DNA from: Lachnospiraceae bacterium
GTDB lineage: Bacteria > Bacillota > Clostridia > Lachnospirales > Lachnospiraceae
NCBI GenBank assembly: GCA_014804355.1
Contig: JAAUZY010000043.1
Coordinates: forward strand, 68,586-125,893
Direction of reading: 5' to 3'
DNA length: 57,308 bases
Shown here: positions 1-57,308 of the stretch, in pieces
Layout of the letters: the number at the start of each line of letters is the position of its first letter
Position numbering within the stretch: the first letter of the stretch is position 1
Notes under the pieces: model-generated
Told to the model about the DNA's origin: nothing
The model's database searches: none
The model's input: the letters and a program-made list of their open reading frames with translations, nothing else
Program-made: the position numbers and the translations under genes

Positions 1-1042
1 TCTCCCGTACCGGATAGAGTACCTCCAATACTCCCTGCATATGCCTCTGGCGCATCGCCGCAAGCTTTGTGGTAAGCAGACTGCGAATCGGATAAATCCG
101 TATATTGTTCAGACAATCCATCTGTTTGATCTCATTCCCCAGCTTTTCATCAAAATAGCTGCTCGTCTTCCTCATAAATTCCTGTATGCCGTCCAGATCA
201 CCTTCCTGTGCCTGCAGCGTCAGTCCGGAGAAAAGGTTCGTCACGTCGTGCCGGAAAGCACGGATCTCCTGCTGTAACTCCTCTAACAGCTCCATATGCG
301 CCTGCTGCTGGGCAATGGTCTCTTCCTGAACATGTATTTTCTCCTGTCCCGCGGTGTACATCGCCATAAACTGCACCCACAATAAGACCACCGTTATCAG
401 GGAGAAAAAGAAAACAGCATACAGTGCATTCGGTTCGGCATTTGGATAAAAAAAATCAATGGCCGTCCATACAAACATCAGAAGATAACCGGCAGACACG
501 ATCAGAAGAGTTTTCAATCCACCGGAGAACAGCGCCGCAAAATAGCGGTAGAATCCACTCTTTCGCAAAACATACGCCGCCAGAAAAGCAATGAAAAATG
601 CCCATAGTTTCGGAATGATGATGGTCACAAATGTGTAGATGTACATTCTGTCAAAAAGGGGACTGTAAGTAGCCGCCGCCTCTCCTACCACCTCATCTGC
701 CGTATAGATAATAAAATGGCTGAGCATGGATGCCGTCAGTCCCTGCACATAAGGTATGTCATAGCATTGCCGAATCACCACTCCCAGCGCTGCCGCCTCG
801 ATCGTATAGCATATCAGTGAATGTACCACATTGTACCACCCGTTAAAAACTGTTTCCTCACCAAACAGCCAGAATGATGCCAACATACTCAGAAGATATG
901 CCGCACCGAAACAGACCGCATAGATCAGAAAAGGCTTAACTCTTACTTTCTTTCCCACGATACCCACACTCAGCCAGAACATCCCCAGCCCCATGAGAAT
1001 ATAAACAAAAATGACGACAGATAATCGAAATCCAAGAGACAT
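1..1042 (-). CDS. GHKL-type sensor histidine kinase, AgrC-like (3' end cut by window)
   Basis: Reading the minus strand gives an open frame from about 1042 to the window edge, so the C-terminal ATPase end is missing. The N-terminal 230 residues are polytopic with about six hydrophobic segments. A coiled stretch follows, then a phospho-acceptor box containing FRHDVTN, and then the spaced motifs SSYFDEKLG and IYPIRSLL. This is the arrangement of the HPK10/AgrC peptide-sensing kinases. An upstream ATG at 1048 leaves only two bases after GGAG, while the ATG at 1042 leaves eight, so 1042 is preferred. The signal is unknown. A LytTR response regulator would be expected nearby but lies outside the window. 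Confidence 0.85.
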   Translation of the reverse strand, partial: MSLGFRLSVVIFVYILMGLGMFWLSVGIVGKKVRVKPFLIYAVCFGAAYLLSMLASFWLFGEETVFNGWYNVVHSLICYTIEAAALGVVIRQCYDIPYVQGLTASMLSHFIIYTADEVVGEAAATYSPLFDRMYIYTFVTIIIPKLWAFFIAFLAAYVLRKSGFYRYFAALFSGGLKTLLIVSAGYLLMFVWTAIDFFYPNAEPNALYAVFFFSLITVVLLWVQFMAMYTAGQEKIHVQEETIAQQQAHMELLEELQQEIRAFRHDVTNLFSGLTLQAQEGDLDGIQEFMRKTSSYFDEKLGNEIKQMDCLNNIRIYPIRSLLTTKLAAMRQRHMQGVLEVLYPVRE

Positions 1043-1156
1043 AGCCATTACTCCTTCTGCAACTATTTCGCTCTTATCTTACTATTTCCACCGTCATTTT
1101 TCAACCGAGCCGCATGTTTACAGCGCCGCCTGTTATGTTATGAATCTTCGGATGCC

Positions 1157-2026
1157 TTACGGCATGATTCGTCCGGACGTAACCATCATCCGTATAATCG
1201 CTTTCATCCAGTTCGTAAAAATATGCCAGTATCCGGGCACATTGGCATCGATCGCCGCAATCACCGCCTGATAATCGAAGCTTCCGTCCGCGGCTCTGAC
1301 TTCTTCATAGATGCTGCCTGCCGCCTCGCTGAGTCCTAATGCAATGTTACCGTGCGCTACATCTCCGACGGCGATCTGACTCCCCAAAGCAAGCGCACCA
1401 TAACTGAATTGTCCTACTGCAACTGCACCCATGGTAAAGATACCACAGCATACCGCGCCCATCGCAATCACACCGACCGCGAGAGAACCCAGTGCCACGC
1501 CTCCTACCACAACGCAGCCGATTGCCAGAAGAAGCCCTACCCCTACCGGTGCCAATGTAATTACTCCCACCCCCGCGATTCCGATTGCAATGATGCCCTG
1601 CGCTACATTGCCGATAGCGATAACACCTTTTGCACGTACCGGTTTTAAACCGATATTGACATGCACAAGGGGAAGGCCCAGGAAAGTCCTCTTACTCTTA
1701 TATTCATAATGAAAGGATGTCTTCTGTATGATAACACGGGTTTCTTCCGTATAGACATTCTCTTTATCAGTAAACCTTTCATCTGTGTACGATACATCCG
1801 GAGAGGTTCCTTGTCCTTCCCGCTTCTTTGCTGTCTCCTTAAGAAGGTAATCTGTACTGATCGCAAATATCTCGCTGATCGCCACGATCTTATCCAGCTC
1901 CGGAAGCGACTGGTCTGTCTCCCATTTGGATACCGATTGTCTGCTCACTCCCAGCACCTCCCCAAAAGCCTCTTGCGACATTCCCCGTTCGCTTCTGAGT
2001 CTGTATATTTTTTCTCCAAGTGTCAT
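1157..2026 (-). CDS. XRE-family regulator fused to a glycine-pentad repeat domain
   Basis: Residues 1-65 form a Cro/C1-type helix-turn-helix (SQEAFGEVLGVSRQSVSKWE) with the common YLLKE end, so this should bind DNA. After a polar linker, residues from about 130 to 235 carry roughly 20 five-residue units, each starting with glycine and alternating small or hydrophobic residues, with two one-residue insertions. That pattern suggests a beta-solenoid or a glycine-zipper membrane domain. A ribosome site AAGGAG sits eight bases before the ATG. It points away from the MATE gene, and the 331 bp between them holds the operators annotated separately. Whether it controls that gene is inference. Confidence 0.8.
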   Translation of the reverse strand: MTLGEKIYRLRSERGMSQEAFGEVLGVSRQSVSKWETDQSLPELDKIVAISEIFAISTDYLLKETAKKREGQGTSPDVSYTDERFTDKENVYTEETRVIIQKTSFHYEYKSKRTFLGLPLVHVNIGLKPVRAKGVIAIGNVAQGIIAIGIAGVGVITLAPVGVGLLLAIGCVVVGGVALGSLAVGVIAMGAVCCGIFTMGAVAVGQFSYGALALGSQIAVGDVAHGNIALGLSEAAGSIYEEVRAADGSFDYQAVIAAIDANVPGYWHIFTNWMKAIIRMMVTSGRIMP

Positions 2027-2189
2027 ATGATAGTCTCCTTACTGTGTTTTTTTCATATAGATAGCTATCTTGATCTTTCGGCGGTCTTATGCATAAACTG
2101 TTTCTGCAACAACATAAAACCGCTTCTGATCTGCCTAAATAGTAAAATAAAATCCCACGAATGACTATAGAGAGCACTTGGAAATTTGT

Positions 2190-2243
2190 CAACTGACAGT
2201 TGCAGGGTTATGTACTTAACCCCGCGGGTTACGCATTTAACCG
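2190..2243. promoter_or_regulatory. Cluster of three dyad operators upstream of the MATE gene
   Basis: Three adjacent inverted repeats lie in the gap 2027-2357. One is a perfect 13-base palindrome CAACTGACAGTTG (2190-2202). The second is GGGTTA, six bases, TAACCC (2205-2222). The third is GGTTA, six bases, TAACC (2227-2242). The last two share half-sites and spacing, as for two dimers of one repressor. They lie between the divergent XRE and MATE genes. The remaining gap shows only AT-rich promoter-like sequence and the MATE ribosome site near 2343. Confidence 0.55.
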
Positions 2244-2357
2244 TTGCAATCCATTTTTATATCCATTATGATTCTGGCAGATACAAGGATTAAAAAACAA
2301 ACTGATTGGAAAACCCTTTGAATCTAATTCTATCAGATAAAGGAGCTCATAATAACA

Positions 2358-3719
2358 ATGAAAAAAAGGAAAAATTTCTTATACGCCGTAATCGGCATCG
2401 CAGTCCCGGTAGGACTTCAATCCATGCTGCAGTCCTCTTTTGCAATGATCGACCAGCTAATGGTGGGACAGCTCGGGAGCACTGCCGTGACCGCAGTGGA
2501 AGTGGCCGGACGTCCGGCATTCATCTATTCCGTCGTTCTGGGCGCCGTCTCTGCCATCGCGGGAATCATGATCTCCCAATATCTGGGCATGAAAGACGAG
2601 GACATGGCTGACCGAAGCCTGTACGTCAATCTGCTGGCTGCCATAGCGCTGGCGGTACTGTTTACGGTACTCTGTCTGTTGCTGCCGGAACAAATCGTTG
2701 ACATCTATATCAAAGATGATCCGGCAGTGCTCAGTGTCGGAACTGACTATCTTGTGCGAATCGTCTGGACTTATCTGCCCATGGGAATCTCCTCGATTCT
2801 GGCTGTTATGATCCGCTGCATGGATCGGGCGGTCTGCCCGCTTTATGCCGGCATCACCGCCGCCGTGGTAAATACGACGCTGAATTATGTACTGATCTTC
2901 GGACACTTTGGCTTCCCTGCTCTGGGTGTGACCGGCGCGGCCATAGCCAGTGTAATATCGCAGCTCGTCAATCTGTTGCTTATCCTGATCATGTTCTACC
3001 GCATTCGGGTTCGCAACAGAGGCGGCCTGCATTTCTCCCTGACGCTGGGCAAGGACGGCTACCGTCAATTTCTCCTGATGCTGCTTCCTATCCTGATCAA
3101 TGAATTCCTATGGAGCGTGGGACAGAACGTAAATACTTTTATTTACGGACATCTTGAGAAAGGCGATCTGGCCGCAATGTCCATGACCGGTCCTATTCAG
3201 GGTCTTTTTATCGGCGCATTAAGCGGGGTCTCACAGGCCGCCGGCATCCTGATCGGTAAACGGCTCGGGGCACGGGAATATGATCAGGCATATCAGGAAT
3301 CCAAGAAACTGTTATGGTATGGATTAGCAGGCTCTCTGGTGCTTTCGTTTTTGCTCATACTGCTCCGGGAACCTTATGTCCTGCTCTATAAGGTTGAACC
3401 GGAGATACGGGCAGTCTCCGGTGGGCTGCTGATGGCCTTTGCGATTCTGGCACCGGTTAAAGTCGCTAACATGATCCTTGGCGGCGGCATCATCCGAAGC
3501 GGCGGTAAGACTACCTATATCATGGTGATTGACATGATTGGCACATGGCTGGTGGGCGCACCGCTGGGACTGATCACCGCTTTCCTGTTTCACCTCCCGG
3601 TGGTATGGGTGTATTTTATTCTCTCTCAGGAAGAGTTGGTGCGTCTGCTTATGTCACTCATTATTTTCAGGCGCAGGAAATGGATGACAAGCTTTTCGGA
3701 ACCTGTCACGAAACTGTAA
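2358..3719 (+). CDS. MATE family multidrug/toxin efflux transporter
   Basis: The 453-residue protein is almost wholly hydrophobic with about 12 predicted membrane segments. It opens with the MATE pattern VPVGLQSMLQSSFAMIDQLM and VGQLGSTAVTAVEVAGR, and the two halves resemble each other, as in the MatE fold. Members export cationic drugs, flavins or metabolites by Na+ or H+ antiport in the plasma membrane. The substrate cannot be read from sequence. The ribosome site AAGGAG stands about 11 bases before the ATG. The upstream dyad cluster suggests control by a dedicated repressor. The stop codon overlaps the response regulator promoter that follows. Confidence 0.93.
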   Translation: MKKRKNFLYAVIGIAVPVGLQSMLQSSFAMIDQLMVGQLGSTAVTAVEVAGRPAFIYSVVLGAVSAIAGIMISQYLGMKDEDMADRSLYVNLLAAIALAVLFTVLCLLLPEQIVDIYIKDDPAVLSVGTDYLVRIVWTYLPMGISSILAVMIRCMDRAVCPLYAGITAAVVNTTLNYVLIFGHFGFPALGVTGAAIASVISQLVNLLLILIMFYRIRVRNRGGLHFSLTLGKDGYRQFLLMLLPILINEFLWSVGQNVNTFIYGHLEKGDLAAMSMTGPIQGLFIGALSGVSQAAGILIGKRLGAREYDQAYQESKKLLWYGLAGSLVLSFLLILLREPYVLLYKVEPEIRAVSGGLLMAFAILAPVKVANMILGGGIIRSGGKTTYIMVIDMIGTWLVGAPLGLITAFLFHLPVVWVYFILSQEELVRLLMSLIIFRRRKWMTSFSEPVTKL

Positions 3720-3736
3720 CTTTTATATGATATAAT
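3703..3736 (+). promoter_or_regulatory. Promoter of the response regulator operon with direct-repeat activator box
   Basis: CTGTCAC (3703-3709) and CTGTAAC (3714-3720) form an 11-base-phased direct repeat, followed after ten bases by TATAAT (3731-3736). No good -35 is present, as expected for an OmpR-family activated promoter. The same arrangement with identical spacing occurs before the ABC ATPase gene at 5745-5778, so the regulator probably controls both operons. The box overlaps the end of the MATE gene. Confidence 0.65.
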
Positions 3737-3737
3737 A

Positions 3738-3853
3738 GCCGCAAAAGAAAAACAAGCGGCTGCGAAGCAGACATTTGTTTTTCTTGCGGCGTTAACGAGC
3801 AAACGTCCGATGAAATCGGACAGAGAGCGCGAAAGCGCGGGTTTGCGAGTTTA
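3738..3853 (+). ncRNA. Structured leader of the response regulator mRNA, possibly a dispersed palindromic element
   Basis: The stretch right after the -10 folds into several helices. An outer helix of 16 pairs with a two-base bulge (3738-3755 with 3775-3790) encloses CTGC-GAA-GCAG. A second domain pairs AAC and GCAAAC (3794-3804) with GTTTGC and GTT (3841-3851), with a GA/GA internal loop between the two helices. It encloses GTCCGAT-GAA-ATCGGAC (3805-3821) and GCGC-GAAA-GCGC (3827-3838). Tandem GA and GNRA loops are typical of real RNA structure. No family name is claimed, and a repeat of REP type is the main alternative. Confidence 0.5.
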
Positions 3854-3901
3854 AGAGAAAAGTGACTGAAATAATATAAAAGTACAAGGCGGGAAACGGC
3901 T

Positions 3902-4573
3902 ATGATTGATTTATATTATGTGGAGGATGATCCTGACATTGCGCAGACCGTGAAAGAGTATCTGGAACAGCGGGGTTTTCGCGTAACGATATGCAATACG
4001 CTGCTACAGGCAAAGCAGGCTTTACAGGCACATGTCCCCATGTGCATTTTGCTGGACTGGAATATGCCGGACGGCCACGGAGACAGCCTGTGTCAATGGA
4101 TTCGCCTTAACCGGCAGGAGGTGCCGATTATTTTTCTTACGGTTCGGGGAGATTCCCCGGATATCGTTTCGGGCTTTCAGAGCGGTGCGGATGATTATGT
4201 GGTGAAACCTTTTGAATTAGAAGTATTGTATTCGCGGATTCAGGCGCTTCTACGCAGGACAGGCAACGTAGAGAAGCCATATCTCTCCTGCGGCGGAATC
4301 ATAATCGACTTAGACCGCAAGAGTGTTTCCTGCCATGCGGAAGAGATTTGTTTAAGTGCTGCGGAATATCAACTGCTTTTGTATCTGATGCAGAATAAAG
4401 GAAAGACTGTTACCAGAGAACAGATTCTTGCACATGTTTGGGACGTGCACGGCAACTATGTAAATGACAACACTCTGACAGTTACAATGAAAAGGCTGCG
4501 GGATAAGCTGCATCGGCCCGCCTGTCTTAAAACAATCAGAAGCATGGGATACCGTATGGAGGATACGATATGA
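3902..4573 (+). CDS. OmpR/PhoB-family response regulator
   Basis: The 223-residue protein has a receiver domain (residues 1-120) with acidic pair E8-D9-D10, phospho-acceptor Asp52 in LLDWNMPDG, and Lys in VVKPFE. A winged-helix trans_reg_C domain follows (about 130-222), ending RSMGYRME. It should be phosphorylated by the kinase encoded next, with which it shares a four-base ATGA overlap. The ribosome site is weak (AAGGCGGG). The direct-repeat box in its own promoter and in the ABC promoter downstream suggests it activates both. The context resembles antimicrobial-peptide or lantibiotic response modules. Confidence 0.93.
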   Translation: MIDLYYVEDDPDIAQTVKEYLEQRGFRVTICNTLLQAKQALQAHVPMCILLDWNMPDGHGDSLCQWIRLNRQEVPIIFLTVRGDSPDIVSGFQSGADDYVVKPFELEVLYSRIQALLRRTGNVEKPYLSCGGIIIDLDRKSVSCHAEEICLSAAEYQLLLYLMQNKGKTVTREQILAHVWDVHGNYVNDNTLTVTMKRLRDKLHRPACLKTIRSMGYRMEDTI

Positions 4574-5754
4574 ACGGATGGAAAAATATATTAGTAACCT
4601 TTGGATTCGTACTATCCGTCAGTTTGATTGCTTCCGCCCTTACGTCCATGCTTGCCTCTTATCACTACAGCCGGGTACAATTTGACCTGTTAAATACTAT
4701 CTGCGGGGAAATACTGGCGCAGGAACCGGAAACCAAGCAAATGATCGCCGCCGCGCTTAAGGAATATACCCGTCAGGAAACTGACAGCAACGCAGAGACT
4801 GATATTTTATCTTCTTTAGGCTACCGCATATCTGATCTGACCGCTCCCGATTACAGACAGAATATTTTGTTTATATCAACAGGATTCTTAACAGGAATCC
4901 TGCTTTTTATCCTTACCTTTCTGTATCGAAACCATAAAGAAGCCTTGCGTATCCGGGCACTGGCGGATTATCTGGAACAGGTTAATATGGGAAAAGCGGT
5001 TATTCTTTCCACTTCCGGGGAAGATAATTTTGCGAAGCTGGAAGATGAAATCTATAAGACCGTGACCTATCTCTATCAGACAAAGGATTCGGCAGTGCAG
5101 GCCAAAAAAGATTTCGCGCAAAACCTGTCCAACATTGCACATCAGATCAAAACACCCATTACTGCCATTTCCTTATCGTTACAGATGATGAAGCAAAATT
5201 CCGACAACCGGCATCTGGAAAAAATAGAAAAACAACTTCTGCGAATCACTCATCTGGAGGAATCCCTGCTTATATTATCAAGGCTTGATGCCGGAACTCT
5301 GCCGCTGCAGAAAACAGAGACGGATGTTTTTACCCTGCTCGTCCTTGCGGCGGACAATCTGCAGGAACTGCTTGCTGAATCCGGTACTTCCATTGACATT
5401 CCGGAACTTGGTGAAATGGCGGTTACTGTCGATCCGGAATGGACCATGGAAGCGGTTATGAATCTGATGAAAAACTGCATCGAGCACAGCCGTGGAGGAA
5501 ATATCCATTGTTCCTATACACAGAACCCGTTATACACTGAAATCCTTATGTGGGACGAAGGGACAGGATTTGCATGTGAGGACTTACCGCGCCTTTTTGA
5601 ACGATTCTATCGGGGACAAAATGCGCATGAGGGCGGGATCGGAATCGGATTAGCCCTGTCAAAAGAAATTATTGAGCGTCAGAATGGTACAATACGAGCC
5701 GGAAACATGCCCGCCGGAGGTGCTCTTTTTGAAATTCGTTTCTACTGTCACTGA
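4570..5754 (+). CDS. Sensor histidine kinase paired with the adjacent response regulator
   Basis: The 394-residue protein has a membrane segment at about 8-30, an extracytoplasmic loop of about 65 residues, and a second segment at 98-118. HisKA follows with His191 in NIAHQIKTPITA, then HATPase_c with the N box NLMKNCIEHS, DEGTGF and GIGIGLALSK. It is therefore a classical two-pass kinase, not the short-loop intramembrane BceS type. The start overlaps the regulator stop as ATGA, with GGAGG seven bases upstream. Its last codons contain the direct-repeat box for the following ABC operon. Confidence 0.92.
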   Translation: MNGWKNILVTFGFVLSVSLIASALTSMLASYHYSRVQFDLLNTICGEILAQEPETKQMIAAALKEYTRQETDSNAETDILSSLGYRISDLTAPDYRQNILFISTGFLTGILLFILTFLYRNHKEALRIRALADYLEQVNMGKAVILSTSGEDNFAKLEDEIYKTVTYLYQTKDSAVQAKKDFAQNLSNIAHQIKTPITAISLSLQMMKQNSDNRHLEKIEKQLLRITHLEESLLILSRLDAGTLPLQKTETDVFTLLVLAADNLQELLAESGTSIDIPELGEMAVTVDPEWTMEAVMNLMKNCIEHSRGGNIHCSYTQNPLYTEILMWDEGTGFACEDLPRLFERFYRGQNAHEGGIGIGLALSKEIIERQNGTIRAGNMPAGGALFEIRFYCH

Positions 5755-5778
5755 GTTGTAATTTTCCTTTGCTATACT
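5745..5778 (+). promoter_or_regulatory. Response-regulator-controlled promoter of the ABC exporter genes
   Basis: CTGTCAC (5745-5751) and TTGTAAT (5756-5762) are an 11-base-phased direct repeat. Ten bases separate the repeat from TATACT (5773-5778), which is preceded by TG in extended -10 position. The spacing matches the promoter at 3703-3736 base for base, so one OmpR-type regulator is likely to bind both. The box overlaps the kinase stop codon. Confidence 0.65.
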
Positions 5779-5805
5779 GTTTGCAACAGGAAAGGAGTTG
5801 ACAAA

Positions 5806-6501
5806 ATGGAAATTTTAAAATGTGAAGGCGTCCGAAAGGTTTACGGCGCCGGCAGTAATCAGGTCGTGGCACTGAACGGGATAGACTTGACAATCAACAG
5901 AGGTGAATTTGTCGCAATAATCGGAGCATCCGGATCCGGTAAATCTACCCTGCTGCATATTCTCGGCAGCGTGGATAAGCCCACAAGCGGGAAAGTGATC
6001 GTGGACGGAACAGACCTTTCCGGATTAAACCGGACACAGTCTGCAATTTTCCGACGTCGAAAAGTCGGTCTGGTGTATCAGTTTTACAATCTGATTCCCA
6101 CACTCACAGTACGAAAAAACATACTTATGCCCCTTGCGCTTGACCGAAAGAAGCCCAATCCAGAATATTTTGAGAAGATTACCGCTTCACTCGGTATCTC
6201 CGACAAATTTGATGCTCTGCCGAACCAGCTCTCCGGCGGACAACAGCAGAGAGTTGCTATTGCACGCTCCCTGATCTACCGACCGGCTCTGCTTCTGGCG
6301 GACGAGCCCACCGGTAATCTGGACCAGAAGAACTCTAAAGAAATCATTGATCTGTTGAAACTGTCTAACCGCAATTTGGAACAGACCATACTGCTGATTA
6401 CTCATGACGAGAAGGTGGCTCTGGAAGCGGAACGCATTATCGCCATAGAAGACGGACGCATTATCAGTGATAAACGGCGGGAGGTGAACTCGTTGTCATA
6501 G
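5806..6501 (+). CDS. ABC transporter ATP-binding protein, MacB/LolD/BceA class
   Basis: The 231-residue ATPase has Walker A GASGSGKST (40-48), a Q-loop near YQFYN, the signature LSGGQQQ (142-148), Walker B LLLADEPTGNLD (163-174) and the switch His in LITHDE. This subclass drives FtsX-like permeases for antimicrobial peptide resistance, lipoprotein release or cell-wall signalling, and does not import solutes. AAAGGAG precedes the ATG by eight bases. The permease gene follows after 21 bp, and the two proteins should form one complex in the membrane. Confidence 0.94.
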   Translation: MEILKCEGVRKVYGAGSNQVVALNGIDLTINRGEFVAIIGASGSGKSTLLHILGSVDKPTSGKVIVDGTDLSGLNRTQSAIFRRRKVGLVYQFYNLIPTLTVRKNILMPLALDRKKPNPEYFEKITASLGISDKFDALPNQLSGGQQQRVAIARSLIYRPALLLADEPTGNLDQKNSKEIIDLLKLSNRNLEQTILLITHDEKVALEAERIIAIEDGRIISDKRREVNSLS

Positions 6502-6522
6502 AATGCATGACAGCAATCGGAT

Positions 6523-8748
6523 ATGTGGAAAGATTATTCATCAGGCTATATCAAAAACAACCGTTCCTCGGGTCTGGCCGTTATGATAGCGGCATTTATT
6601 TCCGCCCTGCTTTTATCTCTGCTATGCGGAATATTTTATAATCTGTGGAAGTACGAGGTCGAAAGAATTGAACTGGAAGAGGGCGGCTGGCAAAGCCGGA
6701 TCGTCGGAGAAATTGATACACAAGATATGGAACTCATCAGGAATTTTGCCCATGTAAAAGAAGTGGCGGTAAATGAAAATGAAAACACCACGACGGAAAC
6801 GGTAACCGATCTTTATTTTGATGATTACAGAGCGGTTCTTTCCGATACGCCCCACATCGCCAAACTTGTCGGGATTTCTCCGGAAAAGGTTATTTATAAC
6901 TATCCGCTTTTGGCAATGTATCTGATTCGTGACGAAAAAGATACCGCGCCGAGGCTGCTGTTTCCCATGTTTATTTTAATCATGGCACTGGCATCCTTTT
7001 CGCTGATTGTGATTATACACAATTCCTTCGCCGTATCCATGAACGCAAGGATTCACCAGTTCGGCATTTTCTCCAGCATCGGAGCCACGCCGAAACAGAT
7101 TCGGACATGCCTTTTGCAGGAAGCGTTCACTCTTTGTGCCGCGCCGATCGTAATCGGAAATCTGCTTGGCATCGCCGGCAGCATAGGACTGATAGAACTG
7201 TCAAATATTGTGTTAGGAAACGATATTCCGGGACAACATAAGGCAGCTCCCGGATATCATCCGCTGGTTCTTGTCCTGACGCTTATTGTAACGGTGATCA
7301 CGATCTGGATCTCCGCATGGCTTCCGGCGATCAAATTAAGCAGAATGACACCGCTTGTGGCAATTAAGAACACGGGGGAATTGCAGTTAAAACGTAAGAA
7401 GAACTCCCGGATACTCACTGCTTTATTCGGTGCGAAAGGAGAACTTGCCGGAAATGCTCTGAAGGCACAGAGGAAAGCTTTACGAACGGCATCCCTGTCC
7501 CTGATATTATCTTCCATGGCGTTTACGATTATGCAATGCTTCTTCGCCACTTCAGAAATCAGTACAAGAGAGACTTATTTTGAAAGGTATCAGGATGCCT
7601 GGGACATCATGGTCACGGTTAAGGATACGGACGCGGATCTATTTGATCAAACAGAAGCAATTCAAGAGCTTACAGGTGTAGAAAGCGCCATCATATACCA
7701 GAAGACAGCGGCCAAAAGAATCATCACGGAAGAAGAAATGAGCGAGGATATGAAATCTTTCGGCGGTTTTTCCCATGCTCCCGATCATTATGTGACGAAG
7801 GTCGATGACGGGTGGCTGGTAAACGTTCCGATCATGATACTGGATGATAACAGCTTCTTAGCCTATTGTGAGCAGCTTAATATTACGCCGCAGCTTGACG
7901 GAGCGGTAATATTAAATAGGATTCGTGATGTGACCAATCCTGATTTCAGACACCCTGAATTTATGCCCTATGTAAACGCACCCGGTATCGGAGAACACAT
8001 GACAAGTATTCTGAGGCAGTCCGGAAATGAGGATGTCACTGCAGAAATTCCTGTCTTGTCCTATACGACGGAAGTGCCCGTCTTAAGGGAAGAGTATGCG
8101 ACACTCGACTATTATGAACTCGTGCATTTTATTCCGGTGTCTTTATGGAAAGAAATCAAAGAACGGATCGAGGGAATGGAAAAAGATCTCTATATTCGTG
8201 TGCTTGGCAGGGAAAATGTGACATTGGAAGAACTGCATACAATACAAAATGAGATTCATCAACTTATTGATCCGGCTTATCTATCAGAAAGCGAGAACCG
8301 AATCCAGAAATATGAAACCAACAATACACAATTGCAGGGAATGCGGACAGTATTCAGCGGTTTCTGTGTTCTGCTTGCCATCATCGGGATCGGCAATGTG
8401 TTTTCCAATACGCTGGGTTTCGTGCGCCAGAGAAAAAGAGAATTCGCACGGTATATGTCTGTCGGTCTGACACCGGAAGAAATCGGAAAGATGTTTCGAA
8501 TCGAGGCGCTGGTCATCGCCGGCCGCCCTTTCTTAATCACTCTTCCACTGGCTGCGATCACAGTATGGTTCATGTTACGTATGAGCTACCTTGAAGTGGG
8601 AGAGTTCTTGACGGATGCTCCTTTAATCCCGATCGCTGTCTTTATGCTGACCATTATAGGATTTATCGCATTAGCTTATTATCTCGGTTGGCGTAATATA
8701 CGTAAGATCAATCTGGCCGAAGTTCTGCGGGATGATACGATGCTATAG
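6523..8748 (+). CDS. FtsX-like ABC transporter permease
   Basis: The 741-residue permease has a first membrane segment near 18-40, a short extracytoplasmic part and an FtsX block near 145-265 with the phrase QFGIFSSIGATPKQIR. A second copy has a segment near 320-345, a large extracytoplasmic domain (about 350-605) and three more segments to the end, with MSVGLTPEEIGKM mirroring the first block. Two FtsX domains of this kind form the membrane part of BceB or MacB-like exporters. No proper ribosome site precedes the ATG, because an in-frame TGA lies at 6508. Translation is probably coupled to the ATPase gene ending at 6501. Confidence 0.9.
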   Translation: MWKDYSSGYIKNNRSSGLAVMIAAFISALLLSLLCGIFYNLWKYEVERIELEEGGWQSRIVGEIDTQDMELIRNFAHVKEVAVNENENTTTETVTDLYFDDYRAVLSDTPHIAKLVGISPEKVIYNYPLLAMYLIRDEKDTAPRLLFPMFILIMALASFSLIVIIHNSFAVSMNARIHQFGIFSSIGATPKQIRTCLLQEAFTLCAAPIVIGNLLGIAGSIGLIELSNIVLGNDIPGQHKAAPGYHPLVLVLTLIVTVITIWISAWLPAIKLSRMTPLVAIKNTGELQLKRKKNSRILTALFGAKGELAGNALKAQRKALRTASLSLILSSMAFTIMQCFFATSEISTRETYFERYQDAWDIMVTVKDTDADLFDQTEAIQELTGVESAIIYQKTAAKRIITEEEMSEDMKSFGGFSHAPDHYVTKVDDGWLVNVPIMILDDNSFLAYCEQLNITPQLDGAVILNRIRDVTNPDFRHPEFMPYVNAPGIGEHMTSILRQSGNEDVTAEIPVLSYTTEVPVLREEYATLDYYELVHFIPVSLWKEIKERIEGMEKDLYIRVLGRENVTLEELHTIQNEIHQLIDPAYLSESENRIQKYETNNTQLQGMRTVFSGFCVLLAIIGIGNVFSNTLGFVRQRKREFARYMSVGLTPEEIGKMFRIEALVIAGRPFLITLPLAAITVWFMLRMSYLEVGEFLTDAPLIPIAVFMLTIIGFIALAYYLGWRNIRKINLAEVLRDDTML

Positions 8749-8764
8749 TACAAACCAATAACCA

Positions 8765-8800
8765 GCCTGAACGGATAGAGAATTCTCTATCTGTTCAGGC
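8765..8800. terminator. Bidirectional hairpin between the ABC permease and the iron operon
   Basis: A near-perfect 16-base stem starts GCCTGAAC and closes with GTTCAGGC around an AATT loop, with one G-T wobble. It lies between two convergent genes. The T tracts on either side are weak, so termination efficiency is uncertain. Confidence 0.55.
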
Positions 8801-8823
8801 GTCATAATTTAGATAAATAACAG

Positions 8824-8961
8824 CTAGTGGCATCCGCCCCCGCAGCGTGTACAATCTCCGCCACATTGAAGCGACTTACCCGCTTTTTTATCTTTAATCA
8901 TACTCCGTATTGCAAGCGCCGCCGCGCCCGCTACGATCAATAATACGATTGCTGTTCCCAT
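8824..8961 (-). CDS. FeoB-associated Cys-rich membrane protein (45 aa)
   Basis: The minus strand encodes 45 residues: an N-terminal membrane segment (about 3-18, MGTAIVLLIVAGAAALAI), a basic turn, and a cysteine-rich tail with C33, C37, C40 and C44 ending in CGGGCH. This is the small protein commonly encoded just after feoB in Firmicutes, possibly a metal chaperone or a functional analogue of FeoC. AAGGAG stands eight bases before the ATG. It starts 62 bp after the feoB stop and is presumably the last gene of the operon. Confidence 0.9.
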   Translation of the reverse strand: MGTAIVLLIVAGAAALAIRSMIKDKKAGKSLQCGGDCTRCGGGCH

Positions 8962-9023
8962 GTAACCGGCTCCTTCTGACTTTCTAATATGATATTCATA
9001 ATATGTCTTATCTTACTTTACCT

Positions 9024-11186
9024 CTATTTCGCCGCTTTTGCAAACTTTGTCGTATCCACCTTCAGGTCATCCGCCTCTTTATATGGTCTGAACAACAGAT
9101 ACAGGAACCCAATCACAAGAAGAATTGCCACCACTGTTCCGATTCCAAAACCGCCGCCCGCAAAGAAAGTTCCGAGCTGATAAATGCACATAGCCACGAT
9201 ATATGCCAGTACACTCTGATAACCAATGGCAAACCAGAACCACCTGGCATTGTTCATCTCTCTCTTGATCGCACCCATCGCCGCAAAACAAGGTGCACAC
9301 AGCAGATTGAATGCGAGGAAACCGAATGCCGCAACGGGTGTCATAACCGCTGCCAGATTACCCCATACTTCCGCACCGTCCTCTGCCACTTCCGCAAAGC
9401 CGAACAGCATACCAAAAGTTGCCACTACATTCTCTTTTGCGATAAGACCGGTAACTGCTGCCACTGCCATCTTCCAGCCTTCGCCCGCTTGTGTCCATCC
9501 GAGTGGCGTGAAGATCCAGGCGATCGCACTTCCGATTTTCGCGAGAATACTGGAATCAAGCTGTTCCGCCTCCAGCATACCGAAACTGCCGTCAGCCCAT
9601 CCGAAGCTCATCAGAAACCAAAGTACGATGGTAGACAGAAGAATGATCGTTCCGGCTTTTTTGATAAAGGACCATCCGCGCTCCCACATACTTCTTAAGA
9701 CCGCTCCCACGGTAGGCATATGATATGCCGGAAGCTCCATAACGAACGGTGCCGGATCTCCTGCGAACATCTTTGTCTTTTTTAAGATAATACCGGAGCA
9801 GATGATCGCTGCGATACCGATCAGCCATGCACCCCATGCAACCGCACCTGAGTTGTCGAAGAACGCACCCGCAATCAAAGCAATAATAGGAAGTTTCGCA
9901 CCACAGGGAATAAAGGTAGTCGTCATAATCGTCATCTTGCGATCCCTGTCATTTTCAATCGTACGGGACGCCATGATACCCGGCACACCGCAGCCCGTAC
10001 CGATAAGAATCGGAATAAAGGACTTGCCTGACAGACCGAACTTACGGAAAATACGGTCCATGATAAACGCAACACGCGCCATATATCCGCAGGACTCCAG
10101 AAATGCGAGGAAAATAAACAGCACAAGCATCTGTGGCACGAATCCGAGAACTGCACCTACACCTGCCACAATACCGTCTAAAATCAAACCCTGCAGCCAG
10201 TCCGCACAGCCTACACTTACAAGCAGGCTCTCAATGGCAGGCGGTATGATCTCTCCGAACAACACATCATTCGTCCAATCTGTCAGAATTCCGCCGATTG
10301 TTGTTACGGATACATAATATACAATAAACATAACAAGGGCAAAAATCGGAAGCGCCAGCCACCTGTTTGTCACGACTTTGTCAATCTTATCGGAAGTTGT
10401 CATGACATTCTTTTTATTCTTGACAACACAATCCTTAATAATGGATGCAATATAGACATATCGCTCGTTCGTGATAATACTCTCCGTATCATCGTCGAAC
10501 GCTTTCTCCAGACCGTCGATTTCACTGCTCACATCCGGTACGCTGCTCATCTGCTCTTTGATCTTAGAGTCTCTCTCCAATAATTTGATGGCAAAGAATC
10601 TCTTCTGATCCTCCGCAACACCCTTTAACATAGCAGTCACGGACGCAATGGCATCTTCCACTCTTTCATCAAATTTATGCACGATAGGCTGTGCTTTTCT
10701 GCCCGCAAGAGCCACTGCTTTATCCGCCGCCTGCTGTATGCCCGTACCTTTCAGTGCAGAAATCTCCACCACTTCACAGCCTAAAGCCGCGCTCAGTTTT
10801 TCCGGAGAGATCTTATCCCCGTTTTTGTTGACAAGATCCATCATGTTGACTGCCATCACCACCGGGATACCCAGTTCCAACAACTGTGTGGACAAGTACA
10901 GATTACGCTCGATATTCGTGCCGTCCACAATATTAATGATCGCATCGGGTCTTTCACTGATCAGATAATTTCTTGCCACCACTTCTTCCAATGTGTACGG
11001 TGACAGCGAATAGATCCCCGGAAGATCCATAATAATCACATCTTTATTTCCCTTTAATTTACCCTCTTTCTTCTCCACCGTAACGCCCGGCCAGTTCCCC
11101 ACGAACTGATTAGACCCTGTCAGAGCGTTAAAAAGTGTTGTCTTACCGCAGTTAGGGTTTCCTGCGAGTGCAATTTTTACTGACAT
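9024..11186 (-). CDS. feoB: Ferrous iron transport protein B
   Basis: The 720-residue protein begins with a GTPase domain: G1 GNPNCGKT (9-16), G3 DLPGIYS, G4 NMMD and G5 SALKGTG. A helical GDI region follows to about residue 265, then a polytopic core with Gate motifs, including GTGCGVPG and CGAKLPI. It imports Fe2+ across the plasma membrane under anaerobic conditions. GGAGGAGG sits just before the ATG. Two FeoA genes precede it and a Cys-rich partner follows, so this is a complete feo operon. Control by a DtxR-type repressor is suggested by the boxes at 11941-11988. Confidence 0.97.
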   Translation of the reverse strand: MSVKIALAGNPNCGKTTLFNALTGSNQFVGNWPGVTVEKKEGKLKGNKDVIIMDLPGIYSLSPYTLEEVVARNYLISERPDAIINIVDGTNIERNLYLSTQLLELGIPVVMAVNMMDLVNKNGDKISPEKLSAALGCEVVEISALKGTGIQQAADKAVALAGRKAQPIVHKFDERVEDAIASVTAMLKGVAEDQKRFFAIKLLERDSKIKEQMSSVPDVSSEIDGLEKAFDDDTESIITNERYVYIASIIKDCVVKNKKNVMTTSDKIDKVVTNRWLALPIFALVMFIVYYVSVTTIGGILTDWTNDVLFGEIIPPAIESLLVSVGCADWLQGLILDGIVAGVGAVLGFVPQMLVLFIFLAFLESCGYMARVAFIMDRIFRKFGLSGKSFIPILIGTGCGVPGIMASRTIENDRDRKMTIMTTTFIPCGAKLPIIALIAGAFFDNSGAVAWGAWLIGIAAIICSGIILKKTKMFAGDPAPFVMELPAYHMPTVGAVLRSMWERGWSFIKKAGTIILLSTIVLWFLMSFGWADGSFGMLEAEQLDSSILAKIGSAIAWIFTPLGWTQAGEGWKMAVAAVTGLIAKENVVATFGMLFGFAEVAEDGAEVWGNLAAVMTPVAAFGFLAFNLLCAPCFAAMGAIKREMNNARWFWFAIGYQSVLAYIVAMCIYQLGTFFAGGGFGIGTVVAILLVIGFLYLLFRPYKEADDLKVDTTKFAKAAK

Positions 11187-11234
11187 TTTTCCTCCTCCTA
11201 TAACTTCTATAACTTTTAATATAATGTCTTTTTC

Positions 11235-11456
11235 TTACTCAACCTCTATCATTTCCGCATCCGCTTTGCGCAGCGACAGCTCATACCCGCGCACGGTAAT
11301 CTCCACCGGATCTCCGAGGGGTGCTACCTTGCGTACATATACGGGAACACCCTTCGTAATTCCCATATCCATGATCCGTCTCTTGACAGGTCCCTCACCC
11401 GACAACTTTTTAACTGTCACTGTTTCCCCACAGGACACTTCTCTTAATGTTTTCAT
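11235..11456 (-). CDS. feoA: FeoA domain protein (second copy, next to feoB)
   Basis: The 73-residue SH3-like FeoA protein has the family run GPVKRRIMDMGITKGVPVYV followed by a PLGDPVEI turn, matching the family length. FeoA-type proteins bind or regulate FeoB at the inner membrane face. An AGGAGGAGG site lies six bases before the ATG, and feoB starts 48 bp downstream. A gap of about 180 bp separates it from the other FeoA gene upstream, where no second terminator is visible. Confidence 0.94.
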   Translation of the reverse strand: MKTLREVSCGETVTVKKLSGEGPVKRRIMDMGITKGVPVYVRKVAPLGDPVEITVRGYELSLRKADAEMIEVE

Positions 11457-11638
11457 CTCTTCCTCCTCCTGAAGCTATATTTTATAGAATTTCCTACAGC
11501 ATAAATTTTGCAAATAAATAAGCAGTCGCCCGCAAATATACCGGGCCCATATGCTATACTTCAAGTTAGTCGCAACTTACCTCTGGGCAAAAACAAAAGT
11601 ACGATTTACGCACTTTTATAAAATAAAACCCGTTTGAG

Positions 11639-11848
11639 TCACACCATAATCCGATTCGCCATATCCTTCCCAATGGCAATTCGGGAATCCTTAACATTTA
11701 CGATGAGATTACCGCCTACCGTGGAAATCACCGTCACTGCAGCCCCTGTCACGAATCCCAGGTTCTCAAGAAACTGTCTCGTATCTTCTTTACCACCGAT
11801 CTTTTTAATGGAAATGGGTTCTCCCTCTTTTGCAAATGTCAACGGCAT
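11639..11848 (-). CDS. feoA: FeoA domain protein (first copy)
   Basis: The gene encodes a 69-residue FeoA-like protein (MPLTFAKEGEPISIKKIGG, then RQFLENLGFVTGAAVTV). The GGAG ribosome site touches an upstream ATG at 11857, but stands nine bases from the ATG at 11848, so the latter is chosen. It differs clearly from the second FeoA, so the pair is not a recent duplication. It is the first gene behind the metal-box region and presumably opens the feo transcript. Confidence 0.9.
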   Translation of the reverse strand: MPLTFAKEGEPISIKKIGGKEDTRQFLENLGFVTGAAVTVISTVGGNLIVNVKDSRIAIGKDMANRIMV

Positions 11849-11940
11849 CACATTCATCTCCTCTCACCAAACTCTTCTTCTCTGAACTTTTCACCTTATG
11901 CACACTATTCTGCTGGCATGGTGTTTCCGCTGCATTCCCA

Positions 11941-11988
11941 GTTAGCACATACTAACCTTCTCTTAATACAAAGTTAGCATAATCTAAC
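11941..11988 (-). promoter_or_regulatory. Two DtxR/IdeR-like metal boxes upstream of the feo operon
   Basis: GTTAG, six bases, CTAAC occurs at 11973-11988, and GTTAG, six bases, CTAAC again at 11941-11956 (GTTAGCACATACTAAC). Their centres lie 32 bases apart, about three helical turns, in the gap upstream of the first feoA. DtxR-family repressors bind TTAGG/CCTAA-type dyads, so iron-dependent repression of feo is likely. The repressor gene is not in this window. Confidence 0.55.
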
Positions 11989-12087
11989 TCGTATGTCAAT
12001 ATCTTTTTTTTGATTTTATAAAATCCCCGATATGTGATATGATAAAGCTAATAACTGCCATAAAACCGACAACAGGGAGGTACTTTC

Positions 12088-13983
12088 ATGAAGAAAACAT
12101 CAGCCAAAAAACAGCCCGGCTGCTCAATTGATCCTACCGGACAAATCACCGCAGATGACAAAACCTTTCAAGAGAGACTACAACGGCACCACGATGAACT
12201 GCGATGGCTATATATGGAGTTGTATGATAACGGTTCCATGTTCGCAGAGCTGTGCGACACCATGCGGCAGTTTTATCTGCAGAGAAATCAGGAACTGAAG
12301 ACCCGGGACATCAATCGAGAGACAGATCAGGAATGGTACAAACAGAATGATATGCTGGGCATGATGTTCTACATAGACAATTTTGCCGGAAATATGAAGG
12401 GTGTAGAATCCAAACTGGATTATATCGAACAGTGTAATGTCAATTACATCCATCTTATGCCTTTCCTCGACACCCCTAAAGGACGCTCCGACGGCGGCTA
12501 CGCCGTTTCAGACTTCCGTAAAGTACAGCCGAAGCTGGGGACGATGGAGGATCTGGACAGTCTGACGTCCGCCTGTCACCGGAAGGGAATCAATGTCTGC
12601 ATGGATTTTGTCATGAACCACACATCAGAGGATCATGAGTGGGCGAAGAAAGCCAGGCAGGGAATCGGGGAATATATGAGCCGATACTTCTTCTATGACA
12701 CGACGGAAGAAACCGACATGTATGAGAGAACCGTGCCGCAGGTATTCCCGACTACCGCCCCGGGAAATTTCACATGGCTTGCGGATACCGGCAAATATGT
12801 GATGACTTCCTTCTATCCTTATCAGTGGGATCTAAATTATAAGAATCCCCGGGTATTTAACGAAATGATGTACAATTTCCTGTATCTGGCAAACAGAGGA
12901 ATTGATATTATCCGTATAGACGCCGTGCCTTATATCTGGAAGGAATTAAACACATCCTGCCGTAATCTTATGCAGGTTCACACTATTGTGCGTATGATGC
13001 GCATGATCAGCGAGATCGTCTGCCCCGGCATTCTGTTGTTAGGTGAGGTGGTCATGGAGCCGGAGAAAGTAACTCCTTATTTCGGCACCGTGGAGAAACC
13101 GGAATGCCATATGCTCTACAATGTCACTACCATGGCTACCACCTGGCATACCGTAGCAACAAGAGACGTCAGATTGCTGAAAAGGCAGCTTGATATCGTC
13201 AATGCATTGCCGAAGGACTATACGTTCCTGAATTATCTCCGCTGCCACGACGACATCGGATGGGGACTGGACTACGGCACTCTGCAGTCGGATGGATTCG
13301 GAGAAAGAAGTCACAAGCAATATCTGAATGACTACTTTCAGGGTTATACGGGGAACAGCAACAGCCGCGGCGAGTTATATAATGCAGATCCGATTACCGG
13401 TGACGCACGTTTCTGCGGAACCACCGCCTCTATGTGCGGCGTTGAAAAGGCCTGCGCAGAGCAGGATGAAGCGGCCATAGATCAGGCAATTCAACTCGAT
13501 CTGATGCTTCATGCATATATGTTTATGCAATCGGGTATTCCTGTGCTGTACAGCGGGGATGAGATCGGACAGTTCAACGACTATACCTATAAAGAAGATC
13601 CCGATAAGGCTGCTGACTCCCGCTATATTCACCGCGGCGTGATGAAATGGAAACTTGCCGCTAATATACAGGATACGAACACCATACAGGGCAGAATCTT
13701 CCAGGGATTAAAGCAATTAGAGCAGATCCGTAAAGCAGAAAAAGTATTTGTCTCCAATGCAGACACATGGACGATTGAAACAAACGACCAATCCGTCTTG
13801 TGCATCGGCAGATGTTTCGACAACGAAACATTGATTGGTGTATTTAATTTCAGCGAATATGATAAAACAGTGAACGTGGGAACTTCGGATGATGAATACA
13901 TGGACTTGATCACAGGAACCTCAACGAAACTCGGGGATGTCAATATACCCGCTTACGGCTTCTATTATTTCAAGAAAAAATAA
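12088..13983 (+). CDS. GH13_4 amylosucrase-like alpha-glucan/sucrose enzyme
   Basis: The 631-residue cytoplasmic protein (no signal peptide) matches the amylosucrase layout: a helical N domain (1-90), a (beta/alpha)8 domain with DGGYAVSDFRKV, the nucleophile Asp278 in IIRIDAV, acid/base Glu320 in LLGEVV and Asp388 in RCHDDIGW, and a C-terminal beta domain. Spacing of these residues is close to that of the Neisseria enzyme (known from the family). It would transfer glucose from sucrose to an alpha-1,4 glucan, or hydrolyse it. GGGAGG stands seven bases before the ATG, and a strong terminator follows. Exact specificity is not readable from sequence. Confidence 0.88.
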   Translation: MKKTSAKKQPGCSIDPTGQITADDKTFQERLQRHHDELRWLYMELYDNGSMFAELCDTMRQFYLQRNQELKTRDINRETDQEWYKQNDMLGMMFYIDNFAGNMKGVESKLDYIEQCNVNYIHLMPFLDTPKGRSDGGYAVSDFRKVQPKLGTMEDLDSLTSACHRKGINVCMDFVMNHTSEDHEWAKKARQGIGEYMSRYFFYDTTEETDMYERTVPQVFPTTAPGNFTWLADTGKYVMTSFYPYQWDLNYKNPRVFNEMMYNFLYLANRGIDIIRIDAVPYIWKELNTSCRNLMQVHTIVRMMRMISEIVCPGILLLGEVVMEPEKVTPYFGTVEKPECHMLYNVTTMATTWHTVATRDVRLLKRQLDIVNALPKDYTFLNYLRCHDDIGWGLDYGTLQSDGFGERSHKQYLNDYFQGYTGNSNSRGELYNADPITGDARFCGTTASMCGVEKACAEQDEAAIDQAIQLDLMLHAYMFMQSGIPVLYSGDEIGQFNDYTYKEDPDKAADSRYIHRGVMKWKLAANIQDTNTIQGRIFQGLKQLEQIRKAEKVFVSNADTWTIETNDQSVLCIGRCFDNETLIGVFNFSEYDKTVNVGTSDDEYMDLITGTSTKLGDVNIPAYGFYYFKKK

Positions 13984-13993
13984 ATGCCAGCAC

Positions 13994-14024
13994 AAAAGCC
14001 GTCACAGAAATGTGGCGGCTTTTT
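13994..14024. terminator. Rho-independent terminator after the amylosucrase-like gene
   Basis: The stem AAAGCCG-T-CACA pairs with TGTG-G-CGGCTTT around a GAAA loop and continues into a T run on the plus strand. The minus strand also reads into a run of four T, so it could also stop transcripts arriving from pgi. Confidence 0.8.
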
Positions 14025-14044
14025 AAAATTATTGTCATATTTCA

Positions 14045-14143
14045 AGTTTGCGAAGCAAAACTCGCAATGGAGCGCAACTCATTTTTTTATTCTATAGGAA
14101 TTGCTCATTCATTCACGAGTTCGCGAAGCGAATCTCGCAATCG
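14045..14143. repeat. Two copies of a 26-base hairpin repeat with a compensated base pair
   Basis: Copies at 14045-14070 and 14118-14143 share AGTT, GCGAAGC and CTCGCAAT. They differ mainly where a T-A stem pair (TTTGC-GAA-GCAAA) is a C-G pair in the other copy (TTCGC-GAA-GCGAA). The pairing is thus kept while the bases change. Both lie downstream of pgi in a gene-free strip. A small palindromic dispersed repeat is the simplest reading. Confidence 0.55.
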
Positions 14144-14159
14144 AACTTGTTTGTTTTTT

Positions 14160-15506
14160 CTACAGTCTCTTGAGCAGTTCCTCTCTCTGCGCCTCATAAC
14201 CCGGCTTTCCGAGAAGAGCGAACATGTTCTTCTTATAGCTCTCCACACCCGGCTGGTTAAACGGATTCACACCCAGAAGGTAACCGCTGACACCGCAGGC
14301 AAATTCAAAGAAGTAGAACAATTCACCAAGATAGAACTCATTTACCTCGGGAACATTGATCATAAAGTTGGGAACCTGTCCGTCCGTATGTGCCAGAATC
14401 GTACCGTTCATAGCGCTCTTGTTGACGAAATCAACATTCTTACCTGCCAGATAATTCAGGCCATCCAAGTCTACCGGCTCCTCACCGATGATAATCTCTT
14501 CTCTGCTCGTCTCGATATTGAGGACTGTCTCAAACATCGTTCTGGCACCGTCCTGAATGAACTGTCCCATGGAATGTAAATCCGTGGTAAGATCTACGCT
14601 TGCCGGGAAAATACCTTTCTGATCTTTACCCTCGGACTCGCCGTAGAGCTGTTTCCACCACTCGGACACATAATGTGCGCTGGGCTCATAGTTTGCAAGA
14701 ATCTCGATGCCTTTACCCTTTCTGAGCAGAATATTACGAAGAGCAGCATATTTCACCGCATCGTTTTCTTCAAAAGGAGCGTTAAGCGCCATTTTCCTGC
14801 CTTCCGCCGCACCTTCCATCAACTTATCGATATCCGCGCCGGACACCGCGATCGGAAGCAATCCTACAGCCGTCAGCACGGAGAAACGCCCGCCTACGTC
14901 ATCCGGTACAACAAAGCTCTCATATCCCTCTTCATTGGCAAGATTCTTAAGTGATCCTCTCGCCTTATCGGTAGTGGCATAGATTCTCTTTGCCGCGCCG
15001 TCTTTACCGTATTTCTTCTCAGCCATCTCTTTAAATACACGGAACGCGATCGCCGGTTCCGTAGTTGTGCCGGATTTGGAAATCATGTTAATAGAGAAAT
15101 CCCTGTCACCGATCACATCAATCAGATGTTTGATATAAGTAGAACTGATAGAGTTGCCTACAAAATAAATTTCCGGCGTCTTTCTGATGGATTTATCCAC
15201 TACATTGTAAAAACTGTGACGCAGGAATTCGATCGCCGCTCTCGCTCCCAGATAGGAACCGCCGATACCGATCACGACAAGTACCTCGGAATCATTCTGA
15301 ATCTTAGCCGCCGCCTGTTTGATTCGCGCAAACTCTTCCTTATCATAATCAACCGGCAGGTCGATCCATCCAAGGAAATCATTCCCTGCTCCGGTCTTGC
15401 TCACCAGCAGCTCTTTCGCATCGAGCGCCAGCTTCTTCATGGACTCTACTTCATTGTCCCCGATAAAAGATGCCGCCTTAGAATAGTCAAATGTAACTTT
15501 ACTCAT
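14160..15506 (-). CDS. pgi: Glucose-6-phosphate isomerase
   Basis: The 448-residue enzyme interconverts glucose-6-phosphate and fructose-6-phosphate in glycolysis. Family signatures seen are [19 protein letters not shown], the SIS-type [13 protein letters not shown] and the C-terminal [16 protein letters not shown] with the catalytic lysine. Size and motifs fit the short Firmicute type. An in-frame ATG at 15545 exists, but the ATG at 15506 has GGAGG at proper spacing and gives the usual [11 protein letters not shown] start. It stands alone, between the repeat strip and murG. Confidence 0.97.
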
Positions 15507-15662
15507 TTTGTCCTCCATTCCGAAACGCCCGACTGCCATTCGCACCCTGACGATCCAATTTGTCTTCTATCTGCCACTACACATAAGTGTAACATTGCAA
15601 ACATGGTTTTTCAAGATTTTACTTTTTTACCACTATCTTCCTGCGCTGTTGCATAAACCGTC

Positions 15663-16739
15663 CTACTGTTTCTGGTTAACCGCATCCTCAATCAATCCGA
15701 TGATCGTTCCGATCGCATCCCGCTGATTGCTCTTTGTCATCGCTTCGATATAACTGAATCTGTTGAAATACAGCTCCTGTATCTTCTCCAACAGCAATTT
15801 GTTCGTCAGATCATCTTCGTCAATCACGATACTGAACCCCTGCGACTCAAAAGATTCCGCATTCAAAATCTGATCGCCTCTGCTGCTGGTCGCCGGAAGC
15901 GGAATCAGAATATTCGGCTTACGAAGCGCCAACAGCTCACTGATCGCGTTCGCACCGGCTCTGGAGATGACCAGATCCGCCATGGCAAAGATATCCTTCA
16001 TCTCAGAGCGGATATACTCGAACTGTTTATATCCGGGTGTTGTGAGAAGCAGATTATCCATCTTCTCCTTCCCGCACAAATGTACCACCTGAAAATCTTT
16101 CAACAACTCCGGAAGCACATCTCTGACCGCCTGATTCACAGCCGCAGACCCCAGACTGCCTCCCACTACCATGATGACCGGTTTAGAAGCATCGAAACCG
16201 CACAGCCGATAACCTGCTTCCTTATTGCCCATGGTAAGTTCCTTTCTGATCGGAGAACCTGTCAAAACTGCCTTGCTGTCCGGCAGCATACGAAATGTCT
16301 CGGGAAAATTACAACATACCTTCTTTGCCACCGGAATGCATAATTTATTGGCGAGACCGGGCGTCATATCCGATTCATGTATGATGCACGGGATTCCAAG
16401 CGATGCCGCCGCACGCACCACCGGTACGCTGACAAAACCGCCTTTGGAAAAGACTACGTCCGGTTTTATCTCTTTGAGATACTTCCTCGCCTCGGACATT
16501 CCCTTAAGCACGCGAAACGGATCCGAAAAATTCTTAGGATCAAAATATCTTCTGAATTTACCTGTGGCAATACCGAAATATGGAATATTAAAGTCTTCCA
16601 TTAACTTCTTCTCAATACCGTCATAGGAACCCATATAGGCTATCTCGTACTGCAGCTCCCGCAGCTTCGGAATGAGCGCCATATTAGGGGTTACATGTCC
16701 GGCGGTTCCGCCGCCGGTAAGTACGATCTTCTTACTCAT
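15663..16739 (-). CDS. murG: UDP-GlcNAc:undecaprenyl-PP-MurNAc-pentapeptide GlcNAc transferase
   Basis: The 358-residue GT28 enzyme makes lipid II from lipid I at the inner membrane face. It shows the N-terminal loop TGGGTAGHVTPNMAL, the middle HESDMTPGLANKL, GSLGS, and the C-terminal donor site SRAGANAISELLALRKPNILIP. Length is typical. It is not within a division cluster here. A TSCPD-domain gene precedes it by 16 bp. GGAGG lies 11 bases before the ATG. It supplies precursors for peptidoglycan. Confidence 0.97.
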   Translation of the reverse strand: MSKKIVLTGGGTAGHVTPNMALIPKLRELQYEIAYMGSYDGIEKKLMEDFNIPYFGIATGKFRRYFDPKNFSDPFRVLKGMSEARKYLKEIKPDVVFSKGGFVSVPVVRAAASLGIPCIIHESDMTPGLANKLCIPVAKKVCCNFPETFRMLPDSKAVLTGSPIRKELTMGNKEAGYRLCGFDASKPVIMVVGGSLGSAAVNQAVRDVLPELLKDFQVVHLCGKEKMDNLLLTTPGYKQFEYIRSEMKDIFAMADLVISRAGANAISELLALRKPNILIPLPATSSRGDQILNAESFESQGFSIVIDEDDLTNKLLLEKIQELYFNRFSYIEAMTKSNQRDAIGTIIGLIEDAVNQKQ

Positions 16740-16755
16740 TATGGAAGAAACCTCC

Positions 16756-16998
16756 TCAATTATCTAGGATTTCCTGTAGCGCACATGCCAGTTGGTCAGG
16801 GCAGGAAGTATTCTTAAATCCGCACTTAATACCACGCAGTCTCTCGATTGCATCTTCAATCTTCATTCCCGACACCAATCTGGAAATGCCCTGCAGATTG
16901 CCATTACATCCTCCCGTGAATTCAACAGACTTAATCACGCCATCTTCTACCTCCAGGTTAATCGCCTTAGAGCATACTCCCTGTGGATGATAAACCAT
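16756..16998 (-). CDS. TSCPD domain-containing small protein
   Basis: The 80-residue protein ends with NTSCPDQLACALQE and holds a GGCNGN turn, as in the stand-alone TSCPD family often found in Clostridia. The domain also occurs in ribonucleotide reductases, and three further cysteines (C9, C30, C59) suggest metal or thiol chemistry, but no reaction is established. The ribosome site GGAGG is at ideal distance. It is probably cotranscribed with murG, 16 bp downstream. Confidence 0.85.
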   Translation of the reverse strand: MVYHPQGVCSKAINLEVEDGVIKSVEFTGGCNGNLQGISRLVSGMKIEDAIERLRGIKCGFKNTSCPDQLACALQEILDN

Positions 16999-17257
16999 TG
17001 CTATTCCCTCCAGTTTACGATATTTTATTTTGCCCGAATAAATTCTTTTTACACAATATTAGATATTGTAGCATATTTTTCTATTTCTTTCCAGTACCGC
17101 AGCCGGTTCGCACCCCTATATTTTGCCGGACAATGTATGAAAAGAACATATCATGCACTAATTTGACGATACTTTACGGCTTTTTTAGCCGGAACTATCT
17201 AATATAATATAGGTATGCGGATTATATTTATCAGATTTAGGGAGGATATGGCGAATC

Positions 17258-18031
17258 ATGCTTGTATTTTTTTTTCAACATAAGAACTTCATGATCGGAA
17301 TTCTGGCATTACTGTTTGCTAGCATCATATGCCAGATCGTGATGGGAGTGATATATCACCGTCTGATCTGGGAAACGGAACATATGTCCACAACCACAAA
17401 CAAATCTTTGCAGCAACTCAAGCTCAAATTCTCCGGATACAGCAAGATCAATGAGAAAGTTGCCAATGTTCCTGTTTTCGTAGACAAATTTATAAGCCAT
17501 GTCAAGATCGGCGCCATACCTTTATCTATGCTGAAACACTTGTCGGGACAGCTTATGCTGCTTTCCGTTCTTGTCGCAGGCATAGGCGCCTGCCTCGGCA
17601 TTATACATAATGAGAATTTCTTTAGTATCGTACCTTTCTATGTTGTGAGTTTTCTGGGATTATATTGCTATTTCGCGGTTTCCTCTCTCATTGATATACC
17701 CGGTAAGATCAATATTCTTCGGATCAATCTGGTGGATTATCTGGAAAACCATCTGGCAAATCGTCTGGAACAGACGGAGCTGGACATGCAGATGATCAGT
17801 CCGCGCAGACAAGATACCCCGGATGCGCACCAGACGGCCACTGGGGTAGATATACCGAATAATCCCGCCACACCGAATCCGGTGCCGGAATCCGATGGGC
17901 AGAACAAACAAAACGACTCAGAAGCCGCCTATGCGTCAGAGGGCACAGACATCCCCGGCGTTTCCGATGCAGAACTTAGGGAACTGGAAATGCTGCTACA
18001 GGAAATTGCCGCTACCTTCACAATTTCCTGA
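17258..18031 (+). CDS. Conserved-type membrane protein of unknown function
   Basis: The family is not recognised. The 257-residue product has a membrane segment at 10-32, then a basic amphipathic stretch of about 60 residues, two membrane segments near 95-145, and an acidic, proline- and asparagine-rich cytoplasmic tail (170-250). A run of nine T occurs at codons 4-6. A second ATG ten bases upstream (17248), in another frame, is closer to the GGAGG than this one, so the start is uncertain. It runs opposite to its neighbours. Confidence 0.65.
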   Translation: MLVFFFQHKNFMIGILALLFASIICQIVMGVIYHRLIWETEHMSTTTNKSLQQLKLKFSGYSKINEKVANVPVFVDKFISHVKIGAIPLSMLKHLSGQLMLLSVLVAGIGACLGIIHNENFFSIVPFYVVSFLGLYCYFAVSSLIDIPGKINILRINLVDYLENHLANRLEQTELDMQMISPRRQDTPDAHQTATGVDIPNNPATPNPVPESDGQNKQNDSEAAYASEGTDIPGVSDAELRELEMLLQEIAATFTIS

Positions 18032-18060
18032 AAACATTTTACAAAGGTGTAGATTCTTCT

Positions 18061-18930
18061 CTATTTCGTATTTCCTAAAAAGATCAGCCCGACCGCACCC
18101 GGACCGGAGTGTGCGCCGATACTCGGTCCGATGGGTCTGATCTCGATATCCGTATAGCCGAATCTCTCTGTGATCATATTTGCAACATATCTTGCATCCA
18201 TTTCACAGTCTCCGTGAACAATTCCGATAAACACCTGTTTATCCTTATATTCCCCCAGCCGTTCTTCCATATTATTCACCAGCGTCATGAGCGACTTCTT
18301 CCGTCCCCGAACCTTATCTAAGGCTACCAGTCTGCCTTCCTTGTCAAAATATAGAATCGGTTTAATATTGATTACTGTACCGAGGATCGCGGAAGACCGG
18401 GATAAACGTCCGCCGCGATACAGGAAATTGAGATCATCCACCGTGAACTGTATGTTCAGATGGGGACTGTTCTCCCGTACCCATGCCGCCGTCTCTTCCA
18501 GTGAACTGCCTGCCTGTTTCATCTCAATCGCCTTGCGGATCATAATACCCTCACCCAAAGATGCCGACAGAGTATCGATCACAATGACATTCATTCCCGA
18601 ATATTTTTCCATGATCTCATCCGCACCATTGACAATATTATTATAGGCGCTGCTGAGCGCGGAAGAAAAACTGATATGCAGAATATTCTTATCCTGTTGT
18701 GCATATTCCTCGAAACGTTCCCTGATTACCTCCGGATTGCTGGCCATAGTGGCCGCTTTCTTTCCCTCGCGCATGGCATCATAGAATTCCTTGACGCTCA
18801 ATTCCTTACCGTCTCCGTACATCTCATCTTCTATCGTATAATAATGCGGAATCACTCCCACTCCATGCTCTTCCAGATAAGCCGGATCCATATCACAGTT
18901 ACTGTCCGTTGTAATTACAAATTCTCGCAT
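18061..18930 (-). CDS. DegV family fatty-acid-binding protein
   Basis: The protein has about 289 residues from the preferred start. It opens with FVITTDSNCDM and contains the DegV signatures SNPEVI, HISFSSALSSAYN, DTLSASLGEG, YRGGRLSR and the closing IGAHSGPGAVGLIFLG. DegV (FakB-like) proteins bind a fatty acid and can present it to a FakA kinase. The in-frame ATG at 18975 adds 15 residues without a ribosome site; AAGGATGG precedes 18930. It ends the minus-strand glycan operon and may only be a passenger there. Confidence 0.9.
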   Translation of the reverse strand: MREFVITTDSNCDMDPAYLEEHGVGVIPHYYTIEDEMYGDGKELSVKEFYDAMREGKKAATMASNPEVIRERFEEYAQQDKNILHISFSSALSSAYNNIVNGADEIMEKYSGMNVIVIDTLSASLGEGIMIRKAIEMKQAGSSLEETAAWVRENSPHLNIQFTVDDLNFLYRGGRLSRSSAILGTVINIKPILYFDKEGRLVALDKVRGRKKSLMTLVNNMEERLGEYKDKQVFIGIVHGDCEMDARYVANMITERFGYTDIEIRPIGPSIGAHSGPGAVGLIFLGNTK

Positions 18931-18999
18931 ATAATCCATCCTTATATCATTTATTGTTGTTTTTTCATTGCTCATATAAAAACATTTCTCAGACGTGAA

Positions 19000-19590
19000 C
19001 TACATCCAATCTTTTATATGATAGCTTTTCGTACAGACTGCATCAAACACAAATCCCTGTTCTTCTATATACTTCTTGTATGAAGAAATCTTCTCTTCCT
19101 GCGCCTCCAGTTCAGGGGACACAAAACACAACTTATAACCCATATCTTTTAATTCCCGATAACTAACCTGATTAAGCGGAATCTTCGTAAAACAGTCCAC
19201 CCACACCCAGTCCGCCTTGCCAGCCATATTGCGAATCGTATCAAGCCCTTCCAGCTCACTGAACCGAAGCGCCACGTCTTTTACCCCCATATCAGTCAGT
19301 AGTTTGATCATCGGGAAAGAAGAATCCAGAAAGAAATACTTCTCTATATGATACTGCTTCATATATTCCAGAACTTTATGCTCGATCCTCTCACTCTTAA
19401 TATTCAGGATCATCGTGCCATGACGATATTCCCTGCAATAATCCTCGAAATCTTCTCCTGCCTCGAAGGGATTGTGTGAGATGTAGATCCTGCCGTTCAA
19501 ATCATCCCGCAGATCAAGCTCTACCCCGTATTCCGTCGGCAGCTTACGCAGCTCTTCTATCGTATTTACTCTGTGTGCTATGTATTCCAT
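19000..19590 (-). CDS. Glycerophosphodiester phosphodiesterase-like TIM-barrel protein
   Basis: The 196-residue protein is shorter than true GDPD enzymes. It keeps an N-terminal His-Arg (IAHRVNT), the acidic pair in GVELDLRDD and a later His in YISHNP, matching the metal and catalytic positions of the PLC-like phosphodiesterase superfamily. Such reduced forms are typical of surface polysaccharide loci. It has no signal peptide. AAAGGAG lies seven bases before the ATG, 15 bp after the GT2 gene. Trimming or releasing a phosphodiester-linked unit is a possible role, inferred only. Confidence 0.75.
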   Translation of the reverse strand: MEYIAHRVNTIEELRKLPTEYGVELDLRDDLNGRIYISHNPFEAGEDFEDYCREYRHGTMILNIKSERIEHKVLEYMKQYHIEKYFFLDSSFPMIKLLTDMGVKDVALRFSELEGLDTIRNMAGKADWVWVDCFTKIPLNQVSYRELKDMGYKLCFVSPELEAQEEKISSYKKYIEEQGFVFDAVCTKSYHIKDWM

Positions 19591-19605
19591 ATCTGTTCTC
19601 CTTTA

Positions 19606-20304
19606 TTATAGGTTACCGTTCTTTTTTAGGTTAATACTGAATTCCAAGGTTCTCTTAATGAATTTCCACTTAGCTTTAAGTCCCGTATTCCACTTGGATT
19701 CCCCGTAGATTCGTTTCGGAAAAAGCACCGGGAATCTGACTACCTTCAGCTTCCTCTTCCGCGCCATATACAGGGCATACAGATCCAGTGAGAAATCATA
19801 GGGCGGATTCTCCCAGCTGTCGAAAAATATCTTAGGAAATACATTCGGCTGAGCATTAATATCATATAATTTCCCGTGCAGATAACAACTCTCAAACACA
19901 CTCATCCCCACAGTAAAGAATACATCAAAAAGCGGTCTTCCTTTACGCCTTCCCTTGGCATATACCAGCCCGCCTTCTTCCTCTATAATGGCGAGCGCCT
20001 TAAGTATATCTGCCGGATCGGTCTGCATATCCGCATGTGTCCAGCCGATATATTCCCCTCTGCACTCCCTCAGACCCTGTAGGATTCCGTAGCCGTAGCC
20101 CTGATTGATCTCCACTTTAGTCGTCCTCGCAAAGGGATATTGGGGCACCAGTTCTGCCAGTATCTGTGCGCTGTGATCCGTAGATCCGTTATCCACGAGA
20201 ATCACTTCGATATCTTCCCTCTCTATGATCTCCCCGAATCGTTTCAGAATCAGCGGTATGTTCTGCTCTTCATTATAGCATGGAACAACGATGGATAATT
20301 TCAT
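19606..20304 (-). CDS. Family 2 glycosyltransferase
   Basis: The 232-residue GT-A enzyme begins LSIVVPCYNEEQNIPLIL and has DNGSTDHS, NQGYGYGILQGL and the metal-binding HADMQTDP. It resembles the polyprenyl-phosphate sugar transferase (dolichol-P-mannose synthase-like) branch of GT2. No membrane anchor is visible. It would make a polyprenyl-P-sugar, which is the donor type used by GT-C proteins such as the one encoded at 21093-23207. It is placed between the HAD and GDPD-like genes with 21 and 15 bp gaps. Confidence 0.9.
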   Translation of the reverse strand: MKLSIVVPCYNEEQNIPLILKRFGEIIEREDIEVILVDNGSTDHSAQILAELVPQYPFARTTKVEINQGYGYGILQGLRECRGEYIGWTHADMQTDPADILKALAIIEEEGGLVYAKGRRKGRPLFDVFFTVGMSVFESCYLHGKLYDINAQPNVFPKIFFDSWENPPYDFSLDLYALYMARKRKLKVVRFPVLFPKRIYGESKWNTGLKAKWKFIKRTLEFSINLKKNGNL

Positions 20305-20325
20305 ATTTCCGTTCCTTTCTTATCA

Positions 20326-21024
20326 TTAATTTCCGTTTATCTGTTTCGCAGACTCACACTGCTGTTGCAATATCTGCTCCGCCATCTCTTCAAACTGAGG
20401 TGCACCGGGCTCTTCCGAACGAAACAAAAATGCCCGTATGCCCGCCGCAGCAGCGCCTTCCACATCCTTTCGCGGATCATCACCAATACAGCACACTTCT
20501 TCCGGAGGAAGCTTCAACTTATCCAGACAAAAAGCAAAAATCTCCGGTGCAGGCTTCTCTATGCCCGCCTCCTCACTGGTCACCAGATAGCAGATCTTGT
20601 CCGCAATGCCCAGCGCCTCGATCTTGCGGTGTTGAATATGCGCTGTCAAATCGGTACAGATCATAATTCGGATTCCGTGTTCCAGCATACAATCCATAAA
20701 TTCTCCCGCGCCCTCCCGAAGTGACATTTTCTCCAGAAAAGTGCCCCAATATATTTCGTACATTTGCAGGGATAGCGGTATCGGATTTACTCCCAAATAC
20801 TCCAGAGTCTTCTGAAAATACAACAATCTGTTGTGTGATGCCCCCACATTACCCAGCCGTTTCTTTGTTTCTTTTTTCCCGAAATTATATGCTTCCTCAT
20901 ACTGCGGGCCTGTAATCTTAAGCTGCCCGCAGATAAACTCCCTCACTTTTGCCGATGCCTCTTCATTCAGCGGTTCATATGCATATAATGTATTGTCCAG
21001 ATCCAATATGACTGCTCGTATCAT
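20326..21024 (-). CDS. HAD-superfamily phosphatase (subfamily IA)
   Basis: The 232-residue protein has motif I LDLDNTLY (Asp8, Asp10), motif II CTDLTA, a lysine in EKPAPEIF and motif IV GDDPRKDVEGAAAAG. It should remove phosphate from a small sugar or polyol phosphate. In context it may act on the product of the PRK-like kinase or on a phosphorylated intermediate of the same pathway, as GmhB does in heptose activation (analogy only). GAAAGG precedes the ATG. Confidence 0.88.
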   Translation of the reverse strand: MIRAVILDLDNTLYAYEPLNEEASAKVREFICGQLKITGPQYEEAYNFGKKETKKRLGNVGASHNRLLYFQKTLEYLGVNPIPLSLQMYEIYWGTFLEKMSLREGAGEFMDCMLEHGIRIMICTDLTAHIQHRKIEALGIADKICYLVTSEEAGIEKPAPEIFAFCLDKLKLPPEEVCCIGDDPRKDVEGAAAAGIRAFLFRSEEPGAPQFEEMAEQILQQQCESAKQINGN

Positions 21025-21092
21025 AGTTACCTTTCTCTTTGCAATTCCATATATTCTGTTTTCTTGATCAAATATTGTATATCGTCAATGCA

Positions 21093-23207
21093 CTAGTTTC
21101 TCCTCATGATCTCACTGATCACGACAAGCAGCATTACCTGTATCATACCGTTTGTGCCGTCTTCCCACAGGATATGACCACCCGTCAGGTCCTCGATCTG
21201 CGGAATTGCCGCACGGGCAATATTCTCCCAAACCTCCCTGCTTACCTTAAGATCGCCGCCCGCAAACAGGATTCGCTGATGCAGCAAATCATTGTCATAG
21301 GACAAAATCCCTTTTACGCCTTGTTCCTGCATGAGCGCCAGCATAGGTTCCGCATCAATACTGACATCCATTAAGAACTCTACACCCAGATCCGCTCTGT
21401 ACCCATCCTCTATCATTTTTAAGTCTTTTGGCAATCCGGTGTCAAAATATCGAATAACCAGATCCGCGTACTGTTTCTGCGGATAGATATACTTCTCCGC
21501 ATCTTTACGACGTTTCTCAATCTGTGCTCTGATGTCGGCTGCCGCATGCCCCCTGCTGGCCTGATCCCGGCCCATCTTCCAATAATATCTGAGCGCTTCA
21601 TCGGTATCCAGATAGATCTTTAAATCCAGCACCTGCCTCATCTGCGGCAGATACAGAGAATGAAGCCCACACATAACGATATAGGGTTTGGGCGCTACCT
21701 TCCTCTTACCGGTAAAAGTCCCCGTGCTGTGATCATAATCCGACCGTTTTACGGAATTGTTCCCTCGCAGCACCCGCAAATCCTCCGCCTGTCTGTACAG
21801 ATAATTTGCCCGCGGATTTAAATGTGTTATCTCATTCCAGTTGCTGTCTCCCCGCTCCCACCTGTGATCTCCGTCGCCCTCAATATTCAATATATTTTCC
21901 TCAGACATAAGCTCTCCCAGCATGGCAAGCAGTCTGCTCTTTCCTGCTCCGCTGTCCCCGGCGATGCCGATTGTAAACGGGCGATTTCTCCTACGATAAT
22001 AAGCATTACTGTTTACGCCGTACAGGTACATAGATACGACCAGAATCAGAAACACTCCGACCATTAATGTAAACACAATGTTTTTGACATCCTCATTTAC
22101 ATATTTTAGACAGTTTAGATTCCTGCCCAGAATTGACAGATCCGTAAATCCCGTAACATGCAGACAGATATAATAAAGCAGGTACAGCAGATTAAATATG
22201 CCGTACACCATGACCATTTTTCCTCTATTCACAGACAGTCCCGCAAGATAGAGCATGAAGAAAGGTACGATCCATATAAACCACGCCGGCATAGCCGGTA
22301 CAAAAGCCAGAAAAACGCTGAACAACAACCCCGTCATACTGATCAGCAGATCCCTGTTCATCTGATTGATATGAAATGCCTGAAAATAAATAAAGAGCAG
22401 TACCAGCACGCATAACAGAAGATGAGCCTTGCCGTAATCAATATAAACATTACCCATAGCGCTTTGTTCTTTGTTGAACAGCACCATATTGACAAATCCG
22501 CTTCCCCAGAAAGGCGCCACGATCAAAATCGTAAGCAGGATCGGAAGTCCTGTCATGATGATTGCCTTTCTGTGCCCTTTTTTCTTATAAAGATAGAGAA
22601 AAAACAACGGCAGTACAACCGCTATGTGAAACTTGGAAGCCAGCGAAAGCGTAAGAAATACCACAAATTTCCATTCATTGCGCACCGTCTCCCGCTCTGA
22701 CACACCCACCTGTGTCAGATAATAAATCGCTCCCATCAGAAATACTGTCGGTATAATGTCTAACTGTCCGTGCATATAAGAGGCGTACAGAATAATCGGC
22801 GACAGGAAATACAATACTAAAATGTATTTCCTTTTAGATTTAGATATGCGCATGAGATAATATAGTCCCAGAAGATCCATGATAAGCAGCGGCATCTTAA
22901 AAAGCAGATTCCGCATAAAAACAGGAAGCGTACCGCAAAATGTCACAAGCACACCACCGACACTCTCAATCAGAAGCATGACGGGCGGGTACGGAAAAGA
23001 AGGCAGCAATCTATGATCATAGTAATATTGATATGGATTTTCCCCGCCAAGGAAACATTTCACGAAAGGAATAAACATCAGATCCTGGTAATCGGATGAA
23101 AACAGACCCATCAGCAACATTTTCAATATGACCGTTCCTGTAATTGCAGTTCCCAATATTTTATGATAATTTTCCTCTAAGTCCTGCTCGTTTAACTTCC
23201 ATAACAT
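21093..23207 (-). CDS. GT-C membrane glycosyltransferase fused to a phosphoribulokinase-like kinase
   Basis: The 704-residue protein has two parts. Residues 1-400 form about ten membrane segments with SDYQD, an NPY turn, PYPP and HGQLD, as in GT87/ALG-type GT-C transferases that use lipid-linked donors. Residues 410-600 are a cytoplasmic P-loop kinase: Walker A GIAGDSGAGKS (414-424), acidic D445/D447, LNPRAN, SDYDHSTG, EALRYYWKMGRDQASRGH and YIYPQKQYADLVI. These closely follow plant and cyanobacterial phosphoribulokinase more than uridine kinase. A conserved-looking tail runs to 704. No such fusion is known to me. Substrates are unknown. Confidence 0.85.
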   Translation of the reverse strand: MLWKLNEQDLEENYHKILGTAITGTVILKMLLMGLFSSDYQDLMFIPFVKCFLGGENPYQYYYDHRLLPSFPYPPVMLLIESVGGVLVTFCGTLPVFMRNLLFKMPLLIMDLLGLYYLMRISKSKRKYILVLYFLSPIILYASYMHGQLDIIPTVFLMGAIYYLTQVGVSERETVRNEWKFVVFLTLSLASKFHIAVVLPLFFLYLYKKKGHRKAIIMTGLPILLTILIVAPFWGSGFVNMVLFNKEQSAMGNVYIDYGKAHLLLCVLVLLFIYFQAFHINQMNRDLLISMTGLLFSVFLAFVPAMPAWFIWIVPFFMLYLAGLSVNRGKMVMVYGIFNLLYLLYYICLHVTGFTDLSILGRNLNCLKYVNEDVKNIVFTLMVGVFLILVVSMYLYGVNSNAYYRRRNRPFTIGIAGDSGAGKSRLLAMLGELMSEENILNIEGDGDHRWERGDSNWNEITHLNPRANYLYRQAEDLRVLRGNNSVKRSDYDHSTGTFTGKRKVAPKPYIVMCGLHSLYLPQMRQVLDLKIYLDTDEALRYYWKMGRDQASRGHAAADIRAQIEKRRKDAEKYIYPQKQYADLVIRYFDTGLPKDLKMIEDGYRADLGVEFLMDVSIDAEPMLALMQEQGVKGILSYDNDLLHQRILFAGGDLKVSREVWENIARAAIPQIEDLTGGHILWEDGTNGMIQVMLLVVISEIMRRN

Positions 23208-23284
23208 GGATTCTTATGCCTTTCCGTGTACTTTTATCCCTGCCTAATCTTCATTTTTTACTGAAAGTCCGTCTTATATTCTAC

Positions 23285-24982
23285 TTAAATATAATGTTCT
23301 GTCTGCATAAATCCCTTAAAATACTTCCAAGTCTCCTGATAGCCTTCATAGTCCGCAGGTGTCCCCCAGCCGACATACCGCCCGATATCAAAGATTTTGG
23401 CACAATATCCTAAGTCCAGCACGTGCTTTGCTACCTGATCCACGTAAAATTCCCCGTTGATACGGTCATCTTCCGCGATCATCTTCTCCGTTGCATCCAA
23501 GAATATCTGTGCTCTCTTAAACCAGAAGGTCGCCACCACCGCCGGATCTTCCATAGGCGTGTCGGAAATCGCCTTTTTAATCGATGTGCCTGTGATATTT
23601 CCCTTCCCGTCAGTAATCATCCAACCGTAAGCATTAGGATTCCGAAGCACGGCCTCATTATGCCTATATGTAAAGACAATACAATCACATTCCTGCTTCA
23701 GCGCCTCATATGCTGTCACGTCGATATCCATCCCATTGTCACATCCCGCGATCAGAAGCGGCTCCTCCGGCTCCAGCCGGTCTTTTGCCAGCATACAGGT
23801 ACACGCCTGCCCTTCCGTCAGATGATCTACCGTAATAAAGGAGGCTTTCGGATAATAGGCGCGGATAGCATCCTCCACACCGTCTGTCTTATGAAAAGTT
23901 CTGTCCACATAAATTACATTGCTGCCATCCGATGCCACGCCCGGCAAATCGGCAGTGGCGCATACCACCATCGGCTTTTCTTCTCCTGTAGCCCTGTCCA
24001 CCGTCATGATCGCCGGCTTATGTACCGAATAACCCGCATCCGCAAACCGCTGCCCTGCACCGGCCATCGGAATCAGAATTTTACCGTTTTCCGATCCTGT
24101 CTGATCTTCCGGCAGAGCCTTCACGCCGGGCTTCTCATCGCTTTGTTGTGTCTTGCGGATTCGATCCGTCCAATAAACGAAGTCCTCCATATCCTCCGGC
24201 GTTCCCCACTGGCAGAAATATTCCACGTTCGTGGGTATCCATACCTTAAGCCCGTCTTTTACCATAAAATTATAGGGAAGCGATGCATAATATTCCCCGT
24301 TAATAGCGCACTCCTCATGCTCCGTCAACATTTGACAGTATTTTTCCATGATTACACCGTTCTTAAAATAATAGGTACCTGGAGAATGTTTTGCCTTGGT
24401 CTTATCTTTCTCAAAAGAATACTTCTCACGAATCTCTATCAGGTCATCCGCCTCATCCGTTAAGCAGGAGGCATAATAATTCTTCTCTGGCAGCAGGTTC
24501 GGATGAAATCCCGTATAACACGGCACCGCGCCGTCGCAGTCACGCTCTCTTGCTTCCTTTGCAAAGGCTTCATAATCCCAAGTCATATAGAAATCACAGT
24601 AATTGATGATAAAGCCATCATCACTGTTGATCTCTTTTGATCCTATAATCTCGCCACCCACAGGCTCCGTCTGCTCATCTTCCCTGCAAATCATCCTATA
24701 TGCACGCAGTACGTCGTAAACCGGTCCCTTCTTGACCCAGTCCTCTATCGATACGACAGTTGCCTTCGGAGCAAGAGCCAGAAGACGCTCTCGCATGGAC
24801 GGATCCGCTTGCAGATGTTCACCGCGGCAGACGAAAATGAAATTAACATCTGAAGGATACATTCCCTTTACGATCCACTCTATAATCGGTTTCTCCATCA
24901 CCTTAATAAAAGGCTTCAACTCCTTATAACCTGCTGCCACAAAACGGGACCCATACCCCGTCATCGGAATCATTACGTTCAT
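23285..24982 (-). CDS. Tandem two-domain nucleotidyltransferase
   Basis: The 565-residue protein carries two NTP_transferase (GT-A-like) domains. Residues 1-270 start NVMIPMTGYGSRFVAAGY with KELKPFI, and residues 305-565 start ILIPMAGAGQRFADAGY with HKPAI. Each has its own metal-site region (INYCDFY in the first, AGCDNGMD in the second). They are not identical, so the two may activate different sugars or one may be regulatory. The expected product is an NDP-sugar or NDP-polyol. The gene begins nine bases after the aldolase stop, so translation is tightly coupled. Confidence 0.88.
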   Translation of the reverse strand: MNVMIPMTGYGSRFVAAGYKELKPFIKVMEKPIIEWIVKGMYPSDVNFIFVCRGEHLQADPSMRERLLALAPKATVVSIEDWVKKGPVYDVLRAYRMICREDEQTEPVGGEIIGSKEINSDDGFIINYCDFYMTWDYEAFAKEARERDCDGAVPCYTGFHPNLLPEKNYYASCLTDEADDLIEIREKYSFEKDKTKAKHSPGTYYFKNGVIMEKYCQMLTEHEECAINGEYYASLPYNFMVKDGLKVWIPTNVEYFCQWGTPEDMEDFVYWTDRIRKTQQSDEKPGVKALPEDQTGSENGKILIPMAGAGQRFADAGYSVHKPAIMTVDRATGEEKPMVVCATADLPGVASDGSNVIYVDRTFHKTDGVEDAIRAYYPKASFITVDHLTEGQACTCMLAKDRLEPEEPLLIAGCDNGMDIDVTAYEALKQECDCIVFTYRHNEAVLRNPNAYGWMITDGKGNITGTSIKKAISDTPMEDPAVVATFWFKRAQIFLDATEKMIAEDDRINGEFYVDQVAKHVLDLGYCAKIFDIGRYVGWGTPADYEGYQETWKYFKGFMQTEHYI

Positions 24983-24991
24983 TTTCCTACC

Positions 24992-26059
24992 TCATTTCTG
25001 TCTGCGATATTTCTCCGCCTCCCAGCCCAGCAGTTCATCCTGCTGCGTGCCGTCTAAATAACACATCTTATGCCCAATATCGGCATATTGTACCTGCGCA
25101 GCGAAGCTCATTACATTTTCGATCTCCTGCGCCTTTTTTACACTCTCCGCCAGTATATAGAAATGTCCCTCATGATATATAAGCGTCGGCAGACCATAAC
25201 ACTCGATAAAATCTTCAATATCCTGTCTGTCATAATCCTTCTTAAGCTGCAGCAGTTTCTTATTTGCATAGACTACGCAGTCAGGACAGAAGGCATGATC
25301 CCAGATTCCTTTTTCCACCAGCTTACTGCCTGCGTACTCCTGCGACAGATAGCGGTTTTCGGACAGGTAGACGATATTGTCCTGCAGCATATTAATCTGC
25401 CCTATCGTCTCCCAAATCCTCGTCGCATTCCTGTTCGCACTGTCATCTATCCCCAAATACTCTGCAATCTTCTCTAAGACCTGCTCTGTATGCCGGATCA
25501 CCGCTTCCCCACTCTCACCGCTGACCACCAGCCCGTGATTTGCCAGGAAAATAATAGATCCGTCCGCTCCCTGTGCCTGCTGCTCCCGATACAGTTTACA
25601 GTAAGTCTCCGCCAGCGCAGCTCCCGGCTTCCTGTAAGGCACGAACACCGCCTTCGGAAAAAGTGAACGCAGTGTCTCCATACCGTCTGCTCTTGCCGTC
25701 AGAACATTGACCAGCGTAGGATGCGAATGGAGTGTATATTTCCCGGTAACCGCGTGCAGAAATGTCTCTATCGATGCCCTTGTACCATCGATCTGTGCTT
25801 CCTGTAACAGTTTTTTACCCAGTTCCTCCGTAAAGACATCCTTCTCATAAGGCTCTACATGGTCTTTGAAATAATCCCTTATCTTCCTATAATCTACCTT
25901 GGAATAACCGTCCTGCTCATTTACATCCGCCAGTTGAACGCCGGAACTTTTAACGAGCATGATATGATCATCCGGCTTAACGGATGTGTTCCCTCCGCCC
26001 GCCTGTGCCAGATCATTTCGCATCCCGGCATATTTCGATATCCTGATATAATCCTGCAT
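24992..26059 (-). CDS. Class II aldolase/epimerase-family protein
   Basis: The 355-residue protein shows the AraD/FucA-type pattern AQAGGGNTSVK, LVKSSGVQL, the zinc ligands in LHSHPT, and NHGLVVSGE. A further C-terminal portion (FCPDCVVY to the end) resembles that of rhamnulose-1-phosphate aldolase relatives. It would cleave or epimerise a phosphorylated ketose. The ATG at 26059 has GGAAGGAT ahead of it, and the longer reading from 26098 adds 13 residues without support. As first gene of the operon it may supply or divert a pentose or hexose phosphate for the kinase and nucleotidyltransferase. Confidence 0.85.
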   Translation of the reverse strand: MQDYIRISKYAGMRNDLAQAGGGNTSVKPDDHIMLVKSSGVQLADVNEQDGYSKVDYRKIRDYFKDHVEPYEKDVFTEELGKKLLQEAQIDGTRASIETFLHAVTGKYTLHSHPTLVNVLTARADGMETLRSLFPKAVFVPYRKPGAALAETYCKLYREQQAQGADGSIIFLANHGLVVSGESGEAVIRHTEQVLEKIAEYLGIDDSANRNATRIWETIGQINMLQDNIVYLSENRYLSQEYAGSKLVEKGIWDHAFCPDCVVYANKKLLQLKKDYDRQDIEDFIECYGLPTLIYHEGHFYILAESVKKAQEIENVMSFAAQVQYADIGHKMCYLDGTQQDELLGWEAEKYRRQK

Positions 26060-26150
26060 GATATATAATCCTTCCGTCACTTGACTTACTAACACCAATG
26101 TCCTTCTTCTTCGCCCATTTTATCATATTCCTGTGGGTATGTAAAATAAG

Positions 26151-26195
26151 AAAAAAACGAACAGGATGAACTTCTGTGGAATCCCGTTCACCCTG
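26151..26195 (-). terminator. Rho-independent terminator after the pullulanase gene
   Basis: On the minus strand CAGGGTGAAC pairs with GTTCATCCTG (one wobble) and runs into GTTCG and seven T. It stands 81 bp after the pulA stop and upstream of the aldolase, so the glycan operon is separated from the pullulanase transcript. Confidence 0.8.
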
Positions 26196-26275
26196 CCCGA
26201 ACCATTCGGCATATACTACTATCTGCCGTCTTTACTATTTTTACACGGATATACTGCCTATATCCGGCTTTATCA

Positions 26276-29035
26276 TTACTCGGATTTCTTCTTCCGTTTG
26301 CCGAACACAACTCCGCCGCTTATAAGCAGAGCCGCTACAATACATGCAATCAACGCAGTTACAAAACCGTTATTTCCCCCTGTGCTTTCTTCGGCTGTAG
26401 TATCTGCCGGCGCCTCATCCTGCGCATCGGTATCTTCATCCGCCACTGCTGCCGCACCGCTCTCTCTTACAAGCACCATCGCTGAAATCGGCTCCACCGT
26501 AGCACTGCCTGTAATCGTATCAAGAACTGCCGTACCCGCATTCTCACCGTTAATATAAACATTCCAGCTTCCTTCCGGAAGAGTCACCGTGGTTCCCGCT
26601 TCATTGGCATTAAAGATCACAAACAGTTCGTCTGCCGTTTCTCCGTTTATGCCGCCCTGAATATCGAAAGCAACCACACTGGCATCCAGCCCTGCCACCG
26701 ATGCGACTGTTGCTGCCACGTCCTCCGCTGTTGTCAGACGCAGCGCACCGTGTGCCTTACGGAATGCGATCAGACCTTTATAATACTCGAAGACCCGTGC
26801 ATAACTTTCGTCTTCCAGATCACTCCATTTCAGACAGTTGATTTCATCTCCGGAGGAATAACTGTTGGAATCAAAAGTACCATCCGTGCGCTGTTTGGTA
26901 CGCAGCATCTCCTCGCCTGCCTGCATAAACGGAGTACCCTGTGCAGTCATGTATACTGCTGCCGCCAGATTATTCATCTTGATCAGATCTTCTCTGCTTG
27001 CCTCAGGTCTTGCGGTCTGCAAATGATCGAACAACGTCAGGTTATCATGACAGGAAGCATAATTGATCGTCTGGGACGGGCTGCCGCACCATGCATCCGC
27101 ACCCATGAAGCAGTTCGTGATCGTCTCTTCCATATCCGGCTTACCGGACGCGTACCCTTTATCCAGATCATCAAATACACTGCCTTTCAGGCCGTCGCGG
27201 ATCGTATCGTTAAAGTATGCAAACTCAGGTGTATAAGAAGAGTTAAGCTGAGTCGCCATTGTATAACCTTCTTTTGTCAGGGAAGTGCTCATCGTCCAGC
27301 CTTCCCCATAAAAGATCACGTTCGGATGATCCTTGTGAACCTCTTCGATAATCTCATTAACCGTCTCCGTATCCAGAAGCCCTACCAAGTCAAAACGAAA
27401 TCCGTCAATATGATATTCATCCGCCCAGTAGCAGACAGAATCCACAATATATTTCTTTACCATGGAACGCTCGGATGCCGTGTCATTGCCACAGCCCGAT
27501 CCGTTAGAATATCCGCCGCCCTCATCGACACGCGAGAAATAATCCGGCACGATCCTGTTGAAACAGAAGTCTGTAACATTGTATACATGATTGTATACAA
27601 CATCCATTACTACACTGATATCATTGTCATGCAGCGCCTTCACTGCCTGCTTTAACTCTTTGACACGAACCTCGCCGTTGGAAGCGTCCGTAGAGTAAGA
27701 CCCTTCCGGCACATTGTAATTGACCGGATCATAACCCCAGTTAAACAGATTAGTCAATGTACGCTTCTCGTCTACCGAACCGAAATCATAGATCGGCAGA
27801 AGGTGCAGATGAGTCACTCCCAGCTCTTTGATATGATCCAATCCGGTGGATATTCCTGACTCCGTCTTTGTTCCTGTCTCTGTCAATCCGAGGAATTTAC
27901 CTTCATTCTCGATTCCGGAATCCGCACCCACGGAAAGGTCCCGCACATGCAGTTCATAGATAATCGCGTCATTAATTCCTTTCCCCGCATTGGGATCTGT
28001 ATCGCTGTCCCATCCTTCCGGATCTGTATCGTCCAGATTAAGGATCATGGCACGTTCACCGTTAATTCCGGTCGTGCGCGCATAAGGATCACATGCCTCT
28101 CTGCTTACACCGTCTATTGTAACATAATAAGTATAATAGACTCCTCTTAAATCACCGTCTTTTGTTGTGACCCATGTACCGTTCACATCCGGCGTCATCT
28201 CGATCTCTTCCGTCATATCCTTAGAATAACCCGTACCTGATTCGTAGAGTCGTAATGATACGGATTCCGCTGTCGGTGCCCAGACGCGGAATGCCGTCTG
28301 TGACTCACTCCACGTCGCTCCCAGATCATCCCCTGTGTATGTATACTCCGCCTCAAACTCCGGCGTGGAATAGATACTCGGAATATATATATCATATGCC
28401 ATTTCTTCGAAAGTAATCGTATAGCTCTTAGACGCATCCAGATTGTCCGCCAATACTACGGTGTACACACCATCCGTACCGCCTGTTACTTCCGTAACGG
28501 CAATTTCACCTTCCTTATCCGCAACAGAGAAAACACCGTTCGGATCACCCTCAATCTCGCCCGTCATTGTGACTTTGATCGTGCCGTCATTATTATAAGT
28601 CGCCGTTCTTAATCTTACTCCTGTCACCACATCATCTCCGTATTCTTTCGTATAACCTTCTATGCCCGATTCCACATAAATATGTACGGTACCCGATATC
28701 ACCTCAGATATATCGATAAACTGGTCACCATCAAAATCTTTCAGCCAATCCTGGGTACGAACGATAAATCCTACGCTTGTTATCCCGGGGGTAACTTCTT
28801 TCGTCGCTACCATGTCGCCGTCTTCTTCCTGAAAAGGAATGCCTTCACCCGCACCGCCGCCTTCTTCCCAGAACCATACATCCCAACCGTCATATGCATC
28901 ATCACCTCTGTGATAGTGCAGCTTTATGGTTGTGCCTTCCGCCGCGTGAACCGTCATCCCACTACACAACGCTGTCATAAACGGCATGATCATCAGAATT
29001 ACTGCCATGAAAAATGCACTTACTTTTCTTCTCAT
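26276..29035 (-). CDS. pulA: Type I pullulanase, secreted and membrane-anchored
   Basis: The 919-residue enzyme cleaves alpha-1,6 branches of pullulan and starch limit dextrins outside the cell. It has a signal peptide (1-32), a CBM41 starch-binding domain (about 35-135), an inserted beta domain, CBM48 (about 230-335), and GH13_14 with FNWGYDP (431-437), nucleophile Asp549, acid Glu578 and Asp664. The C-terminus has an acidic Thr-rich spacer, a membrane helix (about 890-908) and KRKKKSE, but no LPXTG, so it is held by the membrane. GGAGG stands seven bases before the ATG. Confidence 0.95.
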   Translation of the reverse strand: MRRKVSAFFMAVILMIMPFMTALCSGMTVHAAEGTTIKLHYHRGDDAYDGWDVWFWEEGGGAGEGIPFQEEDGDMVATKEVTPGITSVGFIVRTQDWLKDFDGDQFIDISEVISGTVHIYVESGIEGYTKEYGDDVVTGVRLRTATYNNDGTIKVTMTGEIEGDPNGVFSVADKEGEIAVTEVTGGTDGVYTVVLADNLDASKSYTITFEEMAYDIYIPSIYSTPEFEAEYTYTGDDLGATWSESQTAFRVWAPTAESVSLRLYESGTGYSKDMTEEIEMTPDVNGTWVTTKDGDLRGVYYTYYVTIDGVSREACDPYARTTGINGERAMILNLDDTDPEGWDSDTDPNAGKGINDAIIYELHVRDLSVGADSGIENEGKFLGLTETGTKTESGISTGLDHIKELGVTHLHLLPIYDFGSVDEKRTLTNLFNWGYDPVNYNVPEGSYSTDASNGEVRVKELKQAVKALHDNDISVVMDVVYNHVYNVTDFCFNRIVPDYFSRVDEGGGYSNGSGCGNDTASERSMVKKYIVDSVCYWADEYHIDGFRFDLVGLLDTETVNEIIEEVHKDHPNVIFYGEGWTMSTSLTKEGYTMATQLNSSYTPEFAYFNDTIRDGLKGSVFDDLDKGYASGKPDMEETITNCFMGADAWCGSPSQTINYASCHDNLTLFDHLQTARPEASREDLIKMNNLAAAVYMTAQGTPFMQAGEEMLRTKQRTDGTFDSNSYSSGDEINCLKWSDLEDESYARVFEYYKGLIAFRKAHGALRLTTAEDVAATVASVAGLDASVVAFDIQGGINGETADELFVIFNANEAGTTVTLPEGSWNVYINGENAGTAVLDTITGSATVEPISAMVLVRESGAAAVADEDTDAQDEAPADTTAEESTGGNNGFVTALIACIVAALLISGGVVFGKRKKKSE

Positions 29036-29204
29036 TAGGAACCTCCTTCTTTACATAATTGTCCGTCTTACATTTCGTATATATTTTTCGCACTGTCTTT
29101 TATGGATATCATTTGCGAAACTTTACGAAATTTTCTTTATTATATCATATCCTTAGTAAAATGAGAAGAAGTAACTTACACCCAACCGTAAAAATTCATC
29201 ACTT

Positions 29205-29834
29205 TTATTGCAGAATCTCTTTTTCCAGAACATACAGTGCCCTCTCGTTTTCCTCCTGACAGTAAGCGATGATCTCGTCCTCACCCTTATCGGCAACGAT
29301 CGTGGTATCGGCGCCCAACTGCACGAAACAGACATAATTCTCTATTGTCTCCATGCGGGAAGCCCGCGCCTTACATAAATTCTGGGGATAGTTATTGTTC
29401 TCCTCAATTATCTTTTCACGATATCTCTCCAATGCCGCCTCGACCGCTCCCACTTCTGTCTCCTTGGCATGAATGATGATCATCGTGTCAATATGAGAAT
29501 CCATAACCTGCTTTTCAGCCAGAAAGTCCACATACATGTCTTCCGTAATTCCGATATTCTTCTCCAGTTCCTCTTTAGTCAGATCCACCTCCGGCCAGTA
29601 CTGATCACCCATCAGTTCCTTGACACTGTCTTTTAATTGTGTCAAAGTCACGAACTTTTCCTTATCCTGAAAAGGAAAATTACTTGCCTGCAGATCGTCG
29701 CTGATCTTCTGCATTTCAAATGCCTGACCGTTGCCTACCAGTTCATCTTCCGGCAGCTCATTACTGCAACCTGTTGTAACACACAATGCTGTGAGTAAAA
29801 TAGTTGTAACCATTCTTCTCCTGTTTTTTTTCAT
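29205..29834 (-). CDS. DUF4358 lipoprotein
   Basis: The 209-residue protein starts with a lipoprotein signal, with cysteine at TTGCSNELPE (position 23). The rest is hydrophilic with helical and mixed segments (EKNIGITEDMYVDF, MIIIHAKE, AALERYREK) as in the DUF4358 family, whose members often sit beside MBOAT acyltransferases. It is divergent from the MBOAT gene, with 259 bp between them. A role outside the membrane in surface polymer acylation is likely but inferred from neighbours. GGAGG is 12 or so bases from the ATG. Confidence 0.78.
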   Translation of the reverse strand: MKKNRRRMVTTILLTALCVTTGCSNELPEDELVGNGQAFEMQKISDDLQASNFPFQDKEKFVTLTQLKDSVKELMGDQYWPEVDLTKEELEKNIGITEDMYVDFLAEKQVMDSHIDTMIIIHAKETEVGAVEAALERYREKIIEENNNYPQNLCKARASRMETIENYVCFVQLGADTTIVADKGEDEIIAYCQEENERALYVLEKEILQ

Positions 29835-30093
29835 TTCTGTCTGTTTCCCTCCGTCTTAGTTAATCTTCTTTATTGTTTCTGTCCCCTCTATTTGATATAC
29901 TGTATTTGAACTGTTCAGTACCTTCACAGTTACCTGTATTTATCCTTTCGACAGTTTATATATGCCAAATAGGATGTATACTATACTAGCGTGCTACCGC
30001 CTGCCAAAGAGAACTCTGCAGTAACTAGTTTCTGCCTTTATTAGAAAAATATGTATTTTTACAGTAAATGTAGCAAAAGGATTTCATAACCAT

Positions 30094-31635
30094 ATGTTAT
30101 TTAACTCGTATATTTTTATCTTCATATTTCTACCGCTGACGCTTTTGGGCTGGTATGGACTGAATTACTATAAGAAATACACTCTTGCAAATGTATTTCT
30201 GGCAGGAATGTCCCTCTGGTTCTATGGTTATTTTAATGTCATTTATCTGGCGATCATACTGTGCAGTATAGGGTTAAACTACCTGTTAAGCTATCTTCTG
30301 ACACGAATTCCTACAGACCCCTCCGGTGCAGACAGCGTGCAACAGGCCGTTTCGACACACCATATATGGAATCGCGTCGGTCTGATTACGGGAATCATCC
30401 TTAATCTCGGCATTCTCTTTTACTTTAAGTATTATGATTTCTTTATCGAAAATATTAATTATGCTTTTCATACGGATTTCACGCTGAAGCATATCCTGCT
30501 GCCGCTTGGGATCAGTTTCTTTACCTTCCAGCAGCTATCCTTTATTATTGACAGGGCGCTGGGAAAATGCGAGCACTATTCCCTGATTAATTACATTACT
30601 TTCGTTACCTTTTTCCCACAGTTGATAGCGGGTCCGATTGTTCTTTATAAAGAAATGATACCGCAGTTTGAGGATACTTCCGGGCGCTGCTTTAACGCGG
30701 CTTCTTTTTCCCGCGGTATCTATCTGTTTGTGCTTGGGCTTGCCAAGAAGGTACTGTTGGCGGATACCTTTGCGCTGGCAGCTAACTATGGATTTGCACA
30801 AACCTTTTCCTTGGACAGCATCTCCACGGTAGCGGTGATCTTGTCCTACACGTTCGAACTGTACTTTGACTTCAGCGGCTATTCCGATATGGCAATCGGG
30901 CTTGGCAGGATGTTCAATATTGAGCTGCCTGTTAATTTCGATTCACCCTATCGCGCGTGCACTATTAAAGAATTCTGGCAGAGATGGCATATCACCCTCT
31001 CCCGCTTCTTTATCACCTACGTGTATATTCCGCTGGGCGGCAGCAGGAAGGGCCGAGTGCGTATGCTCATCAACACCTTTATCATTTTCTTCTTAAGCGG
31101 ACTGTGGCATGGGGCTGCCTGGACTTATGTGGCATGGGGCGCTATACACGGACTGCTGGTTGTCTGGGACAATCTGGGAATTATCGGTATTAAAGGACGG
31201 GATGAGAAGAGACCGGCGCTTTTCCATATCCCCGCATGGCTGGGCTGGATCTTCACCTTTGCCTTGTTTAATATGTCGCTCTTCTTCTTCCGAAGCACAA
31301 GCATGATAGCGGCGATTCAGTTATTTAAGAATCTTTTCTCCGGAAGCTTTACGGGTAAAATTTATGATGTCGCGGCACAGTTAGATGTCTCCGAGATGTA
31401 TGTGATCAGACAGGCCGTGGATATGGTAGCGCCGAACATGGCAAACTACCTGTATCTGATTTTTATGTTCTTGCTGTTTGCACTGGCATTCTATCTGGTA
31501 TTCAAGCCCAATGCCTATGAACGATCCATGCGCGGAGAACTGACTTCAAAAAGATGTTGGATCATCTGTATTCTGTTAATATGGTGTATTGTATCTTTGT
31601 CGCAGGTGAGTACGTTCTTGTATTTCAATTTTTAG
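30094..31635 (+). CDS. MBOAT family O-acyltransferase (DltB/AlgI-like)
   Basis: The 513-residue polytopic protein carries the MBOAT core: SFFTFQQLSFIID, FFPQLIAGPIVLY, FDFSGYSDMAIGLGRMF, FWQRWHITLSRFF (His299) and LSGLWHGAAWTYVAWG with catalytic His339. Such proteins pass an acyl group through the membrane to a surface polysaccharide or teichoic acid, with an SGNH partner. That partner follows 115 bp later. The ribosome site is weak and distant (AAAGGA, 12 bases). The promoter must lie within the 259 bp divergent gap, where no convincing -35/-10 pair could be fixed. Confidence 0.93.
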   Translation: MLFNSYIFIFIFLPLTLLGWYGLNYYKKYTLANVFLAGMSLWFYGYFNVIYLAIILCSIGLNYLLSYLLTRIPTDPSGADSVQQAVSTHHIWNRVGLITGIILNLGILFYFKYYDFFIENINYAFHTDFTLKHILLPLGISFFTFQQLSFIIDRALGKCEHYSLINYITFVTFFPQLIAGPIVLYKEMIPQFEDTSGRCFNAASFSRGIYLFVLGLAKKVLLADTFALAANYGFAQTFSLDSISTVAVILSYTFELYFDFSGYSDMAIGLGRMFNIELPVNFDSPYRACTIKEFWQRWHITLSRFFITYVYIPLGGSRKGRVRMLINTFIIFFLSGLWHGAAWTYVAWGAIHGLLVVWDNLGIIGIKGRDEKRPALFHIPAWLGWIFTFALFNMSLFFFRSTSMIAAIQLFKNLFSGSFTGKIYDVAAQLDVSEMYVIRQAVDMVAPNMANYLYLIFMFLLFALAFYLVFKPNAYERSMRGELTSKRCWIICILLIWCIVSLSQVSTFLYFNF

Positions 31636-31647
31636 TAATTGCTCAGT

Positions 31648-31682
31648 CATTCGGAAATGATATCATTAAGTTAAACCGAATG
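31648..31682. other. Inverted repeat between the MBOAT and SGNH genes
   Basis: CATTCGG (31648-31654) pairs with CCGAATG (31676-31682), and the loop holds a perfect 12-base palindrome AATGATATCATT (31656-31667). No T tract follows, so this is more likely an operator or RNA-processing hairpin than a terminator. Confidence 0.4.
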
Positions 31683-31750
31683 CACTTGACATTATGTATG
31701 GCATATTTTTTGCTTACATGGAGCTGAGTCTATAGGAAGGTATAAAACAT

Positions 31751-32806
31751 ATGGATACGGATAAGAAATTTATTAAATCTTTTTTCATACGGATGAGTAT
31801 TCTTCTGGTAGCAGTCATTGCTGTAGTGGTAATCTTTGATCCTTTTTATCAATATCACAAACCGCTGCCGGGTCTGAAGGCGGTACTGACCGACAAGGAA
31901 TATCAGTGTATTGGCACACTGCGCACCTTCGATTATGATGCGCTGATCGTGGGATCTTCGGTCTGTGAAAATTATAACAATTACTGGTTCGACGGGGGAT
32001 TCGGATGCAGCACGATCAAGGCGATCCGTTCTTACGGCGCCACCGCAGATTTGTGTTATTTGTTAGACAATGCCTATGAAGGACATGACCTGAAATATGT
32101 TTTCTACAATATTGATCCCTCTTCCCTGTCGGCAAGCACAGAACCCACCTATGTGTCTACAGGCTGCCCGATGTATCTGTATGACAAGAATCCTTTCAAC
32201 GATTATTCCTATGTGCTCAATAAGGACGTGTTGATGGAAAAACTTCCTTATATGCTGGCCTATTCTTTTATCGGCGATTACGATGAAGGCGACTCCTACA
32301 ACTGGGCACAATGGAAATATTTCGGACAGGATATGGCAATGGGTTTATATACCCGCCTTCCCTCTGTCAAAAATATGCAGCCGGAAACCGCAAACATCAC
32401 GGAACTTGCCGGAAATATTGCACTTCTCACCGCACAGGTAGAGGCGCACCCGGAGACTACATTTAAGTTCTTCTTTTCACCTTACTCTATGCTGTGGTGG
32501 GATAACGCATACCGCAGCGGTGAGAGAGACGCCGTGATCTATAACGAGAAACAGGCAATAAAGGCACTCTTGCAATATGATAATGTGGAGATTTATTTTT
32601 ATCAGGACGATCGGGAGATCATTACGAATCTGGACAATTATATGGATATGATTCATTTTTCTAAGGATATCAACTATTATGTCTATGATAAGCTGGCAAA
32701 TGGGGATGAGCGGCTGACGATAGATAATTATGAAGCGCGGTTGGATGGGATGTATGAATTGTCGCAGGAGATTGTGGAGGAATTGATTAAGGAGTATTAT
32801 GAGTAA
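31751..32806 (+). CDS. DltD/AlgJ-like SGNH-fold partner of the MBOAT enzyme
   Basis: The 351-residue protein has one N-terminal membrane segment (about 12-30) and an extracytoplasmic domain. LIVGSSVCENY gives the nucleophile region (Ser70) and DMIHFSKD near residue 305 the Asp and His of an SGNH hydrolase. This is the layout of DltD and AlgJ/AlgX-like proteins that finish O-acyl transfer outside the membrane. GGAAGG lies ten bases before the ATG. Together with the MBOAT and the DUF4358 lipoprotein it forms a surface O-acylation module. The acceptor polymer is not identified. Confidence 0.82.
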   Translation: MDTDKKFIKSFFIRMSILLVAVIAVVVIFDPFYQYHKPLPGLKAVLTDKEYQCIGTLRTFDYDALIVGSSVCENYNNYWFDGGFGCSTIKAIRSYGATADLCYLLDNAYEGHDLKYVFYNIDPSSLSASTEPTYVSTGCPMYLYDKNPFNDYSYVLNKDVLMEKLPYMLAYSFIGDYDEGDSYNWAQWKYFGQDMAMGLYTRLPSVKNMQPETANITELAGNIALLTAQVEAHPETTFKFFFSPYSMLWWDNAYRSGERDAVIYNEKQAIKALLQYDNVEIYFYQDDREIITNLDNYMDMIHFSKDINYYVYDKLANGDERLTIDNYEARLDGMYELSQEIVEELIKEYYE

Positions 32807-32822
32807 ATAATTTAGGCTGTGA

Positions 32823-33054
32823 GGGCAGCTTGCACGATCTATGCGTGCCCATGCGGGCTGCGAAAAATGGATTTTCTAAATATTCCGGTAAGATCAAGAA
32901 TGCCGAACGCAACCGCCCTCTACTCGCCATCCGAGCTCGTTACGGGCTTTTCGGGACATCCATGTCCCGAAATTGCTGGGTTTTGAACGGAATATTAAGA
33001 AAATCTCATTTTTCTCCGCAAGGCATGGGCGCACATAGATCGTGTAAGCTGCCC
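32823..33054. repeat. 232-base imperfect palindromic element with 32-base outer arms
   Basis: The outer arms 32823-32854 and 33023-33054 match in inverted orientation at 29 of 32 positions. Pairing continues with small bulges through about 32861-32887 against 32988-33018. The centre holds a second dyad, TTTCGGGACAT and ATGTCCCGAAA (32949-32972). In plus-strand RNA two of the three arm mismatches are G-U pairs. It fills the 388 bp gap before the exonuclease gene and has no open frame. A MITE-like element or a structured RNA are the two readings. Confidence 0.65.
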
Positions 33055-33194
33055 GTCCGGACATTAATAATAAAATAGGCCAGAGTTGAAAAGCAATAAT
33101 TTTATGGAGTTTTGTGACTTGAACGAAGTGAAAAGAATAGATACGAAAATAAGGTAAATATAAAAATACTAAAGATGTGAAAGGAATGGGTGTT

Positions 33195-33947
33195 ATGAAA
33201 TTTATATCTTGGAATGTCAACGGACTAAGGGCCTGTGTCAGTAAAGGATTCTTGGATTTTGTGCAGAATGAAGATGCGGATGTCTTCTGTGTACAGGAAA
33301 CAAAATTGCAGGAAGGACAGATTGATTTGGAACTTCCCGGCTATTATCAATATTGGAATTACGCGGAGAAAAAAGGATATTCGGGAACCGCTGTTTTTAC
33401 AAAAAAGGAGCCCCTTTCCGTTTCCTACGGAATCGGAATCGAGGAACATGACCATGAAGGACGCATCATTACATTGGAATATCCGGACTATTATTTAATT
33501 ACCGTGTATACACCCAATTCCCAACGTGAATTGACCCGGCTGGACTACCGTATGAAGTGGGAAAATGATTTCTTATCTTATCTGAAAAAAATAGAAAAGA
33601 AGAAACCTGTAATCTTTTGCGGTGATTTGAACGTGGCACACAAAGAAATTGACTTGAAAAATCCGAAAACTAATCGTAAGAACGCCGGTTTTACGGACGA
33701 GGAGCGAGCAAAATTCACGGCTTTGACAGAGGCAGGATTTATTGATACATTTCGATATTTTTACCCCGATTTAGAAGGAGCTTATTCATGGTGGTCATAT
33801 CAGTTCAACGCAAGAACTAAGAATGCGGGATGGCGTATTGACTATTTCCTTGCGTCACAATGTCTGAAAGACAGGTTACAGGACGCATTAATCTACAAGG
33901 ATGTAATGGGTTCCGACCATTGTCCGGTGGGTTTGATGATTGGTTGA
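33195..33947 (+). CDS. Exodeoxyribonuclease III / AP endonuclease
   Basis: The 250-residue enzyme of the ExoIII/APE1 family acts in base excision repair. It begins [14 protein letters not shown], then has [14 protein letters not shown] (metal-binding Glu), [36 protein letters not shown] and ends [11 protein letters not shown] (catalytic Asp-His). An ATG at 33177 in the same frame would add six residues, but AAAGGA stands nine bases before 33195, so that start is used. It is monocistronic, between the palindromic element and a convergent gene. Confidence 0.96.
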
Positions 33948-34006
33948 TATTTTTCTTCCCTTGCTTTTCGTACCAACCCAATCATCAATATCTTTGCCTA
34001 TATCGT

Positions 34007-36925
34007 TTAGAAACGATAGACACGGTTTCGTCCCAAAAGATACCGGTCGCCCTTGTTTTCCACAATGATATAGGCATCTTTCGGTATTTCCTCTGTCCTC
34101 ACGATTTCTCCATCCTGATAGCCATATAGTTTATCGTCTACTACCCAAAGTATCTGCTCTTCGTCAAGATAACCGCCATACTGTCCCTTGGCGCTTCCTG
34201 CTCTGCCATTTTGAAGATTTCCGCCGACGGTAACATCAAACATAAAGGCTTTTCTTGCGCTGTCATTCATCATCACAAAAGGTTCCCCCAAAACCGCTTC
34301 TTTTAAAGATAGACTTCTGGCAAGGTCGATGCAGCCTTCTAATGCCGTCTTCCCGTCCGGCGCAAGATAATATTCACTAATCGGGTTCTCCGCAATTTCC
34401 TTCATCATGCCATAATAATCCAGATGCGCAGGTCTGAATACTCTTTCCGGTTTGCACTCATCTGCCGGCAATTTCTTTAACTCAACCATGGAATCATAAG
34501 GATTTTCAAGGGAAACCGCATATGCCTTCTCACCTCTTTTGTAAAACCACGAGAAGAATGGATGGAAATAGCTGGTATCATGTTTGGCAAAGGGTTGTCC
34601 GGGTACTGTCTTTTTCAGTTCGGAATAATCTACCGCCACTAACAGGTGCCCCTCGGTATCCACTGCCAACGCAGACGGCATAAAATGAATATCTAAGAAA
34701 AGTCTGGTTTTCTTTTCCTTCTTGTCATACTTATAGATTTTCTTTCTGATCTTGTCACACCAGTAGAGATTACCATCTTCGTCAAAAGCAGTTCCTTGTG
34801 CAAAAACACAATTCTCCCCTATTATTTCATAGTTTCCTTCCTTTTGTGCCATTTTTGTTTCCTTTTGCCCGCCTTTGATATAAAGTCTGGCATATTCAGG
34901 AGATTTTGCGTAAAATCCGGTCGTCTCATCCTGCAAAGTCAGAGTAAATACATACTGCATCTGCGCCTTATTGTGCACGTTGAGCAGACTGACATCCTCA
35001 CAATCCCATAGCCTTATCCCGACTTCATACGGTCTGTCCACTGCAATCACCCTGAACATAAACAAATTGGCAAACAGTATGTTCTCACACAGAACCAGTT
35101 CTATCGGCAGACATTCCATTCCTTCCGCTTTTTCTTCTTCTGTCTGGAAGGCATAGAAACTCCAATTCTTGACCCCATTTAATTTCATCTCGCATCTGAC
35201 ATGATGCTCCAGTGAAATCGCATACATTCTGCCCGGCGTATCCGTATTAGTAATGGCAATCCCTGCCTCCGCATAGGGGCTGGCGCTCCATATATCCTTG
35301 AAAATTCCTCCGCCGCCGTTTGTGATCCAAAGGCTGGAATACTGATAGTCCCAGACACGATCCGGATCGTAGTCTGCTGTCCGGGTGGCATTGTAAAGAT
35401 AGCCATAGGCATTGCGACCATCCCGAAACATCAATCCATGCCCGCCTACAAACTTGACGTCATTCATATAGGAAGAAGCGTCTGCCATCCATTTAACACC
35501 GGCAGCTCTGGGATTCTTTCCTGCGGTATCAATACCAATGCCGTTAAAATAGACCGATATTCCTTCTGCTGTCTCCACCAGCGCTTTTGGTGCCCCAAAA
35601 CCGGCAAATGCAGGCGTGTCATCTTCGATTACGATCTGTGTGGTAATAGGGCTCAGTCCATACAGGCAACAATTTCTCCTCAAATAGACTGTGTCTGTAA
35701 TCTTATAAATACCCTGCGGAAAATATAGGATATCTGCCTCTTCCACCGCCGTCTGAATGGCTTTCGTATCGTCACTCACGCCATCCCCTTTTGCTCCGTA
35801 CTGTAAGACGGACACCCATTTCTCCATAGGTGGTACAGGGGGGATATCACTTTGTGGCATATCAGTAAGTTGCGCTAACGGATTTATTGTCTGTATTTCC
35901 TGATGTTTAGCCTCTCCGCCATCGTCCAGCATATAGCCGTACGCATAATCCTCCACCTCATATACTGGATATTCCGGACACAATACCCTGCCGCTATCCC
36001 CATGTTTTATAAGAACCGGCACATTTGCACAGCGAAGCCTTTTGATGTTGGTCTGCTGAATCACTGCATCTGTCTGATAGCAGGTTATGGCTTCTTTATG
36101 TATGTTCTCAAAGATACAGTCTTCCAGATACAGCTTTTCCCAACTTTCCTGCACATATAAATCAAACGCTTTGGGTGTATCGGAAATCCGCAGCCTGAAA
36201 CCGGTAAAACCTGTCATGCCGCTTAATATGGCTGCCTTCTTTTGCCCCTCGAACACAGAGTCCAGCAAGGCAAAGGGCCAGCCGGGAGAACACATACGAC
36301 ACACAATACCATAGACACCGCCCGTAAAAGTGAGATCCTCCATCTCGTTTCCCACATCAAACAAGCCGGCCAACCCGTCTCCCAAGTCAAAATGACAATG
36401 GCTGACAAAACCATGCTGGGCAAAGTGTGCCCGGATGCAGATTGCGCCTGGGTTATTTTCCTCTATTTTAAAATCAATATTGCTGATGGCGCTGTAAAAT
36501 GTTGCCGCATTCGCATCTGCAGGCTCCTCTTTCTGTGTATCCTTTTCCCCAATAAACCAAAACATATACTTTGCGCCGGGATATCCCGACATAAAAGCCG
36601 TCGCCGAGTCTGCTCCCGGAGTGCCCAATTTTGCACCAAACCCTTCCGTTCCTGCCGGCAGCACAAAGACCGGTCTCTTCTTTCCGTAGCCAATCAAACG
36701 GACAGACGGCGGAATTTTAACCGTATTTTTTATCCGATATTCACCTTCCGGAATATAAAGGATACCATAACTCTGCTCTGCAATCAGCCTGTCAACAGCC
36801 ATCTGCAAAATATCGCTTACATCATCTTTCTTATCTGCAAGCTCCGGAAATACTTCCTCTGTAAAAAATATACCTGTCGGATCCTGAAACTTTTCCTTGT
36901 AAACAGATTCTTTTCCATACCACAT
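34007..36925 (-). CDS. Large double beta-helix (pectate lyase-like/GH55-like) protein
   Basis: The protein has about 972 residues and no signal peptide. Two pectate_lyase_3-type beta-helix domains are visible: residues about 10-330 (GILYIPEGEYRIKNTVKIPP) and about 375-680 (VLQYGAKGDGVSDDTKAIQTA, then ILYFPQGIYKITDTV). Tandem helices of this kind occur in GH55. The last 270 residues look like a beta-propeller (GTAFDEDGNLYWCD, LAVDTEGHLLVAVD). A GTG at 36934 is possible, but the ATG at 36925 fits the GGGAG site better. A cytoplasmic carbohydrate lyase or hydrolase is likely; the substrate is unknown. Confidence 0.7.
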   Translation of the reverse strand: MWYGKESVYKEKFQDPTGIFFTEEVFPELADKKDDVSDILQMAVDRLIAEQSYGILYIPEGEYRIKNTVKIPPSVRLIGYGKKRPVFVLPAGTEGFGAKLGTPGADSATAFMSGYPGAKYMFWFIGEKDTQKEEPADANAATFYSAISNIDFKIEENNPGAICIRAHFAQHGFVSHCHFDLGDGLAGLFDVGNEMEDLTFTGGVYGIVCRMCSPGWPFALLDSVFEGQKKAAILSGMTGFTGFRLRISDTPKAFDLYVQESWEKLYLEDCIFENIHKEAITCYQTDAVIQQTNIKRLRCANVPVLIKHGDSGRVLCPEYPVYEVEDYAYGYMLDDGGEAKHQEIQTINPLAQLTDMPQSDIPPVPPMEKWVSVLQYGAKGDGVSDDTKAIQTAVEEADILYFPQGIYKITDTVYLRRNCCLYGLSPITTQIVIEDDTPAFAGFGAPKALVETAEGISVYFNGIGIDTAGKNPRAAGVKWMADASSYMNDVKFVGGHGLMFRDGRNAYGYLYNATRTADYDPDRVWDYQYSSLWITNGGGGIFKDIWSASPYAEAGIAITNTDTPGRMYAISLEHHVRCEMKLNGVKNWSFYAFQTEEEKAEGMECLPIELVLCENILFANLFMFRVIAVDRPYEVGIRLWDCEDVSLLNVHNKAQMQYVFTLTLQDETTGFYAKSPEYARLYIKGGQKETKMAQKEGNYEIIGENCVFAQGTAFDEDGNLYWCDKIRKKIYKYDKKEKKTRLFLDIHFMPSALAVDTEGHLLVAVDYSELKKTVPGQPFAKHDTSYFHPFFSWFYKRGEKAYAVSLENPYDSMVELKKLPADECKPERVFRPAHLDYYGMMKEIAENPISEYYLAPDGKTALEGCIDLARSLSLKEAVLGEPFVMMNDSARKAFMFDVTVGGNLQNGRAGSAKGQYGGYLDEEQILWVVDDKLYGYQDGEIVRTEEIPKDAYIIVENKGDRYLLGRNRVYRF

Positions 36926-36961
36926 AGTTTTCACACTCCCTGCCTTACACTATCTCCATCA

Positions 36962-37642
36962 CTACAGAAAATCCAATGAAACCACCTTGTCCGACTTCAT
37001 GAGAATATCATATATCTCCGTGCGTTCCGTAGGCTTCTTCACATAGAGAACCATATGCACGGAAACTCCCTCACCGGCAATTCTGGACTCACTCATATCC
37101 ATGGAATCTATCACGACCCCCGAATCCTTCAGATCCTGTATAACGATATGCAAATCCCTGCTTTTCTCAAGATCAATGAACACATTACAATAACGGGAGT
37201 GTCTGGTGGCAAAACGTTCCACGAAAGGAAGCACATGCAGTGAGAGCAGCATCATAACAGTAATCAGCACGCCTCCCTCGATAAATCCGATTCCCACAGC
37301 AAGTCCGATACACGCACTCGCCCAGAGCGTGGCCGCAGTCGTCAGTCCTCTGACACGGTGCTTAGATATGATAATCGTACCCACACCGATAAAGCCTACC
37401 CCGCTGATCACCTGTGCCGCCATACGGTTCATATTAGCAAGTCCGGGAAAGTGAATCTGTATATACTGTTCTGTCAACATGACCAGAGTAGCGCCAAGGC
37501 AGACCACCGTAATCGTTTTCGTCCCTGCACCGCGGTGTTTCATTCCACGGTCAAGACCAACGATACCTCCTAAAATAGCCGCCACGATAACACGAATCAA
37601 TATATTCTGCATATTCCATGCTGCGAAGTCTATCGGGATCAT
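36962..37642 (-). CDS. MgtC/SapB family membrane protein
   Basis: The 226-residue protein has four to five N-terminal membrane segments with the family runs GGIVGLDRGMKHRGAGTKT, VISGVGFIGVGTII and VRGLTTAATLWASACIGLAVG. A cytoplasmic ACT-like domain follows (about 150-226). MgtC-type proteins modulate Mg2+ homeostasis or ATP synthase in some bacteria. The function of this subgroup is not established. AGGAG stands seven bases before the ATG. It lies 36 bp upstream of the beta-helix gene on the same strand, so cotranscription is possible but the functions look unrelated. Confidence 0.9.
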   Translation of the reverse strand: MIPIDFAAWNMQNILIRVIVAAILGGIVGLDRGMKHRGAGTKTITVVCLGATLVMLTEQYIQIHFPGLANMNRMAAQVISGVGFIGVGTIIISKHRVRGLTTAATLWASACIGLAVGIGFIEGGVLITVMMLLSLHVLPFVERFATRHSRYCNVFIDLEKSRDLHIVIQDLKDSGVVIDSMDMSESRIAGEGVSVHMVLYVKKPTERTEIYDILMKSDKVVSLDFL

Positions 37643-37693
37643 ATGTGTTCTCCTGTTTTTACCATATGTATTGTAAATCCTTACATCTGTTTC

Positions 37694-37746
37694 AAAAAAG
37701 CTGATACATCACAAACTGCATAAGTGCGTGTACCAGCTCTTTTTTA
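37694..37746. terminator. Bidirectional terminator between the phosphoesterase and mgtC-like genes
   Basis: AGCTGATACA and TGTACCAGCT form a ten-base stem (one wobble on one strand). A plus-strand T run follows, and six A precede it, which are six T on the minus strand. It ends the phosphoesterase transcript before the mgtC-like gene. Confidence 0.7.
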
Positions 37747-37794
37747 TTATTTTATCTTACCATTATGATATTTACAACCAAATTAAAAAATTTA

Positions 37795-38391
37795 TTACGA
37801 ATAATCCACAATATAGTACTCATAGGCATTCACTATAGTTGTCTTACCATATGTGTCTGTCCGCTTAAATCCTCTGCCATAATTGGCATGTACATGCCCG
37901 TGAAAGAAAAACTTCGGTTCATATTTCTCCATCAATGTCCGAAAAACTTCAAAACCCCGATGGGGCAGATCCTCCAGATCATTAATATGATAAGCAGGTG
38001 CATGAGTTACAAGAATATCAAACCCTTTATTCCACCATAGCTTAAATTTCAACTTCCGAACACGTTTTCTCATTTTCTGTTCTGAATACTGATTGCTTGC
38101 TCCCGGTATATATTCCATGGAACCGCCCAAACCAAGGATACGGATTCCCTCATGCACATAGATATCATCCTCAATACAGATGCATCCTTCCGGCGGCGTC
38201 TCCTCATATCTTTCATCATGGTTGCCCATAATATAGAGCAGCGGCACATTGCAGAGCGTGACGAAAAAAGACAAATATGCCGGTGACAGATCCCCACATG
38301 AAATAATGAGGTCAATATCCTTCAATTTATCCGGTTCATAGAAATCATACAAATATTTAGATTTCTGATCAGCAAGCACTAATATCTTCAT
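37795..38391 (-). CDS. Calcineurin-like metallophosphoesterase
   Basis: The 198-residue protein shows the metallophos motifs in order: LVLADQKS (degenerate first motif, lacking the DxH pair), ISCGDLS, MGNHDE, VTHAP and HGHVHANYG. It probably hydrolyses a phosphodiester such as a nucleotide or a 3',5'-cyclic compound. The first motif usually holds DxH; here it reads LADQK, so one metal site may be altered. Its start overlaps the stop of the upstream BMP fusion gene by four bases (ATGA), so the two proteins are made together. Confidence 0.88.
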   Translation of the reverse strand: MKILVLADQKSKYLYDFYEPDKLKDIDLIISCGDLSPAYLSFFVTLCNVPLLYIMGNHDERYEETPPEGCICIEDDIYVHEGIRILGLGGSMEYIPGASNQYSEQKMRKRVRKLKFKLWWNKGFDILVTHAPAYHINDLEDLPHRGFEVFRTLMEKYEPKFFFHGHVHANYGRGFKRTDTYGKTTIVNAYEYYIVDYS

Positions 38392-40367
38392 TGAATCCCT
38401 CCGTCCCCTTCTGACCTGTCAGTCTGGGTATCGGCGCTTTTATCCGTGCCGGATTCATCTACTTTAACACCCAGAAAGTTTACGAGTGTCCGGGCTTCAT
38501 CCGTCAGTTCGTCTAATTCCGGAATTTTTCCGATCACATTCTCTGCCAGCCAATCCATGGTAATAATCTCCTCCGGTCCCAGACTCTCACCTTTCTCGCA
38601 CTGTACAACACCCCCCTGTGCATAGATCGGACCGTCAAAAGGATGGAAGGCTCCTGCGCGTATCGAACTTTTCAGAAATTCAATAAGTCTGTTGGTTCCG
38701 TGTGGCATAGACTTTGAGCAGATGACATCAATGACATCCGCCGACATTCCCCACCAGTAATTGACCGCCTTCTTTCCTTTCTGTGCCTCCGCCTCCGTGC
38801 TGCCGCCGCTGTAAATATTCCTAATTATTTTCTCATAAAATTTTCCCCAGTCCCAGATTGGTGTTGCAAGATTTTCAGTGGTTCCGTCTTCTCTTTTCGC
38901 ATAGAGACCATATGCTCTGGAAGCACTCTCCGGAGTAATCATATCGTTGTCAGATACAAAGACGATTCCTTCCTGCTTCAGTCTTTCTCTGGCATCTACT
39001 CCTTTAACCTTCGTCCATTCCAAATGAATCTGCACATAGGGATTGATCATTTTAGCCCCCAAAGCAAATGCGTTAATGTTCGCCAGAGTGCCGTAGATCG
39101 GATAATCCGCCACGTATCCAAGCCTGTCGGTTCTGGACAACGCAGCTGCAATAGCGCCCATCAGGAACTTAGACTCATACATCCTTGCATAATATGTACA
39201 GATAGAAGAATAGGACATCTTGATCGAACAGTTATATATTTTTACCTTCGGATGATGAACCGCAGAACGCACGCTCTGGTTTATCATCTGCGTAGCCGTC
39301 GTAAAGATTAACTCACAGCCTGCCGCGATCGCCTGCTCAATGGCCTCTTCCACTTCCTCCTCCGTGTCGGCTTTATCAAAAGCCATCGTCTCTATTTTAC
39401 CGTCAAACGCCTGTTCCAGATACAATCTTCCCAGTTCGTGCGCATATGCCCAACTGGAAGTTTCCGTTGTCTTCATATAAATAAATGCTATTTTCAGAGA
39501 ATCCGGGATTCCCGTCGGAAGCAGTTTGTTCAGAAGAGAGGATTTTACCTGTTCAGGAGACTGCACAAGCTCTACCTGACTGCCCTGATCGGCAAGGGTG
39601 ATCTCTGTCCAAATTTTTTGGAGTGAGCGGCTTATTTCCTGTTCTGTTTCATCTATAACCTTATCGTATCCGTATATTTCTACATAAATCAAAAAAGCAT
39701 CGGATACATTGATATCCAATTTCTCGCCATGTGCCTTGTTAAATGCAAGCTCGAAGTTATAGCAGGCAGAATGCAGATCCATTCTGTCATCATCACTCCA
39801 GACTTCATCCTCTGCTTTTCCCATAAGTTTCAGAAGTTTCTTATAACTCCCTTCTTTGGAAAAGCAGACATCATAACTTTGCGATACCTCGTAAAAATCC
39901 AGAAATTCATAATACAGACGATTTTCTTTATCATCTGATCTCTTGGGAACCAGACGGGTAACGCTTGCAGAAAGGCTGTAGGTCTTCAAGTATTTCATAA
40001 CGCTGACACGCTTGTTGCCTTCCTGCACATAAAACTGATTCATAAATTCATAAGCGATGATCGGATCGTTGATCCCGTCATCGATCTGATGGTTATAAAG
40101 CGATCCCCACTTCATCCCAAATTCCGAGTTCTCGGGAAGAAGCGGCATAAAATTATTGGCGAACGCATTAGACCGCCCCACCGTCTTTGTTCCCACGATC
40201 TTAGATAATGGAATATCCATGATTCCCAAATTTTCAATTGATGCTACCTCGGTATAAGATATCATTTCATCCAGTACCGGGAGATAAGGGTATTCGCCCT
40301 TAGTGAGCGCAGTCCGATAACTGCGTCGTCCCTGTTTTAACGCTGTTGCATAATCATTAGATGCCAT
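38388..40367 (-). CDS. Cytoplasmic fusion of a ParB-like domain and a BMP/PnrA-type ligand-binding domain
   Basis: The 659-residue protein has no signal peptide. Residues about 50-130 hold a ParB/Srx-like segment (MDIPLSKIVGTKTVGRSNAF, then FYVQEGNKRVSVMKYL). Residues about 290-620 follow the Bmp lipoprotein fold (LKIAFIYMKTTETSSWAYAHE, ELIFTTATQMINQS, FLMGAIAAALSRTDRLGYVA, INAFALGAKMINP), which normally binds purine nucleosides outside the cell. A polar tail closes it. The pairing points to an intracellular nucleoside sensor. AAGGAAGG precedes the ATG; the phosphoesterase gene overlaps its stop. Confidence 0.8.
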   Translation of the reverse strand: MASNDYATALKQGRRSYRTALTKGEYPYLPVLDEMISYTEVASIENLGIMDIPLSKIVGTKTVGRSNAFANNFMPLLPENSEFGMKWGSLYNHQIDDGINDPIIAYEFMNQFYVQEGNKRVSVMKYLKTYSLSASVTRLVPKRSDDKENRLYYEFLDFYEVSQSYDVCFSKEGSYKKLLKLMGKAEDEVWSDDDRMDLHSACYNFELAFNKAHGEKLDINVSDAFLIYVEIYGYDKVIDETEQEISRSLQKIWTEITLADQGSQVELVQSPEQVKSSLLNKLLPTGIPDSLKIAFIYMKTTETSSWAYAHELGRLYLEQAFDGKIETMAFDKADTEEEVEEAIEQAIAAGCELIFTTATQMINQSVRSAVHHPKVKIYNCSIKMSYSSICTYYARMYESKFLMGAIAAALSRTDRLGYVADYPIYGTLANINAFALGAKMINPYVQIHLEWTKVKGVDARERLKQEGIVFVSDNDMITPESASRAYGLYAKREDGTTENLATPIWDWGKFYEKIIRNIYSGGSTEAEAQKGKKAVNYWWGMSADVIDVICSKSMPHGTNRLIEFLKSSIRAGAFHPFDGPIYAQGGVVQCEKGESLGPEEIITMDWLAENVIGKIPELDELTDEARTLVNFLGVKVDESGTDKSADTQTDRSEGDGGIQ

Positions 40368-40487
40368 AACAGTACCTTCCTTGTATAATAATATGTATTA
40401 AAATATTTTTTATAGTTTATTCTTATCTTACCATTTCATGTCGAAATTGAAAAGGTTATATCGCACAGGTTTCTATTACAAATAAAT

Positions 40488-40520
40488 AAAAATGCCCCGC
40501 CGTTTCCGACAGGGCATTTT
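40488..40520 (-). terminator. Rho-independent terminator of the SPFH-TIR operon
   Basis: On the minus strand AAAATGCCC pairs with GGGCATTTTT and leads into TATTTATTT. It lies three bases after the stop of the 33-residue membrane protein gene and well before the next gene, so it closes the operon that starts near 46919. Confidence 0.85.
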
Positions 40521-40523
40521 CGT

Positions 40524-40625
40524 TTACTTATCACCATCTTTTTTCTTCTTAATGTTCCTGATAATACAGACTGCCGCGATTGCGATAAAAGCAACGGTGA
40601 TAACTACTTCAAATATCTCGTACAT
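40524..40625 (-). CDS. 33-residue single-pass membrane peptide
   Basis: The reading frame gives 33 residues starting MYEIFEVVITVAF, with a hydrophobic helix (about 6-22) and a basic tail RNIKKKKDGDK, so an N-out, C-in membrane peptide is expected. AAGGAGG stands eight bases before the ATG, an unusually good site for so short a frame, and the terminator follows directly. It is the last gene of the SPFH-TIR unit, 82 bp after the DUF1266 lipoprotein. It is not recognised by family. A toxin-like or regulatory peptide is possible. Confidence 0.7.
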   Translation of the reverse strand: MYEIFEVVITVAFIAIAAVCIIRNIKKKKDGDK

Positions 40626-40707
40626 TTCTCTTCCCTCCTTATCTTAAGCGGTTTAAACTGATCCGCTTTATTCCTATGCCTTAATCTGATTGATTAACAA
40701 AAATCTC

Positions 40708-41913
40708 CTACCACGTTTTCTCAAATGTCATTCCCCACTCTAACTGAAACGGGCTGTCAGAAGCCGCTTTGATTTCTTCATAAATCCCGCGCCGCTCATC
40801 ACTACTCTCCTCTGCCCAATATTCATATCCTACAAAATAACTTTCCATAAGGCTATCCCACGAATCAAAGGTATTCTGGATAACCTCCGCGGTCTCCAGC
40901 GACTTATCTAAAGCCTCTTCTTCGGTATAGTATCCCGCGAGATAATAGTATCCCAGAAGCGACATCGCACGGCTGTAATCCCATCCTGCCGCAGCGTCTG
41001 AACCATACTGTTCATATAAAGCGAACCAATCTACGTAATTCTGCGCCTCCTCCTCACTTACATCAAAGTTCTCAAGAATCAGGTCAACCCTCTCAGCTTC
41101 GGAAGCATCCGCGAGCCCGGCTTCTGCCAATATGTCCATCTCTTCTGCAAAAGAGACACGGTGTCCTTCTGTTAAAAGCCAGTCCATTGTCTCCTCCGCT
41201 GTTTCATGATCTGTAACATCCCACCACTCGCTCAGAAGGTTCTGAACCATACTTTTACTGTTATCATCTGCAGGCGCCCCGCCAAACAAAGTGTAATCCC
41301 AACGGTTAGCTGCTGTCAGAACAGCACATGTATTATTAAACCATTGAATCGTATCTGTACTTTCCATTGCTGATGCTTCTTCAATTTCCGGAGCATTCTC
41401 CTTAAATGAACCACATACATTATTAAAATATTCTATCTCTGCAGTATTCATTTTGATAGCTACATATAAAATGCTGTAATAGGCATACTCTGTCTCACCG
41501 TACAGAATACGTCCATTGCCACTGATATCTTCAATAGTCACTGTACAACTATAGGTTTCCGCCACATCCATATCCGGAACGGACGGATTATCAATCAATG
41601 TCATTTCTGACATCGGATAGGAAGCGTTTATCATATCTTTCCAATTATCCATGTCAATAACATTTGCACCATAAATATTTTTTGCCATCTGCATAACCAT
41701 AACCGCCTCAGAATCATCTTCGCTGGCTGCCGCAATCCAGCCCTCAGCTCCGGTTCCTATATCTTCCTGCTTCCATTTCTCATTCAACTGAATACTTACG
41801 GTTTCATCCTCAGAAGTAAATTCCTTCATAACTACCTCTTTGTTACCGCATCCTGCAAGCATCAATGCAAGCATTATGGCAGCTGCTATTACGTTTCTCG
41901 TCATCCTTTTCAT
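40708..41913 (-). CDS. Lipoprotein with a C-terminal DUF1266-like domain
   Basis: The 401-residue protein starts with a lipoprotein signal (LALMLAGCGNK, Cys22). The N-terminal half (25-180) is a mixed alpha/beta domain of unknown type (VSIQLNEKWKQEDIG, GWIAAASEDDSE). The C-terminal half (about 190-400) has NRWDYTLFGG, WWDVTDHETAEETMDWLL, GWDYSRAMSLLGYYYLAGY and TFDSWDSLMESYFVGYEYW, the DUF1266 pattern. It should sit on the outer face of the membrane. It follows the TIR-LRR gene by 54 bp, so it may be the outer component of the same system. Confidence 0.8.
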   Translation of the reverse strand: MKRMTRNVIAAAIMLALMLAGCGNKEVVMKEFTSEDETVSIQLNEKWKQEDIGTGAEGWIAAASEDDSEAVMVMQMAKNIYGANVIDMDNWKDMINASYPMSEMTLIDNPSVPDMDVAETYSCTVTIEDISGNGRILYGETEYAYYSILYVAIKMNTAEIEYFNNVCGSFKENAPEIEEASAMESTDTIQWFNNTCAVLTAANRWDYTLFGGAPADDNSKSMVQNLLSEWWDVTDHETAEETMDWLLTEGHRVSFAEEMDILAEAGLADASEAERVDLILENFDVSEEEAQNYVDWFALYEQYGSDAAAGWDYSRAMSLLGYYYLAGYYTEEEALDKSLETAEVIQNTFDSWDSLMESYFVGYEYWAEESSDERRGIYEEIKAASDSPFQLEWGMTFEKTW

Positions 41914-41967
41914 AAATACACCTTTTCCTTTCTTATTGAGTTTTGTTTATAATCCTTCATTAATTGC

Positions 41968-44736
41968 CTATTCTTTCTCTAATTCCGTGATAACCACCAC
42001 AGAATCCCGAAACACATTTTCGTTTTCAATCGGATTACTTGCACAAATTACCTTTTTCAATGAAGGCAGTTCGGCAAGCGGTTTCAGATCTGTAATATAA
42101 TTCTCTGAAATATCCAGGATTTCCAAAGAAGACATTCCTACCGCAAAGTTAAGATCCGTCAATCCGTCTTCACTCAAATATAATTCCTTAAGTTCCGGAA
42201 ATTTTTTAAGAAAATCTATATGTTCATCCAATGCTACTTCATCCCAGCCTCCGGTTATCACTCCGTATGTACGCTCAAACCACGCATTTGTAATCAGATT
42301 AATATCATTCATATGTAAGATTTCCAATCTGGAATTTTCAACAACAGCATCAAAATCTATTTCGCAGTACATACCACTGATATCTAATTCTTTAAGGTTT
42401 GGCATTCGGAAGACTCCCGATATATCGTCGTAACATTTTGAACCTTGAATATCCAAAATTTCCAACGTTTGAAAGGCTTCTATATCAGCAATTCTTATTT
42501 CATTTGCAACACTGTGGTCATAGGAAAGTTTCTTGAGTGAAACTAAATTCGACAAATCTACTCCTTTCGGCAAATCACAATAAATTAAGTTAAGCTCTGT
42601 CAAATTAGTCATATTCTCGATAAAGGAACAGTCTTCAAAACCATTAAGCGTCAGCTTTCTTAATTCTGTCAGATTACCTAATTTCGGTTCGGGACAGCCG
42701 TAAGGTACTTCCAAAGAAAGTTCCTGTAAATTTATCAGCTCCGATACCGCACTCATCTCTTTTAATTCCATACATCCAGAAATCGACAAACACCTTAATG
42801 TCTCGCACTCCTCCAATCCGTAGAGGGCGTTCAGCTTTCCCCATTCAATTTTCAATGTATCCAGATGTTTCAAGCTGCTGACAAATTTAATAGACCTTAG
42901 CCCATCTGCATCCAAATACAATTTTTCCAAATCCTGAAGTTTTCCAAGAACTGAAAAATCTGTCAGATTTTCATCACTATCCAAAAAAAGGTTTTTCAAA
43001 TGTTTTACATGTATCAGCATGTCAATATTGTCAAGTTCACAATATCCAATATACAACGTCTCTAAATTTTCAAATGCCCCAATTCCATTCAGATTTTTCA
43101 CGCTGCCATTAAACCCTAATTCCCTGACCGTTCCCGGATCATCCAGTATATTCGCAGCTTGTGCCGGATTCGCAAAATAAGCGCTGACACTCTCCAATGA
43201 CAGCCCTTTAATATCTTCTAAATCAGTCACAGCTCCTACATCCAATTTTTTCAGATTAGAAAACCGACATAGACCGCGTAAACTAATACTCTCCTCATCA
43301 AAAAAAGTCATCCACACGAGACCATCTCCGAAATCATCCGCTTCAAAACCTTTGATCGAATTGTCCGTCGGCGGTTTAAAACTGTATCCAATCTCCCACC
43401 GTTCATGATCGTGCTTTATAATAAGCTGTTGCATCTTTGCCAACTGACTTTCAGGGACATCTTTTGCCGGACGTTTATACACACTGGAAACAAACTCTTC
43501 CATTACACCGGTAAAATCAGCAACTTCCTGCGTTTGATCTGTCTGTTCTACACTTGGAGCGGTGAAGGTCTCTTTTGCTGTCTCTTCCTCATTTTTTGTT
43601 TCATCTATTAATGGCGCTAAATTTTTCTCATAAGATGCTCGTAGCTGCTTATAATTGTTCACGACATCTATCAGCGCAATTGCCGAAACCAGAATGATCC
43701 CTAGCACAATGGCTGTTTTTCTTCCCTTACTTTCCTTTTTATGCGTTTCATGCTCTATAGGAATCGGGATTTTAGTTTCTTGTTGAGCCATCGTGGCCTC
43801 TGTATTCCGGCTTACGGTTTCTCTTATTCCATTCCATGTGTCATCGCCAAAAATCTTGTTGACTCCATAAATCAGATCCTGTACAAATCCCAGTCTCGAC
43901 ATATCCAGTGCCTGTAAATGGGAAAATTCTTTCGGCAAATCATAAGGGTCCATATCCCGATATGCCGGAATTAATACTTTTTTCTCCCCACGTTTAATCA
44001 GAGAGAGATACCTGCTCCATTCATTTTTAACCCAGGTTGCCTGAATATTTTCCGGCGAAGTTCCGACAACGATCATAGCCCTGGCAGAGTGGAGCGTAGC
44101 AAAAATATATGGTTCATAGGCTGCACCCGGTTTATCCTGCAGTGTGATCCTGGCAAAAAATACCTTGAAATTATTGCGTATCAGTTGGTAATATAGTTCG
44201 TCGGCCAGTACACTGTCTCTTGTCCTGTTTCCGTTTTCATCCGTTTCCTTACAGCAGATAAAAATATCATAAGGCGTTTCTCTCTGTGATACCTGAAGAA
44301 TGCCCCTTTGGATCGTATCGATAACTTTTGCTTCCTGTTCATAGATTCCTGCCTGAACTGCGTCGGCATATCGAAGAGCCGCCTTGTAATCCTCATCTGC
44401 CAGAATCGATGTATACTGTGCCCGATTGACAGTGGGAATCTTCTTATGCGTCGCCGGATCATCCACATACTCTATTCCGTAGCGGCATAGGACAATTCCC
44501 CAGTAAGCCTCGCTGTCTGCCTGATCTTCTTCAAGAATATGCTCATACACCGCCATCGCTTTATCATAATCGTTACTTCGCCTATAATGATTCGCCCGGT
44601 CATACAGCCTAAGGCGTTTTTCATCATCAAACTTCGGCAGTGTCTGATTCGTTCCGCAATAAGGGCATCTTACGGTTGTCATACCCTCTTTGATCTCCAG
44701 ATCACCGCCGCACATTTTACATATCAATACAGACAT
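41968..44736 (-). CDS. Zinc ribbon-TIR-transmembrane-LRR protein
   Basis: The 922-residue protein has a zinc ribbon (C6, C9, C24, C27), a helical TPR-like region (40-145) and a TIR domain (155-275) starting YDIFICCKETDENGNRT, with RITLQDKPGAAYEPYIFATL. Glu208 in AYEPY aligns with the catalytic Glu of SARM1-type NADases. A membrane helix follows (340-360), then a spacer and about 15 leucine-rich repeats (490-905). There is no signal peptide, so TIR is inside and the repeats should be outside. GAGGAG stands ten bases before the ATG. The TIR family is widespread; its link to LRRs is unusual. Confidence 0.9.
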   Translation of the reverse strand: MSVLICKMCGGDLEIKEGMTTVRCPYCGTNQTLPKFDDEKRLRLYDRANHYRRSNDYDKAMAVYEHILEEDQADSEAYWGIVLCRYGIEYVDDPATHKKIPTVNRAQYTSILADEDYKAALRYADAVQAGIYEQEAKVIDTIQRGILQVSQRETPYDIFICCKETDENGNRTRDSVLADELYYQLIRNNFKVFFARITLQDKPGAAYEPYIFATLHSARAMIVVGTSPENIQATWVKNEWSRYLSLIKRGEKKVLIPAYRDMDPYDLPKEFSHLQALDMSRLGFVQDLIYGVNKIFGDDTWNGIRETVSRNTEATMAQQETKIPIPIEHETHKKESKGRKTAIVLGIILVSAIALIDVVNNYKQLRASYEKNLAPLIDETKNEEETAKETFTAPSVEQTDQTQEVADFTGVMEEFVSSVYKRPAKDVPESQLAKMQQLIIKHDHERWEIGYSFKPPTDNSIKGFEADDFGDGLVWMTFFDEESISLRGLCRFSNLKKLDVGAVTDLEDIKGLSLESVSAYFANPAQAANILDDPGTVRELGFNGSVKNLNGIGAFENLETLYIGYCELDNIDMLIHVKHLKNLFLDSDENLTDFSVLGKLQDLEKLYLDADGLRSIKFVSSLKHLDTLKIEWGKLNALYGLEECETLRCLSISGCMELKEMSAVSELINLQELSLEVPYGCPEPKLGNLTELRKLTLNGFEDCSFIENMTNLTELNLIYCDLPKGVDLSNLVSLKKLSYDHSVANEIRIADIEAFQTLEILDIQGSKCYDDISGVFRMPNLKELDISGMYCEIDFDAVVENSRLEILHMNDINLITNAWFERTYGVITGGWDEVALDEHIDFLKKFPELKELYLSEDGLTDLNFAVGMSSLEILDISENYITDLKPLAELPSLKKVICASNPIENENVFRDSVVVITELEKE

Positions 44737-44750
44737 TTTCTATGCTCTCC

Positions 44751-45437
44751 TCATTTGCCGTACTTGCATATTCTGTCTCTTTCTCGTAGTAATCCCGTTA
44801 TTCGTTCGCACAGACCGGAAGTACTCTCTGTATTCCCATCAAGCGCTGCTGCCTCTATCTCTGTAAATAGAACCGAAATTTCCTCCTCAATCTCCTCCGT
44901 GATCCCTTTGGATAAAGGATTGCTGTAATGGATTTCTTCCGCCAGCTTATGCAGTATCTCCTGAATCTGCGCTTCCTCGCATTGACTGATCAGCAAATTT
45001 GCCCGCGACTGTAATTCCTTCATTTTTATCAATTCTTCTTCAAGCTCTGCATCCTGCCGGAACACCTCTGTCCGCGCCGCCCTCACAACAAAAAATCCCA
45101 TAACCGCCACGGCCAGAATCACCATCTCTATCAGCACCGCTGCAAAGACAGGAATCTTTACGGAAAACCCCATCAGAATCAGGCTTGCTGCTATCTGCAC
45201 GATCAAGTACAGCACGCTGTTTCTGAGCATGGGGAAATCATATACTCTATCCTTTATAAGCGCCTGACCTTTCGCCATTTCATACAGCGTATAGACCTGC
45301 ATTAATATTGCGATTACAGAAAAAAAATAGGCAGTCCGGAACACAATATTTTTGGCAAACGGTATCGTAGCTATATTGTAAATAAGGAAAACAAAAGCAA
45401 TCAGAATATAACCCCGCAAATATTTTTTCCTGTTCAT
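44751..45437 (-). CDS. Four-pass membrane protein with cytoplasmic coiled coil
   Basis: The family is not recognised. The 228-residue product has membrane segments near 8-25, 32-50, 73-90 and 95-118, then a charged helical, coiled-coil-prone domain (120-228: ELEEELIKMKELQSRANLL). It begins five bases after the SPFH stop and ends 14 bp before the TIR-LRR start, so it is translated together with both. A membrane adaptor joining SPFH scaffold and TIR protein is a reasonable guess, not shown by sequence. Confidence 0.75.
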   Translation of the reverse strand: MNRKKYLRGYILIAFVFLIYNIATIPFAKNIVFRTAYFFSVIAILMQVYTLYEMAKGQALIKDRVYDFPMLRNSVLYLIVQIAASLILMGFSVKIPVFAAVLIEMVILAVAVMGFFVVRAARTEVFRQDAELEEELIKMKELQSRANLLISQCEEAQIQEILHKLAEEIHYSNPLSKGITEEIEEEISVLFTEIEAAALDGNTESTSGLCERITGLLRERDRICKYGK

Positions 45438-45442
45438 GTTCT

Positions 45443-46693
45443 CTATTCGCTCCTTTTTCTGCCACAGTTACTGCAGAAATTACCGGTATTCCCGGACTGA
45501 CCGCAAGGACAGTTCCAAGTCGTCTGTAACATTTCACCCATTGCCTGTCCCATCTCTACACCTTCTTTAGCCAACGGAGACAAAGCGTCCTTAGTCATAT
45601 TCATAACACCGCCCATGGCCCCCAGTCCTACACCGAGTCCGGCCAGGTCTCCCAGCGCCGATGTTGTGCCTGCGCCGTTTGCAATGCCGTTTTTCATGGC
45701 TTCCATTCCTACCAGACGGGATGTTTCCTGCTGATAAGTATATCCCTTCATCTGCATTTCCGCTGCCTCCGCAGCCGCCTGCATCTTATATCCTTCCGCC
45801 TCTGCACTCTTCTGAATCTTCAGGATTTCCGCACTGCCCTGTGCCTCTATGACCTTAAGCCGCACCTCCGTCTGTGCTTCTACCGCCTTACGCTCCGCCG
45901 CCGCTTCCGCTTCCTTACGTCTGATTTCTTCCTGTTTAACGAGAAGATACTGCTGCGCATACTGCTCTTTCATCCGGCGATAATTCGGATCATCATCCGG
46001 CGTGATCACCCGATTAATAAAAAAGTCCGGCATAATTAATCCGTACTCTTCAAACATACCGTTGATCTTTGTTTTCAAAATATCAGAAAGACGTAAAAGT
46101 TCCGCATCAATCTCTAAAATACTGATATTTTCTTCTTTAATAATCTGAGCCAGGCTGCTTTTCACCTGTGTTATCACCAGAGATTGAAAATACCCTTTCT
46201 CTCCGTTTTCACCAATCAGATTTCCCCGATCAAAACCGGACGCAGTGCCGATAACCTTCAACAATAATTTTCTGGAATTGCTTACACGAATGTTGAACTC
46301 TCCGCATGCGCCGATTTCTATAGGCATCCCGGAATGCGGCTCTAAAAAGCGAATTTTAGAATCCGTCCCCCATTTAATCCCCATCTGTGTCGCCAGATTA
46401 ATATAATATATTTCTGAATGAAAAGTTCTCTCCGTGTCAGAGGGAAGTTTGAAAAACTGATCCAACAGCGGAAGTCTCTGGGTTTCCAGTGTATAACGTC
46501 CCGCTCCAAATACGTCTAATGCTCGCCCATCCTTGAAAAATACGGCTTCCTGGCTTTCATGGACAATCAACTGCGTACCCATCTTAAAATCTTCTGTCGG
46601 ATGCTTCCATACAAGTGTTTCATTGTCCTCATCATATTTGATAATACTTACAAGACCTTCTCTCTTTATCTGCTGATTCATACCAGTCCGCAA
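45443..46693 (-). CDS. SPFH/band 7 (flotillin-like) protein with C-terminal zinc ribbon
   Basis: The protein has 416 residues from a TTG start. The SPFH core occupies about 25-260 (VIHESQEAVFFKDGRAL, INLATQMGIKWGTDSKI, VKSSLAQIIKEENISI), followed by an Ala/Glu-rich coiled coil (265-325) typical of flotillins, a Gly-rich stretch and a zinc ribbon (CPCGQSGNTGNFCSNCG). It lacks an N-terminal membrane helix, so it would assemble on the membrane through partners. TTG at 46693 is three bases from AAGGAG, and ATG at 46681 is 15 bases away. The start is therefore uncertain. It is the first structural gene after the RHH regulator. Confidence 0.85.
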   Translation of the reverse strand: MRTGMNQQIKREGLVSIIKYDEDNETLVWKHPTEDFKMGTQLIVHESQEAVFFKDGRALDVFGAGRYTLETQRLPLLDQFFKLPSDTERTFHSEIYYINLATQMGIKWGTDSKIRFLEPHSGMPIEIGACGEFNIRVSNSRKLLLKVIGTASGFDRGNLIGENGEKGYFQSLVITQVKSSLAQIIKEENISILEIDAELLRLSDILKTKINGMFEEYGLIMPDFFINRVITPDDDPNYRRMKEQYAQQYLLVKQEEIRRKEAEAAAERKAVEAQTEVRLKVIEAQGSAEILKIQKSAEAEGYKMQAAAEAAEMQMKGYTYQQETSRLVGMEAMKNGIANGAGTTSALGDLAGLGVGLGAMGGVMNMTKDALSPLAKEGVEMGQAMGEMLQTTWNCPCGQSGNTGNFCSNCGRKRSE

Positions 46694-46702
46694 TTTCTCC
46701 TT

Positions 46703-46891
46703 TTAATCTTCTATAACCATATTCTGCAATGCAAATTCCAGACAGAGCTGCATAATCTCATTGCGGGTTCTTCCGGTCTCTTTGGCAACCCGATCTACCT
46801 CTACCAACATATCAATAGGCATTCTCATGGAAATAACCTTGGATTCGCTTGTATATTTCTGCGGATGAATAACGAGTTTTTTCTCTCCCAA
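46703..46891 (-). CDS. Ribbon-helix-helix DNA-binding protein
   Basis: The 62-residue protein has a beta strand (KVISMRMPIDML) followed by two helices (VDRVAKETGRT, NEIMQLCLEFALQNM), the CopG/Arc fold. The frame begins with TTG, eight bases after GGAGGG; no ATG is available. It starts the operon and ends nine bases before the SPFH start. The promoter upstream overlaps inverted GAATAC/GTATTC half-sites, so self-repression of the whole SPFH-TIR unit is likely. Confidence 0.82.
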   Translation of the reverse strand: MGEKKLVIHPQKYTSESKVISMRMPIDMLVEVDRVAKETGRTRNEIMQLCLEFALQNMVIED

Positions 46892-46911
46892 AATATGTAC
46901 CCTCCATTAGT

Positions 46912-46947
46912 GAATACTATTATAATACAAATGTATTCTTGCGTCAA
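46912..46947 (-). promoter_or_regulatory. Sigma-A promoter and probable RHH operator of the SPFH-TIR operon
   Basis: On the minus strand TTGACG (46947-46942) and an exact TATAAT (46924-46919) are 17 bases apart. Overlapping them are inverted repeats: GAATAC (46912-46917) with GTATTC (46933-46938), and AATAC with GTATT around four bases (46924-46937). A dimeric repressor bound here would block RNA polymerase directly. The RHH protein encoded first in the operon is the natural candidate. Confidence 0.75.
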
Positions 46948-47020
46948 CTGTGCATACATTACTCTATCCGAGGAAACATATTAGAGATTATTTTTCATAC
47001 CGATCCCACAACCTAAGCTC

Positions 47021-47116
47021 AGAGGGCACCCTTCAAGTCATTTCAAGACTTGGAGGATGCCCTCTTTTATTTTATAAGTTTTCCGTAAAAATACTACGCC
47101 ACATCGTTATCATAAA
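47021..47116. repeat. Repeat R1: hairpin plus 41-base conserved core
   Basis: AGAGGGCA and TGCCCTCT close an 18-pair imperfect stem (47021-47064). A core at 47076-47116 contains GTTTTCCGTAAAAATACTA and differs at four of 41 positions, all transitions, from the core of R2 at 49246-49286. R1 lies eight bases after the stop of the S51 peptidase gene. Confidence 0.7.
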
Positions 47117-47123
47117 TTTAATT

Positions 47124-47858
47124 CTAAAGCTTAATGGATTCGCCATCACGGCAAATCAGTTTCAAGCTGCCATCCTTGATGCTGTACGCCTCGCCATACA
47201 GTGTTTCATCAGCTTCATCAACAACGATATAACTTCCATCATTCATAGCAATGATCTCATGTTTCGTACTATCTGAGAATGTGATATCTTCAATCAATCT
47301 CATTCCATCAAGAACCTCCTCCCTGAGACTCTGAAAGTGCGGAAAAATATTAGTTTTTGTTAACCCTAACCCAGATATCCACCTCTGATAAGTTGGATCT
47401 ATCGCCTCACCCGGCAACTCCGGGCCGGCATAAACAGGATCCGCACAGTTCATTGAGCCTGCACTCCACGCAATAACAAGCCCTCTGTATTCTTGCAGCT
47501 TTTCTTTCAACGCAATTTTCTTTAGAAACAGATTCTGTGTAGGAACATGCCCTCCCGTCAGGATAATAACATCCTTCTTGCTAATCTCCGTTACGATCTC
47601 TTCATTCCTATCATCACACATCTCAAGGGAAGAATAGTTCAGACCGCTCATGGGAAGTGATTGTCTGAAACAAGTAACAACAGAATCATTCTTTTCATAA
47701 TCCTTAGGAGATGCACATATCATCAAAACTCTGGCATCATCTGGCCACAAAGCTCTGATCTTATCAAGCAATCCATTCTGTTCTATCAAAACTGACGGAA
47801 CTCTTTTCCCATTCTTTTGATGAGAACCTCCGAGAGAACTCGTAATTATCACATTCAT
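47124..47858 (-). CDS. Peptidase S51-family protein (dipeptidase E-like)
   Basis: The protein has 244 residues from the ATG with GGAGG five bases upstream; an ATG at 47870 would add four. It shows the S51 pattern: VIITSSLGGS, ILTGGHVPTQN and the nucleophile elbow AWSAGSMN (Ser132), with LGLTKTNIFPHF and EIIAMNDGSYIVVD near the end. It probably releases N-terminal Asp dipeptides or a similar isoaspartyl product in the cytoplasm. It lies between repeat R1 and the GNAT gene, 56 bp from the latter. Confidence 0.88.
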   Translation of the reverse strand: MNVIITSSLGGSHQKNGKRVPSVLIEQNGLLDKIRALWPDDARVLMICASPKDYEKNDSVVTCFRQSLPMSGLNYSSLEMCDDRNEEIVTEISKKDVIILTGGHVPTQNLFLKKIALKEKLQEYRGLVIAWSAGSMNCADPVYAGPELPGEAIDPTYQRWISGLGLTKTNIFPHFQSLREEVLDGMRLIEDITFSDSTKHEIIAMNDGSYIVVDEADETLYGEAYSIKDGSLKLICRDGESIKL

Positions 47859-47914
47859 GTCAGCCTCCATATAGCGTTTTTAAAAAGAAATAAATCTCTA
47901 CAAACCGAAAGTTG

Positions 47915-48436
47915 TCACCCTACATTAACCATGAAAATGCCGCCATCAAAATAAATATCTTCGCCCTTTTCGTCTTTATAGAAAGACACCTTCTCTTCCC
48001 CTATTTTTCTAAATCCAAGGGATGTCAACAGTTTGACCGATGGTAGATTATTCAAGGCTGTTCCAGCTATAAATCGTTTGCTGCTGTCTCTTGACAACCA
48101 TTCCATCAACATTTGCATACTTTCCTTTGCGTATCCCATACCATGATATTTACTATGAAAGCAATATCCACACTCATAACCGTCATCGTTCTTATGAAAG
48201 TCAATATACCCAATCATCTCTTTTTGATCGCACACAGCAAAACACATATGCTCCTTATAAGGCGATAATTTTGCCATACGTTCAGCTTTTTCCCGCACTT
48301 CCGCTTCATCTAATGAATGCGGAACATCATACTTTGAAAACTCAGATTGACTAAAATCTTTCCATATTTCAATCAGGTTTTTCCAATCATCTGATCTAAT
48401 GTATCGTATATTCAATCTTGATGTTTTTAGTATCAT
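47915..48436 (-). CDS. GNAT acetyltransferase, RimJ/RimL type
   Basis: The protein has 173 residues with the start fixed by GGAG six bases before the ATG at 48436 (the longer reading from 48466 has none). It shows ILKTSRLNIRYIRSDDW, FDFHKNDDGYECGYCFHSKY (IGYIDFHKND region), GMGYAKESMQMLMEW for acetyl-CoA binding, and NLPSVKLLTSLGFRKIGEE. It should acetylate an alpha-amino group or small molecule. The gene is between the S51 peptidase and a truncated Rpn nuclease gene within the block flanked by R1 and R2. Confidence 0.9.
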   Translation of the reverse strand: MILKTSRLNIRYIRSDDWKNLIEIWKDFSQSEFSKYDVPHSLDEAEVREKAERMAKLSPYKEHMCFAVCDQKEMIGYIDFHKNDDGYECGYCFHSKYHGMGYAKESMQMLMEWLSRDSSKRFIAGTALNNLPSVKLLTSLGFRKIGEEKVSFYKDEKGEDIYFDGGIFMVNVG

Positions 48437-48529
48437 GTTTTTCTCCATCCCACTCGATCTGACCACCCTTTTCCCGTTTGGTTACGGCAGATGCTGTCAT
48501 CTCTCCTAAATCAACTTGTCTCTTAGCAT

Positions 48530-49159
48530 CTACAAATATTTCCTCACCTGTTCTTCATCTATCTGGTACTGATCACAGATTTTCGCAATGATCTCATGTT
48601 CCGGTATGCTTAGACTCCGAAGGATACTTACCGTACCACACAACGCCTTTTCATATTCTTCCCGTAACTCTGTAATTGTCCGGTTCCGCTCGTCGAGCTC
48701 CTCCTTCTGCTTATTGAGCTCACCTTTCTGCTTATCGAGCTCGCCTTTCTGCGCATCTATCGTATCCTGCATCTCATCAATCATATACTGCACCGTATTC
48801 CGGTCAAGCTCATACAGTTCTTTCGAGAACATCTCCATCACCCTCTCTACATTCCGGCAAATCTCATAGCCTTCCTCATATATTTCGCGGAACTCAGGAT
48901 ATGTTTCCATCAACCCTATAATAGTTTCCGGCTCATCACTTGAAAACAAGGCCAACCATGCATCCCTCTTGTCTTTTATGTCTTTATTTTGCTTGCTTTT
49001 CCGAAAGATGTCAAGCGGAATGAACAGGTATTTCTGCAGAAACTCCATATGCAATCCTGTGTCAGACTTTTGTTCGAAAAAATGATAATACGTGTCAGAA
49101 TACTCATAAAATTCTACAAGGCTTTCCTGCCCAAATCTTATCGATTTCATAGCAGTCAT
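48530..49159 (-). pseudogene. 5'-truncated Rpn family nuclease/putative transposase gene
   Basis: The 209 residues match only the C-terminal part of Rpn (PD-(D/E)XK recombination-promoting nuclease) proteins: KDKRDAWLALFSSDEPETI, EEGYEICRNVERVMEMFS and a Lys/Glu repeat region (KGELDKQKGELNKQKEELDE). The N-terminal nuclease core with its PD-(D/E)XK residues is absent. No ribosome site precedes the ATG, and the reading frame breaks off 37 bp from repeat R2. It is most likely a remnant left by a rearrangement; expression of the fragment cannot be excluded. Confidence 0.75.
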
Positions 49160-49195
49160 AATACCCTAATATATTTAAAAACAGGAAGCAAAAAA

Positions 49196-49286
49196 AGCAT
49201 CCTTCATATTATGAAATGACTTGAAGGATGCTCTCTTTGTTTTAAAAGTTTTCCGTAAAAATACTATGCTGCATCGTTATTATAAA
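49196..49286. repeat. Repeat R2: hairpin plus 41-base conserved core
   Basis: AGCATCCTTCA pairs with TGAAGGATGCT (49196-49234). On the minus strand it is followed by seven T, so this copy can terminate the AraC-GGDEF transcript. The core 49246-49286 is the counterpart of R1 in the same orientation and covers the stop codon of that gene. Confidence 0.7.
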
Positions 49287-50098
49287 CTGCAATTTCTTTT
49301 TGTTATATCTAAAATTGCGATATGCAGTTGATGAAACAGCTCGTCGTAGCCAAGCCGTTTACCATCAAAACGCGTCACGCCCACATGCAGAGTAAGCGGA
49401 ATCTCTTTCTCTTCCCATACAAAAGGCCGCTCGTTACTACTTTTGATCATCTCAGCAAGAGAATCCGCATACCTTTTGTCCTCACTATCTGTCAACAGAG
49501 CAAATTGATCTCCGCCGATGCGGAATACCACATCGTTTTCACCGGCTGCATCCTGAATACGCCGCAGTGCCTCTACAATCGCCACATCCCCCGCTTTATG
49601 GGAAATCTCATTAATTGCAATCATATGTTTAATATCGCAGAGCACAAAACAGCAGGATCTCCGCTCCTGAAAAAGGTCATATAACTCGCTGATATCCACA
49701 CGTTTTCTTTCTGTCATCGTCACATCTCCTTCCCCCAACGGTCCTGTCAACCTTGGGAATAACTCCGAGAACCGCCTTGCACCACGGAATTCGGATGGTT
49801 TACAGTTCCAGAACCCGCGAAATGCGCGCGTAAAAGATTCATTGGTTCCATATCCATAACGAAGTGCAATCTCCAAAATCCCTGTATCCGGCTCACATAC
49901 AATATCGTGTGCTGCCCTTGTGAGTCTCCTCCGCACCAGATATTCCCTGATCGACATATGATTAACATAGCGAAACAGCTTTTCCAACGTCGATCTGGAA
50001 CAATAGCATGCCGCCGCTACATCCTCTGTTTTGATATTGTCTTTCAGATGTTTTTCCATATACTCTAACGCATCTACAAGAAGTTCCATTTTGTTCAT
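49280..50098 (-). CDS. AraC-type helix-turn-helix fused to a degenerate GGDEF domain
   Basis: The protein has 272 residues from the ATG with AGAGGTGA upstream (the longer frame starts at 50125). Residues about 5-105 form an AraC/XylS DNA-binding domain (EDVAAACYCSRSTLEKLFR, LEIALRYGYGTNESFTRAF). Residues about 145-270 follow a GGDEF fold (CDIKHMIAINEISHKAGDVAI, VVFRIGGDQFALL, TLHVGVTRF) but the signature reads GGDQF and the substrate loop is altered, so cyclase activity is doubtful. It may bind GTP or c-di-GMP as an effector. The gene lies 126 bp downstream of the XRE-PurM gene. Confidence 0.85.
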   Translation of the reverse strand: MNKMELLVDALEYMEKHLKDNIKTEDVAAACYCSRSTLEKLFRYVNHMSIREYLVRRRLTRAAHDIVCEPDTGILEIALRYGYGTNESFTRAFRGFWNCKPSEFRGARRFSELFPRLTGPLGEGDVTMTERKRVDISELYDLFQERRSCCFVLCDIKHMIAINEISHKAGDVAIVEALRRIQDAAGENDVVFRIGGDQFALLTDSEDKRYADSLAEMIKSSNERPFVWEEKEIPLTLHVGVTRFDGKRLGYDELFHQLHIAILDITKRNCSL

Positions 50099-50223
50099 GC
50101 ATTCACCTCTTTTGCGCTTACGCAAATCCGTTTCGATATCGATACGACTCGTTCTTTCAGATTCATTGTAACAGAGTACCCATATAGTTTCTTGACATTT
50201 TCAGTAAAAAAAATACACATCGT

Positions 50224-51474
50224 TCAGACCCACTCCAACCGATTTACAAACGCCACTCTCTCCTCTCCCCTGCGAATCCTTCCGATCTCATAACAATCAT
50301 AATATTTCGAAATATGCCGCATAACTGCTGCCGCGTCCTTTTCTCCCACTACAATATTCAAACCTACCCCGCAGTTAAATGTGTGAAGCATCTCCTCATC
50401 ACTGATATTACCGCACTCCTTAATATACTTAAAAACGGGAAGCGGACGGATCTTTGACAGGTCGATTTCCGCCGTCAATCCTTCCGGTATCACTCTTCCC
50501 AGATTTCCCTCGATTCCGCCACCGGTAATATGCGCCATACCGTGAAGCATATTTTTATCGAATAATCCCTTAACTGCTTTATAATACGGCGTATGCGGTT
50601 TCATGATCTGTTCTATAAAAGTCACACCCTCAATCTTGTCCAACTTGATCTGCGGCATTCTATCCATTAACATTCTTACCAGTGAATAACCGTTGGTGTG
50701 CAGTCCGTTAGAAGCCACAGCCAGCACCACGTCACCGTCTTGAATCGCGGAACCGTCTACGACATCTTTTTTCTCTACGATTCCCGCAATACTGGAAGTC
50801 AGGACATATACGCCTGCGTCTACCACAAGTGGCTGAATGGAAGTTTCTCCGCCCACAAGGGCACAGTCGTTTTCCCGACAGGCATCCGAAATCCCTTTCA
50901 CCAGACTCTTGATCGTGTCTTTCTCCGCATTTCCGCATACGATCGTATCTAACACTGCAAGAGGCTTTGCGCCCATCACAATAATGTCATTCACAAGATG
51001 ATTGATCATATCATGGCAGATAGATTCCGTATAGCCGTACTCCATCGCCAGTTTTTGCTTCGAACCGGGCTCTTCCGATTTCAGGACAAGAACCGGTTCC
51101 TTCATCATCGGAAAATGAATGTCATAGAGAGACGCAAAAGCTCCCATCCTATTGAGCACTCTTTTATCTTCTGTCTCCAGATGTCTTGCCATCTCTCTTT
51201 TGATGGTGTCTGTGTAAGCAATATCCACGCCTGCCTTGCTGTAAGACATTCCATCCGCTGACTTCTCATTGCCTGACAGAATCTCATCCACCGTCACACG
51301 AAGAATTGTCGCCAAGTCACATAGTATTTCCACATTCGGATAAGCATTTCCCGTTTCCCATTTGGAGACCGCCTGAAAAGAAATATTCAGTTTATCCGCA
51401 AGCTGCTGCTGCGTCAGTCCTGCCTCTTTTCTCTTGTTCATAATAAAATTTCCGATTTTGATACTATCTGTCAT
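50224..51474 (-). CDS. XRE helix-turn-helix fused to an AIR synthetase (PurM-like) domain
   Basis: The protein has 416 residues. Residues 8-65 are an XRE HTH (LTQQQLADKLNISFQAVSKW). Residues about 75-416 are PurM: SYSKAGVDIAYTDTIK, a GTKLK-region remnant PGSKQKLA, HDMINHLVNDIIVMGAKPL, ALVGGETSIQP, SNGLHTNGYSLVRM and HITGGGIEGNLGRVIP. The ATP-binding and active-site segments look largely kept. PurM normally converts FGAM to AIR in purine synthesis. A regulator that senses FGAM, AIR or ATP is likely. AGGTGA stands just before the ATG. It is not next to other pur genes. Confidence 0.88.
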   Translation of the reverse strand: MTDSIKIGNFIMNKRKEAGLTQQQLADKLNISFQAVSKWETGNAYPNVEILCDLATILRVTVDEILSGNEKSADGMSYSKAGVDIAYTDTIKREMARHLETEDKRVLNRMGAFASLYDIHFPMMKEPVLVLKSEEPGSKQKLAMEYGYTESICHDMINHLVNDIIVMGAKPLAVLDTIVCGNAEKDTIKSLVKGISDACRENDCALVGGETSIQPLVVDAGVYVLTSSIAGIVEKKDVVDGSAIQDGDVVLAVASNGLHTNGYSLVRMLMDRMPQIKLDKIEGVTFIEQIMKPHTPYYKAVKGLFDKNMLHGMAHITGGGIEGNLGRVIPEGLTAEIDLSKIRPLPVFKYIKECGNISDEEMLHTFNCGVGLNIVVGEKDAAAVMRHISKYYDCYEIGRIRRGEERVAFVNRLEWV

Positions 51475-51641
51475 CTTTTCACCTATTCAGGTACATTCTT
51501 TCCAAGTCTGTTTTTATTAGTTGGCCGAAAGCAAATGTATGTTTACCGTTTTATACACATACCGCTTCTATAAGTATAATTCTGTATATCTTTTATGCAC
51601 AATAACCGGAATAGAGAAATATGGCGTTAAATTCAACAGAT

Positions 51642-51731
51642 GGTTGATTTGTGCAAATTCAACCAAAATCATTCATCCATTTTGTGAATTAGTTTGATTG
51701 AATTTGAATGAATTTGATGATATTCTATATT
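51642..51731 (+). promoter_or_regulatory. Operator and promoter region of the fructose operon
   Basis: Three 10-base direct repeats stand in phase: TTTGATTGAA (51693-51702), TTTGAATGAA (51703-51712) and TTTGATGATA (51713-51722). An imperfect dyad with arms GGTTGA (51642) and TCAACC lies at 51642-51664. A weak promoter TTGAAT (51704-51709) with TATATT (51726-51731), 16 bases apart, overlaps the repeats. DeoR-family regulators of fru operons bind direct repeats of TGATT-like units, and such a regulator is encoded at 56600. The rest of the 308 bp gap is AT-rich without an open frame. Confidence 0.6.
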
Positions 51732-51782
51732 TACAAAATAGTATAAGAGAATAAATTTTAAAAAATAGTAGGAGGTGGGACA

Positions 51783-52709
51783 ATGATTTATACAGTAACC
51801 TTTAATCCATCCCTGGATTACATCGTATCTGTGGATGACTTTAAACTTGGGCTTACGAACCGCACGAGCTCAGAGCTTTTGCTTCCGGGTGGAAAAGGAA
51901 TTAACGTATCAACCGTACTTATGAATCTTGGAATTGAGAGTACAGCGTTGGGGTTTATTGCCGGATTTACGGGTGAGGAAGTAATAAGACGCCTGGAAGA
52001 AATGGGAGTACAAAATGGATTTATCCGAATTGAAGAAGGTTTTACGCGAATTAATCTGAAGCTGAAGACAATTGACGGGACTGAGATCAACGGACAGGGA
52101 CCGGTCATCAGCGAAGATAAAGTAGAACTGCTGATGGATAAACTTAATGCTCTGGGAGAGGGAGATACCCTTTTCTTATCCGGAAGTATCCCGGCATCCA
52201 TGCCGAATGATGCATATCAGAGGATTATGGAGAGACTCGATGGCAGAGGAGTTCAGATTGTGGTAGATGCGACTAAGGATTTGTTGGTGAAGGTGCTGCC
52301 ATATCATCCGTTTTTAATTAAACCCAACAATCATGAACTGGGAGAGATTTTTGGAGTGGAATTAAAGACAAGAGAGTCAGTTCTTCCCTATGGAAAAAAA
52401 CTCCAGGAGATGGGAGCACAGAATGTTTTGGTATCCATGGCCGGAGAGGGGGCCGTACTGATTGCGGCAGACGGAACGGTTTATGACGCTCCGGCACCAA
52501 AAGGAACGCTGATAAACGGAGTAGGTGCAGGAGACTCTATGGTAGCAGGATTTATGGCAGGTTACATGCAAAAGCAGGATTATAAATATGCTTTTCATAT
52601 GGGCGTGGCAGCAGGAAGTGCCAGTGCATTTTCGGAAAATCTTGCAACGAAGCAGGAAATCGAAGCTGTGTATAAACAAGTGAAAGAAAATGAGGAGGTA
52701 AAAAGATGA
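51783..52709 (+). CDS. fruK: 1-phosphofructokinase
   Basis: The 308-residue PfkB-family kinase makes fructose-1,6-bisphosphate from the fructose-1-phosphate delivered by FruA. It shows VTFNPSLDYIVSVDDF, LPGGKGINVSTVLMNLG, IKPNNHELGEIFG and the anion hole with catalytic Asp in GVGAGDSMVAGF. GGAGGTGG lies just before the ATG. Its stop overlaps the fruA start by four bases, so both are made at similar levels. It is first in the operon. Confidence 0.95.
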   Translation: MIYTVTFNPSLDYIVSVDDFKLGLTNRTSSELLLPGGKGINVSTVLMNLGIESTALGFIAGFTGEEVIRRLEEMGVQNGFIRIEEGFTRINLKLKTIDGTEINGQGPVISEDKVELLMDKLNALGEGDTLFLSGSIPASMPNDAYQRIMERLDGRGVQIVVDATKDLLVKVLPYHPFLIKPNNHELGEIFGVELKTRESVLPYGKKLQEMGAQNVLVSMAGEGAVLIAADGTVYDAPAPKGTLINGVGAGDSMVAGFMAGYMQKQDYKYAFHMGVAAGSASAFSENLATKQEIEAVYKQVKENEEVKR

Positions 52710-54616
52710 GGATTACGGATTTACTGGACGTTAGAAGTATTGCACTTGACGGAGCGCCAAAGAATAAAAAGGAAGCTCTTGACCAGATCGTAGAGCTCAT
52801 GACAAAAAGCGGGCGAATTAATGATGAAGAAGCATATCGTAAGCAGGTGTATGCCAGAGAGGAAGAGAGTACCACAGGTATTGGAGAGGGGATTGCAATT
52901 CCTCACGGAAAATGCGACGCGGTGAATAAGCCGGGGCTTGCAGCAATGGTAATTAAGGATGGAGTAGACTTTGATTCTCTGGACGGGGAACCGGTCACCC
53001 TGATGTTTTTGATTGCAGCGCCGAATACTAAGGACAATGTGCATCTGGATGTCTTAAGCAAATTGTCTATGATGCTTATGGATGATGAATTTACTTCCAA
53101 TTTGAGAAATGCCACGTCGGCAGAAGAGTTTCTTGATATAATAGATAAAGCAGATGATGAAAAAAAGAGCGTGGATGAGCGACTTGCGGATATGGGGGAA
53201 GCCAAAGCAGGACAGGTGAAGATTCTTGCCGTAACCTCCTGCCCTACTGGAATTGCCCACACATACATGGCTGCTGAGGGAATAGAGAAGGCGGCAAAAG
53301 CAAAAGGATGTTTTATTAAGGTAGAGACAAGAGGCTCCGGCGGAGCAAAGAATATGCTTACAGATAAGGAAATTGCAGAAGCCGACTGTATTATTGTGGC
53401 AGCGGATGCACAAGTTCCGATGGATCGATTTGACGGGAAAAAGGTAATTGAGCGACAGGTATCGGACGGCATCAACAAAGCGGATGAGTTGATTGAGCTG
53501 GCAATCTCCGGCAATGCCCCTATATATAAAGGTAACAGTACTTCTGCAAGCACTGCTTCCGCGAAAGCCGGAGGCAGTATCGGACACCAGATTTATACGC
53601 AGCTCATGAATGGTGTTTCACATATGCTTCCTTTTGTCGTAGGCGGAGGTATCCTGGTAGCGATTTCGTTCTTAATTGACGGATTGTGCGTGGATATGAA
53701 TGCACTTACAGAAGTAGAAAGATCGAGTTTTGGTTCCATCACGGCAGTCGCGGCATTATTTAACAAAATCGGCGGCGTGGCAATGGGAGTTATGCTTCCG
53801 ATACTGGCGTGCTACATTGGTATGGCAATAAGCGACAGACCGGCATTAGCAGTCGGCTTTGTGGGTGGTATGATGGCAGCTAACGGCACGTCAGGATTTC
53901 TCGGGGCTTTGGTTGCAGGTTTTGCCGCAGGATATATCATCAAAGGACTGATGAAGATCTGCAATAAGCTTCCTGAAGCGCTCGAAAAGATTGCTCCTGT
54001 TCTGATCTATCCGGTTGTTGGAATTCTGACTATGGGCCTTCTTATGACATTTATCGTGGAACCTGTTATGGGAGGAATTAATACAGCATTGAATAACGGA
54101 TTGACCAGTATGGGAGGATCCAGTAAAATTATTTTGGGGCTGATTCTCGGTGGTATGATGGCGATTGATATGGGCGGCCCATTCAACAAAGCTGCATACG
54201 TATTTGGTACTGCTGCAATTGCTGCCGGCAATTATGATATTATGGCAGCAGTCATGATTGGAGGTATGACACCGCCATGCGCAATTGCCCTTGCAACCCT
54301 GTTATTTAACAACAAATTTACAAAAGAAGAAAGAGAATCCGGACCAATGAATTTCATTATGGGTCTTGCATTTATTACAGAAGGTGCAATACCATATGCA
54401 GCAGCAGATCCGACCAGAGTATTGCCATCCTGTATTGTTGGTTCCGCAGTGGCAGGAGCGCTCTCCATGCTGTTTGGATGTACACTTATGGCACCGCACG
54501 GAGGTATCTTTGTAGTTCCGGTTGTAGGAAACGCATGGATGTATCTGATAGCACTTGTAGTAGGAACGGCAGTATCAACCGTGCTGCTTGGAGTTTTAAA
54601 GAAAAAAGTAGAATAA
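52706..54616 (+). CDS. fruA: Fructose PTS transporter, fused EIIA-EIIB-EIIC
   Basis: The 636-residue protein has EIIA (1-150; His67 in AIPHGKCDAV), EIIB (170-270; Cys179 in VTSCPTGIAHTYMAAEG) and polytopic EIIC (about 290-636; FVVGGGILVAISFLIDGLC, MGGPFNKAAY, MAPHGGIFVVP). It imports fructose with phosphorylation at C1. The domain order A-B-C and length are usual for Firmicutes. Its ATG overlaps the fruK stop. The phosphate comes from the HPr and Enzyme I encoded directly downstream. Confidence 0.95.
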   Translation: MRITDLLDVRSIALDGAPKNKKEALDQIVELMTKSGRINDEEAYRKQVYAREEESTTGIGEGIAIPHGKCDAVNKPGLAAMVIKDGVDFDSLDGEPVTLMFLIAAPNTKDNVHLDVLSKLSMMLMDDEFTSNLRNATSAEEFLDIIDKADDEKKSVDERLADMGEAKAGQVKILAVTSCPTGIAHTYMAAEGIEKAAKAKGCFIKVETRGSGGAKNMLTDKEIAEADCIIVAADAQVPMDRFDGKKVIERQVSDGINKADELIELAISGNAPIYKGNSTSASTASAKAGGSIGHQIYTQLMNGVSHMLPFVVGGGILVAISFLIDGLCVDMNALTEVERSSFGSITAVAALFNKIGGVAMGVMLPILACYIGMAISDRPALAVGFVGGMMAANGTSGFLGALVAGFAAGYIIKGLMKICNKLPEALEKIAPVLIYPVVGILTMGLLMTFIVEPVMGGINTALNNGLTSMGGSSKIILGLILGGMMAIDMGGPFNKAAYVFGTAAIAAGNYDIMAAVMIGGMTPPCAIALATLLFNNKFTKEERESGPMNFIMGLAFITEGAIPYAAADPTRVLPSCIVGSAVAGALSMLFGCTLMAPHGGIFVVPVVGNAWMYLIALVVGTAVSTVLLGVLKKKVE

Positions 54617-54683
54617 CATCACATTTGAAGCTATGTTCGGAGGCATCGCGTCCGAAAAAATAAAATAAATGGAGGAAAAAGAA

Positions 54684-54941
54684 ATGAAAGAATTTAAGTA
54701 CACAATCACAGATCCGGAAGGAATTCATGCACGTCCCGCAGGATTGCTTGTAAAAGCTGTAAAAGAATTTGCAAGCGACATTAAGATTGCAAAGGACGGA
54801 AAAGCAATGAGCTGCAAGGCTATTTTCGGAGTCATGGGTCTCGGGGCCAAGCAGGGAGACGAAGTAACGCTTACCTTTGAGGGGGAGGATGAGGAAGCGG
54901 CTTACGATGCAATCAGCAAGTTTATGCAGGAAAATTTGTAA
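54684..54941 (+). CDS. ptsH: HPr phosphocarrier with Ala at position 46
   Basis: The 85-residue protein carries His15 in EGIHARPAGLL, the site phosphorylated by Enzyme I. At the place of regulatory Ser46 (normally KSIMGVMSL) it reads KAIFGVMGL, with Ala46; the codon is GCT. It should therefore pass phosphate to FruA but not be modified by HPr kinase in the usual way. GGAGG lies nine bases before the ATG at 54684; the in-frame ATG at 54669 adds five residues. Enzyme I follows after 14 bp. A second, general HPr is expected elsewhere in the genome. Confidence 0.92.
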   Translation: MKEFKYTITDPEGIHARPAGLLVKAVKEFASDIKIAKDGKAMSCKAIFGVMGLGAKQGDEVTLTFEGEDEEAAYDAISKFMQENL

Positions 54942-54955
54942 AACGGAGGAAACTT

Positions 54956-56599
54956 ATGAAGGTATATGACGGCAAAAGTGTATTTCAAGGAGTTGCTATC
55001 GGCAAGATCAGCGTTTACAAAAAAGGCGAGCAACAGGTAAAGCGCATGAAGGTCACAGATACAGACGCTGAAATGTCCCGTTATGAAGCTGCAAAAGCTA
55101 AGGCTTTGGAGCAGCTTCAGGGATTGTATGATAAAGCGCTCCATGAGGTTGGGGAGGCCAATGCTGCTATCTTTGAAGTGCATCAGATGATGTTGGAGGA
55201 CGATGATTATAATGACTCCATAGCGAATATGGTGCGTACCCAGGGAGTTAATGCAGAGTATGCGGTTGCAACCACCTGTGATAATTTTGCGCAGATGTTT
55301 GCATCCATGGATGATGATTATATGAAAGAAAGAGCTGCAGATGTGAAAGATATTTCCGAGCGTGTTCTTTCAATCTTAAGTGGAAACGACAGTGCTTCTG
55401 CCATGATGACAGAGCCGTCCATTATCGTGGCAGACGACCTTGCTCCTTCGGAAACAGTACAGCTTAACAAGGATATGGTATTGTCTTTTGTCACGGTTCA
55501 TGGTTCCCTGAATTCACACACGGCAATTTTGGCAAGGACAATGGCGATCCCCGCACTGATTGGAACCCCTTTACCTCTGGATGACTCTGTTGACGGAAAA
55601 CTTGGAATTGTAGATGGTGCCAGCGGGAAGATTTATGTAGATCCGGATGAAGAGACTCTGAACCGGATGACGAAGAGGCAGCAGGAGGAAGCAGAGAAAA
55701 AATCGCTTCTCCAAACCCTTAAAGGAAAAGAGAATATTACACTTGACGGCAAAAAGATTATGCTTTATGCAAATATTGGTAATATTAAGGATCTGGGAAC
55801 CGTAATACAAAATGATGCCGGTGGAATCGGTCTTTTCAGAAGTGAATTCATTTATCTGGAGAAGGATCATTATCCGACAGAAGAAGAACAGTTCCAGATT
55901 TACAAGCAGGTAGCAGAAACGATGGCCGGAAAGAGAGTGATTATCCGGACACTGGATATCGGTGCTGATAAACAGTGCGATTATTTTGAGATGGAGCATG
56001 AAGAAAATCCGGCGCTTGGATATCGTGCAATTCGTATTTGCCTGACCAGACCGGAGATATTTAAGACGCAGCTTCGCGCATTGTTCCGTGCAAGCGCATT
56101 CGGCAAGATAGCAATTATGTATCCTATGATTACCAGTGTTAAAGAGGTAAAACAAATTCAGGAAGTGGTTGAAGCTGTAAAGAAAGAGCTAACCGAACAG
56201 GGAACCCCGTACGGCGATCCGGAACAGGGAATTATGATTGAAACACCGGCAGCTGTAATGGTCAGCGATGAACTTGCAAAAGAAGTGGATTTCTTTAGCA
56301 TTGGAACCAATGATCTGACCCAGTATACACTGGCGATTGACCGTCAGAATACAAAACTGGATGCATTCTATGATTCACATCATCCGGCCATCCTGCGCAT
56401 GATCGCAATGGTTGTGGAGAATGCGCATAAGGCAGGAATCTGGACCGGCATCTGTGGCGAACTGGGTGCAGACCAGACATTGACCAAAGAATTTCTTGCT
56501 ATGGGAGTGGATGAACTTTCGGTATCACCGGGAAGCATTCTTCCAATCCGTAAGATTATACTGGAGACAAATGTGGAAGAATACAAGGCGGGAAAATAA
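54956..56599 (+). CDS. ptsI: PTS Enzyme I (phosphoenolpyruvate-protein phosphotransferase)
   Basis: The 547-residue enzyme moves phosphate from PEP to HPr. The N-terminal half holds the phospho-His188 (HGSLNSHTAILAR), where the usual GGxxSHxAI motif is slightly changed. The C-terminal PEP-binding barrel has GIGLFRSEFIYL, DIGADKQCDYF, EENPALGYRAIR, MIETPAAVM, FSIGTNDLTQYTLA and the catalytic Cys in TGICGELGAD. It is about 20 residues shorter than typical. It follows ptsH by 14 bp, with GGAGG nine bases upstream. Confidence 0.95.
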   Translation: MKVYDGKSVFQGVAIGKISVYKKGEQQVKRMKVTDTDAEMSRYEAAKAKALEQLQGLYDKALHEVGEANAAIFEVHQMMLEDDDYNDSIANMVRTQGVNAEYAVATTCDNFAQMFASMDDDYMKERAADVKDISERVLSILSGNDSASAMMTEPSIIVADDLAPSETVQLNKDMVLSFVTVHGSLNSHTAILARTMAIPALIGTPLPLDDSVDGKLGIVDGASGKIYVDPDEETLNRMTKRQQEEAEKKSLLQTLKGKENITLDGKKIMLYANIGNIKDLGTVIQNDAGGIGLFRSEFIYLEKDHYPTEEEQFQIYKQVAETMAGKRVIIRTLDIGADKQCDYFEMEHEENPALGYRAIRICLTRPEIFKTQLRALFRASAFGKIAIMYPMITSVKEVKQIQEVVEAVKKELTEQGTPYGDPEQGIMIETPAAVMVSDELAKEVDFFSIGTNDLTQYTLAIDRQNTKLDAFYDSHHPAILRMIAMVVENAHKAGIWTGICGELGADQTLTKEFLAMGVDELSVSPGSILPIRKIILETNVEEYKAGK

Positions 56600-57308
56600 A
56601 TGTTAACAAGGCAAAGGCAGGAGCAAATCTTAAAACTTTTGAGTGAAAGAGGAAGTATCACAGTAGCGGAAATAAAGGATATACTGAATACGTCAGAATC
56701 TACGGTACGCCGGGATATTACAACGCTGGACAGACAGGGTAAGCTTATCAAAGTGTTTGGCGGTGCGGTTATGGCAGATGCAGAGGTTGTTGTTACGGCG
56801 CATGAGTACACGGTTGCCCAAAAAGCTGATTTAAACTGCGCGGAAAAGCAGAAAATTGCAAAATATGCTGCTTCATTAATTGAACCGGGTGACTTTGTCT
56901 ATTTGGATGCCGGTACAACAACAGCGTATATGTTGGATTATGTGGAGCAAAAAGAGGTTACCTTTGTGACCAATGCAGTTGCCCATGCCCAGCGGCTGGT
57001 ATCTAAGGGAATGAAGGTTCTGCTTGTGGGTGGTGAACTTAAAGCTTCTACGGAAGCGATTATCGGTAATCAGGCAATGAAAACAATTCGGGAATATCAT
57101 TTTACAAAAGGATTTTTTGGTACGAATGGCGTAACCAGAAAATGCGGATGTACGACACCGGATGCTAATGAAGCCATGATAAAGCAATCTGCTATGGAAC
57201 AGTGCAGACAATGCTACGTGATCTGTGATTACTCTAAATTTGATAATGTGAGTTCCGTTACCTTTGCTCCCTTTTATGGGACGACATTTATTACGGACCG
57301 GACAATTG
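56600..57308 (+). CDS. DeoR-family transcriptional regulator of the fructose operon (3' end cut by window)
   Basis: The open frame starts at the base after the ptsI stop and runs to the window end (236 codons seen). It has an N-terminal DeoR HTH (RQRQEQILKLLSERGSITV, TSESTVRRDITTLDRQGKL) and a sugar-phosphate-binding DeoRC domain (DAGTTTAYML, VTNAVAHAQRL, LVGGELKASTEAIIG, FFGTNGV). This is the FruR layout. It would respond to fructose-1-phosphate or fructose-1,6-bisphosphate and bind the direct repeats before fruK. The ribosome site is weak; translation is probably coupled to ptsI. Confidence 0.9.
   Translation, partial: MLTRQRQEQILKLLSERGSITVAEIKDILNTSESTVRRDITTLDRQGKLIKVFGGAVMADAEVVVTAHEYTVAQKADLNCAEKQKIAKYAASLIEPGDFVYLDAGTTTAYMLDYVEQKEVTFVTNAVAHAQRLVSKGMKVLLVGGELKASTEAIIGNQAMKTIREYHFTKGFFGTNGVTRKCGCTTPDANEAMIKQSAMEQCRQCYVICDYSKFDNVSSVTFAPFYGTTFITDRTI

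Follow-up and report, generated by a model that had tools for sequence, protein, structure and literature searches.

The window, a stretch of 57,308 nucleotides from a Lachnospiraceae bacterium, carries on its minus strand a six-gene operon built around a recurring unit of three core genes, which encode an SPFH protein, a membrane protein with four hydrophobic segments (TM4) and a zinc ribbon-TPR-TIR protein whose large C-terminal part is predicted to lie outside the cell. We favor, with a confidence that stops a little short of even, a reading in which this operon specifies a membrane receptor-signaling complex with an NAD-cleaving TIR domain, an SPFH-TM4 platform and repression by an RHH protein. 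The elements of the operon are as follows:

46912..46947, minus strand, promoter TTGACG-17-TATAAT (-35 to -10 at 46947-46919; 11 of 12 consensus matches)
46912-46938, minus strand, dyad GAATAC...GTATTC overlapping the promoter
46926-46935, minus strand, core motif TACATTTGTA, between the -35 and -10 hexamers
46703..46891, minus strand, RHH (Arc/CopG-like) regulator of 62 residues with a TTG start, a putative autorepressor (weak matches)
45443..46681, minus strand, SPFH (Band_7_1) protein with its ATG at 46681 (PF13421, 1.3e-35) and a C-terminal zinc ribbon
44751..45437, minus strand, TM4, 228 residues, with four predicted hydrophobic segments and a helical cytoplasmic tail
41968..44736, minus strand, zinc ribbon-TPR-TIR-TM-LRR protein of 922 residues
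40708..41913, minus strand, accessory DUF1266 lipoprotein of 401 residues (PF06889, 3.5e-28, behind a lipobox)
40524..40625, minus strand, accessory single-TM peptide of 33 residues (PF12669, 8.8e-4, weak and below the cut-off)
40488..40521, minus strand, intrinsic terminator with a 15-pair stem

A sequence-only reading of this DNA had described one transcription unit of six genes bounded by a promoter with an overlapping dyad and by a terminator, and each of these elements was found in its place, with the ORFs in the order given there and intergenic gaps of 5 to 82 nt. The six-gene operon is real. Matches to the promoter and terminator patterns do not outnumber those in shuffled sequence (14 vs. 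16.6 and 4 vs. 4.6, respectively), and it is conservation that makes the two elements credible above chance, namely that of the promoter motif before 22 of 22 RHH genes and that of the gene order in other genera. A palindrome similar to the terminator also lies 3′ of the peptide gene in the related loci L083-L085. Two other inverted repeats were observed. The first, AAGCGGATCAGTTTAAACCGCTT (window 40640-40670), has no T run and lies between the DUF1266 and peptide genes; it is also present in L083 and L084, with a similar one in L085, and is possibly a processing or attenuation site. The second is a large repeat, GAGGGCACCCTTCAAGTC...GACTTGGAGGATGCCCTC (window 47020-47080), located ahead of the operon promoter, where it probably serves as terminator for the S51-peptidase-like gene upstream; that gene and its repeat are both absent at this place in L084.

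The window RHH protein matched Pfam families weakly (Arc at 0.0054 and the BrnA antitoxin at 4.1e-5, both below the cut-off). By tblastn, relatives of it were identified at 21 of the 97 loci searched, comprising all ten LRR-bearing loci and 11 others, where they are positioned directly ahead of an SPFH or TIR gene. The pattern TACR-NN-YGTR, which was picked after the sequences had been seen, occurs within 90 nt 5′ of the RHH gene in all 22 cases (window included), upstream of other ORFs in 3/636 and in 0.7% of shuffles. It falls fully within the spacer of the pattern-found -35 and -10 hexamers in 16/22, the other six being adjacent to it or having unclear hexamers, and the longer dyad is kept in the LRR clade and in 11/22 overall. 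The natural reading of this motif conservation is that the RHH protein would repress its own promoter, an arrangement by which the receptor would be kept scarce.

Among 299 family genomes TM4 was present in 20, one of them the window's own, and an SPFH gene directly adjoined it in 17 of the other 19. A zinc-ribbon TIR gene was found in ten of the 19 fetched TM4 regions, and in an eleventh (L025) the TIR protein is seemingly cut at the contig start. A search of 200 genomes of the family for the TIR region gave matches in 24 at E 1e-3, and in 15 of these the match was below 1e-40; the region often occurs as several copies in a row. One genome of the same genus (G060) had no match in either the TM4 or the TIR-region search. 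Among 299 genomes drawn from the phylum nine matched, and the whole region was found only in the window genome and in one other of the same family. A scan of further genomes provided 78 loci from the best 80 of 561 confirmed stretches, so that the relatives sampled lean to near kin. Those within this best 80 of 561 are mostly Lachnospiraceae, Oscillospiraceae and other Clostridia, many of them from the animal gut, and the closest among the matches listed (best 80 of 561) is L083, a Lachnospiraceae MAG, at 97% in the TIR region.

Synteny was counted at 77 of the 78 loci, L094 being left out as it has no TIR ORF. Within 6 kb of the TIR gene and on the same strand, these 77 loci (from the best 80 of 561) had SPFH at 51, TM4 at 48 and both at 47. 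The corresponding counts for the fully flanked loci (n = 38, from the best 80 of 561) were 32, 28 and 28, with 10/38 of these best-80-of-561 loci being without SPFH or TM4. Stop-to-start spacing between SPFH and TM4 is mostly 20 nt or less, and the order SPFH-TM4-TIR-LRR is kept in all ten LRR-bearing relatives (L083-L092). Synteny across genomes, on which the sequence-only reading had staked all six genes, was borne out for the SPFH, TM4, TIR and RHH genes and not for the remaining two: by tblastn, DUF1266 occurs in four of the ten LRR relatives and the peptide in none but L083 and L084, with a variant visible in the DNA of L085. Confined as they are to a few close relatives, DUF1266 and the peptide are not core, and it is SPFH-TM4-zinc-ribbon/TPR/TIR that is the recurring unit.

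The domain order zinc ribbon-TIR-TM-LRR proposed for the large protein of the operon was correct in all its parts and incomplete in one respect, as TPR-like helices lie between the zinc ribbon and the TIR domain. Additions to that proposal, described below, are the predicted receptor topology, an exchangeable outer domain and the resemblance to YdjI. The parts of the protein are:

44635..44736, minus strand, N-terminal zinc ribbon (Cys 6, 9, 24 and 27, invariant in 61 aligned relatives)
43843..44280, minus strand, TIR domain, residues 153-298 (TIR_2, PF13676, 6.2e-9)
44020-44022, minus strand, codon of E239 in the motif WVKNEW
43660..43716, minus strand, predicted single TM helix, residues 341-359, with five K/R before it and three after
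42022..43299, minus strand, internalin-like LRR domain, residues ~480-905, predicted extracellular (LRR_4, 6.1e-22)

Topology was predicted from hydropathy and flanking charge for 132 rows, three of which are contained copies, leaving 129 distinct proteins. One TM helix was predicted in 87 of the 129, none in 28 and two to five in 14, several of these proteins being cut by contig ends. Among the single-TM proteins the N-terminal flank had the more positive charge in 82/87, with four ties and one reversal (a fragment), and the TM helix follows the TIR motif in 82/87. On these predictions, single-pass members mostly have the TIR domain inside and the C-terminus outside. The charge bias is weak in the LRR clade (N-in in 7/11, the window with 5 vs. 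3; ties in three; two TM calls in one), and for this reason we hold the reading as a receptor with NADase activity less firmly. In the reading that we favor, the TIR-LRR protein of the window would be a receptor that crosses the membrane once, its zinc ribbon, TPR-like helices and TIR domain lying in the cytoplasm and its LRR domain outside, i.e., the Toll plan in reverse.

Like animal Toll-like receptors, the window protein is predicted to have an LRR domain outside, one TM helix and a TIR domain inside. Unlike them, with their N-terminal LRR and C-terminal TIR, it has the reversed order, adds a zinc ribbon and TPR, belongs to a family with an exchangeable outer domain and is encoded in an SPFH operon. 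The LRR domain is matched better by internalins than by Toll-like receptors: its best structural matches were the LRR of a Roco protein and internalin A of Listeria, and TLR9 and TLR13 ranked below these within the first 50 (the full model has a mean pLDDT of 69.6, with about 90 in the LRR core).

The TIR domain of the window has the TIR fold, and in structure comparison its model is closest to NAD-cleaving TIRs. Foldseek gave no match below E 1e-3 (the best was 1.4e-3), and the best PDB sequence match of the domain was a Toll-like receptor 15/2 TIR (E 2.3e-4). Residue E239 occupies the position of SARM1 E642 and RUN1 E100, aligns with the glutamate of the RPV1 motif WCLDE and is invariant in 61/61 aligned relatives; we take this position to be the catalytic one, in line with structure entries titled E642A and E100A. 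(E208, of the invariant motif YEPYIF, was dropped as the catalytic glutamate, as the SARM1 structural ranges and the RPV1 alignment point to E239.) A glutamate is also found at the E239 position in the TIRs of Toll receptors, which are not known as NADases. The fold together with E239 suggests that the window TIR may cleave NAD+.

The TIR regions of the 61 relatives weakly match ThcB4 of type III Thoeris (57), PDC-S66 (56) and one ThsB model (27). For the window TIR such matches are marginal (Thoeris 0.0098, PDC-S66 0.0053), and the whole window proteins had no PADLOC match at E 0.1. Unlike Thoeris, the operon combines a membrane receptor layout with no ThsA-type effector (SIR2-SLOG or TM-macro by Pfam) among its six proteins. 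The TIR protein further differs from SPARTA TIR-APAZ, in having no Argonaute or APAZ, and from SARM1, in having no ARM or SAM, and it differs from both in being membrane-anchored with an outer domain.

The outer parts of the family are diverse. Among 78 outer parts examined, in categories that may overlap and with L086 having no entry (two TM calls), DUF6273 was found in 43, LRR_8 in 12, BspA LRR_5 in six, RCC1_2 in six and Listeria-Bacteroides repeats in four. In PMC10743442, DUF6273 is likened to C-type lectin domains, which phage receptor-binding proteins employ. With an enzyme-like TIR domain predicted inside and an exchangeable recognition module predicted outside, the members of the family resemble receptors.

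One case of apparent exchange was observed. From residue 361 to the end the TIR-LRR genes of L083 and L084 differ at 7 of 1689 sites, vs. 29 of 900 for residues 1-300 (p 2e-8), while the window differs from L083 and L084 at 191/1689 and 20/900 sites in the same two parts; the RHH-SPFH region, DUF1266 and the next gene have an ordinary divergence of ~3-7%. The block shared by L083 and L084 starts near window position 44,000, late in the TIR domain (~residue 245), and ends at most ~100 nt from the gene end, and L084 also diverges in a separate patch within TM4. The outer part was thus apparently replaced by recombination among three close genomes, and the exchange was no pure domain swap, as the block begins late in the TIR domain and L084 has its TM4 patch. 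It is feasible that a chimeric assembly is involved, this being one case in three genomes, two of which are MAGs with the same naming scheme; a comparison of L090 with L091 revealed no such effect. Outer dN/dS is 0.14-0.23; for the window and L083 it is ~0.2 in the outer part vs. ~0.07 in the inner part, and 0.55 in the linker. The outer domain evolves faster than the inside and shows no positive selection overall, its dN/dS being below 1.

The SPFH protein of the window has no TM helix and has two CxxC pairs at its C-terminus. Of 50 SPFH relatives, 42 are without a TM helix, and in 33 the final 120 residues contain two or more CxxC; TM4 matched no Pfam family above the cut-off. This make-up is that of YdjI of B. 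subtilis, which passages of PMC8581546 describe as an SPFH protein without membrane anchor, with a C-terminal zinc finger, that needs the membrane proteins YdjG and YdjH for membrane localization and PspA recruitment; YdjG carries a zinc ribbon (PMC9239133). Since the make-up of YdjI is shared, TM4 may be the anchor, SPFH the organizer and the zinc-ribbon TIR protein the client, where TM4 would be a counterpart of YdjH in role. In contrast to PspA-YdjGHI, the six window proteins include no Pfam match to PspA, the zinc-ribbon protein bears a TIR and a large outer domain, and the promoter is of an RHH type rather than sigma-W.

The same resemblance gives rise to the stronger of two alternatives, that SPFH and TM4 perform PspA-YdjGHI-type surveillance and repair of envelope stress with the TIR as an assembly domain, involving neither NAD cleavage nor defense. 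Besides the zinc-ribbon membrane partner, as in YdjG, it has in its favor that nine of the 19 fetched regions have SPFH-TM4 without a TIR gene (one is cut just after the TIR end), as well as an ESCRT-like operon beside TM4 in L033 (4000-12342, genome G152, with SPFH also) and in L040 (1-7403, genome G105, TM4 alone). That operon encodes a Vps4-like AAA ATPase (AAA 2.2e-39 in L033 and 1.1e-38 in L040; below the cut-off, Vps4_C 0.0012 and 0.0036, and MIT 4.7e-4 in L033) and a Snf7-like protein of 194-195 residues (Snf7 4.2e-5 in L040 and 0.038 in L033, below the cut-off; detected in two of 299 genomes from the family), together with a coiled-coil protein and a large protein that has a zinc ribbon. 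We nonetheless regard this alternative as unlikely: PspA is missing from the six proteins, the TIR is most like enzymatic TIRs with E239 kept throughout, and exchangeable lectin-like and LRR outer domains fit ligand recognition better.

A role in defense, one of the two candidate functions in the sequence-only reading, is plausible from the TIR kinship, the patchy distribution and several neighboring genes. SIR2-like genes lie beside zinc-ribbon TIR genes in sister loci and form two sequence clusters of six and four members; Pfam SIR2_2 was below the cut-off in L026 (271-1317), L037 (3027-3950) and L072 (2462-3346), and of these three proteins only that of L026 matched PADLOC SIR2 (6.9e-7). 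A DUF2971 gene of L026 matches PDC-S31. In L031 (5542-12197), which has no TIR gene, SPFH-TM4 precedes a 667-residue protein that bears a CxC motif at its N-terminus and an ATPase resembling HerA (PF05872, 5.5e-7; PADLOC mad8, 1.4e-15). Against defense we count that only one viral contig has a relative. The flanks were compared by PADLOC (E 1e-10) using a random 103 of 484 eligible flanking proteins and all 103 eligible proteins from 20 control regions. The flanks matched 39 families, mostly with one protein each (25 shown), e.g., type II and III methyltransferases, AbiEii, PDC-S10 (twice), PDC-S48, mad3 and DEDDh, and the control matched 14 (mad3 with seven, mad8 with four and AriA with three, together with dGTPase, MzaA, two RT-related, PycC and others). 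There was no clear excess of defense genes in the flanks over the control, a point in favor of envelope-stress surveillance, but the test is weak, as many control matches look like housekeeping proteins and families rather than proteins were counted.

For the receptor-signaling complex that we favor, the following mechanism can be proposed. TM4 would anchor an SPFH oligomer, and this oligomer would collect the zinc-ribbon TIR proteins in the way that PspA is collected by YdjH and YdjI. The outer domain would meet its ligand, for which a phage component, a foreign molecule (surface or secreted) and damage to the envelope are candidates; the TIR domains would then be brought together and cleave NAD+, leading to depletion or to an ADP-ribose signal, and the outcome may be a growth stop or an envelope change. 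A more specific version appears possible to us, if doubtful: that gut Clostridia possess a family of transmembrane TIR immune receptors, clustered by SPFH-TM4 and with interchangeable lectin-like, LRR or RCC1-type ectodomains, which sense phage or competitor surfaces, trigger NAD+-based defense and are a functional parallel to Toll-like receptors. Recognition of bacteria, kin, or host or gut molecules at the surface, with a TIR signal that alters behavior and does not kill, would suit the adhesin-typical outer domains (internalin-like LRR, lectin-like DUF6273), the gut origin of many relatives (among the best 80 of 561) and the allele exchange of the outer part, but we consider it improbable given that the RHH protein is the only regulator in the operon and that the weak SIR2-like neighbors in sister loci suggest NAD-linked conflict.

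The TIR immune systems known to us in bacteria (Thoeris, SPARTA, Avs-like) sense infection inside the cell. If the immune-receptor version is true, bacteria also use TIR receptors at the cell surface, and a Toll-like layout arose, or was tried, in bacteria; SPFH proteins would gain a concrete client, and the way in which SPFH platforms switch signaling could be put to the test in an operon with three core genes. Apparently cultured members could allow such testing, namely Anaerotignum sp. MSJ-24 (L108), Lachnospiraceae bacterium NC2008 (L150) and Ruminococcaceae bacterium YRB3002 (L093). The sequence-only reading knew of no described system with this gene set, and a literature search covering mainly non-subscription papers agrees, as neither an SPFH-TM4-TIR operon nor a bacterial LRR-TM-TIR receptor turned up in it. 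The terms "TIR domain" and "SPFH" occur together in PMC7159879 (SPFH once, in a reference title) and PMC8301139.

The viral relative is L161, the only one encoded among 12 pattern stretches of viral contigs. It encodes SPFH, TM4 and a TIR protein of the DUF6273-like kind, adjoined by a serine recombinase (1234-1908) that lies ahead of SPFH, and our guess is that a neighboring protein of 381 residues is phage-derived. Serine recombinase/resolvase-like genes forming one cluster also lie near the operon in L024, L033, L109 and L148, and these neighbors possibly reflect mobility or phase variation.
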